Positions 1-64,000 of a DNA stretch of 64,000 nt are shown in pieces (positions within the stretch are counted from its first letter, which is position 1; each line of letters begins with the position of its first letter). The notes under the pieces are model-generated. The model had not been told where the DNA came from, searched no databases, and saw only the letters and a list, made by a program, of their open reading frames with translations. The DNA comes from Alpinimonas psychrophila (GTDB taxonomy: Bacteria; Actinomycetota; Actinomycetes; Actinomycetales; Microbacteriaceae), in NCBI RefSeq assembly GCF_014137865.1, contig NZ_JACGWU010000006.1, forward strand, positions 1 to 64,000, read 5' to 3'. Both the position numbers and the translations under genes were made by a program.

Positions 1-1805
1 CAGGCGAGGTTTTCTTCGATGAGGTGCAGGCCGAAGAGGTCGCGCAGCCACGTCATGACGTGGAGGGTCGGGGCATCCGTTATGCCGGCAAGACCATCGG
101 TGAACGCTTCCCATTGGAGGAGCTGTCCGTGGGCGGTGGCCGCCTCGATGAGGTTGGACTGCTGCGCGTTGAAGGTCTCTTCCGTGGTGCCGTTCTTTTT
201 GGCCGCACGAAGTTCCGCGCCAATGCTCGCCACGAGCGACTCGACGCGATCGGTGAGCAGCTCCCGCTGCGAGTCCGCATCGCGCACCTGCGTGACAGCG
301 CGAGCCGTGGAACCACGGTCGTGCACGCGTTGACCTAGACGGCGCAGCCCGGAGGCGCTGACCGCATTGCCCGCTACTTGGTCGATGACGAGGCGCGCCA
401 TAGTGCTGGCGTCGGCTGAGGAGAACTTCTTACTCAGGTCAGTGAGAAGACGCTTGGCAACCAGTTGCAAGAGCACAGTGTTGTCGCCCTCAAAGGTGAC
501 ATACACATCGAGATCGGCACGCAGGCCCGTGAGACGGTTTTCAGCCAAGAAGCCCTGACCGCCCGTTGCCTCCCGCGACTCCTGCAGGGTGTGCAGCGCA
601 TGCCACGTGGAGAGTGGCTTCAGCGCAGCGGCCAAGGTTTCGAGGTCTTGCCGGCTGGCATCCGTGTCATCGACACCACTGAACACGGCATCAAACTTCT
701 CGAGCAACACCTCATGCGCAAACGTCTGCGCGTAGGTCGTCGCAATAAGAGGTATGAGACGGCGCTGGTGGCGCTGGTAATCGAGCAACACCTTCTCTTC
801 GCCGCTGGGCCCCGAGAACTGCCGGCGCTGGTTGCCGTAGGTCACCGCAATCTGCAGAGCAACCTTCGACGCGTTGACACTGGCCCCATCGAGCGAGACG
901 CGACCCTGCACGAGCGTGCCGAGCATCGTGAAGAAGCGACGCCCAGGGCTCTTAATATCGGAGGTGTACGTCCCGTCCTCGGCAACGTTTCCGTAGCGAT
1001 TAAGCAGGTTGGTACGCGGGATGCGCACGTGATCGAAATGCAAACGCCCGTTGTCGATACCGTTCAGGCCGCCCTTGAGCCCGTCATCCTCACCGCCGAT
1101 TCCGGCAAAGAACTCCCCCGCCTCATCGCGCAGCGGCACATAGAAGGCATGCACGCCATGGCTGATGCCGGCAGTGATCAGCTGGGCAAACACGACGGCA
1201 GCTTTGCCGTGCACCGCGGCATTGCCGAGGTAGTCCTTCCACGCTCCACGGAATGGGGTGTTGATGACAAATTCCTGCGTGACGGCATCGTAGGTGGCCG
1301 TTGTGCCGATCGAGGCAACGTCGGAGCCGTGACCGGTTTCGGTCATGGCGTACACGCCCGGGGTGGCCAGAGACAGGGCATCCGGAAGCCATGCGGCATG
1401 ATGCTCGACCGTGCCCAAGTGCTGAATGGCGGATGCGAACAGCCCCCACTGCACGCCCGACTTAATCTGCATGGAGGGGTCAGCGACGACCAACTCTTCG
1501 AACGCGGCGAGGTGTCCGCCGTGATCGCTCAGGCCGCCAAAAGCGGGCGGGAAGGCACGATGAACCTGACCGTGCTCGACCAGAAGCTTCAATTGGCCCA
1601 TCACGCGCTCGCGGTGATCCACTTTCGAAAGACCCGGCACATCCTGCATTTCGGGGCGACCAGACAGTGCGCGCGACTCGAGGCGAACATCCGCCCAACG
1701 CCCCATGATGTAACGCCCGAGCCATGCGGTATCGATGCTTGAATCGACAAACGACCCGCTCTTCTCGATCCCTGCAATTTCGATCTTCTCGACAGTAATC
1801 GTCAT
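1..1805 (-). CDS. Acyl-CoA oxidase, 3' end cut by window edge
   Basis: I translated the minus strand directly. It stays open from the ATG at 1805 to the left edge, 601 codons, close to full length for acyl-CoA oxidases (650-700 aa). The start follows a GGAAGAGGA ribosome site. The product should oxidise acyl-CoA to 2-enoyl-CoA, passing electrons from FAD to oxygen. The mid region has the dehydrogenase-type FAD/acyl contact MTETGHGSD at about residue 155. The C-terminal half has REATGGQGF, then VTFEGDNTVLLQL, whose Glu is the usual catalytic base of this family. This peroxisomal-style architecture is common in actinobacteria. It is divergent from the EamA gene, and substrate chain length cannot be read. 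An open plus-strand frame over 465..1742 is its antisense shadow. Confidence 0.88.
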   Translation of the reverse strand, partial: MTITVEKIEIAGIEKSGSFVDSSIDTAWLGRYIMGRWADVRLESRALSGRPEMQDVPGLSKVDHRERVMGQLKLLVEHGQVHRAFPPAFGGLSDHGGHLAAFEELVVADPSMQIKSGVQWGLFASAIQHLGTVEHHAAWLPDALSLATPGVYAMTETGHGSDVASIGTTATYDAVTQEFVINTPFRGAWKDYLGNAAVHGKAAVVFAQLITAGISHGVHAFYVPLRDEAGEFFAGIGGEDDGLKGGLNGIDNGRLHFDHVRIPRTNLLNRYGNVAEDGTYTSDIKSPGRRFFTMLGTLVQGRVSLDGASVNASKVALQIAVTYGNQRRQFSGPSGEEKVLLDYQRHQRRLIPLIATTYAQTFAHEVLLEKFDAVFSGVDDTDASRQDLETLAAALKPLSTWHALHTLQESREATGGQGFLAENRLTGLRADLDVYVTFEGDNTVLLQLVAKRLLTDLSKKFSSADASTMARLVIDQVAGNAVSASGLRRLGQRVHDRGSTARAVTQVRDADSQRELLTDRVESLVASIGAELRAAKKNGTTEETFNAQQSNLIEAATAHGQLLQWEAFTDGLAGITDAPTLHVMTWLRDLFGLHLIEENLA

Positions 1806-1967
1806 GGTCGTCCTCTTCCCTTGCAGCCAAATGTCCACTAGTCATCTGAGCGTATGTAACGAAACACACAAAGCGCTTCGTTGGTTGCCTACAACGGTTC
1901 CGGATGCCCCTCTCCCACCTTTGTGGGCAATGCACAGCAGTTCCCAGCACGCGCCTAGGCTGGAGGG

Positions 1968-2924
1968 ATGTTGACCGTCATCCTAGGATTCTCCGGCGCC
2001 GTCGTCTTTGGCTCCGCAGACTTCCTCGGCGGTCTCGCCTCCAAGCGCCTCGGCTCGATGAAGGTGACGGCCCTGGCGGGGTTCGTCGGATTCTTGACCT
2101 TACTGCTCGCCTCCGTTTGGATTCCCGGAACCATGGATTCGGGGGCAATTTTTTGGGGCGTGCTGTCGGGCGTCAGCGGATCGGTCGCCATCATGCTGCT
2201 GTATGCGAGCCTCGCCATCGGGCCGATGAGCATCCTGTCGCCGCTGGGCGCCCTCGTTTCCGCGGTCGTTCCCGTGGCGTGGGCGGGCATTCGCGGTGAA
2301 GTACTCGGCCCCTTGGGTTACGTGGCGATTGCCATCGGATTCGTGGCCATCGTGTTGGTCGGATTCGTTCCGGACAAAATGGCGGTTCGCCCCAGCCTGC
2401 GCGGCCTCGCCATGGCCGCCGGTGCTGGAATCTTCATTGGCTTCTTTATCATTTGCATTGACCAGGTCAACCCCGATACCGGTCTCATCCCGCTCCTGGC
2501 TAACCGGGCCACGAGCTTCACCATCATGACGATGGCGATCGGCGTGATGGCCGCGCTCCATTGGACGCACCGTCGCGGCCTTTTGGGTCAGGGACGAATG
2601 GGGCGCGACGGGCCGGCCCGCGCGGACATTGCAGTAGGTGAAGCTGCTGTCGGCAAACCCGGTGCCACCAACCTCCGCTTCAATAACCTGCGTATCGGCC
2701 TGCTGCTCGCGATCGCATGTGGTGTCGTGGATGCCATCGGCAACGCCCTGCTTCTCTTCGGAATCCACATCGGAGATCTGAGCGTTATGTCGGTGCTGAC
2801 GGCCATGTATCCGATTGGCACGATCATCTTGGCCGGCGTTATTCTCAAGGAACGCATCACGCCTCTGCAGCTCGTTGGCCTTGCCCTGGCCATCAGTGCC
2901 GCCGCATTGCTCGCTCTCAGCTAA
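1968..2924 (+). CDS. EamA/DMT-family membrane transporter
   Basis: A 318-residue protein made almost entirely of hydrophobic helices separated by short polar loops, with two repeats of the EamA type. The second ends in the helix pair around LSVMSVLTAMYPIGTIILAG. This family (drug/metabolite transporter superfamily, normally about 300 residues and 10 helices) exports or imports small metabolites at the cytoplasmic membrane. The substrate cannot be deduced. A GGAGG lies only 1-2 nt before the ATG at 1968, too close for a normal ribosome site, so translation may be leaderless or start slightly downstream. The nitrilase gene follows after 16 nt, so the two are probably co-transcribed. Confidence 0.85.
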   Translation: MLTVILGFSGAVVFGSADFLGGLASKRLGSMKVTALAGFVGFLTLLLASVWIPGTMDSGAIFWGVLSGVSGSVAIMLLYASLAIGPMSILSPLGALVSAVVPVAWAGIRGEVLGPLGYVAIAIGFVAIVLVGFVPDKMAVRPSLRGLAMAAGAGIFIGFFIICIDQVNPDTGLIPLLANRATSFTIMTMAIGVMAALHWTHRRGLLGQGRMGRDGPARADIAVGEAAVGKPGATNLRFNNLRIGLLLAIACGVVDAIGNALLLFGIHIGDLSVMSVLTAMYPIGTIILAGVILKERITPLQLVGLALAISAAALLALS

Positions 2925-2940
2925 ACGTAGAATGGCTCTC

Positions 2941-3798
2941 ATGAGAATCGCGGTCTGCCAAGTTTCTGCCCGTGTCGGTGAGCGCGCCAAGAATGGTGAG
3001 CGTCTTGAAGCTGTCATTCGCGAGGCGGCTAGTGGCGGAATTGAGGCCGCAGGCTCGGGCGGAGCCAATGTCATCGTTATCCCCGAACTTGCCAACACGG
3101 GCTACTCGTTCACCAGCCGCGAGGAGCTGGAAGAATTCGCCGAAATTGCGGAGCTCGCCGAAAGCTCCACGCTGACCGCCTGGCACCAGCTCGCGCGTGA
3201 GCTGGACATTGTTCTGGTCGGTGGATTTGCCGAGCGCGGGCTTGACGGGGACTTTTATAATTCATCCGCCATCGTGGATGCCACCGGGGTGCGCGCCGTG
3301 TACCGCAAGGCACACTTATGGGATGCCGAGAAGTTGATCTTCGCCCAGGGCAATGACCTACCGCCGGTGGTCGACACAGCGTTTGGCCGCATCGGTCTGA
3401 TGATTTGTTACGACATCGAATTCCCCGAGTGGGTGCGCGAAGTCAGCCTGCGCGGGGCCGATCTCCTGTGCTGCCCCGTCAACTGGCCGCGAGCACTGCA
3501 CCCCGCGAGTGAAAAACCATCGGAAGTGATCAAGGTTCAGGCACTGGCATCCATGAACCGCATCTTCATCGCCATCGCCGATCGAGCCCTGGCAGACCGT
3601 GGTCAAGAGTGGTCGGGGGCCAGCATCATCGTCGATCCCGACGGCTTCCCCCTTACGACGCTCGCGCCGGGCTCCGATAACATTTTTTACGCGGATGTTG
3701 ACCTCACCCTCGCCCGCGACAAAGACATCAACGCCCACAACAACGTGCTGGCTGATCGCCGAACCGACCTGTACCAGCACATCGAGGGTTTGGTTTAA
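2941..3798 (+). CDS. Nitrilase-superfamily carbon-nitrogen hydrolase
   Basis: A cytosolic amidase-type hydrolase of 285 residues. All three nitrilase-fold catalytic residues are visible: Glu49 in VIPELANTGY, Lys123 in YRKAHLWD and Cys156 in MICYDIEFPEW. The family cleaves amides or nitriles of small molecules, and this length fits omega-amidase/N-carbamoyl-hydrolase-like members. I chose ATG 2941 because the conserved beta strand RIAVCQV starts there. An in-frame ATG at 2932 would add three residues. It lies directly behind the EamA transporter. Its 3' end faces hicB with three bases between them. Confidence 0.88.
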   Translation: MRIAVCQVSARVGERAKNGERLEAVIREAASGGIEAAGSGGANVIVIPELANTGYSFTSREELEEFAEIAELAESSTLTAWHQLARELDIVLVGGFAERGLDGDFYNSSAIVDATGVRAVYRKAHLWDAEKLIFAQGNDLPPVVDTAFGRIGLMICYDIEFPEWVREVSLRGADLLCCPVNWPRALHPASEKPSEVIKVQALASMNRIFIAIADRALADRGQEWSGASIIVDPDGFPLTTLAPGSDNIFYADVDLTLARDKDINAHNNVLADRRTDLYQHIEGLV

Positions 3799-3801
3799 CT
3801 C

Positions 3802-4182
3802 CTAGCTACTCACGAGCTGTTGCGCTCGTTGATGAGAAACTTTTAGCGCGCGACCGATTTCACGAACCGTCATTCCCGACGATTTCAAGAGGCGCGCTGC
3901 AATGCGGGATTCTTCTGCGGACTGGCTCCGGGCGATGGCAGCCTGCTCACGCAGCCGCTGGGCTTCCGCAAGGTGCCCAACGACCTCTGCGGGAAGTTGG
4001 ATCTCAATGTGAATGTCAAAGGATGCCTCCAAAACATCGTTCATGCCAGCGATGAAGTCACGGCTCATTTCATCGACTTCATTGAGCGTGCGTGCCTGCG
4101 TTCCACCCTCAATTCCAGGAACCTGAATGAGCCAGAACTTGCCGTCGCGCTGAACATTTACGTCCCATGTTTTTCGACTCAT
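3802..4182 (-). CDS. hicB: HicB-type antitoxin with C-terminal DNA-binding helix
   Basis: A 126-residue protein. The N-terminal half (residues 1-60) has the short strand-rich HicB fold (WLIQVPGIEGGTQARTLNEV). The C-terminal part ends in a helix-turn-helix (GMTVREIGRALKVSHQRAQQL). HicB proteins block the HicA ribonuclease and repress their own promoter. It lies 13 nt downstream of hicA on the same strand, the usual toxin-first order. The middle of the protein (residues 75-100, Ala/Glu/Arg/Gln-rich) looks like a coiled linker. Neutralisation of HicA is inferred from arrangement and fold. Confidence 0.75.
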   Translation of the reverse strand: MSRKTWDVNVQRDGKFWLIQVPGIEGGTQARTLNEVDEMSRDFIAGMNDVLEASFDIHIEIQLPAEVVGHLAEAQRLREQAAIARSQSAEESRIAARLLKSSGMTVREIGRALKVSHQRAQQLVSS

Positions 4183-4195
4183 CTTGGGTTCCTCT

Positions 4196-4393
4196 CTATT
4201 TATTAATGGCGGCGAGACATTGTTTGAGAATCACCTTGCAGAGATTTTCACCAATTTCACCGTGGCGAGGAACCATGACAACGACTCCATTTATAGCGAA
4301 CTTGTCGTGCTTCGCGCCGCCGAGAAACTCAAAGCTAGCGTTGCCGGCTTTTGCCAGCTCAGCCATTCGGTTCTCTAAATCTCGCTTCTTCAT
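4196..4393 (-). CDS. hicA: HicA-type mRNA interferase toxin
   Basis: A 65-residue basic protein with the HicA signature: GGAKHDKF carrying the active-site histidine, then VVMVPRHGEIGENLCKVILK. HicA toxins have a double-stranded-RNA-binding fold and cleave mRNA. The length matches the family (60-80 aa). It is the first gene of the pair and starts eight bases from a perfect inverted repeat that probably serves as the HicB operator. No mobile-element hallmarks surround it. Confidence 0.78.
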   Translation of the reverse strand: MKKRDLENRMAELAKAGNASFEFLGGAKHDKFAINGVVVMVPRHGEIGENLCKVILKQCLAAINK

Positions 4394-4400
4394 GGTAACC

Positions 4401-4418
4401 GCCTAGTGAACCCTAGGC
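4401..4418. promoter_or_regulatory. Candidate HicB operator (inverted repeat)
   Basis: GCCTAG-TGAACC-CTAGGC is a perfect 6+6 bp inverted repeat directly upstream of the hicA start. A second weaker one, GTCTA-N8-TAGAC, follows at 4425-4442. HicB proteins with a DNA-binding C-terminus repress their own operon, so this is a natural operator. Binding is inferred. Confidence 0.5.
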
Positions 4419-4572
4419 AACTCTGTCTAGAGTGGAATAGACTTTTTTCGCACAATGCGTGCCTTTCGCTCGACTTTGTCGAGTCTCCCACTGACCACTG
4501 ACATTGACCGTCGTGAATGCAGTGAGCGCAGCGCCCTCAACCGAAACGTGGGGCGCGACCGTCCGCGGCAGA

Positions 4573-5403
4573 CTAGCCGTTACTCGACCTGCTCAGCAGC
4601 GCCTTGGTCTTGGGATGACTGGGGTTCGTAAAGAGTGTCTCGGGGTCACCCGACTCGACGATGACGCCCTCGTCCATGACCACAATTCGGTCGGCGATCT
4701 CGCGGGCGAACTGCATCTCGTGCGTCACGATAACCATCGTTGTGCCACTGTGGGCGATCTTCTTAATGACCGCAAGCACCTCGCCCACGAGCTCAGGGTC
4801 GAGCGCCGACGTTGGTTCGTCGAACAGCATGACACTGGGGTCCATGGCGAGAGCTCGGGCAATGGCAACGCGTTGCTTTTGGCCGCCCGAGAGCTTTGAG
4901 GGGTACGTGTCAACTTTGTCGCCCAAGCCCACCATCTCGAGGGCAGGGATGGCTCGCTCGCGCGCCTGATCATGCGTCATGTGCTTGACCGCGCAAAGCG
5001 GTGCGACCACGTTGTTGAGGGCTGTCTTGTTGAGAAACAGGTTGAAGTGCTGGAAGACCATGCCGATGCTGGCCCGCTTGGCGGCCAAGGCTCGGGGCCG
5101 TTCGTCGACAAGGTCACCGTTCTTCTCCACAAAGCCAACCAACTCGCCATTGACCCAGATGCGCCCAGCGTCAATGCGTTCGAGCCGGTTGATGCATCGA
5201 AGCAGCGTGCTCTTTCCCGAGCCGCTCGAACCAAGGATCACGATGGTTTCGCCCGAGACTATGTCGAGGTCTACGCCTTTGAGAACTTCGACCGCGGTGT
5301 GAACCTTCTTGGTGCCCCGAAGACGCTGCCAGAGACTAGGTGACGTCGATAGGTGGAAGGTCTTGTGAACATCCTGAATGGAAATTGCCACCGAGTTACT
5401 CAT
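4573..5403 (-). CDS. Polar amino-acid ABC transporter ATPase (GlnQ/HisP type)
   Basis: A 276-residue ABC ATPase. It has Walker [10 protein letters not shown] (about residues 58-66), signature [15 protein letters not shown], Walker [15 protein letters not shown] and the switch histidine in IVTHEMQFA. The sequence is of the polar amino-acid transporter class. It powers import through the permease encoded immediately upstream. The ATG at 5403 overlaps the permease stop by 8 nt (translational coupling), so I prefer it to an upstream in-frame start. It is the last gene of the HisD/SBP/permease operon. Confidence 0.93.
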
Positions 5404-6061
5404 GTGAACGCGCCTTCTTTTCGAGAATAACCACAAGGCGAGAAAGCGGGAGGCTAATCGAGAGATAGAGAATTGCCGCCGCCGTGTAGATCTCTGTGGT
5501 TTGAAATGTCTGACTGTTGATGCTGTTGGCTGTTTTCAAAATTTCCATGACCGCAATGACCGACGTGAGCGCCGTGTCTTTCACCATGGCGATGAAGTAG
5601 TTACCCAGGGGGCCGAGCGACACTGTGAAGGACTGGGGAATAACGATGCGCCACAGGGCCTTCACCGGCGTGTAGCCGAGGGAGAGTGCCGCCTCTGTCT
5701 GTCCCGATTCCACCGAAAGAATGGATGTTCGGAAGACTTCGGACAGGTACGCCGCGTAGTTCAGGCCCAGGCCCAAAATTCCAGCGGGGATGGGATCAAT
5801 CGAAATGCCAATGGAGGGCAAGACGAAGTAGATGTAGACGAGCTGCACCAGCAGCGGGGTTCCGCGAAAGACTTCGACGTAAACAATCGCGATGCCGCGC
5901 ACGATCCTATTACCCGACAACCGCGCCAATGCCAGAACCAGGCCACCGACCAGGGCCAGAATCATGGCACCGACGGCAAGCTGCAGCACGACGGGTGTCG
6001 CTCCGAGCAGCGCCGGGAAAACGCTCAATACTCCGTTGATGAAGTCCATTTGTACTTCCAA
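5396..6061 (-). CDS. Polar amino-acid ABC transporter permease
   Basis: A 221-residue integral membrane protein with about five helices and the His/Glu/Gln permease EAA loop ([21 protein letters not shown]) near residue 140, where the ATPase docks. The N-terminal region is typical of this family ([21 protein letters not shown]). As the only permease in the operon it probably works as a homodimer. The start could also be the ATG at 6049. It is separated from the binding-protein gene by a hairpin that may set the usual excess of binding protein. Confidence 0.92.
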
Positions 6062-6073
6062 TGTTTATGTCAA

Positions 6074-6115
6074 ATAGCTCCACCACCGACGGATCTGCAT
6101 TGGTGGTGGAGCTAT
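6074..6115 (-). terminator. Strong hairpin between binding-protein and permease genes
   Basis: Arms 6074-6087 and 6102-6115 are perfect 14-bp complements (ATAGCTCCACCACC) with a 14-nt loop. No T-run follows on the minus strand. It lies after the binding-protein stop and before the permease start, where ABC operons often carry an attenuating or RNA-stabilising hairpin. Its role is inferred. Confidence 0.65.
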
Positions 6116-6133
6116 CTGGGTGGTGCGGGGAAA

Positions 6134-6925
6134 CTACTTAGATACGTTGTCCTCGGACAGACCGTACTTCTTCAAAATCTCGAGGTACTTACCCGAGGTC
6201 TTCAGCTCTGCCAAGCAGGTGTTCACGCCATCCAGGATGTCCGTGTCTTCCATGCGAACACCGGCACCAATAAGGCCGGGGAAGAAAGGCGTGTAGGGCG
6301 ACACGAGCTTGACCTTGTCGTTTGGCTTCTGTACCAAACTGTAGGCCAGAACTGCGGCATCCGTGAACGCTGCATCAACCTGACCGTTTTCAACGGCAGC
6401 GATGATAGCGGCCTGCGAGTCAAAGAACTTGGTCTCGGATCCGCCCAGGGTTGCGATGAAGTCAGCGAAGACGGTACCGGTCTGTGCGCCGAGCACGAGG
6501 CCCTTGACGTCGTCGCGGGTCTTGACTGTGGATGCAGCGGGAACCAGAACACCTTCACCCTGGATGTACCAAGGCTCTGTGAAGTTGATTACTTCCTTGC
6601 GCTTATCGGTGATGTACATCGCGTCGACAATGATGTCGGCCTTCTTGGCCGTCAACGACGGGATCAACGTGGAGAAATCGGTGATGAATACTTTGGTGTC
6701 CCAGTTGTTGCATTTGGCGATTTCGAGCCACATCTCACCGTCGATGCCGGTCAGGTTGCCATCGGCATCCGTGAAGGAAAATGGTGCGTCATTGGATGTT
6801 GCAATCGTAATGAGGCGCTTGGCATCGGCCGCGGTCTCGGGAGCAGGGGCTGCGCAAGCGCTGAGTGCCAGAGCGGACGCGATGATGACGGGGAGCGTTT
6901 TCCACATCGTTGTGTTGATCTTCAT
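6134..6925 (-). CDS. Family-3 solute-binding lipoprotein (amino acid)
   Basis: A 263-residue extracellular binding protein. The N-terminus is a lipoprotein signal (ASALALSACAAP, lipobox Cys24). The bacterial extracellular family-3 pattern follows, including GIDGEMWLEIAK and the hinge segment VLGAQTGTVFADF. It captures a polar amino acid or related compound for the permease/ATPase pair. The ribosome site AAAGGA precedes ATG 6925. The neighbouring HisD-family dehydrogenase and LysR regulator suggest the ligand is also the substrate or inducer of the operon. Confidence 0.92.
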   Translation of the reverse strand: MKINTTMWKTLPVIIASALALSACAAPAPETAADAKRLITIATSNDAPFSFTDADGNLTGIDGEMWLEIAKCNNWDTKVFITDFSTLIPSLTAKKADIIVDAMYITDKRKEVINFTEPWYIQGEGVLVPAASTVKTRDDVKGLVLGAQTGTVFADFIATLGGSETKFFDSQAAIIAAVENGQVDAAFTDAAVLAYSLVQKPNDKVKLVSPYTPFFPGLIGAGVRMEDTDILDGVNTCLAELKTSGKYLEILKKYGLSEDNVSK

Positions 6926-6968
6926 GGTGGGTCCTTTCGGTTTGCTGTTGGTGATTCTTATGGGGGGG

Positions 6969-8288
6969 TTAGTTGTGAAACTCTTGGATGCGGATGTCCG
7001 CGGTGGCTTGGTGAGCGCTCATCCCTTCAAATTCAGAGATCGAGGAGACGTAGGGCGCAACCAGCGGTGTCGCTGCCTTAGTGAGTCGCTGGTACGTCAG
7101 TGGTTTGAGGAATCGTGCGACCGAGAGTCCTGCGGAAGACTTGGCCCCGCGCCCGGTGGGGAGGACATGGTTGGTGCCCGTCGATCCCTTGTCGGCATAG
7201 GCCACGGTCGACCACTTTCCAAGGAAGAGGGAACCGTAGTTGGTGAGGTTGTCGAAGTAGTAATCGTCTTCCTTCGTCAAAATCTCAAGGTGCTCGGGGG
7301 CCATCATGTTCATGAGCTCCACGGCCGTTTCACGCGAACCAGCAACGTAAATCGTACCAAAATCACGCCATGCCGGTCCCGCGATGTGTTTCGTGGACAA
7401 GCCCTCAAGCTGTCGCTCGATCTCTGTGAGCACGCTGGCCGCAAGTTCCGCCGATGTCGTAACAAGGCTGGCCGGCGAGAGGGGTCCGTGCTCGGCTTGG
7501 CCCAGGAGGTCCGCGGCTACCGTCACGGGATCAGCAGTTTCGTCGGCAATCACGGCAACTTCGGAGGGGCCCGCAAGCAAGTCAATGCCCACCCGACCAA
7601 AGAGCTGGCGCTTCGCTTCGGTAACGTACGCGTTTCCGGCACCCACCAGGATGTCTACGGGCTGCTCGCCCAGGAGTCCGAAGGCCATGGCTGCGAGCGC
7701 CTGAACGCCGCCGACAGCAAAAGCGTGGTCAACGCCCGAGAGATACGCGGAGTAGAGAACGGCAGGGTGACCGGCCGTGGGTGTCATGGGAGGCGTGCAG
7801 GCGATTGTGGTTCCGACGCCGGCAGCCTTTGCGACACCCACCGTCATGAAGGCACTGGCCAGAATAGGAAAGTTGCCGGCGGGAAGGTAGGCGCCCACGC
7901 GCGAAACGGGAATGTACTTCTGTCCCATCACAACGCCTGGGGTGAATTCTTTTTCAAAATCGACGAGATGGCTGCGCTGCTCGAGAGCGAATGCACGGGT
8001 GCGCTCGGCGCTCGCTTCGAGGGCTTCTCTCAGAAGAGGTGGCAAGTCGTCGCCTGTCTTGGCGAGGTCACTCTGAGACACCTCGATCTCTTTGCCTGCC
8101 CAGTGATCGAGCTTCTGGGAATAGTTGATGACGGCGTCGATGCCGCCGGCCTCAATCGTCGACAGCATCTCGGATACTGTCTCAATTACCTGCGGCAGAC
8201 GTTGAGCCGGAACGCCGCCCACGCCGGGTGCCTTGAGTACGTGGAATGACCCAGAAATGAACTTTTTATCGACGTCGTTTATTTGCAT
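6969..8288 (-). CDS. HisD-family NAD-dependent alcohol dehydrogenase
   Basis: A 439-residue protein of the histidinol-dehydrogenase family: GPSEVAVIADETADPVTVAA, the zinc-binding QAEHGPLSP, and NHVLPTGRGAKSSAGLSV. Family members oxidise a primary alcohol to a carboxylate in two NAD-linked steps. Besides biosynthetic HisD, the family includes catabolic relatives such as the sulfopropanediol dehydrogenase HpsN. No other his gene is nearby. It is the first gene of an operon with an amino-acid-type importer, divergent from a LysR activator, so a catabolic role on an imported amino alcohol or sulfonated/polyol-like compound is more likely. The substrate is unknown. Confidence 0.8.
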   Translation of the reverse strand: MQINDVDKKFISGSFHVLKAPGVGGVPAQRLPQVIETVSEMLSTIEAGGIDAVINYSQKLDHWAGKEIEVSQSDLAKTGDDLPPLLREALEASAERTRAFALEQRSHLVDFEKEFTPGVVMGQKYIPVSRVGAYLPAGNFPILASAFMTVGVAKAAGVGTTIACTPPMTPTAGHPAVLYSAYLSGVDHAFAVGGVQALAAMAFGLLGEQPVDILVGAGNAYVTEAKRQLFGRVGIDLLAGPSEVAVIADETADPVTVAADLLGQAEHGPLSPASLVTTSAELAASVLTEIERQLEGLSTKHIAGPAWRDFGTIYVAGSRETAVELMNMMAPEHLEILTKEDDYYFDNLTNYGSLFLGKWSTVAYADKGSTGTNHVLPTGRGAKSSAGLSVARFLKPLTYQRLTKAATPLVAPYVSSISEFEGMSAHQATADIRIQEFHN

Positions 8289-8313
8289 GTTGTGAACCTA
8301 CCTAGAAACTTCG

Positions 8314-8363
8314 TTATAGGACAAGCCGATGTTTACCTATAAAAGACATAGGATTTACCTATG
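8314..8363. promoter_or_regulatory. LysR operator region with four ATAGG/CCTAT half-sites
   Basis: The divergent hisD-like/lysR gap contains two perfect inverted repeats of the same half-site. TTATAGG (8314-8320) pairs with CCTATAA (8336-8342) across 15 nt, and CATAGG (8347-8352) pairs with CCTATG (8358-8363) across 5 nt. The second overlaps the LysR start codon, so binding there would shut off the regulator. This recognition-site plus autoregulatory-site layout is typical of LysR systems. Binding is inferred. Confidence 0.65.
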
Positions 8364-9281
8364 ACAATTGCACAGTTGCGCGCCTTTCTAGCCGCCATGG
8401 AATTGGGGACATTCACGGCCGCAGCCGAGAAACTAGAGACCAGCCAGGCGTCCATTTCGGAGCTCATCGCCCGGCTTGAGGACATCCTGGGAACACCGTT
8501 ATTTACTCGCGGTGGCAGGAAACTTGTGCCCACACGAGCAGCTCTTGAACTCCGCCCCCATGCTCATGATGCCCTGGCCGCGTTAGAGGATGGCATGGAA
8601 TCTGTGCGCGCCATGGGCTCTTTGCACGGCGGCGTTTCGACGTTTGGAGTCATGCGAAATGCGGGATATTACGACCTTGCCGATTTGGCACAAACGTTTC
8701 ACGCCCGTTACCCAAAAGTTAAAATCAGACTCGTAGGGCTCAATTCTGGCTTTGTGGCCGAATCCATAGCCGCGGGCGAGATCGAATGTGGGCTTGTTAT
8801 CTTGCCCGTGGCGGTCGAGGGTCTCGAGATCGAACCCCTCTTCAAAGACGAAGTCTTCTACGTTTCGACGACGCGACCGCGAAGTGCGGGCGACGTCACG
8901 ATTGAAGAAATGTCTCAGGCGAACCTCATTCTCTATGACGCCCACACTGGCTGGAAGGACCCGACGCGCAAACAGATTCTCGACCGTGCCAAACTAGCCG
9001 GCGTTGTCATCGACCCTGCCATCGAGGTTGAGCACGTGGAAACGGCCATCAGTTTGGTTGCCTCGGGTGCTGGCGACTCGCTCGTCAGCCGGTCCATTAT
9101 TGATACCCCGAGCTTTCCCCTCAATGTGCGCACCTTTAAGTTCGCCCCGCCTCTCTATGACACCATCGCGCTCGCCCAGCGAACCGACAGCATCATTTCG
9201 CCTGCGACGAAAAAGTTCGCGGAACTCGCGGCCAACAAACTTCTGAAGTATCAGAAGGCGCGCAACCTGATGGGCGGCTAA
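8361..9281 (+). CDS. LysR-family transcriptional regulator
   Basis: A 306-residue LysR protein. The winged helix-turn-helix lies at residues 1-60 (AQLRAFLAAMELGTFTAAAE and QASISELIARLEDILGTPLF). The periplasmic-binding-like effector domain follows from about residue 90. It is divergent from the HisD/ABC operon and most likely activates it in response to the imported substrate. Its start codon lies within one of the inverted repeats. Its last codons overlap the convergent aldolase-dehydrogenase gene by 4 bp. Confidence 0.92.
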   Translation: MTIAQLRAFLAAMELGTFTAAAEKLETSQASISELIARLEDILGTPLFTRGGRKLVPTRAALELRPHAHDALAALEDGMESVRAMGSLHGGVSTFGVMRNAGYYDLADLAQTFHARYPKVKIRLVGLNSGFVAESIAAGEIECGLVILPVAVEGLEIEPLFKDEVFYVSTTRPRSAGDVTIEEMSQANLILYDAHTGWKDPTRKQILDRAKLAGVVIDPAIEVEHVETAISLVASGAGDSLVSRSIIDTPSFPLNVRTFKFAPPLYDTIALAQRTDSIISPATKKFAELAANKLLKYQKARNLMGG

Positions 9282-11272
9282 ATTACCCTCTCGTTCCCAC
9301 CGTCAATAGGCACGTTGGCCCCGGTCGTCGCGCGAAAAGTAGAGGAGCATAGTTCGGCAACAGCTTTGCCTACATCGGCACTCATTATCTCAAGGCCGAG
9401 AAGATTGCGACGTTTGTACTCCTGTTCCGTCACGCCATATTTTGCAGCGCGTTGAGCAACAAGCTCCGGGGTCCAGAGCGCAGTGTCAAACACAGCGTCA
9501 GGGTGAACGAGATTGACGCGAATTCCGTCCGGTGCCCATTCCAACGCCGCCACTCGAGCCAACTGGGCCGCGGCGGCTTTACTCGCCGAATACGCGGACG
9601 CTCCGGGACCAGGCGCCGCAACATTTTTTGTCGCAATCAGGACAACTCGACCCCCGCGTGGGGCCATCGCCAGGTAGGGGTGAAGCAACCCAAAGAGTCG
9701 TGCAACCGCAGTGGCGTTGACCTCAAAGCTCCTCAGCCAAGCGTTGTCTTCACGCGCAGAAATGGGCGCACTCTTGGCAAATATTCCCGCCGCAGGAACA
9801 GCTATATCAATTCCACCAAATCTACGGACTCCGTGATCAATCGCCGCAGTGAGCTGAGCTGCATCTGAGACATCCGCTTGGATGCCAAGCCAATTCGGGT
9901 TGTCAAAAGTCGCTTCTACGCTGTCGCTCAAGTCGAGACCTATCACTGCTGCTCCCTTATTGAGGAGGGCTTCAGCGCACGCACGACCAATCCCCGATGC
10001 CGCTCCTGTGACGAGCGCAACTTCTCCCTGAAAAGCCTTGGAGGCACCTCCCCGCCGAAGCTTTGCTTGCTCGAGTTCCCAGTATTCGACGTCAAAAATG
10101 TCGCCCGCGGGCAGTGCCTGGTACCCGGCCTGGCGTTCAGCGGCTTCAATGATGTCGATCGTGTGACGATAAATATCGGCTGCGATACTCACTTCGCCGG
10201 AGGATCCACCGAGAGTGACGAGTCCCCACTTCGGGTCAAGGACCACACGGGGGACTTGATCAAGTTGTTTTAATTCCTGCTCGCGCCGAGAGGAATTTTC
10301 TGTGAAGTAGGTTCCGTATTGAGCGGCGTACGCGGTCAAATCTCTACCGATAAGCGGCAGTCGCTTTGTGCGAATGACATGGTCGGGGGTTGCCGGGCCC
10401 TGTTGTGAGAGTTCACTAACATCTTCTCGGGCCGCGAAGGCGCGGGCGACAAGCGAAGTATCTTGGCGAACGATGAGCGGGTGGCCAGCCAGGTGACTTG
10501 CCTGCGCCCTGAATTTGGCGAAAGCAACCGAACCGTCTTCTTCGTCTCCCGCTTCTTGGGTTCCCTCGGCGGATTGTTCCGTCGCGGGGGAGGTTTCAAA
10601 GTTAGCTCGTTGTGTTGCCATCTCGATGAATTCGATGTGCCGTGAATACGCTTCTTCGGCCGTCTCTCCGAAGGTAAAGAGGCCGTGGTTCATGAGGACC
10701 ATCCCCTCCGTACGGGCGGTAGAGAGTTTGGGCCAGAGTTCAGCTACCATTCTGGCCAAGTCAAAACCAGGCATGACATACGGCACGACGATCACGCGGT
10801 CACCGAACAATTCGTCAACGCTGCTTCGCCCATTTGGTTGGTTCATGACGGCAACCAGTGCGTCGGCGTGCGAATGAAGGACGACTCTCGCCGGGAGCAT
10901 TGCATGCAAAAGCGATTCCACCGACGCGTCCGGTGCTGAAGAATCTAGGCTGGCCTGACGAAGCTCATTCATCATCTGCGTATCGGTCAGAGCACTTACC
11001 TTGAGAAGTTCAGCGAGGCGTGACCGCCGGAGGGGTGCAAAGCCCTGACGTTCGATCGATGCAAGGTCCCATCCGCTGCCCTTTACAAAAAGCACCTCCA
11101 CACTCTCGCCGGTGACATCTTGAACGCGTCCTTTGATGGAGGTGTTACCACCGCCGTGCAAGACGAGGGCGGGGTCGGCACCGAGAATTCGAGATACGTG
11201 CACAATCTCGTCAAGCTCGTCCACGGGATTTCCGCCCGGCATGTCAGGTAAATTTATCCAGCGATTTTGCAT
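9278..11272 (-). CDS. Bifunctional class II aldolase / short-chain dehydrogenase
   Basis: A 664-residue fusion. Residues 1-400 are a class II sugar-phosphate aldolase (HGGGNTSIKG near residue 40 and HSHADALVAV with zinc-binding His). Residues 425-664 are a Rossmann SDR (TGAASGIG, YSASK). The serine normally before YxxxK appears as Thr in VVLIATKNV. This is the architecture of rhamnulose-phosphate aldolase/lactaldehyde dehydrogenase proteins (RhaEW-type), which cleave a deoxyketose phosphate to DHAP plus an aldehyde and then oxidise the aldehyde. It is last in the isomerase/ABC/kinase/aldolase operon, so it may oxidise the aldehyde released from 5-deoxy- or methylthio-ribulose-1-phosphate. Confidence 0.85.
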   Translation of the reverse strand: MQNRWINLPDMPGGNPVDELDEIVHVSRILGADPALVLHGGGNTSIKGRVQDVTGESVEVLFVKGSGWDLASIERQGFAPLRRSRLAELLKVSALTDTQMMNELRQASLDSSAPDASVESLLHAMLPARVVLHSHADALVAVMNQPNGRSSVDELFGDRVIVVPYVMPGFDLARMVAELWPKLSTARTEGMVLMNHGLFTFGETAEEAYSRHIEFIEMATQRANFETSPATEQSAEGTQEAGDEEDGSVAFAKFRAQASHLAGHPLIVRQDTSLVARAFAAREDVSELSQQGPATPDHVIRTKRLPLIGRDLTAYAAQYGTYFTENSSRREQELKQLDQVPRVVLDPKWGLVTLGGSSGEVSIAADIYRHTIDIIEAAERQAGYQALPAGDIFDVEYWELEQAKLRRGGASKAFQGEVALVTGAASGIGRACAEALLNKGAAVIGLDLSDSVEATFDNPNWLGIQADVSDAAQLTAAIDHGVRRFGGIDIAVPAAGIFAKSAPISAREDNAWLRSFEVNATAVARLFGLLHPYLAMAPRGGRVVLIATKNVAAPGPGASAYSASKAAAAQLARVAALEWAPDGIRVNLVHPDAVFDTALWTPELVAQRAAKYGVTEQEYKRRNLLGLEIMSADVGKAVAELCSSTFRATTGANVPIDGGNERVI

Positions 11273-11358
11273 GATGTTCCTCGAATCCGTTCGTAAAGGT
11301 GAATTTCATCGAATCGGCATGCGTGAGTTCACACGCCGGCCCGAAAACTGGGGGCTCC

Positions 11359-12003
11359 TCAGCCAGAGTGAACTGCAGTTGCTCGCAACGCAGGAGGGAA
11401 TTCTGTCTCTTTGTCGCCGAGGACCAAGAAGTTATAGGTCATCCGAGCAGCCTGTTCCAAATTGTTTGCACGTCGAAAAGCATCATCGACGGTCGTGCCC
11501 AAAACTGAGCACCCGTGGTTCCCCAGTACCAAGCAGTCCGCGTGACGCATCGCATTTCCAGCCTCAGAAGCGAGCGCTTGGGAACCATTTGGGAAAAAGG
11601 GAATTCTTGCGATGGTCGGAATGTAGGCCACATGATCCAGCGTCATCTGCCGAATGGGAACTTCAAGCATGTCCAAGGCAACACACACCTCCGGGTGAAG
11701 GTGCATAATGACGTTCGCATCGGGCCTGACGCGGAAGACCTCGTGGTGAAGCCGCCATTCACTCGACGGCCGGATCGTTGTCAGCGCCACTCCGTCGGGG
11801 CTGAGGAGAGCGAAGCTTTCGCGCGTCAAACGGTTGAGGAAAGCGCCCGTTGCTGTCACAAGGACATTCCCCGACTCATGGAGCCGTGCAGAGAAGTTTC
11901 CCCCGCTGGCGATGGCGAGCCCCGCCTGAACACTGGCGGCTCCCGCGGCGCTCAATTCAGAAATCAAACCGTCCCACTCGGGACCAATTTCGAGAGAACT
12001 CAC
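11359..12003 (-). CDS. Class II aldolase, DHAP-shunt (Ald2/DrdA) or MtnB-like
   Basis: A 214-residue class II aldolase/adducin-fold enzyme: ASGGNFSARL, SSEWRLH (the acidic catalytic residue of fuculose-phosphate aldolase), the zinc site HLHPE and a third His in GNHGCSVLG. In the known DHAP shunt such an enzyme splits 5-deoxyribulose- or methylthioribulose-1-phosphate into DHAP and an aldehyde. The related MtnB instead dehydrates methylthioribulose-1-phosphate. No mtnC/mtnD-type genes are nearby, which favours the aldolase role. The GTG start overlaps the kinase stop (GTGA), indicating translational coupling. Confidence 0.8.
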   Translation of the reverse strand: MSSLEIGPEWDGLISELSAAGAASVQAGLAIASGGNFSARLHESGNVLVTATGAFLNRLTRESFALLSPDGVALTTIRPSSEWRLHHEVFRVRPDANVIMHLHPEVCVALDMLEVPIRQMTLDHVAYIPTIARIPFFPNGSQALASEAGNAMRHADCLVLGNHGCSVLGTTVDDAFRRANNLEQAARMTYNFLVLGDKETEFPPALRATAVHSG

Positions 12004-13199
12004 GCTGAGAACTTGTCGACGAGTTGCGAGAATTCTTGATGGTAATCTTCAAAACTTCGGCCAGATCGCGACAATAGCCATGAGCGCCCAAGAGTCATCA
12101 TGACGTTGACCGCGTGAACGTATTCGGTCTCACCCAGAGTTTCAATGTCACTCACTTTTGCCAAACCTATGACACGGCGCGCAGCCTCGCAACCGGCGAA
12201 ACCCCACGAGTCATCAAGGATATCGGCGAGCCAAGACTCCAGGAAATCATCGGAATATTCTTCTGGTTTTTGCCGATTCGGCCAGTCACTCCGCAATTGC
12301 TGTTCAAATGCCAACCATGATTTTTCAATCTCAGCGACCAGAGAATTCGCCCGTTCCGTTTCTCCTAGCGCTGCCGCCCGCGAGGCAGCCGCGAGAATAT
12401 TGCCCCACAGCAAGCCCATGTCAAAACCAATGGGGCCGTAGAAAGCGAACTCCGAATCAAACGCCTTGACAGAAAACTCTTCGTGTCCGCTTTCCCCGCG
12501 CGCAAACATGCTGCCCGTGTGGAGGTCACCGTGAATCAAAGCTTCTTGAACGCTGAGGAACCGCCGTTTCATGCGCATGACCGCAGTGGTCCACGTTTCG
12601 TCGGTTCGCATCGAAGAGATAACTGAATCGACAGAAGGGCGCACGCTATTGCGAGGACCTCCAAAGTAGGGCTCTGTGAAGATCAGTTCTTCTGAAATCA
12701 GACACAATTCCGTATTGACTGTTGCCCCAGCCTGCAAGCGGAAGCCTTCTTCTTTTAGAGAAAGCCAAGAGGTCCCAAAGAGCACACGGGCAATCAGAAC
12801 GCCCATCGGCTGAAATATTCCGGCGTGAGAGCCTCCGCGGTTCAAACGAGAGCGCACGACCTCGTGATCTGTAAGGTCCTCCAGTGCCAGAATGTGGCAA
12901 TCTTCGTTATATTCCAGGAGCCCGCACACGAGATTGGGCGCTAATCCTCCGTAGACGGACAGCGAATGAGCTTCCCGCCCCGCCCGATCCTCTGTCATAG
13001 GCCATGCGGGGCCGACTAAGCGGACGTAAGGAAGTGACTGTTTCAAAATCACGGCACGGCCCGACGTGTCGCGGCAAATGAAGACCAAGTTGAGATTGCC
13101 GTCGCCGACTTCTTCAGCAGTCATGCCCTCGAGATCAATCGACCCCGCCAAAGCCGGACGGCTCAGAATGTACTGCGCGACCGTTTCTCGAGTAAGCAT
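12000..13199 (-). CDS. mtnK: 5-methylthioribose/5-deoxyribose kinase-like protein
   Basis: A 399-residue aminoglycoside-phosphotransferase-fold sugar kinase. The diagnostic MTR-kinase motifs are HGDLHTGSMFA (catalytic Asp), then DSEFAFYGPIGFDMGLLWGN (metal-binding Asp). The N-terminal nucleotide lobe has VGDGNLNLVF. It phosphorylates C1 of 5-methylthioribose, and relatives act on 5-deoxyribose. The length matches the family. A TTG codon at 13211, right after the permease stop, could extend the start by four residues. It lies between a ribose-type permease and the aldolase genes, so the kinase acts on the imported sugar. Confidence 0.85.
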   Translation of the reverse strand: MLTRETVAQYILSRPALAGSIDLEGMTAEEVGDGNLNLVFICRDTSGRAVILKQSLPYVRLVGPAWPMTEDRAGREAHSLSVYGGLAPNLVCGLLEYNEDCHILALEDLTDHEVVRSRLNRGGSHAGIFQPMGVLIARVLFGTSWLSLKEEGFRLQAGATVNTELCLISEELIFTEPYFGGPRNSVRPSVDSVISSMRTDETWTTAVMRMKRRFLSVQEALIHGDLHTGSMFARGESGHEEFSVKAFDSEFAFYGPIGFDMGLLWGNILAAASRAAALGETERANSLVAEIEKSWLAFEQQLRSDWPNRQKPEEYSDDFLESWLADILDDSWGFAGCEAARRVIGLAKVSDIETLGETEYVHAVNVMMTLGRSWLLSRSGRSFEDYHQEFSQLVDKFSA

Positions 13200-13211
13200 C
13201 GTGCCGGCCAA

Positions 13212-14255
13212 CTAGCTCACCCGCTTTCGCGACAAAGAGAAGGAAAGAATCAGTGACAGGAGAAGGACGAGTCCCTTGATGAGATCCTGAGTGAAATAGC
13301 TCAAGCCGAGGCGAGTCAAGCCATAGAGCAAGACACCGATAAAGAGCGCTCCGACAACAGTTCCTAGGGCGTTTGGCTTTCTGGCGCCAAGGACTGCGAA
13401 ACCAATCAATGTCATTGCAACGGCATCGAGAAGAACCGAGTCACCGGCAGTGACATCACCCTGGCGAAGACGTGACGCGAGAATGATGCCTGCAATCGAG
13501 GCCAAGATGCCCGACATGACATAGGCGGCCACACGATAACGATTGACCCGAACGCCGGCCAGTCGGGCCGCAACGGCATTTCCCCCGACGGCGTAAAAAA
13601 GTCGGCCGAAGCGTGTGCGCTCAAGAAATATCCACACCAAAATTGACACCACGATGAGGATGAGAACTGAAATAGGGATGCCGAGCAGCTTGGAACCATC
13701 AATGGCACTAAAGTCATCGGTAAACTTGCCGGGCATTTTTTCACCACCCGGTAAAGTCATGCCGGTGGTCAACGTCTGTCCATCCACGAGCCATTTCTTC
13801 AGACCCATAATCGTGAACATGACGCCCAAGGTCGCCAAGAGGTCAGGGATTTTTAACACCACAATGAGGACCGCGTTTATGGCACCCACAATCGCACCCG
13901 CAAGGAGGCACGCAACGATGGCGGTGATGCCCGTCAGGTTGTAGCGAATCATGACCAAGGCTGCAACGGTGACAGCGAGGCCAGCGGTAGCCCCAACAGA
14001 AAGGTCCAGATCACCTACGACAGCCGCGAGCGTCATCCCCAGAGCGGCAAGTGCCGCAACGGCTTGAGCCTGCAGAATTGCCGTCGCCGTGGAAAAAGAT
14101 GCAAAGCCAGGAATCAGAAAAGAAAACGCAATGATGAGCAGCAACGCCATGGCGAGGACCCCATACCGAACAAGGAATTCGGTGAACATGTGCCCCAACA
14201 CCCGGGAACGAGTTACTTCAACTTTCACAATAAACTGCTTTCTCTGAAAACGCAT
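13212..14255 (-). CDS. Ribose-type ABC transporter permease (RbsC family)
   Basis: A 347-residue membrane protein with 8-10 helices and the family motifs AALGMTLAAVVGDLDLSVGA near residue 80 and GNAVAARLAGV near residue 225. It forms the channel (homodimer) for a pentose or deoxypentose import system with the neighbouring tandem ATPase and binding protein. No clear ribosome site precedes ATG 14255. A TTG start two codons upstream or the in-frame internal ATG of MFTEFLVRYG are alternatives. Confidence 0.9.
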   Translation of the reverse strand: MRFQRKQFIVKVEVTRSRVLGHMFTEFLVRYGVLAMALLLIIAFSFLIPGFASFSTATAILQAQAVAALAALGMTLAAVVGDLDLSVGATAGLAVTVAALVMIRYNLTGITAIVACLLAGAIVGAINAVLIVVLKIPDLLATLGVMFTIMGLKKWLVDGQTLTTGMTLPGGEKMPGKFTDDFSAIDGSKLLGIPISVLILIVVSILVWIFLERTRFGRLFYAVGGNAVAARLAGVRVNRYRVAAYVMSGILASIAGIILASRLRQGDVTAGDSVLLDAVAMTLIGFAVLGARKPNALGTVVGALFIGVLLYGLTRLGLSYFTQDLIKGLVLLLSLILSFSLSRKRVS

Positions 14256-14284
14256 GGACAAACCGTGGGCATGTGCTCTCAGCC

Positions 14285-15826
14285 CTAGTTTGAATCTGCA
14301 GTGTGGATTCGATTTGCGTGAGCATGCATGCTCATCGCTGAGACGATGCGCTCTCGCGTTGCTTCGGAAAGGCGCATGTCGGCGACGACGTGTCCCGTGT
14401 TGAAAACCAGAATGCGATCCGCCACTTCCATAGCTTCTTCAATATCAGAGGTCGCTACGAGCACGGGGGCACTTTGAGAGACGCCGCGGATTGTTTCGGC
14501 AATGTCGAAACGAGCGTTGATATCGACGCCACGGAATGGTTCATCTAGGAGTAAAAAGGCCGGTTTTTCGAGAAGCCAACGACCGATGACAACTTTTTGT
14601 TGGTTGCCACCAGACAGCGTCTCGATCTCCACCGATTCCCCTGCGGCCACAACACCGATCCGGTTAATTATTTCTCGAGCAGCCGCGCGTTCGGCCCGTC
14701 GATTCATTAGGACGAGCGGGGAAAACTTTTTGACAAACGGCAGGGTCATGATTGTGTCAAGCGACCAACCGGCAATGATCGACTGCTCGTGCCGAGATTC
14801 TGGAACCAGATAAATGCCCCGTGAAACGGCCTGCGCGGGATGGGATATCTCGAGCGGCTCACTGTTAACGACGATAGATCCGCCCTCGATTTTTCGCGAA
14901 CCGTAAATCCATTCAAGAAGTTCAGATTTTCCACTGCCCAACAATCCGAGCAAGACAGTGACTTCACCATCTCGGAGCGACAGATCGAAAGGCTCTGAGT
15001 CGCGGAACACGCGTGCCTGCGAAATGAGAACAACCTCATTTCCACCGGCCTGCTCCTCATGTTTAAGGTCCGATGGTGTCTTGTCAAATAGCTCTGTCAG
15101 CACCTCAGGCCACTCAAAGACACCGGCAGCATTCTTCGAGAATTCACCGCGCATTTTGCCGTCGCGGAGAACACCAACACGGTCAGCGAGCTCGGCAATT
15201 TCGCCAATCTTATGCGTGACGAAGAGAACGGACATGCCATCACTCACAAGGTCTCTAATGATGGCGAAGAGCCTCGCCACTTCCTCTCCCGACAACGCCG
15301 AGGTGGGTTCGTCAAGGACGAGAATTTTAGGGCGTAACGAGAGGGTCCGGGCCAAGACGAGTAATTGTCGCTCGGACACTCCTAGGTCTCGCACGGTGGT
15401 GCGAAGAAAATTGGGGGTGACTTCCAACCCAAGGAGCGCAGCAACTTCTCGCGCTCTGGCCTCAGTGTTCTTGCGGCTTGTCATCATGCCAGCACGCCGG
15501 CCGGCGAAGGAATCCAGTGCCAAGTTTTCCGCCACGGTCATATCGAGTACGACGCCGTCATTGGGGTTCTGCTGGACTGTTCCGATGCCAAGTTGTTGGG
15601 CGGAGTGAGGGTCATGGATGGTCACGACTTCACCATTGACCATGACGATGCCGCCATCGGAAGAATGGGCTCCTGAGAGGACTCGAATCAGAGTTGACTT
15701 GCCCGCCCCGTTTGCACCCATGAGCGAGTAAATTTCTCCTCGCCGTACGGTGAAACCGACCCCCTGGAGGACTCGATTCGGTCCGAATTCTTTTGTGATG
15801 CCTCGGAGCTCAAGTGCGTGTTCCAT
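14285..15826 (-). CDS. Ribose-type ABC transporter tandem ATPase (RbsA family)
   Basis: A 513-residue protein with two ABC domains. The first has Walker A GANGAGKSTL, a diverged signature at LGVSERQLLVLAR and Walker B ILVLDEPTSAL. The second has Walker A GLLGSGKSELL, signature LSGGNQQKVVIGRW and Walker B FLLLDEPFRGVD. This is the RbsA/XylG architecture. It energises import of the operon's sugar. ATG 15826 starts the conserved MEHALELRGITKEFG. Upstream in-frame codons encode an Arg-rich stretch and are unlikely to be translated. Confidence 0.93.
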   Translation of the reverse strand: MEHALELRGITKEFGPNRVLQGVGFTVRRGEIYSLMGANGAGKSTLIRVLSGAHSSDGGIVMVNGEVVTIHDPHSAQQLGIGTVQQNPNDGVVLDMTVAENLALDSFAGRRAGMMTSRKNTEARAREVAALLGLEVTPNFLRTTVRDLGVSERQLLVLARTLSLRPKILVLDEPTSALSGEEVARLFAIIRDLVSDGMSVLFVTHKIGEIAELADRVGVLRDGKMRGEFSKNAAGVFEWPEVLTELFDKTPSDLKHEEQAGGNEVVLISQARVFRDSEPFDLSLRDGEVTVLLGLLGSGKSELLEWIYGSRKIEGGSIVVNSEPLEISHPAQAVSRGIYLVPESRHEQSIIAGWSLDTIMTLPFVKKFSPLVLMNRRAERAAAREIINRIGVVAAGESVEIETLSGGNQQKVVIGRWLLEKPAFLLLDEPFRGVDINARFDIAETIRGVSQSAPVLVATSDIEEAMEVADRILVFNTGHVVADMRLSEATRERIVSAMSMHAHANRIHTADSN

Positions 15827-15910
15827 TTCGCGGCAGTCCTCTCGCTGAGTCGGGGGCCTAGCTGAAGTGAGGCGGCAGCAGAGAGCCTGCCTCCGCCTCA
15901 CTTCTTTCGA

Positions 15911-17008
15911 TTAGCTGGCGGGAACAGTCGCAATCCAAGACGCACCAAGGAAGTCTGGCGTGCTCAACTGGGGAAGCGCCACACGAAGCTCATCCATGTT
16001 TGTGACGTTCTGGTCGCGAAGCAGCTTTTGCGTGATCAAAGCGGCGGGGATAACCATCTTTGATGGCATATCAACTCCCGACGCTGCTGCAATAGCGGCA
16101 CGAGCAACCACAGCGCCAACGTTGGATGGGTCTGTGGCCGCAGTCGCCTTCCATGGGCTTCCAGCTTCCGTCATGAGGGCGATGTCAGCGGTGGAAATAT
16201 CCACTCCGTAGAGGGACACATTCGCGAGCATGCCATTCTGGCGAAGAGCAATGAGAGCTCCCTTGGCAAGCTCATCGTACGCCGCGAAGACAATTGTCGT
16301 CTCGGGGGCAGAAGTCAGTGCAGCGGCGCCCTCAGTTGCAGTATCAGCAGCGGCTGATTCACTGTACTTTCCAAAACGGGCCACCTCAACGAATGAGGGG
16401 TTGTCCGTCAAGAAGGAGTTGTAAACACCATCTCGGGTATCCAGGGGAGCGATGCCAGAAACGTTGACATAAGCAAGGTTTCCGCCCTTTGGGTTTTCAA
16501 CCTTGATTTGATCAAGGATCTTTCCCGCCAAGGACTCATCATCCTGAGACATGTAGAGAGCCTTTTGATTCGAAATAGCGACGTCATAGACAACCACGGG
16601 AATCCCTGCAGCGATGGCCTCGTCAATTTTTGGATTGAGTGAATCGGCGAGACCATGGTCAACAACGATCACGTCAGGCTTAGAGTTGATTGCCTCATTG
16701 AATTGGGTGACTTGTTCAGCGTTGTCGCCACGAGCGTCAAAAAGTTGAACGACCCCGCCAGCGGCAGCGATTTGGGCGTTGAAGCCACTACCCCACTGCT
16801 CGAAGTAGTCGCCTACGCCTGATTGGCGCACAAGCGCGACGGTGAGGCCTTCCTTGAAACCGGCCGGTGCGGTTTCGGGGAGAACGAAGTCAGTGGTCAC
16901 AACAGCAGCAACAGGAGCTTCGTTCGCTGCCGGTGTCGCTTGCGCACAGCCGGTGATGAACAGTACAGAGGCCGCTATGGCCGCGATTGGTAGGACTTTG
17001 AACTTCAT
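15911..17008 (-). CDS. Ribose-type periplasmic-binding lipoprotein
   Basis: A 365-residue substrate-binding protein. It has a lipoprotein signal (AAIAASVLFITGCAQATP, Cys21) and a type-1 periplasmic fold with PDVIVVDHGLADSLNPKIDE and AYDELAKGALIALRQNGM. It presents the sugar to the RbsC/RbsA-like pair. With the MtnA/MtnK-like enzymes encoded in the same operon, the ligand is probably 5-deoxyribose, 5-methylthioribose or the parent nucleoside. It follows the isomerase gene after a 43-nt gap. Confidence 0.9.
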   Translation of the reverse strand: MKFKVLPIAAIAASVLFITGCAQATPAANEAPVAAVVTTDFVLPETAPAGFKEGLTVALVRQSGVGDYFEQWGSGFNAQIAAAGGVVQLFDARGDNAEQVTQFNEAINSKPDVIVVDHGLADSLNPKIDEAIAAGIPVVVYDVAISNQKALYMSQDDESLAGKILDQIKVENPKGGNLAYVNVSGIAPLDTRDGVYNSFLTDNPSFVEVARFGKYSESAAADTATEGAAALTSAPETTIVFAAYDELAKGALIALRQNGMLANVSLYGVDISTADIALMTEAGSPWKATAATDPSNVGAVVARAAIAAASGVDMPSKMVIPAALITQKLLRDQNVTNMDELRVALPQLSTPDFLGASWIATVPAS

Positions 17009-17051
17009 TGTTCTATCTCTCTTCTTGGTTTTTTGTGTGAGGTTGGATCTT

Positions 17052-18128
17052 TCAAAAGCGAAAAGTGGCGGTCATTTCGTTCGCTACTTCGTCGCTGGGC
17101 AACTCATTGAGAGCTGGTCTAATGGCACGCTGATCTGTGACAATTGCCGAGATGAGGCGGGCAGGAGTTACATCAAAAGCCGGGTTCACTGACGTCGTGC
17201 CGGCGGGCGACATTACTTTCCCATTGATGACAACGACTTCTTCAGTACCGCGATCCTCGATGTCGATGAGGTCGCCAGTCGCAGTTTCACAATCAATTGT
17301 GGTTTCGGGTGCCACAACGATGAAGGGTATGCCAGCAAATTGCGCTCCCAAGGCAAGGGAAAAAGTGCCAATTTTGTTTGCAGTGTCACCGTTGGCAGTG
17401 ATGCGGTCGGCGCCAACCAGCACAGCGTCCACACGACCCTGAGCCATGAGGAAATTCGCTGCCGAATCCACAATCGTTTGGTGGGGGGCACCCATGTTGG
17501 AGAGCTCCCAGGCAGTCAAACGGGCGCCTTGAAAGAGCGGACGCGTCTCACAGGCGAAGACGTTCTTTAAATTTCCACGGAGAAACACTTCCTCGATAAC
17601 GCCCAAGGCAGTCCCACGCTCTACGGCTGCCAGGGCTCCCGTATTGCAGATGGTAAGAAGGTTGAGTCCGCTGGCCATTTTCTCTGGCAACAAATCGGCG
17701 AGAAGTTCATAGCCCCGTTTGGCCATAGCGTGGGAGCCAATAACGTCCTGGTCACGAATTGAAAGCGCCACGGTGAGGACAGCCTGCGTTCCACGCTCGA
17801 GGGCTTCTAACGCTTGATCAACACCCCACGCAAGGTTGACGGCGGTTGGGCGCGAGACTCGCAAACGCAACGCGTCGGCGCGGGCTGTAACCGTATTGCC
17901 ATTCTGAGCCGCCAAGGCTACACCCATGGCTCCGGCTACTCCGAGGGCAGGTGCCCCGCGCACCGCAAGCCTCTGGATGCATTCGATAAGTTCATCCACC
18001 GTACGAATCTGAAGAGTTGTGAGGGCATCAGGCAGCAGGGTTTGGTCGATGAGCGAGATATATCCCAGCCCACCCTGGTCCGACTGAAACCAATCAATTG
18101 CGCGCACGTTGACAAACTTTCTGAGCAT
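17052..18128 (-). CDS. mtnA: S-methyl-5-thioribose-1-phosphate isomerase family
   Basis: A 358-residue aldose-ketose isomerase of the MtnA/eIF2B family. Both catalytic residues of MtnA are in place: Cys in LTICNTGALA and Asp in VGADRITANGDTANKIG. The N-terminal RLAVRGAPALGVAGAMG substrate loop is also present. It converts methylthioribose-1-phosphate, or in DHAP-shunt organisms 5-deoxyribose-1-phosphate, to the ribulose form. It is the first gene of the seven-gene minus-strand operon and is divergent from a GntR regulator. The substrate preference cannot be told from sequence. Confidence 0.9.
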   Translation of the reverse strand: MLRKFVNVRAIDWFQSDQGGLGYISLIDQTLLPDALTTLQIRTVDELIECIQRLAVRGAPALGVAGAMGVALAAQNGNTVTARADALRLRVSRPTAVNLAWGVDQALEALERGTQAVLTVALSIRDQDVIGSHAMAKRGYELLADLLPEKMASGLNLLTICNTGALAAVERGTALGVIEEVFLRGNLKNVFACETRPLFQGARLTAWELSNMGAPHQTIVDSAANFLMAQGRVDAVLVGADRITANGDTANKIGTFSLALGAQFAGIPFIVVAPETTIDCETATGDLIDIEDRGTEEVVVINGKVMSPAGTTSVNPAFDVTPARLISAIVTDQRAIRPALNELPSDEVANEMTATFRF

Positions 18129-18183
18129 CTACGCTACAAATAAGTAACGCAATATCTGGACGGCGTGGTTGCCGTTCCGCTAG

Positions 18184-18209
18184 GTTGTCAGACAACAGAC
18201 AAGATTGTC
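18184..18209. promoter_or_regulatory. Candidate GntR operator (GTTGTC/GACAAC repeats)
   Basis: GTTGTC-A-GACAAC (18184-18196) is a perfect palindrome. It is followed by GACAA-GA-TTGTC (18198-18209), which reuses the same half-sites in inverted order. The array lies between the divergent mtnA operon and gntR, just ahead of the chosen gntR start. It suits autoregulation and control of the operon by the adjacent GntR protein. Binding is inferred. Confidence 0.6.
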
Positions 18210-18218
18210 AAGGTGGAA

Positions 18219-18944
18219 ATGGTAACGAAAAGATCTCGGCCCGGACTAGCCGATGAAATTGTGATGGCAATCAAAGTTCGCATTGACGACGGCACCTACG
18301 TTGCCGGTTCTCGACTCCCCACCGAGGCTCAGCTATGTGACGAATTTGGAGTATCACGGGCAACGGCCAGGACTGCAATCAAAGAGCTTGACGTAATTGG
18401 CTTGGTCCACACGCGCCATGGCCTCGGTACGTTCGTTCGCACGATTCCACATGTTCAAGATGGGCTGGAGAAGATGGGGTCGATTTCTGATTCCATCCGG
18501 TCGAGTGGAAAAATTCCCGGAATGGACTACGCTCGACGCACGGTTCGGACTGTCACACTAGATGAAGCCGAGCGAATGACCGTGCCGGCTGAAACACAAG
18601 TTCTTGAGCTGCGACGTCGAATAACGGCAGACGACGAAATTGTGGCGTATTCGTATGACCTGCTGCCGATGTCAATTTTCCCCGAAGATTTTGTACCAGA
18701 GCAGCTTGAGGGTTCAATCTTTAGCTATTTCGACCGAGTTCTTGGGCTTCCAGCCATTCTCGGTTTCGCCGAGGTGCACGCCGTGGAATCTCGTAAAATT
18801 GGCTGGGGGCCAGGAAGTAGCGAACACAATTTGTTCATCCTTCTCGACCAACTTCAGTATGCGGACGATGGCGTCCTCCTTGGCTATTCACGGAGCTACT
18901 TTGTTGAGGGTGCCTACGCCTTCGTTCTCAAACGCACAAAATAG
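18219..18944 (+). CDS. GntR/HutC-family regulator
   Basis: A 241-residue regulator. An N-terminal winged helix (SRLPTEAQLCDEFGVSRATA, residues 30-60) is joined to a UTRA effector domain that usually binds a small ligand. ATG 18219 is preferred because AAGGTGG lies just upstream. An earlier in-frame start would run through the palindromic operator. Being divergent from the isomerase/ABC/kinase/aldolase operon, it probably represses that operon until a phosphorylated sugar intermediate accumulates. Confidence 0.88.
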   Translation: MVTKRSRPGLADEIVMAIKVRIDDGTYVAGSRLPTEAQLCDEFGVSRATARTAIKELDVIGLVHTRHGLGTFVRTIPHVQDGLEKMGSISDSIRSSGKIPGMDYARRTVRTVTLDEAERMTVPAETQVLELRRRITADDEIVAYSYDLLPMSIFPEDFVPEQLEGSIFSYFDRVLGLPAILGFAEVHAVESRKIGWGPGSSEHNLFILLDQLQYADDGVLLGYSRSYFVEGAYAFVLKRTK

Positions 18945-19049
18945 CTCTCGAGATCACGAAGCCCATCGGCTTCTTTGCGGAATGGAATGCTTGATGACCC
19001 GCCTCTCGTCGTCACCACTAGCGTTAGCTATGACTCAAAGGAGAGCACG

Positions 19050-20009
19050 ATGAACGAGCGCGACAGAATTGATCCACAGTCGCGGATACCACTCGAGGCA
19101 CTCCTGTCGTTTATGCCCGGAGGGTTCAACGCCATTGCCGACATCGCCGCGCGGCGCGAGGCTGTTGCCGGGTTGCTCGCCACCATGGGCGCCGACCAGC
19201 CCGTGAACCCGAACGTCACCCATGAAGACCACTTCGCGCCGGGCCATAACGGTGCCCCGGATGTGCGCGTGCGCGTCTACACGCCAACGAATGCGCCGGG
19301 CAAGCTACCCGGTCTCATCTATATTCACGGTGGTGGAATGATCCTCGGCTCCATCGAGGGCGAGGAAGCCAGATGTGTCACGTTGTGCGAGAAATTGAGC
19401 ATAGTGGTCGCATCCGTTGACTATCGCAAGGCACCCGAGAATCCATACCCTGCAGCACCGGATGACTGCTACGCAGGCGCATGCTGGGTCTTCGCCAACG
19501 CCGCGACGCTCGGCATTGAGAGTGGGAACATCGGTATCTATGGAGGTTCCGCCGGGGGTGGGCTCGCCATTGCCGTGGCGCTCATAGCGCGCGACCGCTC
19601 GGGCCCGAAACTCAAATACATGATGCCCATCTACCCCATGATCGACGACCGCAACGTGACGCATTCCTCGCATGAGGTGACCCAGGTGGGCATCTGGGAC
19701 CGCGCCGGAAACATCGAGGCGTGGAAGTGTTACCTCGGCGGCAAACCAGCCGACCAATATGCGGCACCGACGCGCACCAAGGACCTCTCGGGCCTACCGC
19801 CCGCTTACATCGACGTGGGTCAGATGGATGTGTTCCGCGATGAGGACTTCGACTTCGCCATGCGGCTGAACCAAGCCGGCGTGCCCTGCGAGTTCCACGT
19901 CAACCCGGGTGCCTTCCATTCCTCGGAGAACTTCGCCCCCGAAGCGGACCTCTCGAAGCGCATCTGGGCCGCGCGCTTGGAGACCTTGCGGCGGTTTATC
20001 GACGCGTAA
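19050..20009 (+). CDS. Alpha/beta hydrolase, HSL-type esterase
   Basis: A 319-residue hormone-sensitive-lipase-type carboxylesterase. It has the oxyanion motif YIHGGGMILGS, nucleophile IYGGSAGGG, acid residue in DVGQMDVFRDEDFD and histidine in PGAFHSSENF. Such enzymes hydrolyse short acyl esters in the cytoplasm. The ribosome site AAAGGAG precedes ATG 19050. It stands between the GntR regulator and the nucleoside genes with gaps of over 100 nt on both sides, so it may be its own transcription unit. The substrate is unknown. Confidence 0.88.
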   Translation: MNERDRIDPQSRIPLEALLSFMPGGFNAIADIAARREAVAGLLATMGADQPVNPNVTHEDHFAPGHNGAPDVRVRVYTPTNAPGKLPGLIYIHGGGMILGSIEGEEARCVTLCEKLSIVVASVDYRKAPENPYPAAPDDCYAGACWVFANAATLGIESGNIGIYGGSAGGGLAIAVALIARDRSGPKLKYMMPIYPMIDDRNVTHSSHEVTQVGIWDRAGNIEAWKCYLGGKPADQYAAPTRTKDLSGLPPAYIDVGQMDVFRDEDFDFAMRLNQAGVPCEFHVNPGAFHSSENFAPEADLSKRIWAARLETLRRFIDA

Positions 20010-20084
20010 GTTTGCGAAACGTATCCCTATATCGGTGCGCCCAATGCTCGTACGAGAGGACGGTAAAGGAAGTTCTTGACGCCC

Positions 20085-20110
20085 GTTATAGAGAGGTATA
20101 ACATCATACC
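20085..20110. promoter_or_regulatory. Overlapping inverted repeats upstream of phosphorylase gene
   Basis: GTTATA-GAGAGG-TATAAC (20085-20102) overlaps GGTAT-AACATC-ATACC (20095-20110). A TTGACG at 20076-20081 could be a -35 element with TATAAC as -10, although the spacer is only 15 nt. The site may be the promoter and operator for the nucleoside genes, perhaps bound by the GntR protein at 24.3 kb. This is inferred from position only. Confidence 0.45.
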
Positions 20111-20143
20111 AAGTCCCCCCCTACCTGGCTTTGGAGCATCCTC

Positions 20144-20917
20144 ATGAACGCACCTTCCCCTGTCGACAAGAACTCCGCCGGCGTTGGCGAACGTCAGTAC
20201 CACATCGCCGTTGCGCCAGGTGAAGTCTCGACAGTTGCACTTCTCCCCGGAGACCCTTTCCGCGTTCCCCTCATCGCTGAGTTCCTCACAGATGTGAAAA
20301 CAATCGCGCACAACCGGGAACACCTCACGATGACGGGGGTCTATAAGGGTCGCAAAATTACCGCGACCTCTACCGGCATGGGATGCCCCTCGACTGCCAT
20401 TGCTGTTGAAGAGCTTATTCGCGTGGGGGTAACCTCCTTTATTCGCGTCGGTTCTTCCGCCGGACTTCAGGTGGGAGTGAAACCAGGCGACCTCCTTGTG
20501 AGCGAGGGTGCCCTGCGAAACGATGGCACATCAGCCGCCTACGCCCATCACGGATTTCCTGCCGTGCCTGACCTGGCCATTGCTCTGGAGCTAGACAAAG
20601 TTGCCCGAGAACTCACGAAAGGCACCAACACTGCGGTCTACTCGGGAATCAACGCGAGCGACGATGCCTTCTATGCCGAGACCCCCGAGTGGATTTCCGA
20701 ACTGAACCGGCTCGGCATTTTGAACGTCGAAATGGAGAGCTCGGCCCTGTACGTAGTCGCCCGCCTTCGCGGCGTGCGAGCGGGAATGATCTGCTCAACG
20801 TCGAGCAATCTCTTCGACGGCACGAGCCTCTATGGCGACATCAAAACGGCGCTCAAAGATGGTTGGATGAACAGCATCGAGGCTGCCCTCGAGGTCGCCG
20901 TCCGCTTGGAACTCTGA
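20144..20917 (+). CDS. Nucleoside phosphorylase (uridine phosphorylase/NP-I family)
   Basis: A 257-residue NP-I phosphorylase. It has phosphate-site LLPGDPFRVP, the STGMGCPSTAIAVEELI segment, RVGSSAGLQVGVKPGD and the ribose-binding NVEMESSALYVVA. It splits a nucleoside with phosphate into base and (deoxy)ribose-1-phosphate. The order of motifs is closest to uridine phosphorylases, but purine and 5'-deoxynucleoside specificities occur in the family. The deaminase gene follows after three bases. A deoxyribose-1-phosphate product could link to the mtnA-like operon 2 kb upstream. Confidence 0.88.
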   Translation: MNAPSPVDKNSAGVGERQYHIAVAPGEVSTVALLPGDPFRVPLIAEFLTDVKTIAHNREHLTMTGVYKGRKITATSTGMGCPSTAIAVEELIRVGVTSFIRVGSSAGLQVGVKPGDLLVSEGALRNDGTSAAYAHHGFPAVPDLAIALELDKVARELTKGTNTAVYSGINASDDAFYAETPEWISELNRLGILNVEMESSALYVVARLRGVRAGMICSTSSNLFDGTSLYGDIKTALKDGWMNSIEAALEVAVRLEL

Positions 20918-20920
20918 CCC

Positions 20921-21892
20921 ATGCTCATCAATCTTCACAGCCATCTGGAGGGACGTGTTCGTCCAGCCACGGCGGCACAGCTCGCGGACGCCTTCGGGGT
21001 ACCTTCCCCCGAAGGCGGGTGGGAACGCGCAATCAGGCTCGACGGTCCAGCGACCCTCACGGAATACCTCACGCGCGTCGCCTCAACGTATCCGTTCTTT
21101 CGCTCCCTCGACGCTACCCGTCGCATCGCTCGCGAGGCTGTAGAGGATGCCGCCGCATCCGGTCTCGACTATCTTGAACTTCGATTTGGCCCTGCAACTC
21201 ACGTTCAAAATGCCCGTGGCCTCCGCGACGCCGTAGCGGCTGTTACCGAAGGAATGCAGGAGGCTTCTCACTCGACCGGAATGCCGAGCGGTGCTGTAAT
21301 TTCTGCGCTGCGCCATCACGACTCGGAGACGAATGAAGCCGTGGCTCGGGCTGCGGCCAGTTTTGCGGGCAAAGGCGTCGTTGGTTTCGACCTGGCTGGT
21401 GACGAGCTCCTTTACCCCGCCCACGTGCCGCACAAGAACGCGTTCGCTCTCGCGCGTTCCGCCGGTCTGGGAATCACCTGCCATGCGGCAGAAGCCGGCC
21501 CAGCTTCAGCGGCCAGAGAGGCCGTAGAGCTTTTTGGTGCCACGAGGATCGGTCACGGAGCCCACATCATTGATGATCCCGCCCTTCTTCGGTGGTGTGC
21601 CGATGAAGGAATTGTCATCGAAATCTGCCCCACATCAAATTGGTATACGGGTGCTATCGCGTCAGTCGCGCAGCATCCCGCGCCACTGTTCCGGGATGCA
21701 GGCGTGAAGCTCGTCCTCGGAGACGACAACCCGATGCAGACGGGCACGAACCTTCGCGACGAACGTGAGGTCCTGCAGAACGTTCTCGGTTTCACGAAAA
21801 CAGATCTCGACGAGATCGATCGCGTCAGCGTTGAAGCTGCCTTCCTTACCGACGGCGAGAGGTCTGCTCTGGCCGCACGACTAGCTCACTAG
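20921..21892 (+). CDS. Adenosine/AMP deaminase family hydrolase
   Basis: A 323-residue TIM-barrel deaminase. The metal site HSHLEG is at the N-terminus, ITCHAAEAG carries the zinc His and catalytic Glu, TRIGHGAHI the further His, and LGDDNPMQTGT the metal Asp. The N-terminus is shorter than classical Add. It would convert adenosine, or another aminopurine nucleoside or base, to the deaminated form plus ammonia. Tight spacing with the phosphorylase gene supports a shared nucleoside-salvage role. Confidence 0.85.
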   Translation: MLINLHSHLEGRVRPATAAQLADAFGVPSPEGGWERAIRLDGPATLTEYLTRVASTYPFFRSLDATRRIAREAVEDAAASGLDYLELRFGPATHVQNARGLRDAVAAVTEGMQEASHSTGMPSGAVISALRHHDSETNEAVARAAASFAGKGVVGFDLAGDELLYPAHVPHKNAFALARSAGLGITCHAAEAGPASAAREAVELFGATRIGHGAHIIDDPALLRWCADEGIVIEICPTSNWYTGAIASVAQHPAPLFRDAGVKLVLGDDNPMQTGTNLRDEREVLQNVLGFTKTDLDEIDRVSVEAAFLTDGERSALAARLAH

Positions 21893-21969
21893 AATTTCTC
21901 GCCCCGACGTCGCCTCGCGGGCAAGAACGCAATTTCCCACAGCCCACAAGCCAACGGCGGCACAACCGA

Positions 21970-23082
21970 ATGGAGACAACAATGCAACGAAGCACCTCAG
22001 TCACCTCGCTCCTTGCGACGGGTGCAATAGCCGCGCTCTTTTTGAGCGGCTGTAGCGCAGCACCAAACGCCGCTGACCCTTCCGCCGAAGCCGGTGCCAA
22101 CTTCCTCCCGTGTGCCGTTTCCGACCTCACTGGCTTCAACGATAACGACTTCAACGAGTTTTCTTTTGACGGAGTCAAGGAAGCGGCCACGAAGCTTGGG
22201 GTAACGGCCAAAGGCTCTGAGTCTGCGGCCGAGTCCGACTATGCCGCAAATATTGATGCCCTCGTCGCGGAAAACTGTAATCTCATCGTGGCCGTTGGGT
22301 TCAACCTCGCAACCGCAACGCGCGACTCCGCCATCGCAAACACCAATGTGAATTTCGCTCTGATCGACAGTGCTGTCTCTAACGATGACTTCAGCCCGCT
22401 CACGCTCGACAATGTGAAGCCCGTGCTTTTCGACACAGCTCAGGCTGCTGCGTTAGCCGGATACCTTGCCGCAGGAGCTTCCAAGACGGGCGTTGTTGGC
22501 ACGTACGGAGGAATGCAATTCCCCTCCGTCACGATCTTCATGGATGGCTTCTCCGACGGCATCGACAAATACAATTCGGTGCACGGCACGTCGGTCAGGC
22601 TCGTCGGCTGGGATAAAGCGACGCAAAACGGTCTCTTTGTGGGCAGCTTCGATGACCAAGTCAAAGCAAAAACCCTGACCGACGGCCTCCTCGACCAAAA
22701 TGTGGATGTGCTCATGCCTGTAGCTGGAACGCTTTTCACCGGTTCGATCGAAGCCATCAAGGACAAAGGCGCTTCGGCAGCAATCATCGGCGTAAATTCT
22801 GATGCCTACGTGAGCACTCCCGAGTACAAGGCCTACTACTTGACGTCTGTACTCAAGAACCTCACCACCGCCGCCGAAGTTGTGACGTCTGCCGCAGGCG
22901 CGGGAACGTTCAACAACACCCCGTACGTTGGAACTCTCGATAACGGCGGAGTCGGCATCGCGCCAACTCATGACTGGGAATCTAAGCTTGACCCGTCTTT
23001 GTTGAGTGAAGTTAAGCAACTCGAGGCAGACATCATCTCTGGTGTCTGGGTCGTGGAGTCAACGTCGTCGCCGAAACTCTAG
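21970..23082 (+). CDS. BMP-family nucleoside-binding lipoprotein
   Basis: A 370-residue extracellular lipoprotein of the Med/BMP (PnrA-like) family, which binds purine nucleosides. The signal peptide ends at the lipobox ALFLSGCSA. The mature part starts with SDLTGFNDNDFNEFSFDGVKE-type BMP sequence, and GTYGGMQFPSVTIFMDGFSDG is in the middle. The start could also be the ATG four codons later. BMP proteins normally work with an ABC ATPase and two permeases, none of which follows. An MFS transporter gene is next instead, so the ABC partners must be elsewhere or the protein acts as a receptor. Confidence 0.88.
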   Translation: METTMQRSTSVTSLLATGAIAALFLSGCSAAPNAADPSAEAGANFLPCAVSDLTGFNDNDFNEFSFDGVKEAATKLGVTAKGSESAAESDYAANIDALVAENCNLIVAVGFNLATATRDSAIANTNVNFALIDSAVSNDDFSPLTLDNVKPVLFDTAQAAALAGYLAAGASKTGVVGTYGGMQFPSVTIFMDGFSDGIDKYNSVHGTSVRLVGWDKATQNGLFVGSFDDQVKAKTLTDGLLDQNVDVLMPVAGTLFTGSIEAIKDKGASAAIIGVNSDAYVSTPEYKAYYLTSVLKNLTTAAEVVTSAAGAGTFNNTPYVGTLDNGGVGIAPTHDWESKLDPSLLSEVKQLEADIISGVWVVESTSSPKL

Positions 23083-23089
23083 CCGGCAA

Positions 23090-23126
23090 GAAGGGGAGCC
23101 GACCATCTTCTGGTCGTGCTCCTCTT
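23090..23126 (+). terminator. Hairpin after the BMP lipoprotein gene
   Basis: GAAGGGGAGCCGACC (23090-23104) pairs with GGTCGTGCTCCTCTTC (23112-23126) over about 15 bp with one bulge and one wobble, leaving a 7-nt loop. No T-run follows, as is common for actinobacterial terminators. It separates the lipoprotein gene from the MFS gene. Confidence 0.6.
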
Positions 23127-23207
23127 CGCCCCGACATCAGGACTTTCCTCCGGCTCACCGGTTGGTCATACTTTCCCATCGCCTTCATTGGACGACTGCC
23201 CTTCGCC

Positions 23208-24335
23208 ATGATGATCGTCGGCGTTTTGACGTTTGTGGCAACAGAACGAAACTCGGTTGCCGAAGCAGGATTCGCTGCCGCGTGTGCCGGAATCGGTACC
23301 GCAATTTGTGGCCCCTATGCTGGCACTCTCGCTGACCGCTTCAGCCAACGTGCTGTTTTGCTCGCTTCCAGCCTGCTGAGCGTTACCGCCGTCACCACGT
23401 TTCTGGCACTCGTTGCCGGCGATGCGCCTTTCGCACTCCAGCTCATAGTTGCCTTCGTTTTGGGAGGAGCTACCCCTCAGGTTGCCCCCTTCTCGCGCGC
23501 TCGGCTCGTCGACTTTGCTTCGAGCGCCCGCACCCCTCACAAACGAGATCGTGCCATTTCGATGGTCATGAGCTATGAATCGGTCATGGACGAAACATCC
23601 TTCGTGATTGGCCCCGTACTCGTCGGTGTCTTGACAGCACTGATCGCCCCCTGGGCGCCCCTTGTATTTGGTGCCGTCATCACCGCGACAATCGTCATTG
23701 CCTTCGCTGTCCATTCTTCGGCCGTGTTCCGGCCCGTGACAGAAGTGTCAACCCCGAGCCCGAGGGGAAGGGTCTTCTCGGGCCGGATTCTGCTTCTCGC
23801 CCTGGGTATGTTCCTCGTTGGATCAGTTTTTGGATCCACCCTCACCGCGCTCATCGAATTCATGACGGTACGGGGCCTCGGAGCTCAGACGGGGATAGCT
23901 TATGGAGCGATGAGTGCCGGCGCCATCATTACCGCCATAGTGCTGGCGATGCTCCCCCGAGCACTAACCCTTCGATTGCGCTGGATCGTATTTGCGACCC
24001 TCGGTCTGGCCGGAACGATCGCGCTTGCCTCCTCGTCGACGGTACCGGTCATGGCGAGCGCTCTCTTCATTAGCGGCTGTGGCATAGGCGCCGTGCTCGT
24101 CTCCCTCTTCAGTTTGGGGTCAGAAGAAGCTCCCGTCGGCCGATCCACGACCGTCCTCACAACGTTGCAGAGCAGCATTGTTGTAGGGCAGGCACTCTCA
24201 ACAGCGGGCAGCGGCCTCGTGGCCGAAGCCTGGGGCGCTTCGGCGGGATTCACCGTCGCCGTTCTCTCAACGACACTGTTGATGCTGCTCGGAATCCTTT
24301 ACGCTCTGCGTTGCAGAAGCACCAGCGCGAGCTAG
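23208..24335 (+). CDS. Major facilitator superfamily transporter, start uncertain
   Basis: A 375-residue, 11-12 helix MFS protein. The MFS motif A-like GTLADRFSQRAVLL lies in the loop between helices 2 and 3, and two six-helix halves are visible. MFS-like coding continues upstream in frame to about 23130 (RTFLRLTGWSYFPIAFIGRL), forming the front of helix 1, yet there is no ATG, GTG or TTG there. ATG 23208 is the only standard start and would shorten the first helix. A rare start codon or a small sequence change is possible. It may carry nucleosides or bases for the enzymes upstream. It converges on the GntR gene with one base between. Confidence 0.72.
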   Translation: MMIVGVLTFVATERNSVAEAGFAAACAGIGTAICGPYAGTLADRFSQRAVLLASSLLSVTAVTTFLALVAGDAPFALQLIVAFVLGGATPQVAPFSRARLVDFASSARTPHKRDRAISMVMSYESVMDETSFVIGPVLVGVLTALIAPWAPLVFGAVITATIVIAFAVHSSAVFRPVTEVSTPSPRGRVFSGRILLLALGMFLVGSVFGSTLTALIEFMTVRGLGAQTGIAYGAMSAGAIITAIVLAMLPRALTLRLRWIVFATLGLAGTIALASSSTVPVMASALFISGCGIGAVLVSLFSLGSEEAPVGRSTTVLTTLQSSIVVGQALSTAGSGLVAEAWGASAGFTVAVLSTTLLMLLGILYALRCRSTSAS

Positions 24336-24336
24336 A

Positions 24337-25152
24337 TCACAGCGCGGGACTGGGTGACCATCTCGTGACGGCGAGATATCCGAATGCCGGCGGGAACGCG
24401 CATTTAGAAATGTAGGCGGGTACGCCTGCCAGATGTGCCGTTTGCGTGAGGACAAGCAGAGGATCGCTTGCTTTAATCCCCAATTGGCCCGCACGCGTTG
24501 GCCCCGCAACGGATGCCGCAATTCTGCACTCACCGGAGGTGAAAATTGGCCCGAGGCGATTGGTCAAGGCATGCAACAGTGTCGCGTCTTCTTCGGCCGC
24601 ATCCCGCAAGTTTTTCGATACCTCCGCATCAAGCTTCGCCAAATAGATCTCGTCCGGGAGGTACTCCTGAACGAGAGCGATTGGTTGGCCGTCACGCGTG
24701 GCGATTGATTCTCGGAACCAGAAGTCAGCCTGCGGTTCGAGGGCAAGAAGCTCGACAACGATGTCGGTGACCGTCTGCAGAGTGAACTCGACTGGGACAA
24801 CAGCCAAGGCCTTCGTTGGGCTCTGGAGGAGCCGTTCTATTGACTGGAGTTCGTCGAGCATTGCGTGAGACGCAGAATCGGCAACGAACCGCCCAACGCC
24901 TCGTTTGGTGCTGATAAGCCCATCTTCTTCGAGAAGCATCAATGCCTCTCGCACAACGGTCCGGCTCACCCCGAGGGCGAGGGCGAGCTCCGTTTCGCGG
25001 GGCAGAAGTGAGCCCGCCACAAAGTTGCCCGACCTAATGCCTTGGGAGATGCGAGAGTAAACCGCTACCCGCAAAGGCTGGCCAGGAGGGGTCAGGAGCG
25101 GCTCCGATAGGTAGCGCGCAGAATCCAAAATTGTCATGGATTCCTGCTGCAC
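24337..25152 (-). CDS. GntR/HutC-family regulator with UTRA domain
   Basis: A 271-residue regulator. The winged helix (GSLLPRETELALALGVSRTV, about residues 46-70) is followed by a UTRA ligand-binding domain that ends in the usual strand VPAYISKCAFPPAFGYLAV. The start may be the second Met (MTILDSARYL). It lies 77 nt downstream of the dehydratase gene on the same strand and convergent with the nucleoside genes. It could be the last gene of the sugar operon or a separate regulator of the nucleoside cluster. Confidence 0.85.
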   Translation of the reverse strand: MQQESMTILDSARYLSEPLLTPPGQPLRVAVYSRISQGIRSGNFVAGSLLPRETELALALGVSRTVVREALMLLEEDGLISTKRGVGRFVADSASHAMLDELQSIERLLQSPTKALAVVPVEFTLQTVTDIVVELLALEPQADFWFRESIATRDGQPIALVQEYLPDEIYLAKLDAEVSKNLRDAAEEDATLLHALTNRLGPIFTSGECRIAASVAGPTRAGQLGIKASDPLLVLTQTAHLAGVPAYISKCAFPPAFGYLAVTRWSPSPAL

Positions 25153-25229
25153 AGCATCATAAAGCCAGTGTAGTTCGTTGTTCCATCACGGCTACGTAGC
25201 CCGCGAAAGAAGTATGGCCCTGCCAGCTT

Positions 25230-26948
25230 CTACGACCGGCCTACCACTGGCTCCACGAAAACCAGCTTCTCCGGGGTGGGCGCCTGGAGGAAGTCAAAGT
25301 CGCAGCCTTCGGGGGCCTGCGTCACGTGCTTCTCGTAGAGTGCTGGCCAGCCGCGAAGGTGCGCTGAGACCGGGCGGACCCAGGCCGCGCGTCGCGTCGT
25401 GAACTCTTCTGGCGAAATCAGCAGATCCAGCGATCCGGATTCAATGTTGACCGCAATGAGGTCACCGTCACGAACAAACGCTATTGGCCCACCCACCGCA
25501 GCCTCCGGGGCGACATGAAGGAATACGGTGCCAAAGGATGTGCCGCTCATGCGCGAATCAGAAACGCGTACCATGTCGGTAACGCCGGCCGCCGCTAATT
25601 TCGCGGGGATAGGGATCATCCCCCACTCCGGCATTCCGGGAACACCCACCGGACCGCACCCCTTGAGCACGAGTACGGTTTCGGCGGTGACGTTCAGCTC
25701 GGGGTCGTCAATGCGCGCGCGCATGTCGTCATAGTTGTCGAATACGAGCGCGGGGCCTGTGTGCGTAAACAGTGATGCTGTTGCAGCGGATGTTTTGATG
25801 ACGGCGCCATCCGGAGCCAGCGAGCCCGAGACAACAGAGAAGGACCCGTTGGCAAAAAGTGGATTCGTAACGGTGCGAATGGCCGTTCCACGCTCCCCGG
25901 CATTGGCGATGATGTCGCGCAACGTCAACCCTGAGACGGATGCCTCATCCAAATTCAGATGTTCGTTGAGTTCACGAGCCAAGACGGGCAAACCGCCGGC
26001 CTCATGAAAATCATGAATGAGCATGGTCCCTGATGGTTCAACATCAGCCAAGACAGGAACGCCCTCCCCCAGTTGGCTCATGCGCACCAACCCTAGCTTC
26101 AGGCCGAGGCGTCCGGCAATGGCAGGGAGGTGAATGACGGCGTTGGTGGAACCACCGATGGCGTGTAGAACGGTCACGGCATTCTCAAAGGCCTTGAGCG
26201 TCATGATGTCGCGCGGGCGAATATCCTGACGAACGAGTTCCACGGCTCGGACTCCCGCCGCGTGAGCCTCACGCAGTGACTCCTCCGAACCCGATGGGCT
26301 CGTGGATGCTCCGGGAAGGGCCATGCCCAAGGCCTCGGTCATGAGAGCCATTGTCGAGGCGGTTCCCATGGTGTTGCAGGCGCCAACGCCGCAGGACAAA
26401 CATGCTTCAAATTCTGCCCAACCGGATTCCGTGAGTCGACCAGCTCGTCGATCTTCCCAGGCCCGCCACAGGTCTGTTCCCGTCCCAATCTTCTTTCCGC
26501 GAAACACGGATACGGGACGGGCCCCGCCGAGGACTGCGATCGCGGGCAGGTTCGCACTGGCCGCTCCCATGAGCGTTGCGGGAACCGTCTTGTCGCAGTT
26601 GGCGAGAAGCACAATCCCGTCGAGAGGATTAGACCGAAGCATTTCTTCGATCTCCATGGCGAGAAGATTTCGATAAAGAAAGGCACTTGGCTTCATGAGG
26701 TCTTCACCGAGCGACATGGTGGGGAATCGGACAGGCAAACCGCCCGCGGACAAAATTCCCGCGTGCGCGGCATCCGCCAGTTTTCGCAAGGGTAAGTTGC
26801 ACGGGTTGAGCTCGCTCGAGGAGTCAGCGATGCCGATGACAGGCCTTTCGTCACCCGGCTCGATTGTGAGCCCCACGCTTCGAAGCGCAACGCGGTGGGC
26901 GACAGAAACTTCATCGTCACCGGCTAACCATTTCTGGCTTCTCAACAT
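25230..26948 (-). CDS. IlvD/Edd-family sugar-acid dehydratase
   Basis: A 572-residue Fe-S dehydratase. Cluster cysteines are seen in [18 protein letters not shown] and [24 protein letters not shown] and [17 protein letters not shown] are further family motifs. Members include dihydroxy-acid, xylonate, arabinonate and phosphogluconate dehydratases, which convert a polyhydroxy acid to the 2-keto-3-deoxy acid. No branched-chain amino-acid genes are present. The neighbours are a lactonase, sugar dehydrogenase and semialdehyde dehydrogenase, so an aldonate is the likely substrate. It follows the U32-like gene after 45 nt. Confidence 0.9.
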
Positions 26949-26993
26949 GGCCGGGGTTCTCCCTCTAGATAGTGGACAAAAGGTCTGGGAATG

Positions 26994-27917
26994 TCAGCCT
27001 AGTTCGGGCACGCCAAGGCCAAGAGCCCCCGCCGGAGATTGGATGAGCTCGATTTCGCTGCGCTTGATCCACTCGAGAGCAAGCGAGGCTCGGCGCACTT
27101 TTTCACGCCCCAGTAGGGATGCATAGTCGAGGTTGTGCATGCCAGCTGGGTAAATCGGAGTGCTGTTTCGAAGCCCAAACTTTGTGTACATCGGAGCGGC
27201 AATCGCAATCAACTCCGCGCTTTCATGACCTCGAACCACGCCACCCATGGCATCCGGAGCTTCCACATAGACATCGATGGGAAGGGAGGAGACTGCTCGA
27301 AGTTCAGCGATGAGTTCGGGCGTCAGGTCCGAGGGGACGTTCACCGTGGAGGCCCCCATCCGTTCCATCTGACGCATGGCGATGGGATTTGATGGCGCGA
27401 GCATGGCCGAGATCTTCCATACGGTGCTGGCCGGAAGGTCGCCAGCCTTCTGCATCCCTACGAGGACTTCCAGAAGACCGAGATCGGCGATGAGGAATCC
27501 GCGAATTCCATGCTCAGTGGCGCGCAAGACATCTTCAACGCCGTAGCGAAGTTGACGGGTTCCGCGCAATTGACCCGCCAATGCAGGGCCGTCGGCGGCC
27601 CGAGACTGAACACCAATGTCCCAGCCTTCACGAGGGCCAACGAACAGGGAAATCTCAATCCCGTTGTCGGATGCCATGAGAGCCATCTCATCGAGTTCCT
27701 TCTCGGTGATGAGCATTGAACCGCTGCCCTGAGACACGCGGTTAACGACGACACCGCGCTCCTTGGCTTCGGCAAGGACATGCCGTAAAATTGTGGGGTT
27801 CTCCACCGACGGGATTTCAATCCGGTAGTGCGCGCCGTCAGGAAAACGTTCTTCACTGGGGGCTACTGCGCTCACGGGCGCCAGTCCCAGGTCTGTCAAG
27901 AAGCGATCAGCTTTCAT
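26994..27917 (-). CDS. U32-peptidase-like TIM-barrel protein, possible lyase
   Basis: A 307-residue soluble protein I recognise as the U32-peptidase-like type found in sugar operons. It opens with a conserved N-terminal IEIPSVENPTILRHVLAEA, then RVSQGSGSML, SLFVGPREGWDIG and a C-terminal PIYPAGMHNLDYA. Repeating beta-alpha units indicate a TIM barrel. No proteolytic function has evidence here. It is the first gene of the dehydratase operon and shares its promoter region with the semialdehyde dehydrogenase. It could serve the unassigned 2-keto-3-deoxy-acid dehydratase or aldolase step, but this is a guess from context. Confidence 0.7.
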   Translation of the reverse strand: MKADRFLTDLGLAPVSAVAPSEERFPDGAHYRIEIPSVENPTILRHVLAEAKERGVVVNRVSQGSGSMLITEKELDEMALMASDNGIEISLFVGPREGWDIGVQSRAADGPALAGQLRGTRQLRYGVEDVLRATEHGIRGFLIADLGLLEVLVGMQKAGDLPASTVWKISAMLAPSNPIAMRQMERMGASTVNVPSDLTPELIAELRAVSSLPIDVYVEAPDAMGGVVRGHESAELIAIAAPMYTKFGLRNSTPIYPAGMHNLDYASLLGREKVRRASLALEWIKRSEIELIQSPAGALGLGVPELG

Positions 27918-27958
27918 GGAAGTCCTCCTATCGATATTGCATCGGATGCCGTAGACTG

Positions 27959-27982
27959 TTCGGTATTACCGAATCATGTTCT
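27959..27982. promoter_or_regulatory. IclR-type operator, divergent promoter 1
   Basis: A perfect 15-bp palindrome TTCGGTA-T-TACCGAA (27959-27973) is followed by TCA and TGTTCT. The string ATTACCGAA-N3-TGTTCT (27965-27982) recurs exactly at 34913-34930 in the other divergent promoter of the same pathway. The nearest suitable regulator is the IclR gene at 36.3 kb. The site lies between the U32/dehydratase operon and the semialdehyde dehydrogenase gene. Confidence 0.7.
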
Positions 27983-28082
27983 ACTATACCAAACTTTACG
28001 GACCGGATGCTTGCGATGTCAACCACGTTCTTGAGCGTCACATGCTTGTCCAATCCTTCATCTTCAGAAAGAGCGACTCCTT

Positions 28083-29615
28083 ATGTCTGCACCAGAAGCA
28101 CACGTCTCCACCACGACCGATGTTGTTGCGCTAGAAGTTGACGTCATTGCTCGGATTGCGGCTGGTGCCGCTTCTGCCTGGGCTGGCCTTGAACCGGCCC
28201 GCAGAGCTGGTGCTCTCGTTGCGGCCGCAGATGCACTGCAACTGTCTCGGGACGAGCTCGTTGCCATTGCCATGACAGAAACCGGGCTTTCTGAAGCAAG
28301 GCTCAACGGCGAACTGACGCGAACGGCCGTTCAGCTGAAGCTCTTCGCTGAGACCATCGTGGATGGCACGTATCTTGATGTGCGCTTGGATGCCGCCGAT
28401 CCTGAGTTTGTCTTGGGGCCGCGACCTGATGTCCGTCGCTATCTCCTCGCTCTCGGTCCCGTCGTCAACTTTGCCGCCAGCAACTTTCCGTTTGCCTTCT
28501 CCGTGGCTGGCGGAGATACCGCCGCAGCGCTCGCCGCCGGGTGTCCCGTGATTGTGAAGGCCCACTCGGGGCATCCGAAACTCTCCGTGCGCACGGGAGA
28601 AATTGTGGCGGCGGCTCTCGAAGGGGCGGGGGCTCCTCACGGAACGCTTCAGGTCATTTCCGGTCAGGCCCACGGCGTAGCAATGCTCCAACACTCCCTC
28701 ATCAGGGCGGGAAGTTTTACGGGCTCGATCCGGGTTGGCACTTATCTCGCCCAGGTTGCCGCGGCACGGTCCGTTCCCATCCCTTTCTTTGGGGAACTGG
28801 GAAGCGTCAATCCTGTGTTTGTCACGGCCGGAGCCCTGGCCGAACGAAACGACGCCATCGCCGACGGTTTTGTCACCAGCGTTTCTGGGTCCGCGGGGCA
28901 GTTGTGCACCAAACCAGGCTTCCTCTTCGTCCCCGCTTCCGCCTCCGAGGCCCTGCAGGCTCGCATTGCTCAGGCCACCACTGGACTTTCGGAGCACCGA
29001 CTCTTGAACCCAGGAATTGCGTCGGGGTATCGCGAACGTCGCGAAACAATTCTGGCAACCCCCGGCGTGACAACAATTACACAAGGCTCCCTTCGCATCG
29101 ATGAAAATGGCCAAGGATGGGCGACGCCAACCATTGCTCGCGTCTCCGTCGCCGATCTTCTGGCTGCAAAAGTGCAGCTAAGTGAAGAAGCGTTTGGGCC
29201 CCTCGCAATCGTGGTGGAGTATGAAAATGAAAGCCTGCCCGAGGTTGCGGAAGCCCTCTTCGAGGGAAACCTTACGGGGACAATTCATTCAGCCGCGGGG
29301 GAAGACACGACAGCCCTTCGTTCGCTTATCGAGTGGCTCACAGAGAACGTTGGCCGCGTGCTCTTCGACGGTTGGCCCACCGGCGTGGCCGTCACCCCCG
29401 CAATGCAACATGGAGGACCGTGGCCCGCAACGACAAATGACTCCAGCACCTCCGTCGGAACGGCCGCAATCGGACGTTTCCTTCGCCCGGTGGCATTCCA
29501 GAATGCGCCACAGGCTCTGCTTCCGGCCGCGCTCACAGACGCCAACCCGTGGCTCGTTCCTCAGCGTCGCAGTCCCGCCGGAGAGTCGGCGTCGTGGGGA
29601 GATCTGAACGGCTAA
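28083..29615 (+). CDS. NADP-type aldehyde dehydrogenase (2-ketoglutarate semialdehyde class)
   Basis: A 510-residue aldehyde dehydrogenase of the class that oxidises 2-oxoglutarate semialdehyde in oxidative pentose and sugar-acid pathways. Catalytic Glu is in FFGELGSVNP (about residue 238) and catalytic Cys in SGSAGQLCTKPG (about 274). The cofactor region VVNFAASNFPFAFSVAGGDT is characteristic of this class. Its promoter region carries the IclR-type palindrome and faces the dehydratase operon. Its stop codon overlaps that of the convergent lactonase gene. It probably makes 2-oxoglutarate or another dicarboxylate as the pathway's final step. Confidence 0.87.
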   Translation: MSAPEAHVSTTTDVVALEVDVIARIAAGAASAWAGLEPARRAGALVAAADALQLSRDELVAIAMTETGLSEARLNGELTRTAVQLKLFAETIVDGTYLDVRLDAADPEFVLGPRPDVRRYLLALGPVVNFAASNFPFAFSVAGGDTAAALAAGCPVIVKAHSGHPKLSVRTGEIVAAALEGAGAPHGTLQVISGQAHGVAMLQHSLIRAGSFTGSIRVGTYLAQVAAARSVPIPFFGELGSVNPVFVTAGALAERNDAIADGFVTSVSGSAGQLCTKPGFLFVPASASEALQARIAQATTGLSEHRLLNPGIASGYRERRETILATPGVTTITQGSLRIDENGQGWATPTIARVSVADLLAAKVQLSEEAFGPLAIVVEYENESLPEVAEALFEGNLTGTIHSAAGEDTTALRSLIEWLTENVGRVLFDGWPTGVAVTPAMQHGGPWPATTNDSSTSVGTAAIGRFLRPVAFQNAPQALLPAALTDANPWLVPQRRSPAGESASWGDLNG

Positions 29616-30496
29616 CCGCGGAAGCGGTAGGCCGCGGTCCCTCGCACTCCAACGTTGGCGGAGAAAAGATCTCCGGCGTTCGGTTCCGTTGCGCGCGCCT
29701 CCGGGGTCATGCCTTCCCACGCCGACGTCACATACAGACGGTCCAACGAGGATGACCCGAAACTGGCGCATGTGGGCTGACTCACCGGTAGCGTCATCTG
29801 ACGAAGCGCCTGACCCCCCGGGCTGATTCGCTTGATAGCGGAGCCACCCCACATGGCCAACCACACGGCACCCTCGGCGTCAATCGTGAGTCCGTCAGGG
29901 GTTCCCTGTGATTGCGGGAAATCGATGAGGTTGGCACGCCGTGGTCCGATTTTTCCCGTGTCACAGTCGTAGCCGTACTGTCGAATTGACTGCTCACCGG
30001 AGTCAACGAAGTAAAGCGTTTCCCCGTCCAAAGACCAGGCAAGGCCGTTGGATTCGAGGAGCCCCTGGAGGATCACGTCAATGTGACCATCGGCATGCAG
30101 CTGGATGAGCTCCCCCGTGCTGTCGCCCGTCTGAGAAACAATCCCCGCGAGGAAGCGGCCTGCGGGGTCACATGCCGCATCGTTAAAGCGCATACCGTCA
30201 CCGACAGGCGCCGCCACTGGGTCACGATCACTCACGCCGCGGGCATCCCTAAAGACAAAGTTTCGGTCTACGGCAGCGACGAGACCGCCGTCGCGGCGCA
30301 GGCCAACCGCGCCCAGAGCCTCCCCCAGCCGTTCCCCTGATTCCAGCCCGTGCATGTCAAGACGCCGTACCGTGCCACCGAAGACATCAACCCACGTGAT
30401 GCTCTCCGTCGTCTCGTCCCAGAGCGGATGTTCCCCCAGCTCACACCCGGCAGCGACCTCCACGTGCCACTCAACGGGCGAAACGGCGTCGGTCAC
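29612..30496 (-). CDS. SMP-30/gluconolactonase-family lactonase
   Basis: A 294-residue six-bladed beta-propeller of the SMP-30 family. The metal-site signatures are GCELGEHPLWDE near the N-terminus (Glu ligand), NDAACDPAGRFLAGI, and ESNGLAWSLDGETLYFVDS (Asn and Asp ligands). These enzymes open sugar lactones to aldonates. The ATG overlaps the permease stop (ATGA), placing it in the transporter operon. It links the dehydrogenase at 35.1 kb to the IlvD-type dehydratase. Confidence 0.9.
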   Translation of the reverse strand: MTDAVSPVEWHVEVAAGCELGEHPLWDETTESITWVDVFGGTVRRLDMHGLESGERLGEALGAVGLRRDGGLVAAVDRNFVFRDARGVSDRDPVAAPVGDGMRFNDAACDPAGRFLAGIVSQTGDSTGELIQLHADGHIDVILQGLLESNGLAWSLDGETLYFVDSGEQSIRQYGYDCDTGKIGPRRANLIDFPQSQGTPDGLTIDAEGAVWLAMWGGSAIKRISPGGQALRQMTLPVSQPTCASFGSSSLDRLYVTSAWEGMTPEARATEPNAGDLFSANVGVRGTAAYRFRG

Positions 30497-31374
30497 TTCC
30501 CCATTCCGGCCGTCAGGCCAGAAACCAACTGCCGCTGGAAAACGAGGTACACGATGATCGCAGGGATCGCACTCAGCAAAGAGCCCGCCATCAAAACAGG
30601 AATATCTGTGACGCGCCCGGTCGCCAACACTCCGAGGCCCACCGTGACCGTTCGAAGGTCGGTGTTTTGCAAAAACAGCAAACCGATAAGGAGGTCACCC
30701 CAAATTTGGATGAACTGCAGGACGATAACTGTGACGACTGCTGGGATTGACAGGGGCAAAGCGATACGGAGGAAAACGCGCCAGTAACCCAATCCATCGA
30801 TGACGGCAGCTTCAATGAGTTCATCGGGAATGCCCCGATAAAAAGCCGTCATCAGAAAAGTCGCGAAGGGCGTACCCAAGGCCGCGTAGATCAGTACGGC
30901 GCCGGTGTAGGAGTTCAGCATGTTGAACTGTGCCAGGTTAACGTAGGCGGGAATGATGATCGACTGCATGGGAATCAGCATCGCTGAAATGATGAGCAGA
31001 AAGACGAGCGTCGCTCGGCGATACCGAAGTTTGGCAAAGGCAAAACCTGCGGTAGTACTCACGGAAACAATGATGATGAGGGCAAGCACACAAACAATGG
31101 TGGAGTTTGCCAGTTGTTGCCCGACAGGCAAAATATCGAAGAGCTTGGCCCAGCTATCGAAGGAATACCCCTCCATGCCGCGAAATTGAGCGTTGCTCTT
31201 GAACGAGGCATCAATCATGAACCAAAAAGGGTAGAACATGATGAAAGCCCCCGCAGCCATCACCACAAAGAGAATCACTCGCCGAGGAGAAACTTTCTTT
31301 TTCGCCACCACTTTGCCGGCCGAACGGGTCGACCGAATGGAGGCGAGTCTTTCGGTAATTGTGGGAATGGGCAC
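30493..31374 (-). CDS. Sugar ABC transporter permease (MalG family)
   Basis: A 293-residue permease with six helices and the EAA ATPase-docking loop (ELIEAAVIDGLGYWRVFLRI) near residue 200. The GTG start at 31374 is chosen for the GGAGG seven bases upstream. A longer open frame would run into the partner permease. It pairs with the MalF-type protein encoded one base upstream. No ATPase gene is linked. Actinobacterial sugar importers of this class often share one MsiK-type ATPase encoded elsewhere. Confidence 0.92.
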   Translation of the reverse strand: MPIPTITERLASIRSTRSAGKVVAKKKVSPRRVILFVVMAAGAFIMFYPFWFMIDASFKSNAQFRGMEGYSFDSWAKLFDILPVGQQLANSTIVCVLALIIIVSVSTTAGFAFAKLRYRRATLVFLLIISAMLIPMQSIIIPAYVNLAQFNMLNSYTGAVLIYAALGTPFATFLMTAFYRGIPDELIEAAVIDGLGYWRVFLRIALPLSIPAVVTVIVLQFIQIWGDLLIGLLFLQNTDLRTVTVGLGVLATGRVTDIPVLMAGSLLSAIPAIIVYLVFQRQLVSGLTAGMGK

Positions 31375-31375
31375 G

Positions 31376-32278
31376 TTAGTCCTCCGAACGAAGAAGCTTG
31401 AGTTGAAGGATGCCAATGACGCCCATGATGATGAACAGCACGACGCCAAGAAGTGCGCCGGTGCCGAAGGCGCCGCGAGCGAATGCCGTCTGGTAGACGA
31501 AGAATTCTAGCGTCGTCGTTCCGTAACCCGGGCCGCCTCCCGTCATAACGAAAATAAGGCTGAAGAGCGCTGTGAAGGCGGTAATCATCGACATGATGAA
31601 GGCAAACTGGATGAAAGGCTTGAGCTGAGGCATCGTGATCGAGAAGAAAACCCGAAGCGGGCCAGCACCATCCATTCGTGCCGCCTCATGGAGACTCGGA
31701 TCGAGGGTGGCCATTCCCGTCAGGAAGATGATGGTGTTGGTGCCCACCATGGACCACACGAACGTCACGGCCACAGCGAAGAGTGCCGTGTCTTCATGCG
31801 CCAGAAAATCTGTCTGAATAGCGGCCAATCCAATGTTGGCAAAGATTCCGTTGAGGAGGCCTTCCTGCGCAAAGAAGCGTGCGGAGACCATGCCGATGAC
31901 GACCCACGAAATTGCCGTTGGGAGAAAGTAGATGACGCGAAAGAGCTTCCAACCGAAGACATGTTCGTGGAGCACGGCAGCAATCCCCATGGGAATCACA
32001 ATCGCAAACGGTACCGACAGCAGAAGAAGGCCATTGTTGAGGAGCACTCGCCAGAACGTTGGATTGAGAAAAAGATTGATATACGTTTCAGGCCCCACCC
32101 AGGTCGTGGTGAGTCCGTCCCACTTCGTCATGGAGTAATAGACGGCCTGAATAATGGGGATGCCCAGCAGCAAAACAACGAGCAGAAAAGCCGGGAGGCT
32201 GAGAATGATGCCCATCCGGCGGCGGCTATCGCTCAGTCGCGGTGTCCTGCTCCGCTGAAGGGTAAAAATGTTTGTCAT
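31376..32278 (-). CDS. Sugar ABC transporter permease (MalF family)
   Basis: A 300-residue permease with six helices and the docking loop HEAARMDGAGPLRVFFSITM near residue 205. It is the partner of the MalG-type protein, and together they form the channel for the sugar bound by the family-1 lipoprotein. ATG 32278 begins MTNIFTLQRS. A TTG eight codons upstream is a weaker alternative. It follows the binding-protein gene after about 100 nt. Confidence 0.92.
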   Translation of the reverse strand: MTNIFTLQRSRTPRLSDSRRRMGIILSLPAFLLVVLLLGIPIIQAVYYSMTKWDGLTTTWVGPETYINLFLNPTFWRVLLNNGLLLLSVPFAIVIPMGIAAVLHEHVFGWKLFRVIYFLPTAISWVVIGMVSARFFAQEGLLNGIFANIGLAAIQTDFLAHEDTALFAVAVTFVWSMVGTNTIIFLTGMATLDPSLHEAARMDGAGPLRVFFSITMPQLKPFIQFAFIMSMITAFTALFSLIFVMTGGGPGYGTTTLEFFVYQTAFARGAFGTGALLGVVLFIIMGVIGILQLKLLRSED

Positions 32279-32376
32279 CTGAAGAAATCTTTCTTGGTCC
32301 AAGTGGATCGTTGGGCCAGCGGAGCGAGAATTTCCACCCTACTGGCCCAACGAGGACTGCAGCTTTCGAGCCGTGC

Positions 32377-33660
32377 TTACTTCTTTTGCTCGGCGGGCAG
32401 TTGGTTCCACGCTTGCGCCATTTGCGCGAGCGCATCCTTGGGTGTCATGTTTCCACCCAAGACCGATGGGAGGACCTTGCCGCCGACATCGACAACATCA
32501 CCCTGGATGACGTTATCAATCATGGGGTACCTCGTGAAGCCGAACTGTCCAGCGAAGTCGAGCATCTCCTGGTTGACAGGGTTGGACGTCTTTGCACCAT
32601 TGACGGAGGAAATCAGGCCAGACTCGTCCATGATTTTGACAGCGGCATCCGTGGTGAGGAACGCGAGGAAGTCTGCCGCTGCTTGCTGATGCGTCGAGCT
32701 CTTCATGATTCCAAAACCGTTACCAGGGAATTCAACAACGCCCTTGATGGAGGTGTCGGAGAAGGGCGGAACGAAGGCGGCTACATCGGTACCCATGGCA
32801 TCGGTAAACAGTGCCGTATCCCACGTGCCATCGATGATCATGGCAGCTTTACCTGACGTGAAGTCCTCGAGGTTGTCGGTCTTCGTGAGAACGTCGGAGT
32901 TGGTGCACCCGTTTGTCTTCATTGCAGCCCACTTGGTGAGCTGATCGATGTTCTTTTGAGAGTCCCACGCGACTGTGCCGTTCAAGAGGTTCGCCCATTC
33001 ATCGACCGTGTAGGCACCGATCATGGCATAGCTGGCGTCATACCACGTGTAGAACGTAGCTCCCAGAGTTTGTCCGCCGTTGCCGTAAACCACGGGGGTG
33101 ATTCCGGCCGCATTCAGCTTGTCACAGGCCGCATAGAGTTCGCTCCAGTTGGTCGGCACGCTCGAAATGCCTGCTGCCGCAAAAGCTTTTTTGCTGTAGA
33201 AGCCCATGTAGAACTGCTTCTCGAAGGGCATGACATAGGGGCCATTTGCCGAGTCGAAGCCGTCGGCCACGTAATCCAAGCCGTCGACTTTGGCGAGGTC
33301 CGCTGCGGGAACAAGGCCATCAAGATTCACAAGAAGATCTTTGTACTTCAGGGTGAAGAGCCCGGTCCACATGACGGCAAGGTCCGGCCCCGTCTTGGAA
33401 ATTGCACTCGCCTGGATCAACGAGAAGTAGTTGTCTCCTGGCTGGCTCACAACATCGAAGGTGACGTTGGGGTGAAGCTTCGTATACGCATCCGTTAGAT
33501 TCTGCGTTGCAATCGCGTTTTGCTGAGTACCGAAGTTATGCCAGAGAGTGAGCTTGACCGGATCAGTATCCGACGTTCCGGAACTAGAGGCCCCACCGGC
33601 ACAGCCCGCCAGCGCGAGAACAGTGACCGCGAGAGCCGCGAATAATGGTAGCTTTCTCAT
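32377..33660 (-). CDS. Family-1 sugar-binding lipoprotein
   Basis: A 427-residue extracellular solute-binding protein. The lipoprotein signal is AALAVTVLALAGCAGG (Cys19). The mature domain opens with KLTLWHNFGTQQ, typical of family-1 sugar-binding proteins, and includes VMWTGLFTLKYKDLLV. It captures the mono- or oligosaccharide or sugar acid that feeds the oxidative pathway. It follows the M24-like gene after 83 nt in the same operon. Confidence 0.92.
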   Translation of the reverse strand: MRKLPLFAALAVTVLALAGCAGGASSSGTSDTDPVKLTLWHNFGTQQNAIATQNLTDAYTKLHPNVTFDVVSQPGDNYFSLIQASAISKTGPDLAVMWTGLFTLKYKDLLVNLDGLVPAADLAKVDGLDYVADGFDSANGPYVMPFEKQFYMGFYSKKAFAAAGISSVPTNWSELYAACDKLNAAGITPVVYGNGGQTLGATFYTWYDASYAMIGAYTVDEWANLLNGTVAWDSQKNIDQLTKWAAMKTNGCTNSDVLTKTDNLEDFTSGKAAMIIDGTWDTALFTDAMGTDVAAFVPPFSDTSIKGVVEFPGNGFGIMKSSTHQQAAADFLAFLTTDAAVKIMDESGLISSVNGAKTSNPVNQEMLDFAGQFGFTRYPMIDNVIQGDVVDVGGKVLPSVLGGNMTPKDALAQMAQAWNQLPAEQKK

Positions 33661-33743
33661 TTCTTCCTCCTGTGTTGAATGCGCTGCCTCGTGGCTGCGG
33701 CTTGGTGTGAACGTCGCGGGTTGCGACGAAATTTATGCCCCTG

Positions 33744-34895
33744 TTAGAGCATCAAAATATCCGGTCGTAAAAATTGAGTTTCCGGCACCAATGTCGTCGG
33801 CCAGCCGGGAGCAGAAGTGATCCATTCGTGGGCGCCGTTCTTACCGACGATGTAGGTATCTTCGTCTTTGCCGCCACCGGCCACACTTGGATTCCATGCG
33901 ACCGCATTTCCCGGGGAAATCGGTTCCTGCCACCAGCGACTGTCAGTTTGCACCGGCGAAATTTCAAACTCTCGCTGAGCGTAGCCAATGGGCCCACCCT
34001 GGTAATGTTCCCGCCACGCACCGGAGTGCCCCTCGGCGGCATACGCCTCATCGATAGCCTCCAGGACCGATCCATAGGTGCTGCCGGAGAGATGCGCCGA
34101 CAAGGTCTTGACATGAATTCTTTTCGCAGCCGCGAGCCCCTCGAGCAATGACTCCGCTGGCTTTCCAGCCGAGGCGTATCGGGTCAATGCGACATGGAGT
34201 CCTGAGCGCCGCGCAACGAGTACGGCCATAACTAGTCGGTTTGCGCTAGCCCCCCGCGCGATCGGGTGTCGAAACTTCGCTATCCGGTCGTCAGCTCCGA
34301 CGAGGAGGACCGGGCAGTCCGCACCCACCAACTCCATAGCTGCCGAGATTCTGGCCTGAATCTGAAAATCCGTCTCGCCCGGTGTCCAGGCCTTCAGCAC
34401 CTCTTGGACGGCGGCGGTTGCGTCGCGCCCCAAACTGCGAAGCTCGTCGGTCTCAGCGGAACACAGACTCATTCGCGCCGAGATGATGTCGTCCGAAATA
34501 TCAAGCCCAAATCCAGGATGTCCATCCGAGCCAATTTTGTGGAGATCCACGTCTCCGGCAACGCCAAGAGCAAGGGCACTCGCATTGACCATCGCTACGG
34601 CATCCCACCACGGAACCCCCACCACGTCGATGCCGAAAAGCTCGGGTTGCATCTCTGCGATGAGGCGCGGAGCTTCAATCTGCGTCGTGACAATGACACA
34701 ACGACTCGCGCTGATGCACACCCACACAAGGTCTGTGGCGGCGGTGCGGTCGATCGGTGGATTCATGCCCCCGGTGACCCACGCCACGGCTCCTGGCGTT
34801 GTGAGCACAACATTTTCGATGCCCTTTTTCTCCTGAAGTCGCCGAACAGCAACGAGCGCGTGCGAGATTCGCTCCGCCCTGAGGTGATCGCCCAT
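33744..34895 (-). CDS. M24 (prolidase/creatinase-fold) protein lacking metal aspartates
   Basis: A 383-residue protein with the creatinase/aminopeptidase-P two-domain plan. The N-terminal domain has NVVLTTPGAVAWVTGG and the pita-bread domain starts near residue 150. The strand that normally carries two metal Asp residues reads RLVMAVLVARRSGLHVALTRY, with neither Asp. HYQGGPIGY and GGGKDEDTYIVG retain a His and a Glu region. It is therefore probably not a standard metallopeptidase. It may be a metal-free creatinase-like hydrolase or a binding protein. It is the first gene of the transporter/lactonase operon, downstream of the second IclR-type site. Confidence 0.75.
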   Translation of the reverse strand: MGDHLRAERISHALVAVRRLQEKKGIENVVLTTPGAVAWVTGGMNPPIDRTAATDLVWVCISASRCVIVTTQIEAPRLIAEMQPELFGIDVVGVPWWDAVAMVNASALALGVAGDVDLHKIGSDGHPGFGLDISDDIISARMSLCSAETDELRSLGRDATAAVQEVLKAWTPGETDFQIQARISAAMELVGADCPVLLVGADDRIAKFRHPIARGASANRLVMAVLVARRSGLHVALTRYASAGKPAESLLEGLAAAKRIHVKTLSAHLSGSTYGSVLEAIDEAYAAEGHSGAWREHYQGGPIGYAQREFEISPVQTDSRWWQEPISPGNAVAWNPSVAGGGKDEDTYIVGKNGAHEWITSAPGWPTTLVPETQFLRPDILML

Positions 34896-34906
34896 GATTC
34901 TCCGTG

Positions 34907-34930
34907 TTCTGCATTACCGAACATTGTTCT
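34907..34930. promoter_or_regulatory. IclR-type operator, divergent promoter 2
   Basis: ATTACCGAA-CAT-TGTTCT (34913-34930) repeats the motif at 27965-27982, differing only in the three spacer bases. It contains a perfect palindrome GAACA-T-TGTTC (34919-34929). It lies 18 bp upstream of the M24-like gene, in the gap shared with the zinc dehydrogenase gene. This suggests one regulator coordinates both divergent promoters. Confidence 0.7.
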
Positions 34931-35120
34931 GTTCTGTGGTAGACAGAGTGTTGCATGCTCCCACGGGAGTGTCAAGGATGATCGACCCGACACGCACTGA
35001 AGAAACACAACCGTTACGTTGACCCCCGAGTTCTTAGGTCAACCCCACTAATGTGTGAGGAACTGCTTCGATCGGGTCGGGCACCTCGGGACCCTCGCCC
35101 AGATGAATGGAAGGCACACT

Positions 35121-36212
35121 ATGCCGAACCCGGCCTTGCTCAACACAGCCCCAGCGGTCCGTCCAAGGAACATTCGTGCTGTCGTCGTAACGTCACCGGA
35201 AGAAGTGGCACTGGGCACGCGCATTGCTCCTGACTGCGGCACCAATGACGTGCTCATTCGCCCGGTCGTCGTGGGCATTTGCGGAACTGACCTCGACATC
35301 ATCGACGGCAGTATCGATCCCGAGTTTGTTCGCTACCCCGTCACCCTCGGTCACGAATGGAGCGGGGTTGTCGTCGAGGCGCCGGCCCCTGGTGCGGGAA
35401 CTAGCCACCTTTCAGCAGGAGACAGGGTTGTCGTCGAGGGCATCGTGCCCTGTGGTCACTGCGCCCCGTGCAAAGCCGGCGACACCAACCGTTGTGAAAA
35501 CTACGACGAGTTTGGTTTCACCCGCCACGGGGCGATGGCGGAATTACTCGCAGCCCCACGGCATCTCGTTCACCGACTGGATCGCGGAGTCTCGATGGAA
35601 TCTGGCGCGCTCGTTGAGCCTGCCGCCGTGGTTATTCGAGGCTTATTGAGAGCATCACCCCAACCCGGAGAGCGAATCCTCATTATTGGTGATGGCACTG
35701 TGGCCCTTCTCGCGGCCACGATCATTCAGCTGTGGTCCCCCGGACACGTCACGATGCTGGGGCGCCGATCTGAACAAGCGGCGTTGGCAGCCACGGCAGG
35801 GGTTGATTCTTTTGAGACGGATCCCGAACGCATCTCGCAAGATTTTGATGTCGTCGTCGAAGCTGCCGGAGCTGCCGATGCCGTCACGACTGCTGTGGCA
35901 TCAGCCAACCGCGGTGGACGCATTGTGTTGCTGGGGTTCCCTGGTCACGGCGTGACTGTCCCCTTACCGATCGATGACATTGTGAACGGCGACCTCACGA
36001 TGGCGGGAAGCTTCGGCTACACCTCATCAGCATGGGCGCATGTTGTGGCCCTGCTCAACGCTGGGCGTCTCGACTTCACCTTTCTCGTGACACATCGCTA
36101 TCCCCTGGCGAAATTCGCTGAGGCCATCAGCGCCCTTCGGCATTCGACGGGGCAACGAGGCAAGGTAATTCTGGATATCTCGTCAGAAGATGGTGCAACA
36201 TTGTTGGGGTGA
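35121..36212 (+). CDS. Zinc-dependent medium-chain (sugar) alcohol dehydrogenase
   Basis: A 363-residue MDR dehydrogenase. Catalytic zinc residues are in GICGTDLD and TLGHEWSG. The four structural-zinc cysteines are in PCGHCAPCKAGDTNRCENY. The Rossmann fold starts at ILIIGDGTVALLAA. The sorbitol/threonine dehydrogenase-like pattern suits oxidation of a sugar at C1 or a secondary alcohol. ATG 35121 has GGAAGG six bases upstream, so earlier in-frame ATGs are less likely. As the only dehydrogenase of the regulon it probably makes the lactone or ketose entering the pathway. Confidence 0.88.
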   Translation: MPNPALLNTAPAVRPRNIRAVVVTSPEEVALGTRIAPDCGTNDVLIRPVVVGICGTDLDIIDGSIDPEFVRYPVTLGHEWSGVVVEAPAPGAGTSHLSAGDRVVVEGIVPCGHCAPCKAGDTNRCENYDEFGFTRHGAMAELLAAPRHLVHRLDRGVSMESGALVEPAAVVIRGLLRASPQPGERILIIGDGTVALLAATIIQLWSPGHVTMLGRRSEQAALAATAGVDSFETDPERISQDFDVVVEAAGAADAVTTAVASANRGGRIVLLGFPGHGVTVPLPIDDIVNGDLTMAGSFGYTSSAWAHVVALLNAGRLDFTFLVTHRYPLAKFAEAISALRHSTGQRGKVILDISSEDGATLLG

Positions 36213-36299
36213 CGCCACAAGCCTGGCCGCTACCATGATCGTGGAGACAAATGTGAGACAGACTGTGCCGAGAGTTATAGAAAAGATGGAGATGTAGCC

Positions 36300-37109
36300 A
36301 TGGGCTCTTCCGCGGCGACACCCGAAACGCCCCCAGAAGCGACGTTGGGCAAATACACGGTGCAGAGCGTTTCTCGTGCTCTGGATATCTTGGACATGAT
36401 TGCAAACGTTCGGTCTGGCCTCTCCCTCACAGAGATCACAAAAGGATCCGGGCTCTCCAAAAGTGCCTCTTACTCGCTCATTCGAACCCTTGTTGACCGC
36501 GGATACTTGCAAGAGGTCACCGACGGCCCTCGCTACAAGCTTGGAATGAGCCTGGTTCGAATGGGAGAAATTGCCCTCGATCAAATGCCGCTTGCTGATC
36601 TCGCACGCCAAGTACTCGTTCACCTTTCCGATGAGCTGGCGATGACAAGCCGTGTCGCCATTGCGGAGGATGGACAACCCGTGTTTATCGACCGCGTCGA
36701 TGGCCCCGGTACAGTTCGTTTTCATACGCCCCTCGGTAAAAAGGAACATCCGTACGCCACGTCCGCAGGAAAAGCCATTCTTTCCTGCTTGCCTGACGAA
36801 CAGGTCATCGCTATTTGCGCCCGAACCGGCATGATTGCCAAGACTTCCCACACCATTACGACGCCCGAAAAACTCCTCGAAGATCTGGCACTCGCGCGTG
36901 AGCGCGGATTCGCGATCGAGAATGAGGAAGATGCTCTCGGAGTGGTGTGCGTTGGAGCTCCGTTCTTCAACCACAATGGCATCGTTGCTGGCGCCATCAG
37001 CGTCACCTTTATGAAATTGGACCTTCAGACGGAACAGTTTCTCGAAACCGGGCGAATCGTTCGGGAGCACGCCGATCAGCTTTCGAAATCCCTCGGCTTC
37101 TCAGGCTAA
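36300..37109 (+). CDS. IclR-family regulator of the sugar pathway
   Basis: A 269-residue IclR protein. The winged helix is at residues 18-80 (VQSVSRALDILDMI and SLTEITKGSGLSKSASYSLI). The effector domain follows, with HPYATSAGKAILSCLPDEQ and a C-terminal GAPFFNHNGIVAGAISV. It follows the dehydrogenase gene on the same strand after 87 nt. It is the best candidate to bind the ATTACCGAA-N3-TGTTCT sites upstream of the two divergent promoters. Whether it represses or activates is unknown. Confidence 0.9.
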   Translation: MGSSAATPETPPEATLGKYTVQSVSRALDILDMIANVRSGLSLTEITKGSGLSKSASYSLIRTLVDRGYLQEVTDGPRYKLGMSLVRMGEIALDQMPLADLARQVLVHLSDELAMTSRVAIAEDGQPVFIDRVDGPGTVRFHTPLGKKEHPYATSAGKAILSCLPDEQVIAICARTGMIAKTSHTITTPEKLLEDLALARERGFAIENEEDALGVVCVGAPFFNHNGIVAGAISVTFMKLDLQTEQFLETGRIVREHADQLSKSLGFSG

Positions 37110-37188
37110 AGCTCGGTTGAGGAGTTCTGCCTCGTGCAGAGCCATCGCGGATTCTCCCCGGGCCTCCACGTTCGCTAGCGTTGGTCCT

Positions 37189-38106
37189 ATGTCATCAATA
37201 CTCGAGATCACCGGAGCGGACATCCAGCGACTGGTTTCTCCACAAGACGCCGTGGACGCGCTGACCGAATTACTGTGTAGCGATTTTGATCCTTCCGATG
37301 ACCTGCATCGGGCATCTTTTGCATTGCCATTTGGCAGTTTCCTCATCATGCCCTCTGCTGCCGGAGACTTTGCTGGAATCAAAATCGTCACCGTTTCCCC
37401 CGACGACCCTCAGCGCATGGCCCCCCGGATTCAGGCGAGCTATAACCTCTACGACGCTTGGACTTTGACGCAGATTGCGCTTCTCGATGGCACCGAACTC
37501 ACGACGCTCCGCACGCCAGCCGTCTCGATGCTGGCTATACGACCATTTCTGGCATCGCTACCAGCCACTGTCACGGTCATAATATTTGGTGCGGGACCCC
37601 AGGGCCAAGGGCATGCCCTCGCACTCCGAGCGGAACTGGCAACGCACGAGCTCGTGGCAAACATCACGTTCGTGACGCGAGTGACCAGCGTCGACGACAT
37701 CGCTAACCTCCTACCAAAGGCAGATATCGTGATCTGTGCAACAACCTCGAAAAAGCCACTCTTCGACTCTTCGCTGCTGAAAAACAATGTCATTATTGTG
37801 GCCGTCGGATCGCACGACCCCGACGCGCGTGAAGTTGACGCGGCACTCTGTAGACGGGCCCACGTCATCGTTGAAGATAGGGCCGCTGCCTTGCGAGAAG
37901 CCGGTGACATCATTCATTCCATCGCCGAGGGTGCCATCACAAAAGCGCAGCTCATCCCCCTCAAACAGCTTGTGTTGCGCCCCGAGTCGATTCTGCGCGA
38001 TCGTCCCGTTTTCTTCAAAAGCTTAGGCATGTCGTGGGAGGATCTCGCCGTCGCCTCCGCCATTTACACCGCACATGGCAAAGCATTATCTGATTCATCA
38101 GACTGA
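37189..38106 (+). CDS. Ornithine cyclodeaminase / mu-crystallin family
   Basis: A 305-residue NAD(P)-binding protein of the OCD/mu-crystallin family: FAGIKIVTVSPDDPQRMAPR (substrate lysine region), DGTELTTLRTPAVSMLAIRPF and the Rossmann VTVIIFGAGPQGQGHALAL. Members include ornithine cyclodeaminase, alanine dehydrogenase and ketimine reductases. The specific reaction is undetermined. ATG 37189 starts at the conserved N-terminus, and earlier codons overlap a region without family similarity. It may be a late member of the sugar regulon or a stand-alone gene. Confidence 0.85.
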   Translation: MSSILEITGADIQRLVSPQDAVDALTELLCSDFDPSDDLHRASFALPFGSFLIMPSAAGDFAGIKIVTVSPDDPQRMAPRIQASYNLYDAWTLTQIALLDGTELTTLRTPAVSMLAIRPFLASLPATVTVIIFGAGPQGQGHALALRAELATHELVANITFVTRVTSVDDIANLLPKADIVICATTSKKPLFDSSLLKNNVIIVAVGSHDPDAREVDAALCRRAHVIVEDRAAALREAGDIIHSIAEGAITKAQLIPLKQLVLRPESILRDRPVFFKSLGMSWEDLAVASAIYTAHGKALSDSSD

Positions 38107-38144
38107 ATACGAGGACAAAGTGGCAAACTGCTTCGCGCTGCGCT

Positions 38145-38564
38145 CTAAATTGTGAGGGGAACTATCCGTTCACGAAATATCGCCGGCCACGAACTCGCAT
38201 GACTCGCCCCCGGGGCAACATACGCGCTGGTCACCGTGCCGTGCGCGGCCTTATTTTGCACAGCACCGTCGGCATCGAGTCCCTCCGTCGTGAAGACGAG
38301 GGTCAGCGATTTTTCTCCGATTCTTTCTACGCGGATGGTTGTGCGAACGCGCTGCCCAAAGTACAATTTCGCGGTGAAGTTCACGGTCTGTTGAACGCGG
38401 GGTGCTGTGGGAAAGTATTCAGGCAAATCGAGATCTCTAAAGAGTTGCGCTTCGCAGGCCTCAGCCCACCGCAAAATGACGGAATTGTGCTGATGTCCAG
38501 TGGCATCCGTATCGACCCACTCGACGGTGCGCTCGATGCTGCACGAAGATGGTGGCTTACCCAT
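38145..38564 (-). CDS. 4HBT-type hotdog thioesterase, copy A
   Basis: A 139-residue hotdog-fold acyl-CoA thioesterase. The active-site motif is WVDTDATGHQHN (Asp nucleophile/base of the 4-hydroxybenzoyl-CoA thioesterase group), followed by a helix RWAEACEAQLFRDL. It hydrolyses an aromatic or related CoA ester. AAGGAG precedes ATG 38564. A near-identical paralogue lies at 59265..59684; by eye the first 72 residues differ at three positions and overall identity is about 80%. It is divergent from the ThDP enzyme. Confidence 0.87.
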   Translation of the reverse strand: MGKPPSSCSIERTVEWVDTDATGHQHNSVILRWAEACEAQLFRDLDLPEYFPTAPRVQQTVNFTAKLYFGQRVRTTIRVERIGEKSLTLVFTTEGLDADGAVQNKAAHGTVTSAYVAPGASHASSWPAIFRERIVPLTI

Positions 38565-38702
38565 ACTTTCTCTCCTTTGAATGATGAACACGGAGTGCTT
38601 TGTTACAAGTACATTGCAAAAGCTTGACGGTCGCAATGAAACAGGTATGGTAATCATAACTCTCAAGAGAAAAGGTCGGTTCACAGGCATGAACGTTGCG
38701 GA
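38145..38702. repeat. Duplicated block A (thioesterase, promoter, ThDP start)
   Basis: This block is homologous to 59265..59823. The similarity covers the thioesterase gene, the intergenic promoter (for example AAAGGTCGGTTCACAGGCAT in both) and the first codons of the ThDP gene (ATGAACGTTGCGGA here, ATGAGCGTTGCGGA there). In the second copy the similarity stops and is replaced by sequence matching the end of the AraC gene at 44.8 kb. Confidence 0.85.
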
Positions 38703-40338
38703 ACTCGTCGGTCGTACACTTGCACAGCTCGGCGTTGGCCACGCATTTGGCGTAGTCGGCAGTGGCAACTTTGAATTTACCAATGCCCTCCGCCAAAATG
38801 GCGTCCCCTTTGTCGCCGCCCGGCACGAGGGCGGTGCCGCAACGATGGCAGACGCGTTCTCACGAATGTCAGGCACCGTTGCCGTTGTCACTACCCATCA
38901 GGGATGCGGCCTGACCAACGCCATTACGGGCGTGAGCGAGGCGGCCAAGAGCCGGACCCCAATGATCGTCCTCGCTGCTGATACGCCGGGATTTGCTGTG
39001 AGGTCAAACTTTAAAATCGATCAGGACGCGCTTGCTCGCAGCATTGGGGCCGTCGCCGAACGTATTCATTCCCCCGAGAGCGCCGTGGCCGACACTGTGC
39101 GGGCTTATCGGACCGCCGTCAACGAGCATCGCACCGTTGTGTTGAGTTTTCCCCTCGATGTTCAAGCGGCACCCGCCCCTCTAGGAACCCCCGACCACAT
39201 CGCCGAACTCGCGTCTACCAGCGCCCTACGCCCTTCTGTTGATGCGGTTGACCAACTCGTCAGCCTCCTCGCCGCCGCCAAACGGCCCGTATTTGTTGCC
39301 GGCCGGGGCGGGCGTCTCGCTCGCGATGAAATTCTCGAACTTGCTCAAGCATCTGGCGCCCTCGTAGCCACCTCGGCTGTTGCGAGCGGCCTCTTCAATG
39401 AAGACGAGTTCTCGTTGGGAATTTCTGGAGGTTTCTCTTCCCCGGTGACCGCCGAACTCATCACCGGCGCTGATCTCATTGTTGGCTGGGGCTGTGCGTT
39501 GAACATGTGGACCATGCGTCACGGATCTCTCATCGCGGCGGGCACGAAAGTCGTGCAAATTGACGTCGAAGACAGCGCCCTTGGCGCCAACCGCCCGATC
39601 GACCTTGGAATTCTCGGGGATAGCGCGCTGACCGCGAGCGATGTTCTCGCGGAACTGACGAAGATGAATCGGCAGTCGGAAACCAAGTACCGCACGCAAG
39701 CCAATAAGCAGCTCATTGCGACGCAGTCCCGTTGGCAGGATGTTCCCATCGAGGACATCTCGACCCCCGAGCGAATCGACCCTCGACTCGTGACAACAAC
39801 GCTTGATGCCATGTTGCCCAAGGACCGCATCGTTTCCGTGGATTCTGGAAACTTCATGGGCTACCCGAGTACACATCTCAGCGTGCCTGACGAATTTGGT
39901 TTTTGTTTTACGCAGGCATTCCAATCCATCGGATTGGGGCTGCACACCGCCATCGGTGCGGCCCTAGCACAGCCGAGTCGCCTTCCCGTCTTAGGCACGG
40001 GCGATGGAGGTTTTCTCATGGGAATCTCCGAGCTGGAAACCGCCGTTCGCCTCCACATCCCGCTCGTCATCATCGTTTACAACGACGCGGCCTACGGCGC
40101 CGAGGTCCACCACTTCACCTCGGCTCACGACCTGGAAACCGTGACCTTCCCTGATGTGGATGTCGCCGCCATCGGCCGCGGTTTCGGCGCATCCGGAATA
40201 ACTGTGCGCACCGTCGCAGACCTCGACGGCGTTCGTACGTGGCTCGATGGCCCACAGGACGCTCCCCTCGTCATTGACGTGAAGATTGCCAACGACGGTG
40301 GCTCGTGGTTCTTAGCCGAAGCCTTCGAAGCGCACTAG
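38689..40338 (+). CDS. ThDP-dependent decarboxylase/lyase (acetolactate synthase fold)
   Basis: A 549-residue thiamine-diphosphate enzyme. The N-terminal catalytic Glu is in RHEGGAATMADAF. The central domain has RPVFVAGRGGR. The C-terminal ThDP site has TGDGGFLMG with the matching IIVYNDAAYG. The family includes benzoylformate and indolepyruvate decarboxylases and acetolactate synthases. No regulatory subunit is present, so a catabolic 2-oxoacid lyase is likely. The start at 38689 matches the conserved MNVAELVGRTLAQLG. It is first in a five-gene operon with an FAD oxidase, flavin reductase, flavin monooxygenase and AraC regulator. The substrate is unknown, perhaps an aryl 2-oxoacid. Confidence 0.87.
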   Translation: MNVAELVGRTLAQLGVGHAFGVVGSGNFEFTNALRQNGVPFVAARHEGGAATMADAFSRMSGTVAVVTTHQGCGLTNAITGVSEAAKSRTPMIVLAADTPGFAVRSNFKIDQDALARSIGAVAERIHSPESAVADTVRAYRTAVNEHRTVVLSFPLDVQAAPAPLGTPDHIAELASTSALRPSVDAVDQLVSLLAAAKRPVFVAGRGGRLARDEILELAQASGALVATSAVASGLFNEDEFSLGISGGFSSPVTAELITGADLIVGWGCALNMWTMRHGSLIAAGTKVVQIDVEDSALGANRPIDLGILGDSALTASDVLAELTKMNRQSETKYRTQANKQLIATQSRWQDVPIEDISTPERIDPRLVTTTLDAMLPKDRIVSVDSGNFMGYPSTHLSVPDEFGFCFTQAFQSIGLGLHTAIGAALAQPSRLPVLGTGDGGFLMGISELETAVRLHIPLVIIVYNDAAYGAEVHHFTSAHDLETVTFPDVDVAAIGRGFGASGITVRTVADLDGVRTWLDGPQDAPLVIDVKIANDGGSWFLAEAFEAH

Positions 40339-40394
40339 AAAGCACTCCCAGCAAGGGATACTGCCCGCTACATCACTTCACAAGCGAGGACTAG

Positions 40395-41984
40395 ATGAAA
40401 TCAACTGTTGACTATGTCGTTATCGGCGCCGGGATAAACGGCCTTACGGCGGCTAGCGAGTTAGCAATGGCGGGGCACTCCGTGGCCCTCATTGAGTCCA
40501 CCAACCGCCTTGGCGGCTTCATCGATTCCGGCGAGCGAACGTTGCCGGGCTATATCCATGACACCTACTCATCGTGGCATCCCCTCTTCGTTTCGGGTGG
40601 CGCCTATGCAGCGCTGGGGCCGTCCCTCCACAAACACGGTCTGGAATACCTCAACTCCGATGACGCCGTTACCGCAAGCGTCTCGGGTGATAACAGAGTC
40701 GCCATTGCCTATCGCGACGTGCAAAAGACCGCGAACGGCCTGGAGCTTGCCCACGACCAAGACGCCTACGTGACGATGCTCAGTGATCTCGGTCGAAATG
40801 CGGACATCGCCTTCGGCGCGTTGGGCGCAGAACTGCGCTCCCCCCGCGTCATGAAACTGGCGCTCAAAATGCTGGGGCGCAATAAAATTGCCGGCACCGA
40901 GGCCTTCGTGCGGGAAGCCCTGATGAGCGGCCGCGCCTTTGTGCGCAATAAGTTTGATGGCTGGGATGTTGACCAGCTCTGGATTCCGTGGCTCCTTCAC
41001 GCGGGGCTCGGCCCCGACCAGACGACCGGTGGCGTCATGTTCCCCATCATGGCCATGAGTATGCACGGTTTCGGACTGCCCGTTGTGTCGGGAGGCGCGG
41101 CCAACTTCGTGTCAGCATTTGCGAAAGTTCTCGAGGAGAATGGCGTCGACGTCAGACTCGGCAACCCGGTCGACAGCATCATTGTCGAGAAGGGTCGCGC
41201 CGTGGGAGTGCGCGTTGCGGGCCAAACCGTCACGGCCAAGCGTGCCATCATTGCCAGCGTCAGCCCCGGAGCACTCTACGAGACACTCCTTCCCCCCGAG
41301 AGTGTTTCTGCACCTATCACACGCGAGGTGTCACGCTACCGCCCCGGGCGCGCGGCCATGCAAATTCACGTTGCCCTCAAGCGACCAGTTCAGTGGAGTG
41401 ATGGCCGCCTCAATGACGTGCCTCTGATTCATGTGACCGATGGATCAGGTAGCACCGGCGTTGCCTGCGCTCAGGCCGAAGCCGGGCTCCTGCCCGCCGA
41501 TCCCACGATCGTCGTTGGTCAGCAATACCTGCTCGACCCGAACCGTGTCCCCAACGGCGCTGGGTCCCTGTGGCTGCAACTTCAAGAACTACCGTTTGCC
41601 CCGTGCGGCGATGCCAAGGGAGAACTCGACGTGAGCGGAGGCTGGACGGAGACGCTAAAGAAGCACTATCTCGATCGTGTTCTCAGCAGCTTGGAACGTC
41701 ACGCGCCCGACCTCGCGAGCTCTGTCTTAGCCACTGACATCATTTCTCCTGCCGATCTGCAGTCGGCAAATGCGAACGCCATCAATGGCGACCCCTACGG
41801 CGGATCGGCCGAGCTTCATCAGAATTTGCTCTGGCGGCCGACTCCCTCCACCTCGAAACACAAGACGGCAATTCCAGGGCTCTGGCACATCGGCGCAGCG
41901 ACACATCCGGGGCCCGGCTTGGGAGGTGGCTCCGGCCATCTCACCGCCCAACTCTTGCTTCGCGGCCGTTCTTCGCGTTCGTAG
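40395..41984 (+). CDS. Phytoene-desaturase-like FAD oxidoreductase
   Basis: A 529-residue flavoprotein. An N-terminal dinucleotide-binding site is at residues 5-30 (DYVVIGAGINGLTAASELAM). A C-terminal FAD signature ends the chain (GLWHIGAATHPGPGLGGGSG). This fold (phytoene desaturase/amine oxidase relatives) removes hydrogens from amines or unsaturated rings. No carotenoid genes are near, so a catabolic dehydrogenation is more likely. A broken copy of the same family lies at 56526..57545. It follows the ThDP gene after 56 nt. The substrate is unknown. Confidence 0.85.
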   Translation: MKSTVDYVVIGAGINGLTAASELAMAGHSVALIESTNRLGGFIDSGERTLPGYIHDTYSSWHPLFVSGGAYAALGPSLHKHGLEYLNSDDAVTASVSGDNRVAIAYRDVQKTANGLELAHDQDAYVTMLSDLGRNADIAFGALGAELRSPRVMKLALKMLGRNKIAGTEAFVREALMSGRAFVRNKFDGWDVDQLWIPWLLHAGLGPDQTTGGVMFPIMAMSMHGFGLPVVSGGAANFVSAFAKVLEENGVDVRLGNPVDSIIVEKGRAVGVRVAGQTVTAKRAIIASVSPGALYETLLPPESVSAPITREVSRYRPGRAAMQIHVALKRPVQWSDGRLNDVPLIHVTDGSGSTGVACAQAEAGLLPADPTIVVGQQYLLDPNRVPNGAGSLWLQLQELPFAPCGDAKGELDVSGGWTETLKKHYLDRVLSSLERHAPDLASSVLATDIISPADLQSANANAINGDPYGGSAELHQNLLWRPTPSTSKHKTAIPGLWHIGAATHPGPGLGGGSGHLTAQLLLRGRSSRS

Positions 41985-42134
41985 AAATACCCAGGAAACA
42001 TAAGGGAAATCAAGGTTTTACACGGTCCAAAATGGCTTCGGAAATCGGCTAAAGCACCGCCGAATTCGGATAGATAAAGCCTGCGGCTCGCGGCAGAATC
42101 GGAGAATGCTCAAGGTCGAGCAGACAAAAAAATC

Positions 42135-42665
42135 GTGGAAAGTGACGACATTGTGATAGCCAGCCATCCCGAATCAGTCATCCAGGAGGGCGCAGACGTC
42201 ACTCAAGGAATCTCGCCGACGGAACTGAGAAATGCCATGCGACATTGGGTGACCGGCGTGACGGTCATCACAACCTCCCATGAAGGAAATCCCGTGGGCA
42301 TGGTGAGCAATAGTTTTACGTCCGTTAGCTTGGAGCCGCCCTTGGTCTCGTGGTGCGTCGATCTTCGCTCGACAAGCTACGACGCGTGGAGTAAAACTGA
42401 TAATTTTGCCGTTCATGTTCTGGACCATGAGCAAAAAAATCTGGTTGCGAGTTTCGCGCAACGGGGCGGCGAAAAATTTGAGGGAATCACGTGGCACTCT
42501 GGGGTCCACCAGTCGCCCATCCTCGACGACGCAACCTTCTCGCTGGAATGTGAAGTCTGGTCCCGCCTGACCGCGGGAGACCACCTGATCCTGATTGGTC
42601 GTGTTATCGCTTCGACCCAGCCAGAAGTTTTTATTCCACTCACGAACCACGCACTTTATTCATAA
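42135..42665 (+). CDS. Flavin reductase (HpaC/NADH:FMN family)
   Basis: A 176-residue flavin reductase domain: LRNAMRHWVTGVTVITTSHE and NPVGMVSNSFTSVSLEPPLV are the flavin-binding hallmarks. It supplies reduced FMN/FAD to a partner oxygenase, here most likely the luciferase-like monooxygenase encoded 44 nt downstream. The start is a GTG at 42135, or the GTG six codons later. The family core begins near residue 26. A second, distinct flavin reductase lies at 63072..63602. Confidence 0.88.
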   Translation: MESDDIVIASHPESVIQEGADVTQGISPTELRNAMRHWVTGVTVITTSHEGNPVGMVSNSFTSVSLEPPLVSWCVDLRSTSYDAWSKTDNFAVHVLDHEQKNLVASFAQRGGEKFEGITWHSGVHQSPILDDATFSLECEVWSRLTAGDHLILIGRVIASTQPEVFIPLTNHALYS

Positions 42666-42709
42666 ACATTTCGAACATCCCTTCGCCCACCTCAACCAAA
42701 GGAACGCTC

Positions 42710-43828
42710 ATGTCCCGTGAATTCTTGACAAATACCCACTTCAAGCTCGGGTTATTCTCTCCGAACTGTTCGGGCGGAATGGCCGTTACCAAGATTCCCG
42801 AGCGCTGGTCCGCTAGCTGGGACGACAACCTGCGCATGGCAAAAGTTGCCGATGAAGCCGGTATCGACTTCCTGCTGCCTATCGCGCGTTGGATTGGCTA
42901 CAAGGGTGAAACAAACTTCCACGGCTCGGTCCTTGACCCCGTGACGTGGGCGGCCGGTCTTTTGGCCGCCACCGAAAACATCACCATTTTTGCCACGATT
43001 CACACCGCTTTCAATCACCCCCTTGCCGTAGCAAAACAAATGGCGACGCTCGACCAAATTGGTCACGGCCGCGCCGGCCTCAACATCGTTGCGGGTTGGA
43101 ACCAGCCCGAATACGAAGCCTTCGGCTTGAACCTGCTCGAAGCGCACGACGACCGCTACGCGCTCGCCCAGGAATGGTGGGATGTTATCCAAGAGGCCTG
43201 GGCCAACCCGGGAATTTTTGACCACGATGGCCAGTTCTTTCATCTGAAGAACGCCGAGAGCATGCCCAAACCATTTGACTCTCACATGCCGATTCTGAAT
43301 GCAGGAACATCGCCTCAGGGCCGCGGCTTTGCCGCCAAGAACTCCGACTTTGTCTTCACCGCCGTCATGGGCCCTGAAGACGGTGCAGAAGTGGTCACCG
43401 GGCTCAAGAAGCTCGCGACCGAGGAATACAAACGCGACATGGGTGTCTTGACCTTCAGCCACGTTGTCTGCCGCGCAACGACCAAAGAGGCTGAGGAGTA
43501 CCGCCACTACTACGCCGAGGAGAACGCAGACTGGGGAGCCGTCGACTACCTGATGGAACTTCAGGGCTTACATGCGCAGTCATTTACCAAGGAGATGCTG
43601 GCAGTATTCCGACCTCGGTTTGCCGCGGGCCACGGCGGCGTGCCCCTCATTGGCACCCCCGACGAAGTTGCTAATGAGATCAAGCGCTATGCGGATGCCG
43701 GTTTTGCCGGAATGACTCTCGCATTCGTTGACTACGTCTCCGAACTAGAATACTTCGCAGCAGAGGTTCTTCCGCGTCTCGAAGCAATGGGTGTTCGTCT
43801 GCCCGTTTCCTCCCGAGTCGCGGTCTAA
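42710..43828 (+). CDS. RutA-like luciferase-family flavin monooxygenase
   Basis: A 372-residue bacterial-luciferase-fold oxygenase. Segments resemble the RutA/group C branch: LFSPNCSGGMAVTKIPERW, FLLPIARWIGYKGETNFHG and RAGLNIVAGWNQPEYEAFG. Characterised members of this branch (RutA, DszA, SfnG) use reduced FMN to cleave C-N, C-S or ring bonds. It has AAAGGAA upstream and follows its probable flavin reductase. A role in opening a heteroaromatic ring or demodifying its side chain is plausible. The substrate is unknown. Confidence 0.87.
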   Translation: MSREFLTNTHFKLGLFSPNCSGGMAVTKIPERWSASWDDNLRMAKVADEAGIDFLLPIARWIGYKGETNFHGSVLDPVTWAAGLLAATENITIFATIHTAFNHPLAVAKQMATLDQIGHGRAGLNIVAGWNQPEYEAFGLNLLEAHDDRYALAQEWWDVIQEAWANPGIFDHDGQFFHLKNAESMPKPFDSHMPILNAGTSPQGRGFAAKNSDFVFTAVMGPEDGAEVVTGLKKLATEEYKRDMGVLTFSHVVCRATTKEAEEYRHYYAEENADWGAVDYLMELQGLHAQSFTKEMLAVFRPRFAAGHGGVPLIGTPDEVANEIKRYADAGFAGMTLAFVDYVSELEYFAAEVLPRLEAMGVRLPVSSRVAV

Positions 43829-43849
43829 CAACACATGATGGAGGCGCGA

Positions 43850-44851
43850 ATGACGCAACGTGAAATCGACGTTCCGCTTCATTCGCGTCTCCTCATCAAG
43901 AGCGACTTTGTTGACGACATCCGCGATGGCGTCAACAACCTCACAGAAGACGAGCACATCCTCACCCCGGGGCTCGACGGGCGCCTCCAAGGTACCGTCG
44001 CGGGCCTGAAAATCGGCGATGTGAGCATGGTTTTCGTATCGTACGGCAGCGACGTCACCGTGGTGAGCCCACCCAACCGCCGCCGAATCTTAGTCGCGCT
44101 GCCGTTGGGGCCAATGGGGGTCGAGTGCGGCAATAATGAATGGGTCGCCGAGGGGCCGTTCGCCCTCCACGGAACCCAAACCACGAAAATGGCCCCCCAC
44201 GGAGGCCTGGGTTGCCTCATCGCGGCCGTCGACGTTGGCGTCCTCGAGTCGCTTCTCGCGTCTACTTTTGGGCGAAGTCTGGCGAACCCCATGCTGCTTT
44301 CCATGGCCGAGCCACTCAAGATGGCAGCCCCCGAACTGATGACCTCCATCTGGTCGAGCGTCATCGGGCAAGTCGACGCCTCACCTGCGGGACAGCCAGA
44401 CGCCATGCTGGAGCAAGGGCTATCGGGCATTCTCATGTCCTCTATCTTGACGGGACTGTCGCCCTATATTTCGGATGTCCTGGAGCCAAAAACAAAGTTT
44501 CTCGGGCCCCGCTATGTCGCTGCAGCAAAGGTCTACCTCGAAGAGCATTTTGCCGAGGACATCAGTATCGAGGCCGTTGCGAGTGCCGTTGGCATCAGCG
44601 CCCGCCAACTCACGGCGGCGTTTCAAGAGCACATCGGCAAGTCTCCCGTTCAACTCTTGCGCGAGATTCGTCTCGAAAAGGTGCGGGGCAGAATCGAAGC
44701 CAGCCACCTTCCCGGGATCACGACCGTCTCAAGCATCGCCATGGCATCCGGATTCTCCCACCTTGGCCGGTTTTCGGCCCACTACGCTGAGAAATATCAA
44801 GAACAACCATCAGAGACGCTCAAGAGGGTACGCTTACGTCGCGAAACATGA
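43850..44851 (+). CDS. AraC-family regulator 1
   Basis: A 333-residue AraC protein. It has an N-terminal AraC-binding-like sensory domain and a C-terminal double helix-turn-helix (ISIEAVASAVGISARQLTAA and ITTVSSIAMASGFSHLGRFS). ATG 43850 is preceded by GGAGG at a good distance, so I prefer it over the ATG at 43835. It is the last gene of the ThDP/flavin operon and probably controls it. Its last codons and downstream sequence are homologous to 59826-59940 in front of AraC regulator 2. Confidence 0.9.
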   Translation: MTQREIDVPLHSRLLIKSDFVDDIRDGVNNLTEDEHILTPGLDGRLQGTVAGLKIGDVSMVFVSYGSDVTVVSPPNRRRILVALPLGPMGVECGNNEWVAEGPFALHGTQTTKMAPHGGLGCLIAAVDVGVLESLLASTFGRSLANPMLLSMAEPLKMAAPELMTSIWSSVIGQVDASPAGQPDAMLEQGLSGILMSSILTGLSPYISDVLEPKTKFLGPRYVAAAKVYLEEHFAEDISIEAVASAVGISARQLTAAFQEHIGKSPVQLLREIRLEKVRGRIEASHLPGITTVSSIAMASGFSHLGRFSAHYAEKYQEQPSETLKRVRLRRET

Positions 44852-44998
44852 TGTCGATTTTCTTTTACGCCCGTAACATATTTGTGACAACGCAGTCATA
44901 GAGTGGGGCAAAACAGAAACGGTAAAAAGAATGAGCCAGAAATCGAAGATTGATGTTGTTCACAATGGACACCGCTTTGGCAACGTCGGGCTCTGAAC
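44808..44998 (+). pseudogene. Remnant of AraC regulator 2 gene and its promoter
   Basis: Sequence from 44808 to 44938 parallels 59826-59950. From ATGAGCCA at 44932 it jumps to a stretch (AAATCGAAGATTGATGTTGT) identical to codons 36 onward of the intact AraC gene at 59944. The reading frame then ends in TGA right after GGCAACGTCGGGCTC. The remnant therefore carries an internal deletion of about 105 nt and has lost everything downstream. It encodes no functional protein. Confidence 0.85.
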
Positions 44999-45004
44999 CG
45001 TCCC

Positions 45005-45390
45005 GGTTTTCATGCCGCCGTTTTGTTGGCGGCTTCGTCGATGCTCGAAAGGCTGACCGCTGATCTCCGTCAAATTTTCGGAGATGACCGGGAATTCGCT
45101 ATCAACTTGTCTCAGCCACGACCCATCCAGATCGGTTCATCAGTCTCTCTGCGGCGTGCGTGGCTCGACTTTGCGGCTAACCCGCAGTGGGATAATACGA
45201 TGGGACTGATCGATGACATGCGCGTGAGCTGTTGAGCCTACGTGGTGGGCCCAAGCGCAAGACTGTTGCTGAGGTTAGCCTCGAAGTGGGCATCCCCCAT
45301 CATGGTCGTTTCGCTGAGTACTTTAGTGACCACTTCGGCATGGTTCCCTCAGCATTCACCGAGGGAACCATGCCGAAAGTAATCAGCTAA
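45005..45390 (+). pseudogene. Frameshifted AraC-family regulator fragment
   Basis: One frame (45023-45235) reads MLERLTADLRQIFGDDRE and WLDFAANPQWDNTMG. In another frame, from about 45222, the AraC DNA-binding domain continues: LLSLRGGPKRKTVAEVSLEV then GIPHHGRFAEYFSDHFGMVP, ending at TAA 45388-45390. A frameshift separates the two parts. The sequence is not that of AraC regulator 1 or 2, so it is a third, decayed regulator. Confidence 0.75.
45334..45377 (-). terminator. Terminator hairpin after iorB
   Basis: TTCGGCATGGTTCCCTC (45334-45350) and its exact complement (45361-45377) form a 17-bp stem with a 10-nt loop, six bases downstream of the iorB stop. There is no long T-run. It overlaps the end of the decayed AraC gene on the other strand. 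Confidence 0.75.
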
Positions 45391-47038
45391 CCTGGCTCAG
45401 GGCCAATCGTTCCAGCGCCTGATCTAGGGCAACTCCATCCTCGTCTTTCAGCGCTTCCTGAATAAGAGAGTTGAAGGTCTTCGCCGCTTCCTCACGGCCT
45501 AAGAGCGAAGGCACGACCGCCATCAACTTGCCGAAGCTTTCATTGCCGTGTGAAAGCGTTTGACCATAGCCCTTCAGTACCCGAGCGGCTTTGACCACCC
45601 CACAGGCGAGCTCATAGTCGACTTGTGCGACATCGATAGCGGTATCTAGCCACGCCTCAATAGCTAACTGTTCACGCCCATATCTCAATGAGCGAGGGCG
45701 CATCGGGCGCATCGAGGCGAGAATTCGCAAGGTACTAAATCCGAATACCGACGTGGTGTTGACAATCATTCCGCTTCGGGTAACTTTGCCGACAATCTTC
45801 TCCATGAAAGCTGAATTCGACAGCCAGCGCCCGAGGGATGTGGGCAAAGTATCTGCAATTTCATCAATTTGAGGGTGCAGGTACTCCCGCACTTGAGTGA
45901 GCTGCCCCTCGCCAGCTTTGGCTTCTTTGCGGACACCTTCGAGACGGTGAGCGCGAACCTTTTGCAGGGCTACTTGGATTGTGTCTTGGTACGCCATCCA
46001 TAGCGCAATGTGCCGTGCAGCCTCGAGAGTAAGCTCTGCTTGGTCATCATCACGAGCGCGATCAAACCCAATAAATCGCTCAGCTCTCTCAAGGTAGAGA
46101 TCTGTATATTCCGGGCTCTGGAAAACGGCAGTTCGCACACAACCATGAACAACCATTGAACGTGCCGCCTCGGGGAACTGGGAGACCCGATCCATACGTC
46201 TCTCGAGGTGTGGGCCAACGAGGCTACGAGGGTTCGAGATTGCGAGCTCATGATGCCGCTTCGCTTCTGCCTCAGCGGCCTCGGCTTCAGGATCCTGAGG
46301 CGGACGCATGCCGATTGTCAAGCGCACAGGCCCCGGTCCCGATGGTCGCTTAGGATGGGCTTTCTCAGCCTCGGCCAATGCCGCGGCCTCTTGAGCTGCA
46401 GTGAAGCCCAGCGAGAAAGCGGCCAGGGAGCGTTCGATGCCTTTACCCGATTCTCGGATGGTCTCCTCGAAATTCTCGCGCGGAACAGGCAGCACACCTG
46501 ATCCTGCGAAGGCACCGAAGAGCGAAGCTGAAATGACACTCCCCGCTGTCTGAGCGAGCCGTCCAAAATCTGCTGCGATGAGCAACTTTGAGCCCGCCTT
46601 GGCCGAAGCCAGAAGGCTCTCGACATCCACTCGCCCATCACCGAGCTCCATCTTTTCCGTCACGGAATAGACGCGGTTCGTTGAGGCTATGAGGGTTGTG
46701 CGGTCGGGAGTGCTGAACCCGCGTTGCAGGGCCCGGCCAGCCTCCATTAGCTCTGAGGCAATTACCACGTCAACCTGGCCTGGAGTCGGGAAGACGCTCA
46801 AGATTGGCTCTTGACGGGCACTGCCTTTCCCAGCTGGATACGAATCCGGGTAAAGCTCAACGTAATAAACTGTCGCTCCCGTACGCTGTGCGACGCCCGC
46901 CACGGAGGTACTTTGAGCGGTATAGCCCGAGGACTCTCCGAGAGCCACCATCCAGTTAGACAGCACACCACCACCTTCTCCACCCATCGCAAGAATTGCG
47001 ATTGTGATGGGTCGGCGTCCAGATTCCCACGAACTCAT
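45383..47038 (-). CDS. iorB: 2-oxoacid:ferredoxin oxidoreductase beta subunit (IorB type)
   Basis: A 551-residue subunit. The N-terminal domain (residues 1-190) is the pyruvate-ferredoxin-oxidoreductase gamma fold (ILAMGGEGGGVLSNWMVALG). A long C-terminal extension (residues 200-551), helical and without cofactor motifs, is seen in large IorB proteins. With IorA it oxidatively decarboxylates aryl 2-oxoacids to aryl-CoA using ferredoxin. ATG 47038 overlaps the iorA stop (ATGA), so I reject the longer frame starting at 47098. A 17-bp hairpin ends the operon. Confidence 0.88.
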   Translation of the reverse strand: MSSWESGRRPITIAILAMGGEGGGVLSNWMVALGESSGYTAQSTSVAGVAQRTGATVYYVELYPDSYPAGKGSARQEPILSVFPTPGQVDVVIASELMEAGRALQRGFSTPDRTTLIASTNRVYSVTEKMELGDGRVDVESLLASAKAGSKLLIAADFGRLAQTAGSVISASLFGAFAGSGVLPVPRENFEETIRESGKGIERSLAAFSLGFTAAQEAAALAEAEKAHPKRPSGPGPVRLTIGMRPPQDPEAEAAEAEAKRHHELAISNPRSLVGPHLERRMDRVSQFPEAARSMVVHGCVRTAVFQSPEYTDLYLERAERFIGFDRARDDDQAELTLEAARHIALWMAYQDTIQVALQKVRAHRLEGVRKEAKAGEGQLTQVREYLHPQIDEIADTLPTSLGRWLSNSAFMEKIVGKVTRSGMIVNTTSVFGFSTLRILASMRPMRPRSLRYGREQLAIEAWLDTAIDVAQVDYELACGVVKAARVLKGYGQTLSHGNESFGKLMAVVPSLLGREEAAKTFNSLIQEALKDEDGVALDQALERLALSQVS

Positions 47039-49203
47039 GCTGCAACCTCGTACTTCATCGCTCGACGCTCGACGGTCGAACTGAGCATGGTGATCCATGC
47101 CGAGCGAACGCTTCCCAAGATGCGATCGGCCAGATTGGGGTTGATGACCACGTCAGTTCGGTAGAACGACGGGCACAGGGATGCCGCATGAGCATTTGCA
47201 CCACACACGCCACAACCCACGCAGCTATCGATCACGGTCGCAACGGGATCTGTGCGCATGGGGTCTGGATTGTCCTTGATTGTCAGCGAAGGACACCCAG
47301 ATACTCGGATGCAGGCATGATCACCCGTGCATGTCTCAGCGTCAACGCCAAAGCGTTGGCGCACCACCCGTTTGCCAGATTTTATGGCTTGTGCTCTCGC
47401 AGGCTTATCTCGACGCTCCTTGTTAAGCATGCACTCGCTCTGAGCAATGATGACCTTGGGTCCGGGAGCATCCGTGGTGAATGCGTTGATGAAGACATCG
47501 CGGAGCTTACCGATTTCATAGGTGTTCGTGACGGTCTTAACCCACTTGACGCCAACGCCTCGCACCGCCTTTTCAATCGGGTGTTGGGTTGAACGGGTTG
47601 AGCTCTTTGTGCTCGTGGACAGCACATCCTGCCCGCCCGTAGCGGCCGCATAAGCGTTGTCGACGATGACGAGCACTTGATCGTTTTTGTTGAAGACTGC
47701 GTTGCCAACACCGCTCGTGAGACCGTTGTGCCAGAAACCTCCGTCACCCATCACTGCGACTGTAGAGCGGTCGGCACCCTGAGCATTCAGGGCAGAAGCA
47801 CCAGCTGAACCGAGTCCATACCCCATGGTGGTTGCACCTAAGTTGAAGGGTTCATTGATAGCGAAAAGGTGGCATCCGATATCAGCGCTCACGTGGTGTT
47901 CTTGTCCAATTTCGCGTTCCGCGAGCTTCATGGCACTGAAAATTGGTCGCTCAGGGCATCCAGTACACAGCCCTGGTGGTCGGGCCTGCACCTGCTTTGC
48001 ATCGACTCGTGGCGCGAAGGGGCTGCTGGGGTTATCTGCTGGAAGCAGCAGTGATGGGGTTGAGCTAATCAGCTCGGGGCGATATTGCCCGAGGAAGGTC
48101 GCCAGCCCCTTGACGATGACGTGCGTTTGATATTCGCCGGCCATTGGCAAGAAATCTTTGCCATGGAGGGCAGTGTCGCTTGCAGCTTTGCGCAGAATCG
48201 AGTTGATGTTCTGTTCGATGTAGTCAGGCTGACCTTCTTCAAGCAGAAGCACGGCCTTCTTGCCGGAACAGAAATCGATGACCTCTTGGTCGATTACCGG
48301 ATATGTGACGTTCATCACGTACATGGGCACCTTCGTGTTGCCGAAGGCGTCGGAACAGCCAAGAAGTTCGAGTCCGCGGTTAAGTGTGTTGTAGAGACCA
48401 CCCTGAACGATGATGCCAATGTCTTCAGCCTCACCGTCGAAAAACTCATTCATCTTGTTCTTACGGATGTATTCAACGGCAGCTGGCCAACGCTGGCTAA
48501 TCTTCTCGTGCTCGTGCAAGAAGCTTGCCGGTGGAAGGACGATGCGGCTGAGATCACGCTTCGGGTTTTCAACCGCTTCTGTCACCGTCATTTGGGGACG
48601 CTTATTATCTTCAGCGATGAAACTGCCATGGAGGTGGTTCGAGCGCAGCCGAATATCTAACATGACCGGAGTGTTGCTCGCCTCAGACAGTTCAAAGCCC
48701 TTCTGAACTGCGTCGACAATGGCAGTGATATTCGGTCGGGGATCGAGCAACCACATTTGGGACTTCATGGCGAAGGCGTGCGATCGCTCCTGCATGATGC
48801 TGGAACCCTCGCCGTAATCTTCACCCAGAATAACGAGTGCTCCACCCTTTACCCCGCCCGAAGCGAGGTTCGCGAGGGCATCGGAAGCAACGTTCAAGCC
48901 AACCGTAGATTTGAAGGCAACTGCTCCGCGCATGGGGTAGTGAACCGATGCGGCGAGCATGGCGGCGGCCGTGGCTTCGCTTGCAGAGTTTTCAAAGTAA
49001 ACGTCGAGTTCGTCTAGAATCTCTTTGGCATCGCTCAGCACATCCATGAGATGCGAGATTGGTGCGCCCTGGTACCCGCCAACATAGGAAACACCAGATT
49101 GAAGCAGGGCCTTGGTCACGGCCAAGATACCTTCAACGTGGAGCTCAGATCCAGCGCCCTGACGCAGTAGCTTAACTTCTTTGGCGAATGATCGCTCAGC
49201 CAT
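47035..49203 (-). CDS. iorA: 2-oxoacid:ferredoxin oxidoreductase alpha subunit (IorA type)
   Basis: A 722-residue subunit. It has the pyrimidine/core domain (YVGGYQGAPISHLMDVLSDA), the IorA signature PGLCTGCPERPIFSAMKLAE, the ThDP site AVMGDGGFWHNGLTSGVGNA and a C-terminal ferredoxin-like region with CTGDHACIRVSGCP and CVGCGVCGANAHAASLCP. It converts an aryl 2-oxoacid plus CoA to aryl-CoA and CO2. Indolepyruvate is the classical substrate; aryl glyoxylates such as isatinate are a possibility here. GGAAGG precedes ATG 49203. Its upstream region contains TGACGGTCGC. Confidence 0.92.
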   Translation of the reverse strand: MAERSFAKEVKLLRQGAGSELHVEGILAVTKALLQSGVSYVGGYQGAPISHLMDVLSDAKEILDELDVYFENSASEATAAAMLAASVHYPMRGAVAFKSTVGLNVASDALANLASGGVKGGALVILGEDYGEGSSIMQERSHAFAMKSQMWLLDPRPNITAIVDAVQKGFELSEASNTPVMLDIRLRSNHLHGSFIAEDNKRPQMTVTEAVENPKRDLSRIVLPPASFLHEHEKISQRWPAAVEYIRKNKMNEFFDGEAEDIGIIVQGGLYNTLNRGLELLGCSDAFGNTKVPMYVMNVTYPVIDQEVIDFCSGKKAVLLLEEGQPDYIEQNINSILRKAASDTALHGKDFLPMAGEYQTHVIVKGLATFLGQYRPELISSTPSLLLPADNPSSPFAPRVDAKQVQARPPGLCTGCPERPIFSAMKLAEREIGQEHHVSADIGCHLFAINEPFNLGATTMGYGLGSAGASALNAQGADRSTVAVMGDGGFWHNGLTSGVGNAVFNKNDQVLVIVDNAYAAATGGQDVLSTSTKSSTRSTQHPIEKAVRGVGVKWVKTVTNTYEIGKLRDVFINAFTTDAPGPKVIIAQSECMLNKERRDKPARAQAIKSGKRVVRQRFGVDAETCTGDHACIRVSGCPSLTIKDNPDPMRTDPVATVIDSCVGCGVCGANAHAASLCPSFYRTDVVINPNLADRILGSVRSAWITMLSSTVERRAMKYEVAA

Positions 49204-49431
49204 CTTTCAACCTTCCTAGAGACTTCATCGTCTTGGTAATGGATTAACAGTATCGGGTATGTACATTACTTGGCGACCGTCATTAAATAGGAATATACGG
49301 CTCTTCGGGATTCGGTTAAGGCCGAACGGCACTCCTCCTGCCGGCTCAGGCTTTTGGACGAAGTCTTCGCGGAGCGAATGGCCAAGTGGCTTCTCGGCCA
49401 CCCGTAATTCTCGAGGGTTGAAAAATGAGTA
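49204..49431. other. iorA upstream region, no gene recognised
   Basis: About 230 bases between iorA and the decayed permease. The inverse of the TGACGGTCGC motif lies at 49273-49282, near the likely iorA promoter. I see no convincing gene here. An open stretch on the minus strand encodes nothing I recognise. Confidence 0.5.
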
Positions 49432-50038
49432 TCAGCACCAGAAATTGTGAACGCAATGACGCGTCACATTGATTCCAGATGCTGGCGCCGCGAGCCTATT
49501 GCCTCGGGAGGCTCGGGAGGCTCGGGAGGCTCGAAGCATTCGGGCACTCTTGCTCTGGCCATACAACCACGCAAGAACAATCACACCCAGGGCGATCAAC
49601 ATCGTGGCTTGCAAGTCCAAGCTATGGGGAATGCCGACCATCTATTGGCCAGTAGTCGGAGCAATGCTGTCCCAGTAGGTCAAAATCTGAACGACCAACA
49701 TGAGCAAGGCAAACGTGGCGATACCCGCTTCGAGGCCGTGGAGGCGCATCGATGCAAATCCACTCAGCAAGGCGACAACTCCCCCGACGAGGCCACCGAG
49801 CAATAGCGCAACGAACGGATTGGCATTTGCCTCTTGCAGAAGGGGAAAGAGGCCGAAAAGATCCACACGACGCCGAGGGGAACGGCCAGCGTCCAAAGGG
49901 AAACCACCGATTCGGGAACGATGATGCGGGGCAGCTGGAGTCGAGTGTTCTATGCCGATTTCATACTCGCTCCTTTGCGGCTGACTGGGCGACTCCGTAG
50001 CGGGAGACCAGTAATCCCATCACCGACTGGGTAGCGAG
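49432..50038 (-). pseudogene. Decayed branched-chain amino-acid permease (LivM-type)
   Basis: Read on the minus strand, residues NPFVALLLGGLVGGVVALLS and GLEAGIATFALLMLVVQILT are a LivM-type ABC permease. The frame is broken by an in-frame TAG at 49642-49644 and then continues with MVGIPHSLDLQATMLIALGV. Upstream codons up to 50038 hold short remnants with an early stop just after ATGAAATCGGCA. The part around 49501-49533 has a 9-bp direct repeat. No intact LivF/G/H/J genes are near. Confidence 0.72.
49501..49533 (+). repeat. Short tandem repeat GGAGGCTCG
   Basis: Three copies of GGAGGCTCG follow a partial GCCTCG. It lies inside the decayed LivM-type gene and would encode RASRASRAS on the minus strand. 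It probably reflects slippage in sequence no longer under selection. Confidence 0.8.
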
Positions 50039-50902
50039 CTAGCCCGCGATGGCGACGGTCTTCTCGGGTAACGAACTAATGCTGCCCTCGAGCGTCGAAC
50101 GCACAAAAGCGAGGGCCGGAGCGTCGAGCTCGGCAACTACACGCTCGAGGACTCTTGCCGCTTCGTCGCCAGCCCAGTTTGCGGGGAGAAGCTCTCGGGG
50201 AAGTCCCGGATCACGCATGGGGAGCATCCGCCAGTCGTCAAGCGTGCGCATATAGCGGACGAAAGCCTCACGCTCGGGAACCTGCGCCCCATTCATTGAA
50301 TCAAGAACCGCGATATCGTCAGCGTGACCCGTGACGAAGGTTTGATAACGCGCATCAATGTCGACGAGATCCCAGCTTGAGTGAACCATTGCTTGGAGAT
50401 CTTGACCGCTACGGTGCTGCCCGACGAAGAGATTTGTATAGTTAGCCAAGTCAAGGGCGTCAATGAGATTGCTTGCTTCGGGGTGCATTCGAGCGGGCGC
50501 AATCCAAACCCCAGCACCAACGTTGCCAAACCCCAGTGACGCGAGACGCGAGCGGAGGAGGTGTCGATGAGCACGCTGAGTTTCTGGAATCGAAAAGCTG
50601 GCAATGCACCAGCCTTCCTCCAAAGTGGCGGGTTCCCGAGCGTGCCAAATAATCTTGTCACCCGAAAGAAGCGAGCGCTTCGCAGTGTCGGTGAGTCGAT
50701 AGCCACTTCTCCCACTTCGACGTTCAGCAATGAGCCACTTGCGCTTCTTCAGCCTAGAGACGCCTGTGCGCACGCTCGACTCTTCAGCGCCTAAGGCATC
50801 AAGCAAACTAACAATTGCACTGATTTGCATCCAGTCTTCTGTTCGACGGGCAAAAGCCCCGAGCAACGTGACCAACAAGGTCCGTGAGGTAATCCCAGCC
50901 AT
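50039..50902 (-). CDS. PaaX-family regulator
   Basis: A 287-residue PaaX-type repressor. The N-terminal winged helix is ALGAEESSVRTGVSRLKKRK, the central part has KIIWHAREPATLEEGWC, and the C-terminal domain ends in helices around LPRELLPANWAGDEAARVLE. PaaX proteins usually sense aryl-CoA thioesters such as phenylacetyl-CoA. Here the likely effector is the CoA ester made by IorAB or handled by the monooxygenase-reductase. It lies between the ior operon and the RidA/FAH divergent pair. Confidence 0.9.
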   Translation of the reverse strand: MAGITSRTLLVTLLGAFARRTEDWMQISAIVSLLDALGAEESSVRTGVSRLKKRKWLIAERRSGRSGYRLTDTAKRSLLSGDKIIWHAREPATLEEGWCIASFSIPETQRAHRHLLRSRLASLGFGNVGAGVWIAPARMHPEASNLIDALDLANYTNLFVGQHRSGQDLQAMVHSSWDLVDIDARYQTFVTGHADDIAVLDSMNGAQVPEREAFVRYMRTLDDWRMLPMRDPGLPRELLPANWAGDEAARVLERVVAELDAPALAFVRSTLEGSISSLPEKTVAIAG

Positions 50903-50975
50903 CTCACTATCTTCTCAGAAAGCTTGAGGCAACGATTGGCGCCACCATTCAAAAGCGTGGATGAGAAAGGTTTTT

Positions 50976-51266
50976 TTACTCGTCTCCGAGATAGGCCACA
51001 CCTTGAATCTCAATGAGAGCCTCTGGCTGCCACAGTTGAGTAACTCCAATGCCAGCCATAGCTGGGTACTCGGTGCCTGCCATTTCACGCCATTTTTGTC
51101 CGATGGCTTTCCCGTTGCGTTGATAGTCGTCAATGTCCGTGAGATAGCTCGTGACGTCCACGAGGTCGGTCGGCTTGCCTCCGGCGTGTTCCAGTGTCGC
51201 GTGGACGTTTGCAAAGGCCCTCTCGAACTGTTCAAGAATTCCTCCTAGAACAATCTTTCGCGTCAT
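50976..51266 (-). CDS. RidA/YjgF-family protein
   Basis: A 96-residue RidA-type protein, shorter than the usual 125-130. It has FANVHATLEHAGGKPTDLVD, the strand VTSYLTDIDDYQRNGKAIGQ and PAMAGIGVTQLWQPEALIEI. Members hydrolyse reactive imines. One subgroup deaminates 2-aminomuconate in aromatic-amine degradation. The Arg usually found in the VTxLWxPxxLxEI region is replaced by Gln. It is divergent from the FAH hydrolase, which suits an amino-substituted ring-cleavage product, but this is inference. Confidence 0.85.
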   Translation of the reverse strand: MTRKIVLGGILEQFERAFANVHATLEHAGGKPTDLVDVTSYLTDIDDYQRNGKAIGQKWREMAGTEYPAMAGIGVTQLWQPEALIEIQGVAYLGDE

Positions 51267-51340
51267 TATTGACTCCTTAAATTTGGCTGATATCAGGCCT
51301 TACAGTACTGACCCAGATTCGGATTTATATCTCTCTCTTG

Positions 51341-51363
51341 TAACGGTCGTGAATATTATGACA
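51341..51363. promoter_or_regulatory. TAACGGTCGT-N7-ATGACA element between ridA-like and FAH genes
   Basis: TAACGGTCGT (51341-51350) and ATGACA (51358-51363) recur with the same order at 59877-59901 upstream of AraC regulator 2. Partial versions (ACGGTCG with flanking TGA) occur at 38627 and upstream of iorA at 49273-49282. It may be the site of a common regulator of the aromatic island. The significance has not been computed. Confidence 0.45.
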
Positions 51364-51445
51364 TACTGATGAAAATCGCGAGAAGAATTAATGTGTTTGC
51401 AATCAGGCGTTCACCACCCTCCACCGATCACATAAGGAGCAAGCG

Positions 51446-52300
51446 ATGAGGCTAGCGACAATCCGTCAGCCTGATGGAACCACGCGCGCGGCGGTGGAGT
51501 ACAACGAACAGTGGTTTCAGCTCGACGTCGCAAGCGTCAGCGATCTCGTCACGCTCCCCACCTGGAGGGCACTAGCCTCCGCGGCAATCAACGACAGCAC
51601 AGCACCGAGATTGCGCCTATCCGATGCCACCCTCGCCACTCCTTTGCCCAGCCCGAGAAAAATCGTGTGTTGCGGGTTGAACTATCACGACCACATCGCG
51701 GAGACCGGTCGAGATGTTCCTGAATACCCGACGTTGTTTGCCAAGTTTGGCGACACTCTCACCGACCCTTACGCCGAAATCAATGTAGGGGCTGATTCCC
51801 AAAAGGTTGATTGGGAGGCGGAACTCGCCGTTGTCATTGGCTCCTCCTTGCGCCGGGCAACCAAGGCTGAGGCTGAGGCTGGGATTCTCGGCTACACCGT
51901 CGCGAATGACGTCTCTTACCGCGACTGGCAAGCGCGAACCTTGCAGTGGTTCCAAGGCAAAGCGTGGGACGCCACAACGCCCGTTGGTCCAGTCATAGTG
52001 ACGGCTGATGAAATCTCGCCCAAGCAAGGGCTGGCCGTAACCACCAGCATCGACGGTGAAGTTGTGCAGTCGAGCAACACCCGCGAACTCGTCTTTGATG
52101 CCGCCGATCTCGTGGCTTACGTATCCCAGTTCACCCAACTCTCGCCCGGCGACCTCATTTTAACCGGAACGCCAGGAGGCGTTGGCCTCGGCCGAAGCCC
52201 TCAAAGATGGCTGCGTGATGGCGAAGTACTCACGACAACTATCGAGGGAATCGGTAGCTTGCGTAACCAGTTTCGAATTTCCACCACAGAGGGGTACTAA
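51446..52300 (+). CDS. Fumarylacetoacetate-hydrolase-family enzyme
   Basis: A 284-residue FAH-fold enzyme. VCCGLNYHDHIAETG is the substrate loop. DWEAELAVVIG carries the metal Glu pair, VANDVSYRDWQ the metal Asp, and LILTGTPGGVGLG ends the active site. The family hydrolyses or isomerises ring-cleavage products such as fumarylpyruvate or hydroxyheptadienedioate. It is the first gene of a four-gene operon with a TesB thioesterase, a CoA-ester monooxygenase-reductase and a cyclase-family hydrolase. The start has AAGGAG upstream. Confidence 0.9.
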   Translation: MRLATIRQPDGTTRAAVEYNEQWFQLDVASVSDLVTLPTWRALASAAINDSTAPRLRLSDATLATPLPSPRKIVCCGLNYHDHIAETGRDVPEYPTLFAKFGDTLTDPYAEINVGADSQKVDWEAELAVVIGSSLRRATKAEAEAGILGYTVANDVSYRDWQARTLQWFQGKAWDATTPVGPVIVTADEISPKQGLAVTTSIDGEVVQSSNTRELVFDAADLVAYVSQFTQLSPGDLILTGTPGGVGLGRSPQRWLRDGEVLTTTIEGIGSLRNQFRISTTEGY

Positions 52301-52303
52301 GAC

Positions 52304-53212
52304 GTGGGTATCGATGAGAGAAACCTCGGCGATAGCAGCCGCTTTCTTGCAGCCATTCAACTAACCGAGACATCGGCTAAGTTTTTTGATCGCGCGTTCA
52401 ACGTCATTCCTCAGTATGTTCCGTGGCCCAAGGCTTATGGTGGCGACTCAGTCGCTCAAGCTGCCGCCGCCGCGATAGCAACCATCGGCGATGATCGCGA
52501 ACTTCATTCGCTGCACAGTACATTCTTGCGACCAGTTGATGTCGGGCAGATTGTGAGATACGAAGTTGAATTATTGCGCGATGGTCGCGGCTACTCAACG
52601 CGTTATGTCCGCGGTTACCAAAACGAGAAAGTTGTCTTCGCTGCAACCGCCTCTTTTCAGGTGCCTGAGTCGGGACCTGTCATCACCCCCGAAATGCCGA
52701 ACGTACCTGCGCCCGAGCAACTCCCCAGCTCGGCCGAATATCTTTCCTCCATTGGTGAAGACGCAAGCGAGGCGGGCGACTACTGGGCGCGAGGTCGAAG
52801 CTTCGATATGCGCCATGTCCCCGGGCCGATTTATACGACGGTAGAAGGGGAGCGGACCGCCCATCAGGCGATTTGGATTCGTGCCTTCGAAACACTCCCC
52901 GACGATGCACGCATTCAGCAAGTTGGTTTGAGCTACGTCTGTGATTACACCATCCTTGAACCTTCACTGCGTGCCATGGGACTGAACTGGTCGTCACACG
53001 GCCTCGCCACGGCAAGCCTCGATCACGCAATGTGGTTCCACTCCCCCGCACGCATTGATGAGTGGATGCTCTACACGCAAGAAGCAGCCGGAACACAGAG
53101 TGGGCGCGGGCTCAACATCGGACGATTCTTCACCCCCAGCGGCACTCTCGTCGCGACTGTCATACAGGAGGGGCTTCTCCGGCAACCCCTTCCGCAGGAA
53201 CGCACCTTCTAG
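52304..53212 (+). CDS. TesB-type acyl-CoA thioesterase
   Basis: A 302-residue double-hotdog thioesterase: VPWPKAYGGDSVAQAAAAA in the first half and SLDHAMWFHSPARIDEWML in the second, with the Asp of the TesB catalytic set. It would release CoA from a ring-modified acid or a downstream acyl-CoA. The GTG start at 52304 lies three bases after the FAH stop. It is followed 31 nt later by the monooxygenase-reductase gene. Confidence 0.9.
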   Translation: MGIDERNLGDSSRFLAAIQLTETSAKFFDRAFNVIPQYVPWPKAYGGDSVAQAAAAAIATIGDDRELHSLHSTFLRPVDVGQIVRYEVELLRDGRGYSTRYVRGYQNEKVVFAATASFQVPESGPVITPEMPNVPAPEQLPSSAEYLSSIGEDASEAGDYWARGRSFDMRHVPGPIYTTVEGERTAHQAIWIRAFETLPDDARIQQVGLSYVCDYTILEPSLRAMGLNWSSHGLATASLDHAMWFHSPARIDEWMLYTQEAAGTQSGRGLNIGRFFTPSGTLVATVIQEGLLRQPLPQERTF

Positions 53213-53243
53213 TCATTTAAAACGAAAAAACTAAGGAGTCAGA

Positions 53244-55643
53244 ATGGGAAAGAAAATAGCCATCGTCGGAGGCGGTCCGGCCGGGCTGTACTTCTCGATA
53301 CTCACGAAGAAGCTCGACCCAAGCCACGAGATTACCCTCTGGGAGCGAAACGCCCCAGATGACACATTTGGATTCGGCGTCGTATTCAGTGACGAAACGA
53401 TGGGCGGAATCGAAAACGCAGACGCAGAGTTCTACCAAGCAGCTGAAGCTAATTTTGCCAGATGGAGCGATATTGACGTGCTCTTCGGTGGCGAAACCAT
53501 CACCATGGGTGGTCAAGGATTTGCCGCGTCGAGTCGCAAAAACCTACTGCTCTTATTACAGGATCGCGCCCGCGAACTCGGAGTTCAGCTGAACTTCCTT
53601 ACCGAAGCACCAGATGTTGATGAGTTATCTCGCGACTATGACCTCGTCATCGCGTCAGATGGAATCAATTCGAGGATTCGTTCCCAATATGCAGATTCGT
53701 TCAAGCCCACGCTTGACCCCCGCAAGTGCAAGTTCATGTGGCTCGGCATTGACCGCGCACTCGAGGCATTCACCTTCTATGTCAAGCACACTCCCTGGGG
53801 CCTGATTCAAGTTCACGCCTACCCTTACTCTGCGACAGAGAGCACGTTCCTCGTTGAAATGCATGAGGACGTCTGGCGCGCCGCAGGGTTTGACGCAAGC
53901 GAAAAGGAAGTGTTCCCTCCCGGGGTGAGCGATGACGCCTCAGTTGCAAAGATTGCTGAGATCTTCGCGGACGAAATCGCTGGCGCAGGGGTTATGACCA
54001 ACAACTCCAAGTGGGTCACTTTCAACACAGTCCGAAACGAGAAGTGGAATCACAACAACGTTGTCCTCCTTGGCGATGCTGCCCACACAGCGCACTTCTC
54101 CATCGGGTCAGGAACCAAGCTGGCTCTCGAAGATGCCCTCGCTCTTGCGGCAAACCTGCACGAGCATTCCGATATTCCCGCTGCACTCGAAGCCTATGAG
54201 GCGGAACGCCGCCCCGTCGTGCTCTCGATTCAGCGGGCGGCACAAGCATCACTCGAATGGTTCGAGAACATCGGCCTGTATGCCGATCAAGAACCCTTGC
54301 AGTTTGCGTTCAACCTCCTCACGCGTTCGCGTCGCATCACCTTCGATAACCTCGCTGTGCGCGATCCTGGGTTTGCCGAAGATATTCAGGCAGACTTTGC
54401 ACGCCGTAGCAACAACCCTGTTGACGTTCCGGCAATGTTTCAACCCGCAACAATCGGCAACCTCAAGCTGAAAAATCGCATCCTCGTGTCAGCCATGGAC
54501 ATGTACATGGCTGAGGACGGCGTGGTCGGTGATTTTCACCTCGTTCACTTGGGAGGCAAAGCAATCGGTGGCGCCGGTCTCGTGATGACTGAAATGATTG
54601 CCCCGTCGAGCGACGGCCGAATCTCTCCTGCAGACGCTGGGCTCTATACAGACGGGCAACGCGACGCATGGAAGCGCGTTGTTGACTTCGTTCACAACAC
54701 GAGTACTGCCAAAATTGGCGCTCAGCTCGGCCACTCGGGTCGCAAGGGCTCGACGAAAGTCATGTGGGAGGGCATTGATGAGCCCTTGGAGGTTGACGGC
54801 TGGGACGTTATCTCACCTTCAGCCGTACCCTATGGGCCGGGAAGCAACCTCCCTCGCGAAGCAACGCGCGCGGACATGGATCGAATCCTCGCTGACTACG
54901 TCTCAGCTACCAAGCGGGCCGCCGAGGCTGAGTTCGACCTGCTTGAGTTACACGCCGCTCACGGCTACCTGCTGTCGTCGTTCCTCTCGCCACTCGCGAA
55001 TCGCCGAACTGACGAGTTTGGTGGCTCACTAGAGAACCGACTTCGGTTCCCGTTGGAGGTATTCGATGCAGTGCGTCAGGCGTGGCCCGCGGACCGCCCG
55101 ATGATGGTTCGAATCTCGGCGCACGACTGGGTGCCAGGGGGCAACACCGATGACGACGCTGTGCAGATTGCCGCAGCCTTCATTGAACACGGTGCTGATG
55201 CGATGGATGTCTCGTCGGGACAGGTTACTAAAGAAGAGAAGCCCCTCTACGGCCGAAGCTACCAGGCGCCATTCGCCGACAAGATTCGCAACACCATCGG
55301 CGCAAAGGCTGGTGTTGCTATCGTCACCGTGGGCGCCATTTCCTCTTTTGACGATGTCAACTCGGTTTTGCTCGCTGGACGGGCTGACTTCGTCGCTCTT
55401 GGTCGCACGCACCTGTGGGATCCTCAATGGACATTGCACGCAGCAGCAGATCAAGGCTTCCGTGGTGAGGCGGCTTCGTGGATTGCACCGTTCCGCGCGG
55501 GATCACGCAAGCCACCAACGGCTCGGACCGATGCTGTCCGTCCCCGACTAGAGTTGCTCACGACTCCTGACGTGGAAGAAGCCGCCGAGCACACCCGCTG
55601 GATTGGTGGCAAAACCGTTCCCATTCCCGGCACTCACAAGTAA
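53244..55643 (+). CDS. Salicylyl-/2-aminobenzoyl-CoA monooxygenase-reductase fusion
   Basis: A 799-residue fusion. Residues 1-385 are a PHBH-type FAD monooxygenase (IAIVGGGPAGLYFSILTKKL, DLVIASDGINSRIR, VVLLGDAAHTAHFSIGSGTK). Residues 400-780 are an old-yellow-enzyme flavin reductase (FQPATIGNLKLKNRILVSAM, LELHAAHGYLLSSFLSPLAN). This is the plan of 2-aminobenzoyl-CoA monooxygenase/reductase from the aerobic anthranilate CoA pathway, usually annotated as bifunctional salicylyl-CoA 5-hydroxylase. It hydroxylates at C5, and in the anthranilate case also reduces the ring. No aryl-CoA ligase is near, so IorAB is a candidate source of substrate. Confidence 0.9.
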   Translation: MGKKIAIVGGGPAGLYFSILTKKLDPSHEITLWERNAPDDTFGFGVVFSDETMGGIENADAEFYQAAEANFARWSDIDVLFGGETITMGGQGFAASSRKNLLLLLQDRARELGVQLNFLTEAPDVDELSRDYDLVIASDGINSRIRSQYADSFKPTLDPRKCKFMWLGIDRALEAFTFYVKHTPWGLIQVHAYPYSATESTFLVEMHEDVWRAAGFDASEKEVFPPGVSDDASVAKIAEIFADEIAGAGVMTNNSKWVTFNTVRNEKWNHNNVVLLGDAAHTAHFSIGSGTKLALEDALALAANLHEHSDIPAALEAYEAERRPVVLSIQRAAQASLEWFENIGLYADQEPLQFAFNLLTRSRRITFDNLAVRDPGFAEDIQADFARRSNNPVDVPAMFQPATIGNLKLKNRILVSAMDMYMAEDGVVGDFHLVHLGGKAIGGAGLVMTEMIAPSSDGRISPADAGLYTDGQRDAWKRVVDFVHNTSTAKIGAQLGHSGRKGSTKVMWEGIDEPLEVDGWDVISPSAVPYGPGSNLPREATRADMDRILADYVSATKRAAEAEFDLLELHAAHGYLLSSFLSPLANRRTDEFGGSLENRLRFPLEVFDAVRQAWPADRPMMVRISAHDWVPGGNTDDDAVQIAAAFIEHGADAMDVSSGQVTKEEKPLYGRSYQAPFADKIRNTIGAKAGVAIVTVGAISSFDDVNSVLLAGRADFVALGRTHLWDPQWTLHAAADQGFRGEAASWIAPFRAGSRKPPTARTDAVRPRLELLTTPDVEEAAEHTRWIGGKTVPIPGTHK

Positions 55644-55697
55644 CTGTGTCCTGCTGCGATTCCCTTACCTCGTTTATTCAAAGAAAAGAGAACTAAA

Positions 55698-56474
55698 ATG
55701 ACTAGCACAGCTGACATCCTCGCTGCACTCGGTTCTGGCCGAATTGGCGTCGTGGACCTAACCAACAAACTCTCGGCGAGCACTCCGGCCCTGCGTTTGC
55801 CTGACCCGTTTGCCAACCTCATCGATTTTAGTCTCGAAGAGGTCAGCTCCTACAACGAGCCGGGGCCGTTCTGGAAGCACCACAACATCCACACCGGTGA
55901 GCACATCGGCACTCACATTGATGCTCCGGTGCACTGGATTAGTGGGAAAGCCGGGCACGATGTGTCGAGCATCCCCCCAGCTCGACTCATTGGTCCAGCA
56001 GCGGTAATCGATGTCACCGCTCAGGTTTCAAAGAACAATGACTACCTCGTTACGATTGACGACATCAAGGCGTGGGAGGCAGAGCATGGTGCACTCCCCG
56101 AGAATGGATGGGTCCTGTTCCGAACCGGTTGGGATAAGTACTCTGACACCCAGGATGCTTTCCTGAACGCGGATGAGACGGGTTCTCACACTCCCGGCAT
56201 TACAGCCGACGCCGCTAAGTGGCTGGCCGAAGAGACGAAGATTTCTGGCATTGGTGTGGAGACAGTCGGCATTGATGCTGGTCGCGGTCACGAGCTTGAC
56301 CCTCCTTTTGCAGCGCACTACTACCTGCTCGGAAACGACAAATACGGCATCACCTCGCTTCAGAACCTCGACAAACTGCCCGCCACGGGTGCAGTCATTG
56401 TTGTTGCGCCACTGCCCATCGTGGGCGGCACGGGCAGCCCGACCCGAGTGCTTGCTCTGGTCGACAAGAGTTAA
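55698..56474 (+). CDS. Cyclase-family hydrolase (isatin hydrolase/kynurenine formamidase-like)
   Basis: A 258-residue metal-dependent hydrolase of the cyclase family. The metal motif GEHIGTHIDAPVHW is at about residues 73-86. Further family segments are NGWVLFRTGWDKY and VETVGIDAGRGH. Family members open isatin to isatinate or N-formylkynurenine to kynurenine. No kynureninase or tryptophan dioxygenase genes are in the window. The indole-monooxygenase-like StyA system at 61.8 kb makes an isatin hydrolase role attractive. It ends the FAH/TesB/monooxygenase operon and a terminator follows. Confidence 0.85.
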   Translation: MTSTADILAALGSGRIGVVDLTNKLSASTPALRLPDPFANLIDFSLEEVSSYNEPGPFWKHHNIHTGEHIGTHIDAPVHWISGKAGHDVSSIPPARLIGPAAVIDVTAQVSKNNDYLVTIDDIKAWEAEHGALPENGWVLFRTGWDKYSDTQDAFLNADETGSHTPGITADAAKWLAEETKISGIGVETVGIDAGRGHELDPPFAAHYYLLGNDKYGITSLQNLDKLPATGAVIVVAPLPIVGGTGSPTRVLALVDKS

Positions 56475-56493
56475 TTTGCTTTTAGCAAGAAAC

Positions 56494-56527
56494 GACCGCC
56501 CGGATTCTTCATCAGATCCGGGCGGTC
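56494..56527. terminator. Bidirectional terminator after cyclase gene
   Basis: GACCGCCCGGAT (56494-56505) and ATCCGGGCGGTC (56516-56527) form a perfect 12-bp stem with a 10-nt loop. It lies between the cyclase-family gene and the convergent decayed FAD oxidase. No T-run is seen. Confidence 0.7.
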
Positions 56528-57545
56528 ACTCTCTGTGTGCCTGAGGGCGTGGAGTGAGATACCTCACCTTGCCGGTGATGACGCGTTGAGCCACTAAGTG
56601 GCCAGACCCTGCACCCAGTCCAGGTCCAGGATGTGTGGCTGCACCAATATGCCAGAGTCCCTTTACGGGTGTCTGGGGGTTGACCGCGCCCGGGTACGGA
56701 CGCCAACGCAAGTTCTGGTCGATTTCGGCCGAGCCAATACGCGGTCAACGTAGCGTTGACACACCGAGTCATTCGTCCATCGACCAGCCACATCGATTAT
56801 TCCTGCAGCGTCACCCACGGGCCTGAATGGAACCTCTTGTAACTGTAGCCATAAGGTCGCCTTGCCTTCAGGGGCACGCGATGGGTCAACCCTACTTTGT
56901 TGACCGAAGACAAAAGTCGGTTCAGTGGGCAACAATCCCGCTTCTGCCTGAGCACAAGCAATACCCGTGCTGCTAGATCCGTTGCTCAGATGCACGAGTG
57001 GAACATTCGAAAGCGCAGAATCGCTCCACTCAACAGGTCGGTCAAAAGCGAGGTGCAGCTGAATCGCCGCACGCCCAGGGCGGTATTTTTCTGCACCCTT
57101 ACGCTCTGCCGTGACCAGAGGGGAAGAGCGGAGTAGCGATCCGTAAAGGGCCCCTGGCGATACTCCTGCAAGCACTGTGTCAGCAGGGGTTTGTCCTGAT
57201 GACGTTCGCACCCCGTGACTCGCTTTTCAGAAACAATGAGTTCTTCGACTTCCTGATTGAGTCGAATCTCTACCCCACTGTCGCGCAGGAGCCTTTCGAA
57301 TGCGGTCAGAAATACGGACGCGCCACCCGTCACGACGGGTAGGCCAAACTGATGCATTGCCCCGGCAAAAACGGGCACCATGAGTCCACCAGTAGCCTGG
57401 TCGGGTACCAACCCAGAGCAAAGAAGCCAGGGGGTCCATAAGGCATCAACCTCACAGCCAGAGAAGTTTCGGCGCAAGTATCCGCGACCGCTGGAGAGCG
57501 CATCGAGTGCGAGCTGGATCCCGGTATGCGATGACCGTGGTCATG
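56526..57545 (-). pseudogene. Broken phytoene-desaturase-like FAD oxidoreductase
   Basis: Pieces in different minus-strand frames match the intact oxidase at 40395..41984. One piece (57477 to about 57200) reads WTPWLLCSGLVPDQATGGLM; the next (57175 to 56770) has GVSPGALYGSLL, YRPGRAAIQLHLAFDRPVEW and ACAQAEAGLLPTEPT; the last (to 56526) ends GLWHIGAATHPGPGLGAGSG. The N-terminal FAD-binding part is missing, frameshifts lie near 57200 and 56745, and about 30 codons are lost before the last piece. Confidence 0.88.
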
Positions 57546-57676
57546 AGGCCTCCGAACAGCACTCATTTTTCCTCACTGTATCGCTGATTGGTTTCTTCCG
57601 TCAGAAAAAAGTCATACTTGGTTGTCGATATGGCGCACGTGATTTCCCGCTACTAGAGCAATAGGCTGAAGAAGCA

Positions 57677-58471
57677 ATGAACGAACAATCGAACCCCACC
57701 CTGCGCTCGGTGTCGAACGCGCTTGAGATTCTGCACCTCCTTCGGGCTCGAGGCCCCATGCGAATAACTGAAATCGCTGCCCAGATGAGAATCGGCCTCT
57801 CAACCGCGCACAGACTGGTGGCGACACTGCGGGAGCAGCGATTTGTGCGACAGGAACCAGACGGGAAACGCTACGAATTGGGTTCGGCCATGCTTTTCTC
57901 TACCGAGGTTTCGGCACTTCAGCACTGTGTCTCGGTGAGCGCTCGGGTGATGGAACGCCTGCGGGGCCGGAGCAATGAGACCGTTCACCTTTCGGTGCTT
58001 CGTGGCGATCGCTGCCTTTTTGCCGCCTCCGTAGAGTCGGAGCAGATGGTTCGGGTTTCGAGTCGGGTGGGCCAAGGCCCATACGCGCATACAGCAGCGG
58101 GGGGCAAGATTTTGCTCGCCGCACTTAGCCATGAACGACTTCTCGAGTTGTTGCCGAATGAGCAGTTGCCCACACCCACCGATCACTCGATTGCCTTACG
58201 GTCAGAGTTACTCACCGAACTCGATCAGGCAAAAACTCTCGGGTACGCCCGAAACATCAGTGAGTCCGAAGCGGGGATGTTCGCCATCGCGGTCCCCATA
58301 CGCAGGCCCGAAGGTGAGGTCATCAGTAGCCTGACGATTGCCGCCCCGCTCTCTCGCGTGGAGGGCACCGGATCTGGAAAGCTGAGTAACTCCCTCACTC
58401 CCTACGAACATGAGCTTGTCACTGCCTTGAAAGAGGCTGCCGCGGAAATAGAGTCACTCCTCGCATTCTGA
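57677..58471 (+). CDS. IclR-family regulator of aromatic island
   Basis: A 264-residue IclR protein. The N-terminal winged helix is at residues 8-70 (LRSVSNALEILHLLRARGPM and MRIGLSTAHRLVATLREQRF). The effector domain includes VGQGPYAHTAAGGKILLAAL and AGMFAIAVPIRRPEGEVIS. Many aromatic-catabolic operons use IclR activators or repressors. It is divergent from the broken FAD oxidase and upstream of the cupin gene, so it may have controlled the former and may now control the latter. Confidence 0.88.
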   Translation: MNEQSNPTLRSVSNALEILHLLRARGPMRITEIAAQMRIGLSTAHRLVATLREQRFVRQEPDGKRYELGSAMLFSTEVSALQHCVSVSARVMERLRGRSNETVHLSVLRGDRCLFAASVESEQMVRVSSRVGQGPYAHTAAGGKILLAALSHERLLELLPNEQLPTPTDHSIALRSELLTELDQAKTLGYARNISESEAGMFAIAVPIRRPEGEVISSLTIAAPLSRVEGTGSGKLSNSLTPYEHELVTALKEAAAEIESLLAF

Positions 58472-58555
58472 TTCCTTTTATACGGAAACGTCTCTGATTT
58501 CTTGCGCATTGCGGTATTTTTGGGTTAGGCAAAACCTCACTAGGAAGGACTCACC

Positions 58556-59005
58556 ATGACTGACGAACTCGATCCACTCGGTCGTCCATTTAAGCGCATC
58601 AGCGTGCAGCGCAAGAACGAGCTGCCGCTTGCACCTGGCCAGACCTCAAAGGCACTCCGGTACTCCGGCGTTTCGGTTGAAAATACCGATGTTGTTGACC
58701 TCTGGTTCGGTCGCGTACACACCGGTGTCGGCGAACACTCCGACCCACACCACCACGGCAAAGCTGAGACTGGCGGATTCGTGTTGCAGGGTCGCGGCTA
58801 CATCCGCTACGGCGATCGCTACAGCAAAATCACCTACTTCGAAGAGGGCGACTTCGTCTACGTGCCACCTTTCGTTCCACACATCGAAGGCAATGCGAGC
58901 ACGACCAAAGAGCTCATCTGGCTTACGACCCGCAACCCAGACAACATCGTTGTGAACCTGACCGATCAGGACGTGGCTGACCTAAAAATTGAGTACACGG
59001 ACTAA
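58556..59005 (+). CDS. Small cupin protein
   Basis: A 149-residue single-domain cupin. The first motif, GVGEHSDPHHHGKAETGGFV, has the two His and Glu metal ligands of the HxHx3E pattern. The second, DFVYVPPFVPH, has the third His. Such proteins range from dioxygenases acting on ring or side-chain diketones to binding or isomerase roles. The size is too small for gentisate dioxygenase. It has AAGGA upstream and its own terminator, so it is a single-gene unit inside the aromatic island. Its reaction is unknown. Confidence 0.82.
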   Translation: MTDELDPLGRPFKRISVQRKNELPLAPGQTSKALRYSGVSVENTDVVDLWFGRVHTGVGEHSDPHHHGKAETGGFVLQGRGYIRYGDRYSKITYFEEGDFVYVPPFVPHIEGNASTTKELIWLTTRNPDNIVVNLTDQDVADLKIEYTD

Positions 59006-59022
59006 GTCCACCAAACTCCGGA

Positions 59023-59069
59023 GTCGGGGTGCTGCCATTGCGGCGGTTCCCCGGCTTTCATTTTTTTTT
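59023..59069 (+). terminator. Intrinsic terminator after cupin gene
   Basis: Arms 59023-59036 and 59042-59055 pair with wobble and two mismatches, and nine Ts follow at 59061-59069. This is the only hairpin with a T-tail I see. The following 195 bases up to the thioesterase end hold no gene I recognise. Confidence 0.75.
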
Positions 59070-59264
59070 AGTCAGGCGCCCGGTCTGACGTGCCACTACG
59101 CGATCGAACTGATGACCACATTGCGGGGGTGCACATGGGCGCATAACCTGCCCGACCAACTCGGGGTTAGGCCCGAGAGTTGAGCTCTTCTCTCGTGAGC
59201 CCTCTTTTGTCTGAAGTTGATATCTTTGGTAGCTAAATTCCCGCTCAAAGTTTCGCGAACGGCC

Positions 59265-59684
59265 TTAGTCTTTCGATGGAACAATCCGCTCCCGCAGGAG
59301 AGCCGGCCACGGGCTCGAATGAAGTGCCCCTGGCGCAACATGAGCCGTGGTGACGTTGCCGTTGGCTGCCTCAGAAGCGACAGCCCCATCGCAATCCAAA
59401 CCCTCCGTGGTAAACGCCAGGGTCAGCGACTTTTCCCCCAACCGTTCAACGCGAATGCTCGTTAGCACGCGTTGCCCGAAATATAGCTTCGCGGTGAAGT
59501 TCACGGTCTGTTGAACGCGGGGCGCGGTCGGAAAGTACTCCGGTAAATCGAGATCCCGAAAGAGCTGAGCCTCGCAGGCTTCAGCCCATCGCAAAATGAC
59601 GGAATTGTGTTGGTGACCTGCGGCATCCGTGTCGACCCACTCGACGGTGCGCTCGATACTGCACGAAGATGGTGACGTACCCAT
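59265..59684 (-). CDS. 4HBT-type hotdog thioesterase, copy B
   Basis: A 139-residue paralogue of the thioesterase at 38145..38564, with the same active-site motif (WVDTDAAGHQHN). The first 72 residues differ at three positions, and the C-terminal third is more diverged, ending IVPSKD rather than IVPLTI. It would hydrolyse the same kind of aryl- or acyl-CoA. The start at 59684 has AAAGGAG upstream. Its divergent partner, the ThDP gene, is missing here. Confidence 0.87.
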   Translation of the reverse strand: MGTSPSSCSIERTVEWVDTDAAGHQHNSVILRWAEACEAQLFRDLDLPEYFPTAPRVQQTVNFTAKLYFGQRVLTSIRVERLGEKSLTLAFTTEGLDCDGAVASEAANGNVTTAHVAPGALHSSPWPALLRERIVPSKD

Positions 59685-59823
59685 TCTTTTCTCCTTTGTG
59701 TCGTGAACACGGAGTGATTTGTTACAACTACATTGCAAAAACTTGTCGGTCGTAATGACGGGGGTATGCTACATCATAACTTCCTAAAGAAAAGGTCGGT
59801 TCACAGGCATGAGCGTTGCGGAC
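59265..59823. repeat. Duplicated block B (thioesterase, promoter, truncated ThDP start)
   Basis: Homologous to 38145..38702. The ThDP gene is reduced to its first codons (ATGAGCGTTGCGGA at 59810-59823). From about 59826 the sequence instead matches the last codons and downstream region of AraC regulator 1 (44808 onward). This marks a deletion junction between the two ends of the ThDP-to-AraC operon. Confidence 0.85.
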
Positions 59824-59876
59824 GGAGACTCTGAAAAGAATTCGGTTGCGCCGCGAAATATGATATAAATTTTCTC

Positions 59877-59901
59877 TAACGGTCGTAACACATTTATGAC
59901 A
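59877..59901. promoter_or_regulatory. TAACGGTCGT-N9-ATGACA element upstream of AraC 2
   Basis: TAACGGTCGT (59877-59886) followed by ATGACA (59896-59901) parallels 51341-51363. A degraded form lies at 44865-44890 in front of the AraC 2 remnant. It is probably part of the AraC 2 promoter or operator. Confidence 0.45.
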
Positions 59902-59943
59902 ACGAAGTCATATAGTCGTTGAAAACCAGAAACGGTGAAAAGA

Positions 59944-60906
59944 ATGAGCCAACTTTTCAAGCAACACAATCTCGTCGCCACGACGGACCTCGACTCTGCC
60001 CGCGACGAGGTTGCCCGGGTCTTCTGTCCACATATTTTGCTGCCGACGCACCAAAAATCGAAGATTGATGTTGTTCACAATGGACACCGCTTTGGCAACG
60101 TCGGGCTCAACTACATTCGCTACGGCGATGAAATCACCATCACACCGGGGCAACTCTCCGATTTCTACCTCGTGCAGATTCCTCTTGCAGGCAAAGCCGT
60201 TGTGAAGGCCGGCAACCACACCGTCTTTGCTGATCGCCACGTGGCATCCATTGCGTCCCCCGATGATTACGTCGACATGGTGTGGAGTGACGGCTGCGAG
60301 AAGCTCATCGTGTACCTCGACCGCCAGGCCGTCGAAACCTCAGCGGCCGCTCTTGACCGTGACGTCGAGCGCACACCGGTGCGGTTCAACCCTGAAATGC
60401 AACTAGATTCTCCGGCCATTCGAAGCTGGCTTCGCCTCATTCGATTCCTCTCCGATGAGATTGAAGAAAATGGGGTGCTCCTCGATTCCCCCCTCATGTC
60501 GGCTCACATTGAGGACACGGTAATCAGCGGTTTGCTGGCTTCTCAGGAAAGCAATGTCGTGGCCGGCCACGAGCGCTGGGTGGGCAACCGTGCCATTCGA
60601 CGCGTCGTCGATCTCATGACGGACCAACCCGAGCATCCCTGGAGGCTCCTCGACCTTGCCGAAGCGGCTGGTCTCAGTGTTCGCAGCCTGCAGGACGGTT
60701 TTCAACGGGACCTCGGGCAGAGTCCGCTCGAATTCTTACGCTCCATCAGGCTCGATCGGGCGCGTTCTGAGCTATTTGCTTCCGCGCCCGGAAGCCAGAC
60801 GGTAGCCACCATCGCGTTCAAGTGGGGCTTCACGCACTTGGGGCGTTTCGCGAGCATGTACCGCCTTCGGTTCTTTGAGTCGCCCTCGCAAACATTGGCT
60901 GCGTAA
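59944..60906 (+). CDS. AraC-family regulator 2
   Basis: A 320-residue AraC protein. The AraC-binding-like domain (residues 1-180) begins with LFKQHNLVATTDLDSARDEV. The C-terminal DNA-binding domain has WRLLDLAEAAGLSVRSLQDG and QTVATIAFKWGFTHLGRFAS. It precedes the SDR/StyA/flavin-reductase genes and probably activates them; AraC regulators (IifR) accompany the known iif indole cluster. ATG 59944 is chosen because GGTGAAAAG lies upstream. The remnant at 44932 is a copy of its start. Confidence 0.9.
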   Translation: MSQLFKQHNLVATTDLDSARDEVARVFCPHILLPTHQKSKIDVVHNGHRFGNVGLNYIRYGDEITITPGQLSDFYLVQIPLAGKAVVKAGNHTVFADRHVASIASPDDYVDMVWSDGCEKLIVYLDRQAVETSAAALDRDVERTPVRFNPEMQLDSPAIRSWLRLIRFLSDEIEENGVLLDSPLMSAHIEDTVISGLLASQESNVVAGHERWVGNRAIRRVVDLMTDQPEHPWRLLDLAEAAGLSVRSLQDGFQRDLGQSPLEFLRSIRLDRARSELFASAPGSQTVATIAFKWGFTHLGRFASMYRLRFFESPSQTLAA

Positions 60907-61016
60907 TGTGGATAGGGCAGCCTCCCGCCGGATAGACGCCTCGTAACGCGCACCCACATAATGACGTAACACGTTGCCCCCTAGAGGCGACACCGCATTT
61001 AGAGAGCGTGGTCATT

Positions 61017-61802
61017 GTGAACGAAAACAGCGCAAAAAGCTTCATCGTCACGGGCGGTGCCACCATCATCGGTGCGGCCGTTGTCCGCCGTCTCGCGGAG
61101 GCCGGTGGCCATGTCATCGTCGCCGACATCGATAAAGCCGGTGGTGAAGCCGCAGCGCATTCGGCGGGGCAAGGTGCGAGCTTCTTGATGACGGACATCC
61201 GTGACGATTCTCAGTTGGCGTGGCTGGTCGAACATGCGATCGAACGCGAAGGCCGACTCGATGGAATCGTGAACTTGGCCTGCAGCTATGTGGATGACGG
61301 CCGCGCCAGCAGCCGAACGCAGTGGCTCGAGGCCATGAATGTTAATCTCGTGAGCTCCGCCATTCTTTCTGAACTCGCGATGCCTTATCTTGCCAAAAAC
61401 CACGGCAGCATCGTCAACGTCACCAGCATCAGTTCCAAAGTCGCCCAGACCGGCCGTTGGCTGTATCCCGCGAGCAAAGCCGCCCTCGTGCAGCTGACCC
61501 GCTCTCAGGCCATGGATTATGCCCCCGAAGGTGTTCGCGTCAATAGCGTTTCCCCTGGCTGGACATGGTCGGCCATCATGGACAACCTCAGTGGCGGCAA
61601 CCGGGCCAAAACTGACGCCGTGGCAGCGCCCTTCCATCTCACCTCACGCGTCGGCGACCCCGCCGAAGTTGCCAACGTCATCGCGTTCCTCCTCTCCCCC
61701 GATGCCAGCTTGGTCACGGGCGCGGATTGGGCCGTCGACGGCGGTTACTCCGCCATGGGCCCCGAGCAGGCAACGCCCGCCATTCCCCTTCTCGCGAGTT
61801 AG
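61017..61802 (+). CDS. Short-chain dehydrogenase, IifA-like by context
   Basis: A 261-residue SDR (264 if the GTG at 61008 is used). It has the cofactor site SFIVTGGATIIG with an unusual Ile in place of the third Gly, then the Asp of IVADIDKAGG. Catalytic Ser is in NVTSISSKVA and Tyr/Lys in YPASKAAL. In the iif indole cluster an SDR oxidises the dihydrodiol formed by the flavin monooxygenase. The order here (AraC, SDR, StyA-like, flavin reductase) matches that scheme. The substrate assignment is inference. Confidence 0.85.
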   Translation: MNENSAKSFIVTGGATIIGAAVVRRLAEAGGHVIVADIDKAGGEAAAHSAGQGASFLMTDIRDDSQLAWLVEHAIEREGRLDGIVNLACSYVDDGRASSRTQWLEAMNVNLVSSAILSELAMPYLAKNHGSIVNVTSISSKVAQTGRWLYPASKAALVQLTRSQAMDYAPEGVRVNSVSPGWTWSAIMDNLSGGNRAKTDAVAAPFHLTSRVGDPAEVANVIAFLLSPDASLVTGADWAVDGGYSAMGPEQATPAIPLLAS

Positions 61803-61836
61803 TTTTTCGATCTATCCCTCCAAAGAAAGGACCACC

Positions 61837-63075
61837 ATGTCACGTTTCACAATTGTCGGTGCCGGTCAATCTGGGTTGCAGCTGGCCATCGGCCTTCTCG
61901 GAGACGGGCACGACGTCACTGTCATTTCCAACCGCACTCCTGAGGAGATTGCCAACGGGCGCGTGTCCTCCAGTCAGTGCATGTTTGACAAATCCCAGTC
62001 ATTCGAGCGTGAGTTAGGAATCAATTTCTGGGACGACCTGACGCCCCCGGTGGAGGGAATCTCATTCACGATTCCTCACCCCGAGGTTGCGGGCGCTAAA
62101 GCACTCACGTGGGCCTCTCGCCTCGATAACGTTGCACGTTCCGTCGACCAGCGCGTAAAAATGCCGCGGTGGATCAACGAATTCGAAAAGCGTGGTGGAA
62201 CCCTGGTCTTTGAGGATGCGGGCATCGATGACCTCGAGCGCTATGTCTTGGACGCCGACCTCGTCCTTGTCGCTGCCGGCAAGGGAGAAATCGCGCGAAT
62301 GTTTGATCGCGATCCCGAAAAGTCTCCGTACGCGGCTCCCCAACGAGCGCTGGCCTTGACCTACGTAACAGGCCTCGCCCCACGCGAAGACTTCTCCGCT
62401 GTCGCTTTCAACCTGATTCCCGGCGTCGGCGAGTACTTCGTCTTCCCTGCGTTGACGACGTCAGGGCCATGCGAAATCATGGTGTTTGAGGGGGTTCCTG
62501 GTGGCCCCATGGACCGTTGGGCTGGCGTCACCGACCCTGCCGAACACCTTGCGATCTCCCTCGACATCTTGAAAACCTTTCTGCCGTGGGAGTTTGAACG
62601 CACGGCAAACGTGAAGTTGACAGATGCAAACGGTGTTCTCGCGGGCTCTTTTGCCCCAACCGTTCGCTTTCCCATCGCAACACTTCCCTCGGGCGCAAAA
62701 GTCCTCGGCCTCGCCGATGTCGTTGTCCTCAACGACCCCATTACGGGCCAGGGAAGCAATAACGCCAGCAAGTGCGCCAAGAGCTACCTGGAGAGCATCC
62801 GCTCACACACGGGGCAATTCGACGCCGAGTTTATGCAGGAGGCATTCGACTCCTACTGGGCCGAGTCGCAATTTGTCACGGCGTGGACGAACGCCATGCT
62901 GTCACCGCCCCCTCCCTTCATTTTGAACCTTTTGGGAGCCGCCGGCGGCATTCCCGAGATCGCCAAGCGGTTCACCGAAGGCTTCAATGATCCCACCGAC
63001 TTCGCCGAATGGTTCCTCGATCCCGTAGGGGCAGAGAAGTTCTTGGCCGACGCTAGCGCTCGGGCTGCAGCATGA
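61837..63075 (+). CDS. StyA/indole-monooxygenase-type FAD oxygenase
   Basis: A 412-residue single-component-like oxygenase of the styrene-monooxygenase StyA group. The N-terminal Rossmann fold is FTIVGAGQSGLQLAIGLLGD (residues 3-22). A diagnostic VVVLNDPITGQGSNNASKCA segment lies near residue 300. StyA-like enzymes epoxidise styrene or indole using FADH2 from a separate reductase. Length agrees with StyA (about 415). AAAGGA precedes ATG 61837. It overlaps the flavin reductase by 4 nt (ATGA), so the two probably work together. Confidence 0.9.
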   Translation: MSRFTIVGAGQSGLQLAIGLLGDGHDVTVISNRTPEEIANGRVSSSQCMFDKSQSFERELGINFWDDLTPPVEGISFTIPHPEVAGAKALTWASRLDNVARSVDQRVKMPRWINEFEKRGGTLVFEDAGIDDLERYVLDADLVLVAAGKGEIARMFDRDPEKSPYAAPQRALALTYVTGLAPREDFSAVAFNLIPGVGEYFVFPALTTSGPCEIMVFEGVPGGPMDRWAGVTDPAEHLAISLDILKTFLPWEFERTANVKLTDANGVLAGSFAPTVRFPIATLPSGAKVLGLADVVVLNDPITGQGSNNASKCAKSYLESIRSHTGQFDAEFMQEAFDSYWAESQFVTAWTNAMLSPPPPFILNLLGAAGGIPEIAKRFTEGFNDPTDFAEWFLDPVGAEKFLADASARAAA

Positions 63076-63602
63076 CGTTCTCGGCCAGCGGGCGCATCGA
63101 CGACGAAACATTTCGCTTAGGGATGCAGTCCCTAGCCGGGGCCGTCACGGTATTGACCACCCGAGACCAGGACGGGCATTTTGTGGGCATCACAGCCACC
63201 GCCGTCTGTAGCCTTTCGGCTGAACCACCATCATTGCTCGCGAGTATCAACATGTCCAACTCCTTGGGGACGACCCTGCGGGAATCCAGATGCTTCGCCG
63301 TCAACATCCTCGCTTCGGCACAACAGAACGTCGCCGAGACCTTTGCCGGATTTGGGGGCCTCTTTGGGAGCGAGAAATTCACGGTAGGCGATTGGTTTAC
63401 GGGTACAACGGGAAGTCCCCTCCTGACCGGAACACTGGCGTCGTTTGATTGCGAGGTGGATGACATCGTCGAGCGCGGCACACACCTCGTCGTCTTTGGC
63501 GCCATTGTCGGTGGCCATATCGGTGCCGATACGGGCGACGGAATCCACGCGAGCCTCCCGCTTCTTTACCACAAGCGCAAGTTTGCGACCCTGGTGGGCT
63601 GA
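63072..63602 (+). CDS. Flavin reductase of StyA-type system
   Basis: A 176-residue NADH:FAD reductase of the HpaC/StyB group: FRLGMQSLAGAVTVLTTRDQ, GITATAVCSLSAEPPSLLAS and the C-terminal HLVVFGAIVGGHIG. It supplies FADH2 to the StyA-type oxygenase. The ATG overlaps the oxygenase stop, showing translational coupling. It is a distinct paralogue of the reductase at 42.1 kb. A strong hairpin follows its stop codon. Confidence 0.9.
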   Translation: MTFSASGRIDDETFRLGMQSLAGAVTVLTTRDQDGHFVGITATAVCSLSAEPPSLLASINMSNSLGTTLRESRCFAVNILASAQQNVAETFAGFGGLFGSEKFTVGDWFTGTTGSPLLTGTLASFDCEVDDIVERGTHLVVFGAIVGGHIGADTGDGIHASLPLLYHKRKFATLVG

Positions 63603-63616
63603 CACCCATGCGTTGA

Positions 63617-63656
63617 AATGCCGAGTAGCCGTGTTGTCGCGGCTACTCGGCATTTT
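63617..63656 (+). terminator. Terminator after flavin reductase gene
   Basis: AAATGCCGAGTAGCCG (63617-63632) and its exact complement (63641-63656) form a 16-bp stem with an 8-nt loop, then TTGTCGTTTTC. It ends the AraC2/SDR/StyA/StyB unit. Confidence 0.85.
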
Positions 63657-63770
63657 GTCGTTTTCGTGGCAGAATTAGACTATGGCAGTATCTTATCGAA
63701 CGTCATGTTATTGATATATGCGGCCCATTTTGATCGTGTGAGTGAACGTCCCTATATATAAGGAGTCATG

Positions 63771-64000
63771 ATGCCCCAGAGCCCTCGTTTTGCCTTTTCC
63801 CACGTCGGCGTTACCGTGCCCGATGTTGCTCTCGCAATCGACTGGTACACCACCACTCTTGGCATGTACTTACTCGTGGGGCCACTCGAAGTCCTTGAAG
63901 ATGACGGGCCGCTCGGAAAGGCTGCCACCGGTATCTACGGCGTTGGCTTCACGCGCTTCCAGTTCGCTCACCTTGCCGGCATAGATGGCATCGGCATAGA
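63771..64000 (+). CDS. VOC-family (glyoxalase/extradiol dioxygenase-like) protein, 3' cut
   Basis: The first 76 codons of a vicinal-oxygen-chelate protein. FSHVGVTVPDVALAIDWYTT is the classic first metal-binding strand and helix of this fold (His of HVGVTV). The gene runs off the right edge. AAGGAG lies five bases before ATG 63771. VOC proteins include ring-cleavage dioxygenases and glyoxalases, so it may act in the same aromatic pathway, but the active-site second half is not in the window. Confidence 0.8.
   Translation, partial: MPQSPRFAFSHVGVTVPDVALAIDWYTTTLGMYLLVGPLEVLEDDGPLGKAATGIYGVGFTRFQFAHLAGIDGIGI

Follow-up and report, generated by a model that had tools for sequence, protein, structure and literature searches.

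The 64,000-nucleotide stretch of the Alpinimonas psychrophila genome analysed here (the window) holds genes predicted to import and degrade a sugar acid, and in two of their divergent promoter gaps, about 7 kb apart, an initial annotation noticed the same gapped motif, ATTACCGAA-N3-TGTTCT. The question raised by this locus is whether the two copies are operators and, if so, which protein binds them. The features of the region are collected in Table 1. Among the encoded proteins, the dehydratase passes a subfamily cut-off only and no equivalog model, the aldehyde dehydrogenase and the alcohol/sugar dehydrogenase (ADH) pass neither kind, and the lactonase matches a remote model only. The predicted structure of the U32-like protein (mean pLDDT 82.7) gave broad TIM-barrel matches only, at TM values of about 0.4-0.5, the U32 peptidase Mk0906 ranking highest, followed by class II aldolases; this structural result has no part in the regulatory claim. 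PADLOC returned no match.

Table 1. Genes and predicted regulatory features of the sugar-acid region (window coordinates)
Feature	Coordinates	Strand	Remark
IlvD/EDD-family dehydratase	25230..26948	-	above cut-off of subfamily model NF004784 (dihydroxy-acid dehydratase)
U32-like TIM-barrel protein	26994..27917	-	first gene, precedes dehydratase
Putative operator 1	27957..27986	+	three IclR-type boxes: TGTTCGGTAT, TACCGAATCA (inverted), TGTTCTACTA
Promoter-like match TTGACA-18-TAAAGT	27993..28022	-	reads leftward to U32-like gene; consensus match only
Aldehyde dehydrogenase	28083..29615	+	divergent from U32-like gene
SMP-30/gluconolactonase-type lactonase	29612..30496	-	last gene of leftward import operon
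Two ABC permeases (BPD_transp_1)	30493..32302	-	
Solute-binding protein (SBP_bac_1)	32377..33660	-	
Peptidase M24-family protein	33744..34895	-	
Putative operator 2	34905..34934	+	three IclR-type boxes: TGTTCTGCAT, TACCGAACAT (inverted), TGTTCTGTTC
Zinc-type alcohol/sugar dehydrogenase (ADH)	35121..36212	+	divergent from M24; GTG at 35055 gives a longer reading
IclR-family regulator	36300..37109	+	likeliest binder of both putative operators

A repeated three-box site in two promoter gaps

The 15 defined bases of the motif are identical at 27965-27982 and 34913-34930, with no mismatch in either copy, and both copies lie, as first described, in gaps between divergent genes (165 bp and 225 bp long). 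The motif is not common: a scan of the whole 2.24-Mb assembly returned 2 exact matches, which are the two gap sites, and none for the reversed control. A longer core of the motif, GTTCNGNATTACCGAANNNTGTTC, likewise occurs only at these two sites, even when 3 mismatches are allowed, and TTCGGTATTACCGAA is confined to the two gaps with as many as 2 mismatches allowed; a limit of 3 brings 22 forward and 20 reverse matches, which is background level, the reversed control giving 20 and 21. Part of this similarity might be expected by chance, as Markov simulation of the two gaps gave a match of at least 15/18 in 13 of 1500 pairs, and the window holds more gap pairs than the one simulated; the gapped 15-base identity taken alone is only modestly significant. 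However, the two sites share 21 of 26 bases over their extended core, a value reached in 0 of 1500 simulated gap pairs, and the footprints in relatives described below lie far above permuted controls, making a chance match exceedingly improbable.

Both sites read TTC-N9-GAA-N5-TTC, i.e. three half-sites of alternating direction and fixed spacing that span 30 bp. The palindromes that the annotation placed in the two sites do exist, but they are built from different pairs of half-sites: in operator 1 the perfect palindrome TTCGGTATTACCGAA at 27959-27973 comprises boxes 1-2, whereas in operator 2 the perfect palindrome GAACATTGTTC at 34919-34929 comprises boxes 2-3. From their sequence, the two sites are predicted to be IclR-family operators of the three-box type, a new case of a known architecture, and it is very probable that they control the genes for uptake and degradation of a sugar.

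In architecture and position both sites resemble the three-box sites surveyed by Suvorova and Gelfand (2021; PMC8222616). In that survey, which covers 181 orthologous groups, IclR-family three-box sites combine group 1 and group 2 pairs, most site centres lie 20-80 bp ahead of the start codon, the centres of tandem sites are 18-22 bp apart, and sugar-acid genes are frequent in regulons with GTT-11-AAC motifs. The subgroup half-site given there, GTTYCRY, differs from GTTCGGT here at one symmetric base pair; by hand count the ideal GTTCGGTATTACCGAAC agrees with the group 1 consensus GTTYCRYW3RYGRAAC at 15 of 17 positions, one symmetric pair being off, and box 1 of operator 2 agrees less well. 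The survey also describes the PcaU, PobR and HmgR operators as an inverted repeat plus a further direct half-site outside it, which PcaU needs for binding, an arrangement like the one seen here, but the PcaU palindrome has a shorter spacing (GTTCG-N5-CGMAC versus GTTCG-N7-CGAAC) and these regulators serve aromatic pathways, unlike the sugar-acid cluster.

Promoter and terminator scans of the first gap yielded a single promoter-like match, which reads leftward (shuffle mean 0.2), and those of the second gap found nothing. Because six bases lie between this match and operator 1, the predicted operator would cover the likely transcription start, which is a weak indication. An inverted repeat, GTTGACC-N12-GGTCAAC at 35018-35043, is the sole exact copy in the assembly; at up to 2 mismatches its counts are near control (11 and 11 versus 9 and 9), and therefore no claim is made for it.

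Footprints upstream of related iclR genes

The protein encoded at 36.3 kb carries an IclR helix-turn-helix domain (PF09339, 50.8 bits; cut-off 22) and an IclR C-terminal domain (PF01614, 121.8 bits; cut-off 24), both above curated cut-offs. The named NCBIfam IclR models (BhcR, IclR, PcaR/PcaU/PobR, KdgR, AllR), all 8 of those listed, were below cut-off, the best being BhcR with 168.6 of the 350 bits needed, and a search of partly accessible literature found no paper naming this IclR group. Since the genome encodes about 15 iclR genes (17 matches, two genes being split in two), including a further one in the window near 57.9 kb, assigning the regulator required footprinting. This was done in 59 relative loci; they were selected by their IclR sequence, which makes them neither a random nor a fully independent sample. 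The locus listing covered 52 of them, omitting L134 and L136-L141, and site counts used all 59.

The 15-bp palindrome consensus is matched at 12 or more positions in 23/59 iclR upstream regions (-300 to +20) and at 13 or more in 19/59. By comparison, 256 permuted palindromes averaged 0.41 and 0.035 loci at these thresholds, with maxima of 13, which came from TTTGGCATTGCCAAA, and 2, and a control stretch inside the iclR gene reached 12 in 0/59. The third box is also discernible: for the best sites present within 400 bp in 24 of the 59 loci, a distance of exactly 5 bases separates the palindrome from TTC, on one flank or the other, in 10 and from TTY in 13, as compared to at most 2 (TTC) and 3 (TTY) at any other offset from 0 to 20. 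The gapped motif itself reaches at least 12/15 in 17 and at least 13 in 6 of the 59 relatives (150 shuffled motifs: means 0.35 and 0, maxima 4 and 0), and in L086 it is exact at 7756-7773, between a binding-protein gene and iclR.

Phylogenetic footprinting therefore shows the site recurring upstream of related iclR genes, often within the same gene cluster. An ADH homologue follows iclR in at least 20/59 loci, and U32-like and M24 homologues occur in at least 17/59 and 11/59, respectively. Where iclR is followed by ADH, 13 of 20 loci have a site of at least 12. All these tallies were made by eye and are lower bounds because many contigs end within the cluster. Two loci from other genera, whose IclR proteins are 33-36% identical to ours, have TTCGGTATTACCGAA upstream of iclR, L037 as an exact copy and L038 with a single mismatch; in both, the neighbouring ABC transporter has a family 3 binding protein. 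Of the 17 window proteins queried, L038 matches IclR only, and L037 matches IclR and the two permeases (26-28%). The site thus appears to travel with the regulator.

In 35/59 relatives no site of at least 12 lies within 400 bp, including three Mycetocola loci (L093, L094, L096) and one of Leifsonia (L101), all Microbacteriaceae that keep the iclR-ADH-dehydratase arrangement. Such sites occur only about 1190 bp upstream in L108 and L110, and only elsewhere in the locus in L128 and L133. Of two loci from the same family, L036 retains most of the cluster and a palindrome scan of its 19 kb gave 10/15 at best, and in L035 only boxes 2-3 are well conserved ahead of iclR, this locus matching the gapped motif at 13/15 (hand count). 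Mapping the site label onto the tree takes 12 changes rather than 1; shuffles averaged 20.8 and 0/500 were as low.

Assignment of the regulator

The unique sites and the footprints uphold the proposal that a single regulator, the 36.3-kb IclR, serves both gaps, and we consider it likely that both are its operators and control the sugar-acid cluster. Recognition-helix residues are a weak pointer in the same direction: the helix reads SKS in this protein and in 22/24 site-bearing relatives (AKS in the remaining two), and among the iclR genes of the genome with a readable helix 0 of the 4 others has SKS and one has HKS; many relatives without the site also have SKS, and L037 and L038 have SKG.

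Another IclR of the genome, e.g. the one near 57.9 kb, might instead be the binder, given the number of iclR genes and the mutual resemblance of IclR-family half-sites described in PMC8222616. However, several lineages have the site ahead of relatives of the 36.3-kb gene, and it is absent from the rest of the assembly. Among 23 more distantly related IclR loci of the family (L010-L032), a score of 12 is reached by 2 and a score of 13 by 0, so this alternative is improbable.

Less probable still is binding of both sites by the GntR/UTRA regulator encoded at 24337-25152, whose gene lies 77 bp downstream of that for the dehydratase and whose product has both GntR and UTRA domains. FadR-type GntR operators carry a GGT-N3-ACC motif. 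Operator 1 contains GGTATTACC, which resembles them, but operator 2 is without the GGT half, and the motif is not shared by the two sites. No GntR homologue was found at E<=1e-12 in any of 63 relative loci (the 59 IclR relatives together with L033-L036, where two loci duplicate L093 and L096), yet the site lies close to iclR in 23 of the 59. The stretches examined are 3 to 21 kb long, so that a more distant GntR gene would escape notice. Among eight loci of the GntR protein's own relatives, MFS, BMP or PNP nucleoside-cluster homologues adjoin in four (L143-L146) and none has a site of at least 12.

Proposed regulatory circuit

With the 36.3-kb IclR as the candidate regulator, each operator would present three 10-bp half-sites, bound either by one IclR dimer or, via the third box, by a tetramer of two dimers. 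Operator 2 has its centre 19 bp from the M24 start codon, and the palindrome of operator 1 is centred 49 bp from the U32-like start codon, which suggests that, without substrate, IclR would repress the M24-SBP-permeases-lactonase and U32-like/dehydratase operons from these positions. The aldehyde dehydrogenase start and the ADH ATG are 117 and 207 bp from the centres of operators 1 and 2, respectively; it is plausible, though with less certainty, that aldehyde dehydrogenase and ADH-iclR are co-controlled, and if ADH-iclR were under operator 2, iclR would be autoregulated. Thus, of the genes that the annotation expected to be coordinated, position favours those for the importer, lactonase and dehydratase, and the dehydrogenases are less certain members.

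Release of IclR would depend on an intermediate of the pathway; the probable one is a 2-keto-3-deoxy sugar acid formed by the dehydratase. XynR of E. coli is a member of the IclR family. It represses a sugar-acid operon, and its effector is the dehydratase product 2-keto-3-deoxy-D-xylonate (PMC13279387); XynR belongs to a different phylum and operon, and serves as an analogy for the effector only. As the two sites have different box pairs at full strength, a single IclR could also bind as a dimer in either of two arrangements; the import and dehydratase operons might then respond in a graded or an opposite manner, perhaps joined by a 6.9-kb DNA loop, but we regard this as unlikely.

The predicted circuit gives an uncharacterised cluster for sugar-acid catabolism, common to distant bacteria, a candidate regulator with a small regulon, and would link the U32-like protein, which has no named family, to the sugar-acid pathway. 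The two sites also form a natural pair suited to probing the proposed alternative dimerisation of IclR proteins on three-box operators.

Sequence and anatomy of the two sites

Two divergent promoters in the putative sugar-acid cluster had been annotated initially as sharing a motif of 15 defined bases over 18 positions that ends in N3-TGTTCT, and both copies are present and exact (27965-27982 and 34913-34930), with no others in the 2.24-Mb assembly. Taken alone, the 15-of-18 match between the gaps is unremarkable, as 13 of 1500 simulated pairs reach the same value; an extended-core match of 21/26 is attained by none of the 1500. The 24-bp extended core (GTTCNGNATTACCGAANNNTGTTC) occurs at only two places in the assembly when up to three mismatches are allowed (reversed control, 0). 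Matches to the 15-bp palindrome are restricted to sites 1 and 2 at up to two mismatches, and at up to three their count is at the control level.

Both sites can be read as three 10-bp half-sites (boxes) that alternate in direction. The perfect palindrome is formed by boxes 1 and 2 in site 1, whereas it is formed by boxes 2 and 3 in site 2, which explains why two unlike palindromes had been described. A leftward promoter-like match, defined by consensus only, stops six bases short of operator 1, and a scan of the second gap returned no such match. Upstream of ADH-iclR lies an inverted repeat, GTTGACC-N12-GGTCAAC, whose exact form occurs once in the assembly and whose count at up to two mismatches is near the control level.

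Sites, neighboring genes and other features; distances run from palindrome centre to start codon
Feature	Position (strand)	Boxes 1, 2, 3	Palindrome centre	Leftward genes	Rightward genes
Site 1 (operator 1)	27957-27986	TGTTCGGTAT, TACCGAATCA, TGTTCTACTA	27966	U32-like (-), 49 bp; then IlvD/EDD dehydratase	aldehyde dehydrogenase (+), 117 bp
Site 2 (operator 2)	34905-34934	TGTTCTGCAT, TACCGAACAT, TGTTCTGTTC	34914	M24 (-), 19 bp; then solute-binding protein, two permeases, lactonase	ADH (+), 207 bp; then iclR
Promoter-like match	28022 to 27993 (leftward)
Inverted repeat	35018-35043
GntR/UTRA gene, directly after dehydratase gene	24337-25152 (-)
U32-like TIM-barrel protein	26994-27917 (-)
Peptidase M24-family protein	33744-34895 (-)
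iclR, regulator gene	36300-37109 (+)
Second IclR-family gene	about 57926-58387 (+)

Footprinting upstream of related iclR genes

Four aligned IclR proteins (A2) were used to scan genome contigs, yielding 59 relatives; iclR is followed by an ADH homologue in 20 of these loci, and a U32-like gene is present in 17. The footprinting that the initial annotation had called for revealed matches to the 15-bp consensus in the 300 bp before iclR at a threshold of at least 12 in 23/59 relatives and of at least 13 in 19/59, as compared to means of 0.41 and 0.035 (maxima 13 and 2) for 256 permuted palindromes and 0/59 for a control stretch within the iclR gene. Widening to 400 bp gave a site in 24/59 relatives, among them 13 of the 20 in which ADH follows iclR. 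Ten of the 24 have a third TTC at an offset of exactly five bases from the palindrome (any other offset, at most two), and by inspection a fourth box seemingly continues the array in L095, L097, L102, L106 and L113 as tandem palindromes 20 bp apart. Locus L086 carries the exact annotated motif between a binding-protein gene and iclR, and L035, from the same family, carries ATTACCGAACACCGTTC (13/15 by hand count), which ends 12 bases before an iclR ATG and would fall inside the gene on a longer GTG reading.

A site of at least 12 within 400 bp is absent from 35/59 relatives. Among these 35 are loci of Mycetocola and Leifsonia, members of the window's family that share its iclR-ADH-dehydratase arrangement; L036 has no site of this strength. 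L108 and L110 have their only sites some 1190 bp ahead of iclR; L128 and L133 have theirs solely elsewhere in the locus. The site label is scattered over the IclR tree with 12 changes, yet this is below every one of 500 shuffles. Among 23 less related IclR loci from the window's family, two reach 12 and none reaches 13, so at threshold 12 the site is enriched, not exclusive.

The palindrome also precedes iclR in L037 (near 9053) and L038 (near 6084), two loci from other genera with 33-36% IclR identity. There iclR is divergent from an ABC transporter cluster that includes a family 3 binding protein and a protein of the alanine-racemase/D-serine-dehydratase type; the site thus seemingly tracks the regulator, not the pathway, and these loci may represent a second regulon sharing the site code.

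The U32-like protein matches nothing in NCBIfam, and its one Pfam match is below threshold. It shows 55-66% identity in 15 relatives, adjoining related iclR genes, and is perhaps the pathway's missing aldolase or second dehydratase. The M24-family protein, odd for a sugar pathway, recurs in the sugar cluster in 11/59 relative loci.

Candidate regulators and predicted regulation

The genome contains about 15 iclR genes. That the GntR/UTRA regulator instead binds both sites is an explanation that fares worse, as no GntR homologue was reported across 63 relative stretches (two are repeats), the consensus site is absent from all 8 loci of GntR's own relatives, and 4 of these 8 adjoin MFS, BMP or PNP homologues of the nucleoside cluster that neighbors it in the window.

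PMC8222616 reports a three-box architecture in 32 of 181 IclR orthologous groups and notes that regulons with GTT-11-AAC type sites often contain sugar-acid genes; sites 1 and 2 deviate from the consensus of that type at one symmetric base pair. Based on this architecture and type, we file both as predicted additions to the three-box IclR-type sites already described. The same paper places IclR-family site centres mostly 20-80 bp before the start codon, with a peak near 22 bp, so the positions observed here suit the two leftward operons more than the rightward genes. Most likely, IclR would act as a repressor at both leftward promoters and be released by a pathway intermediate, for which the closest analogy is XynR, whose effector is given as 2-keto-3-deoxy-D-xylonate in PMC13279387.
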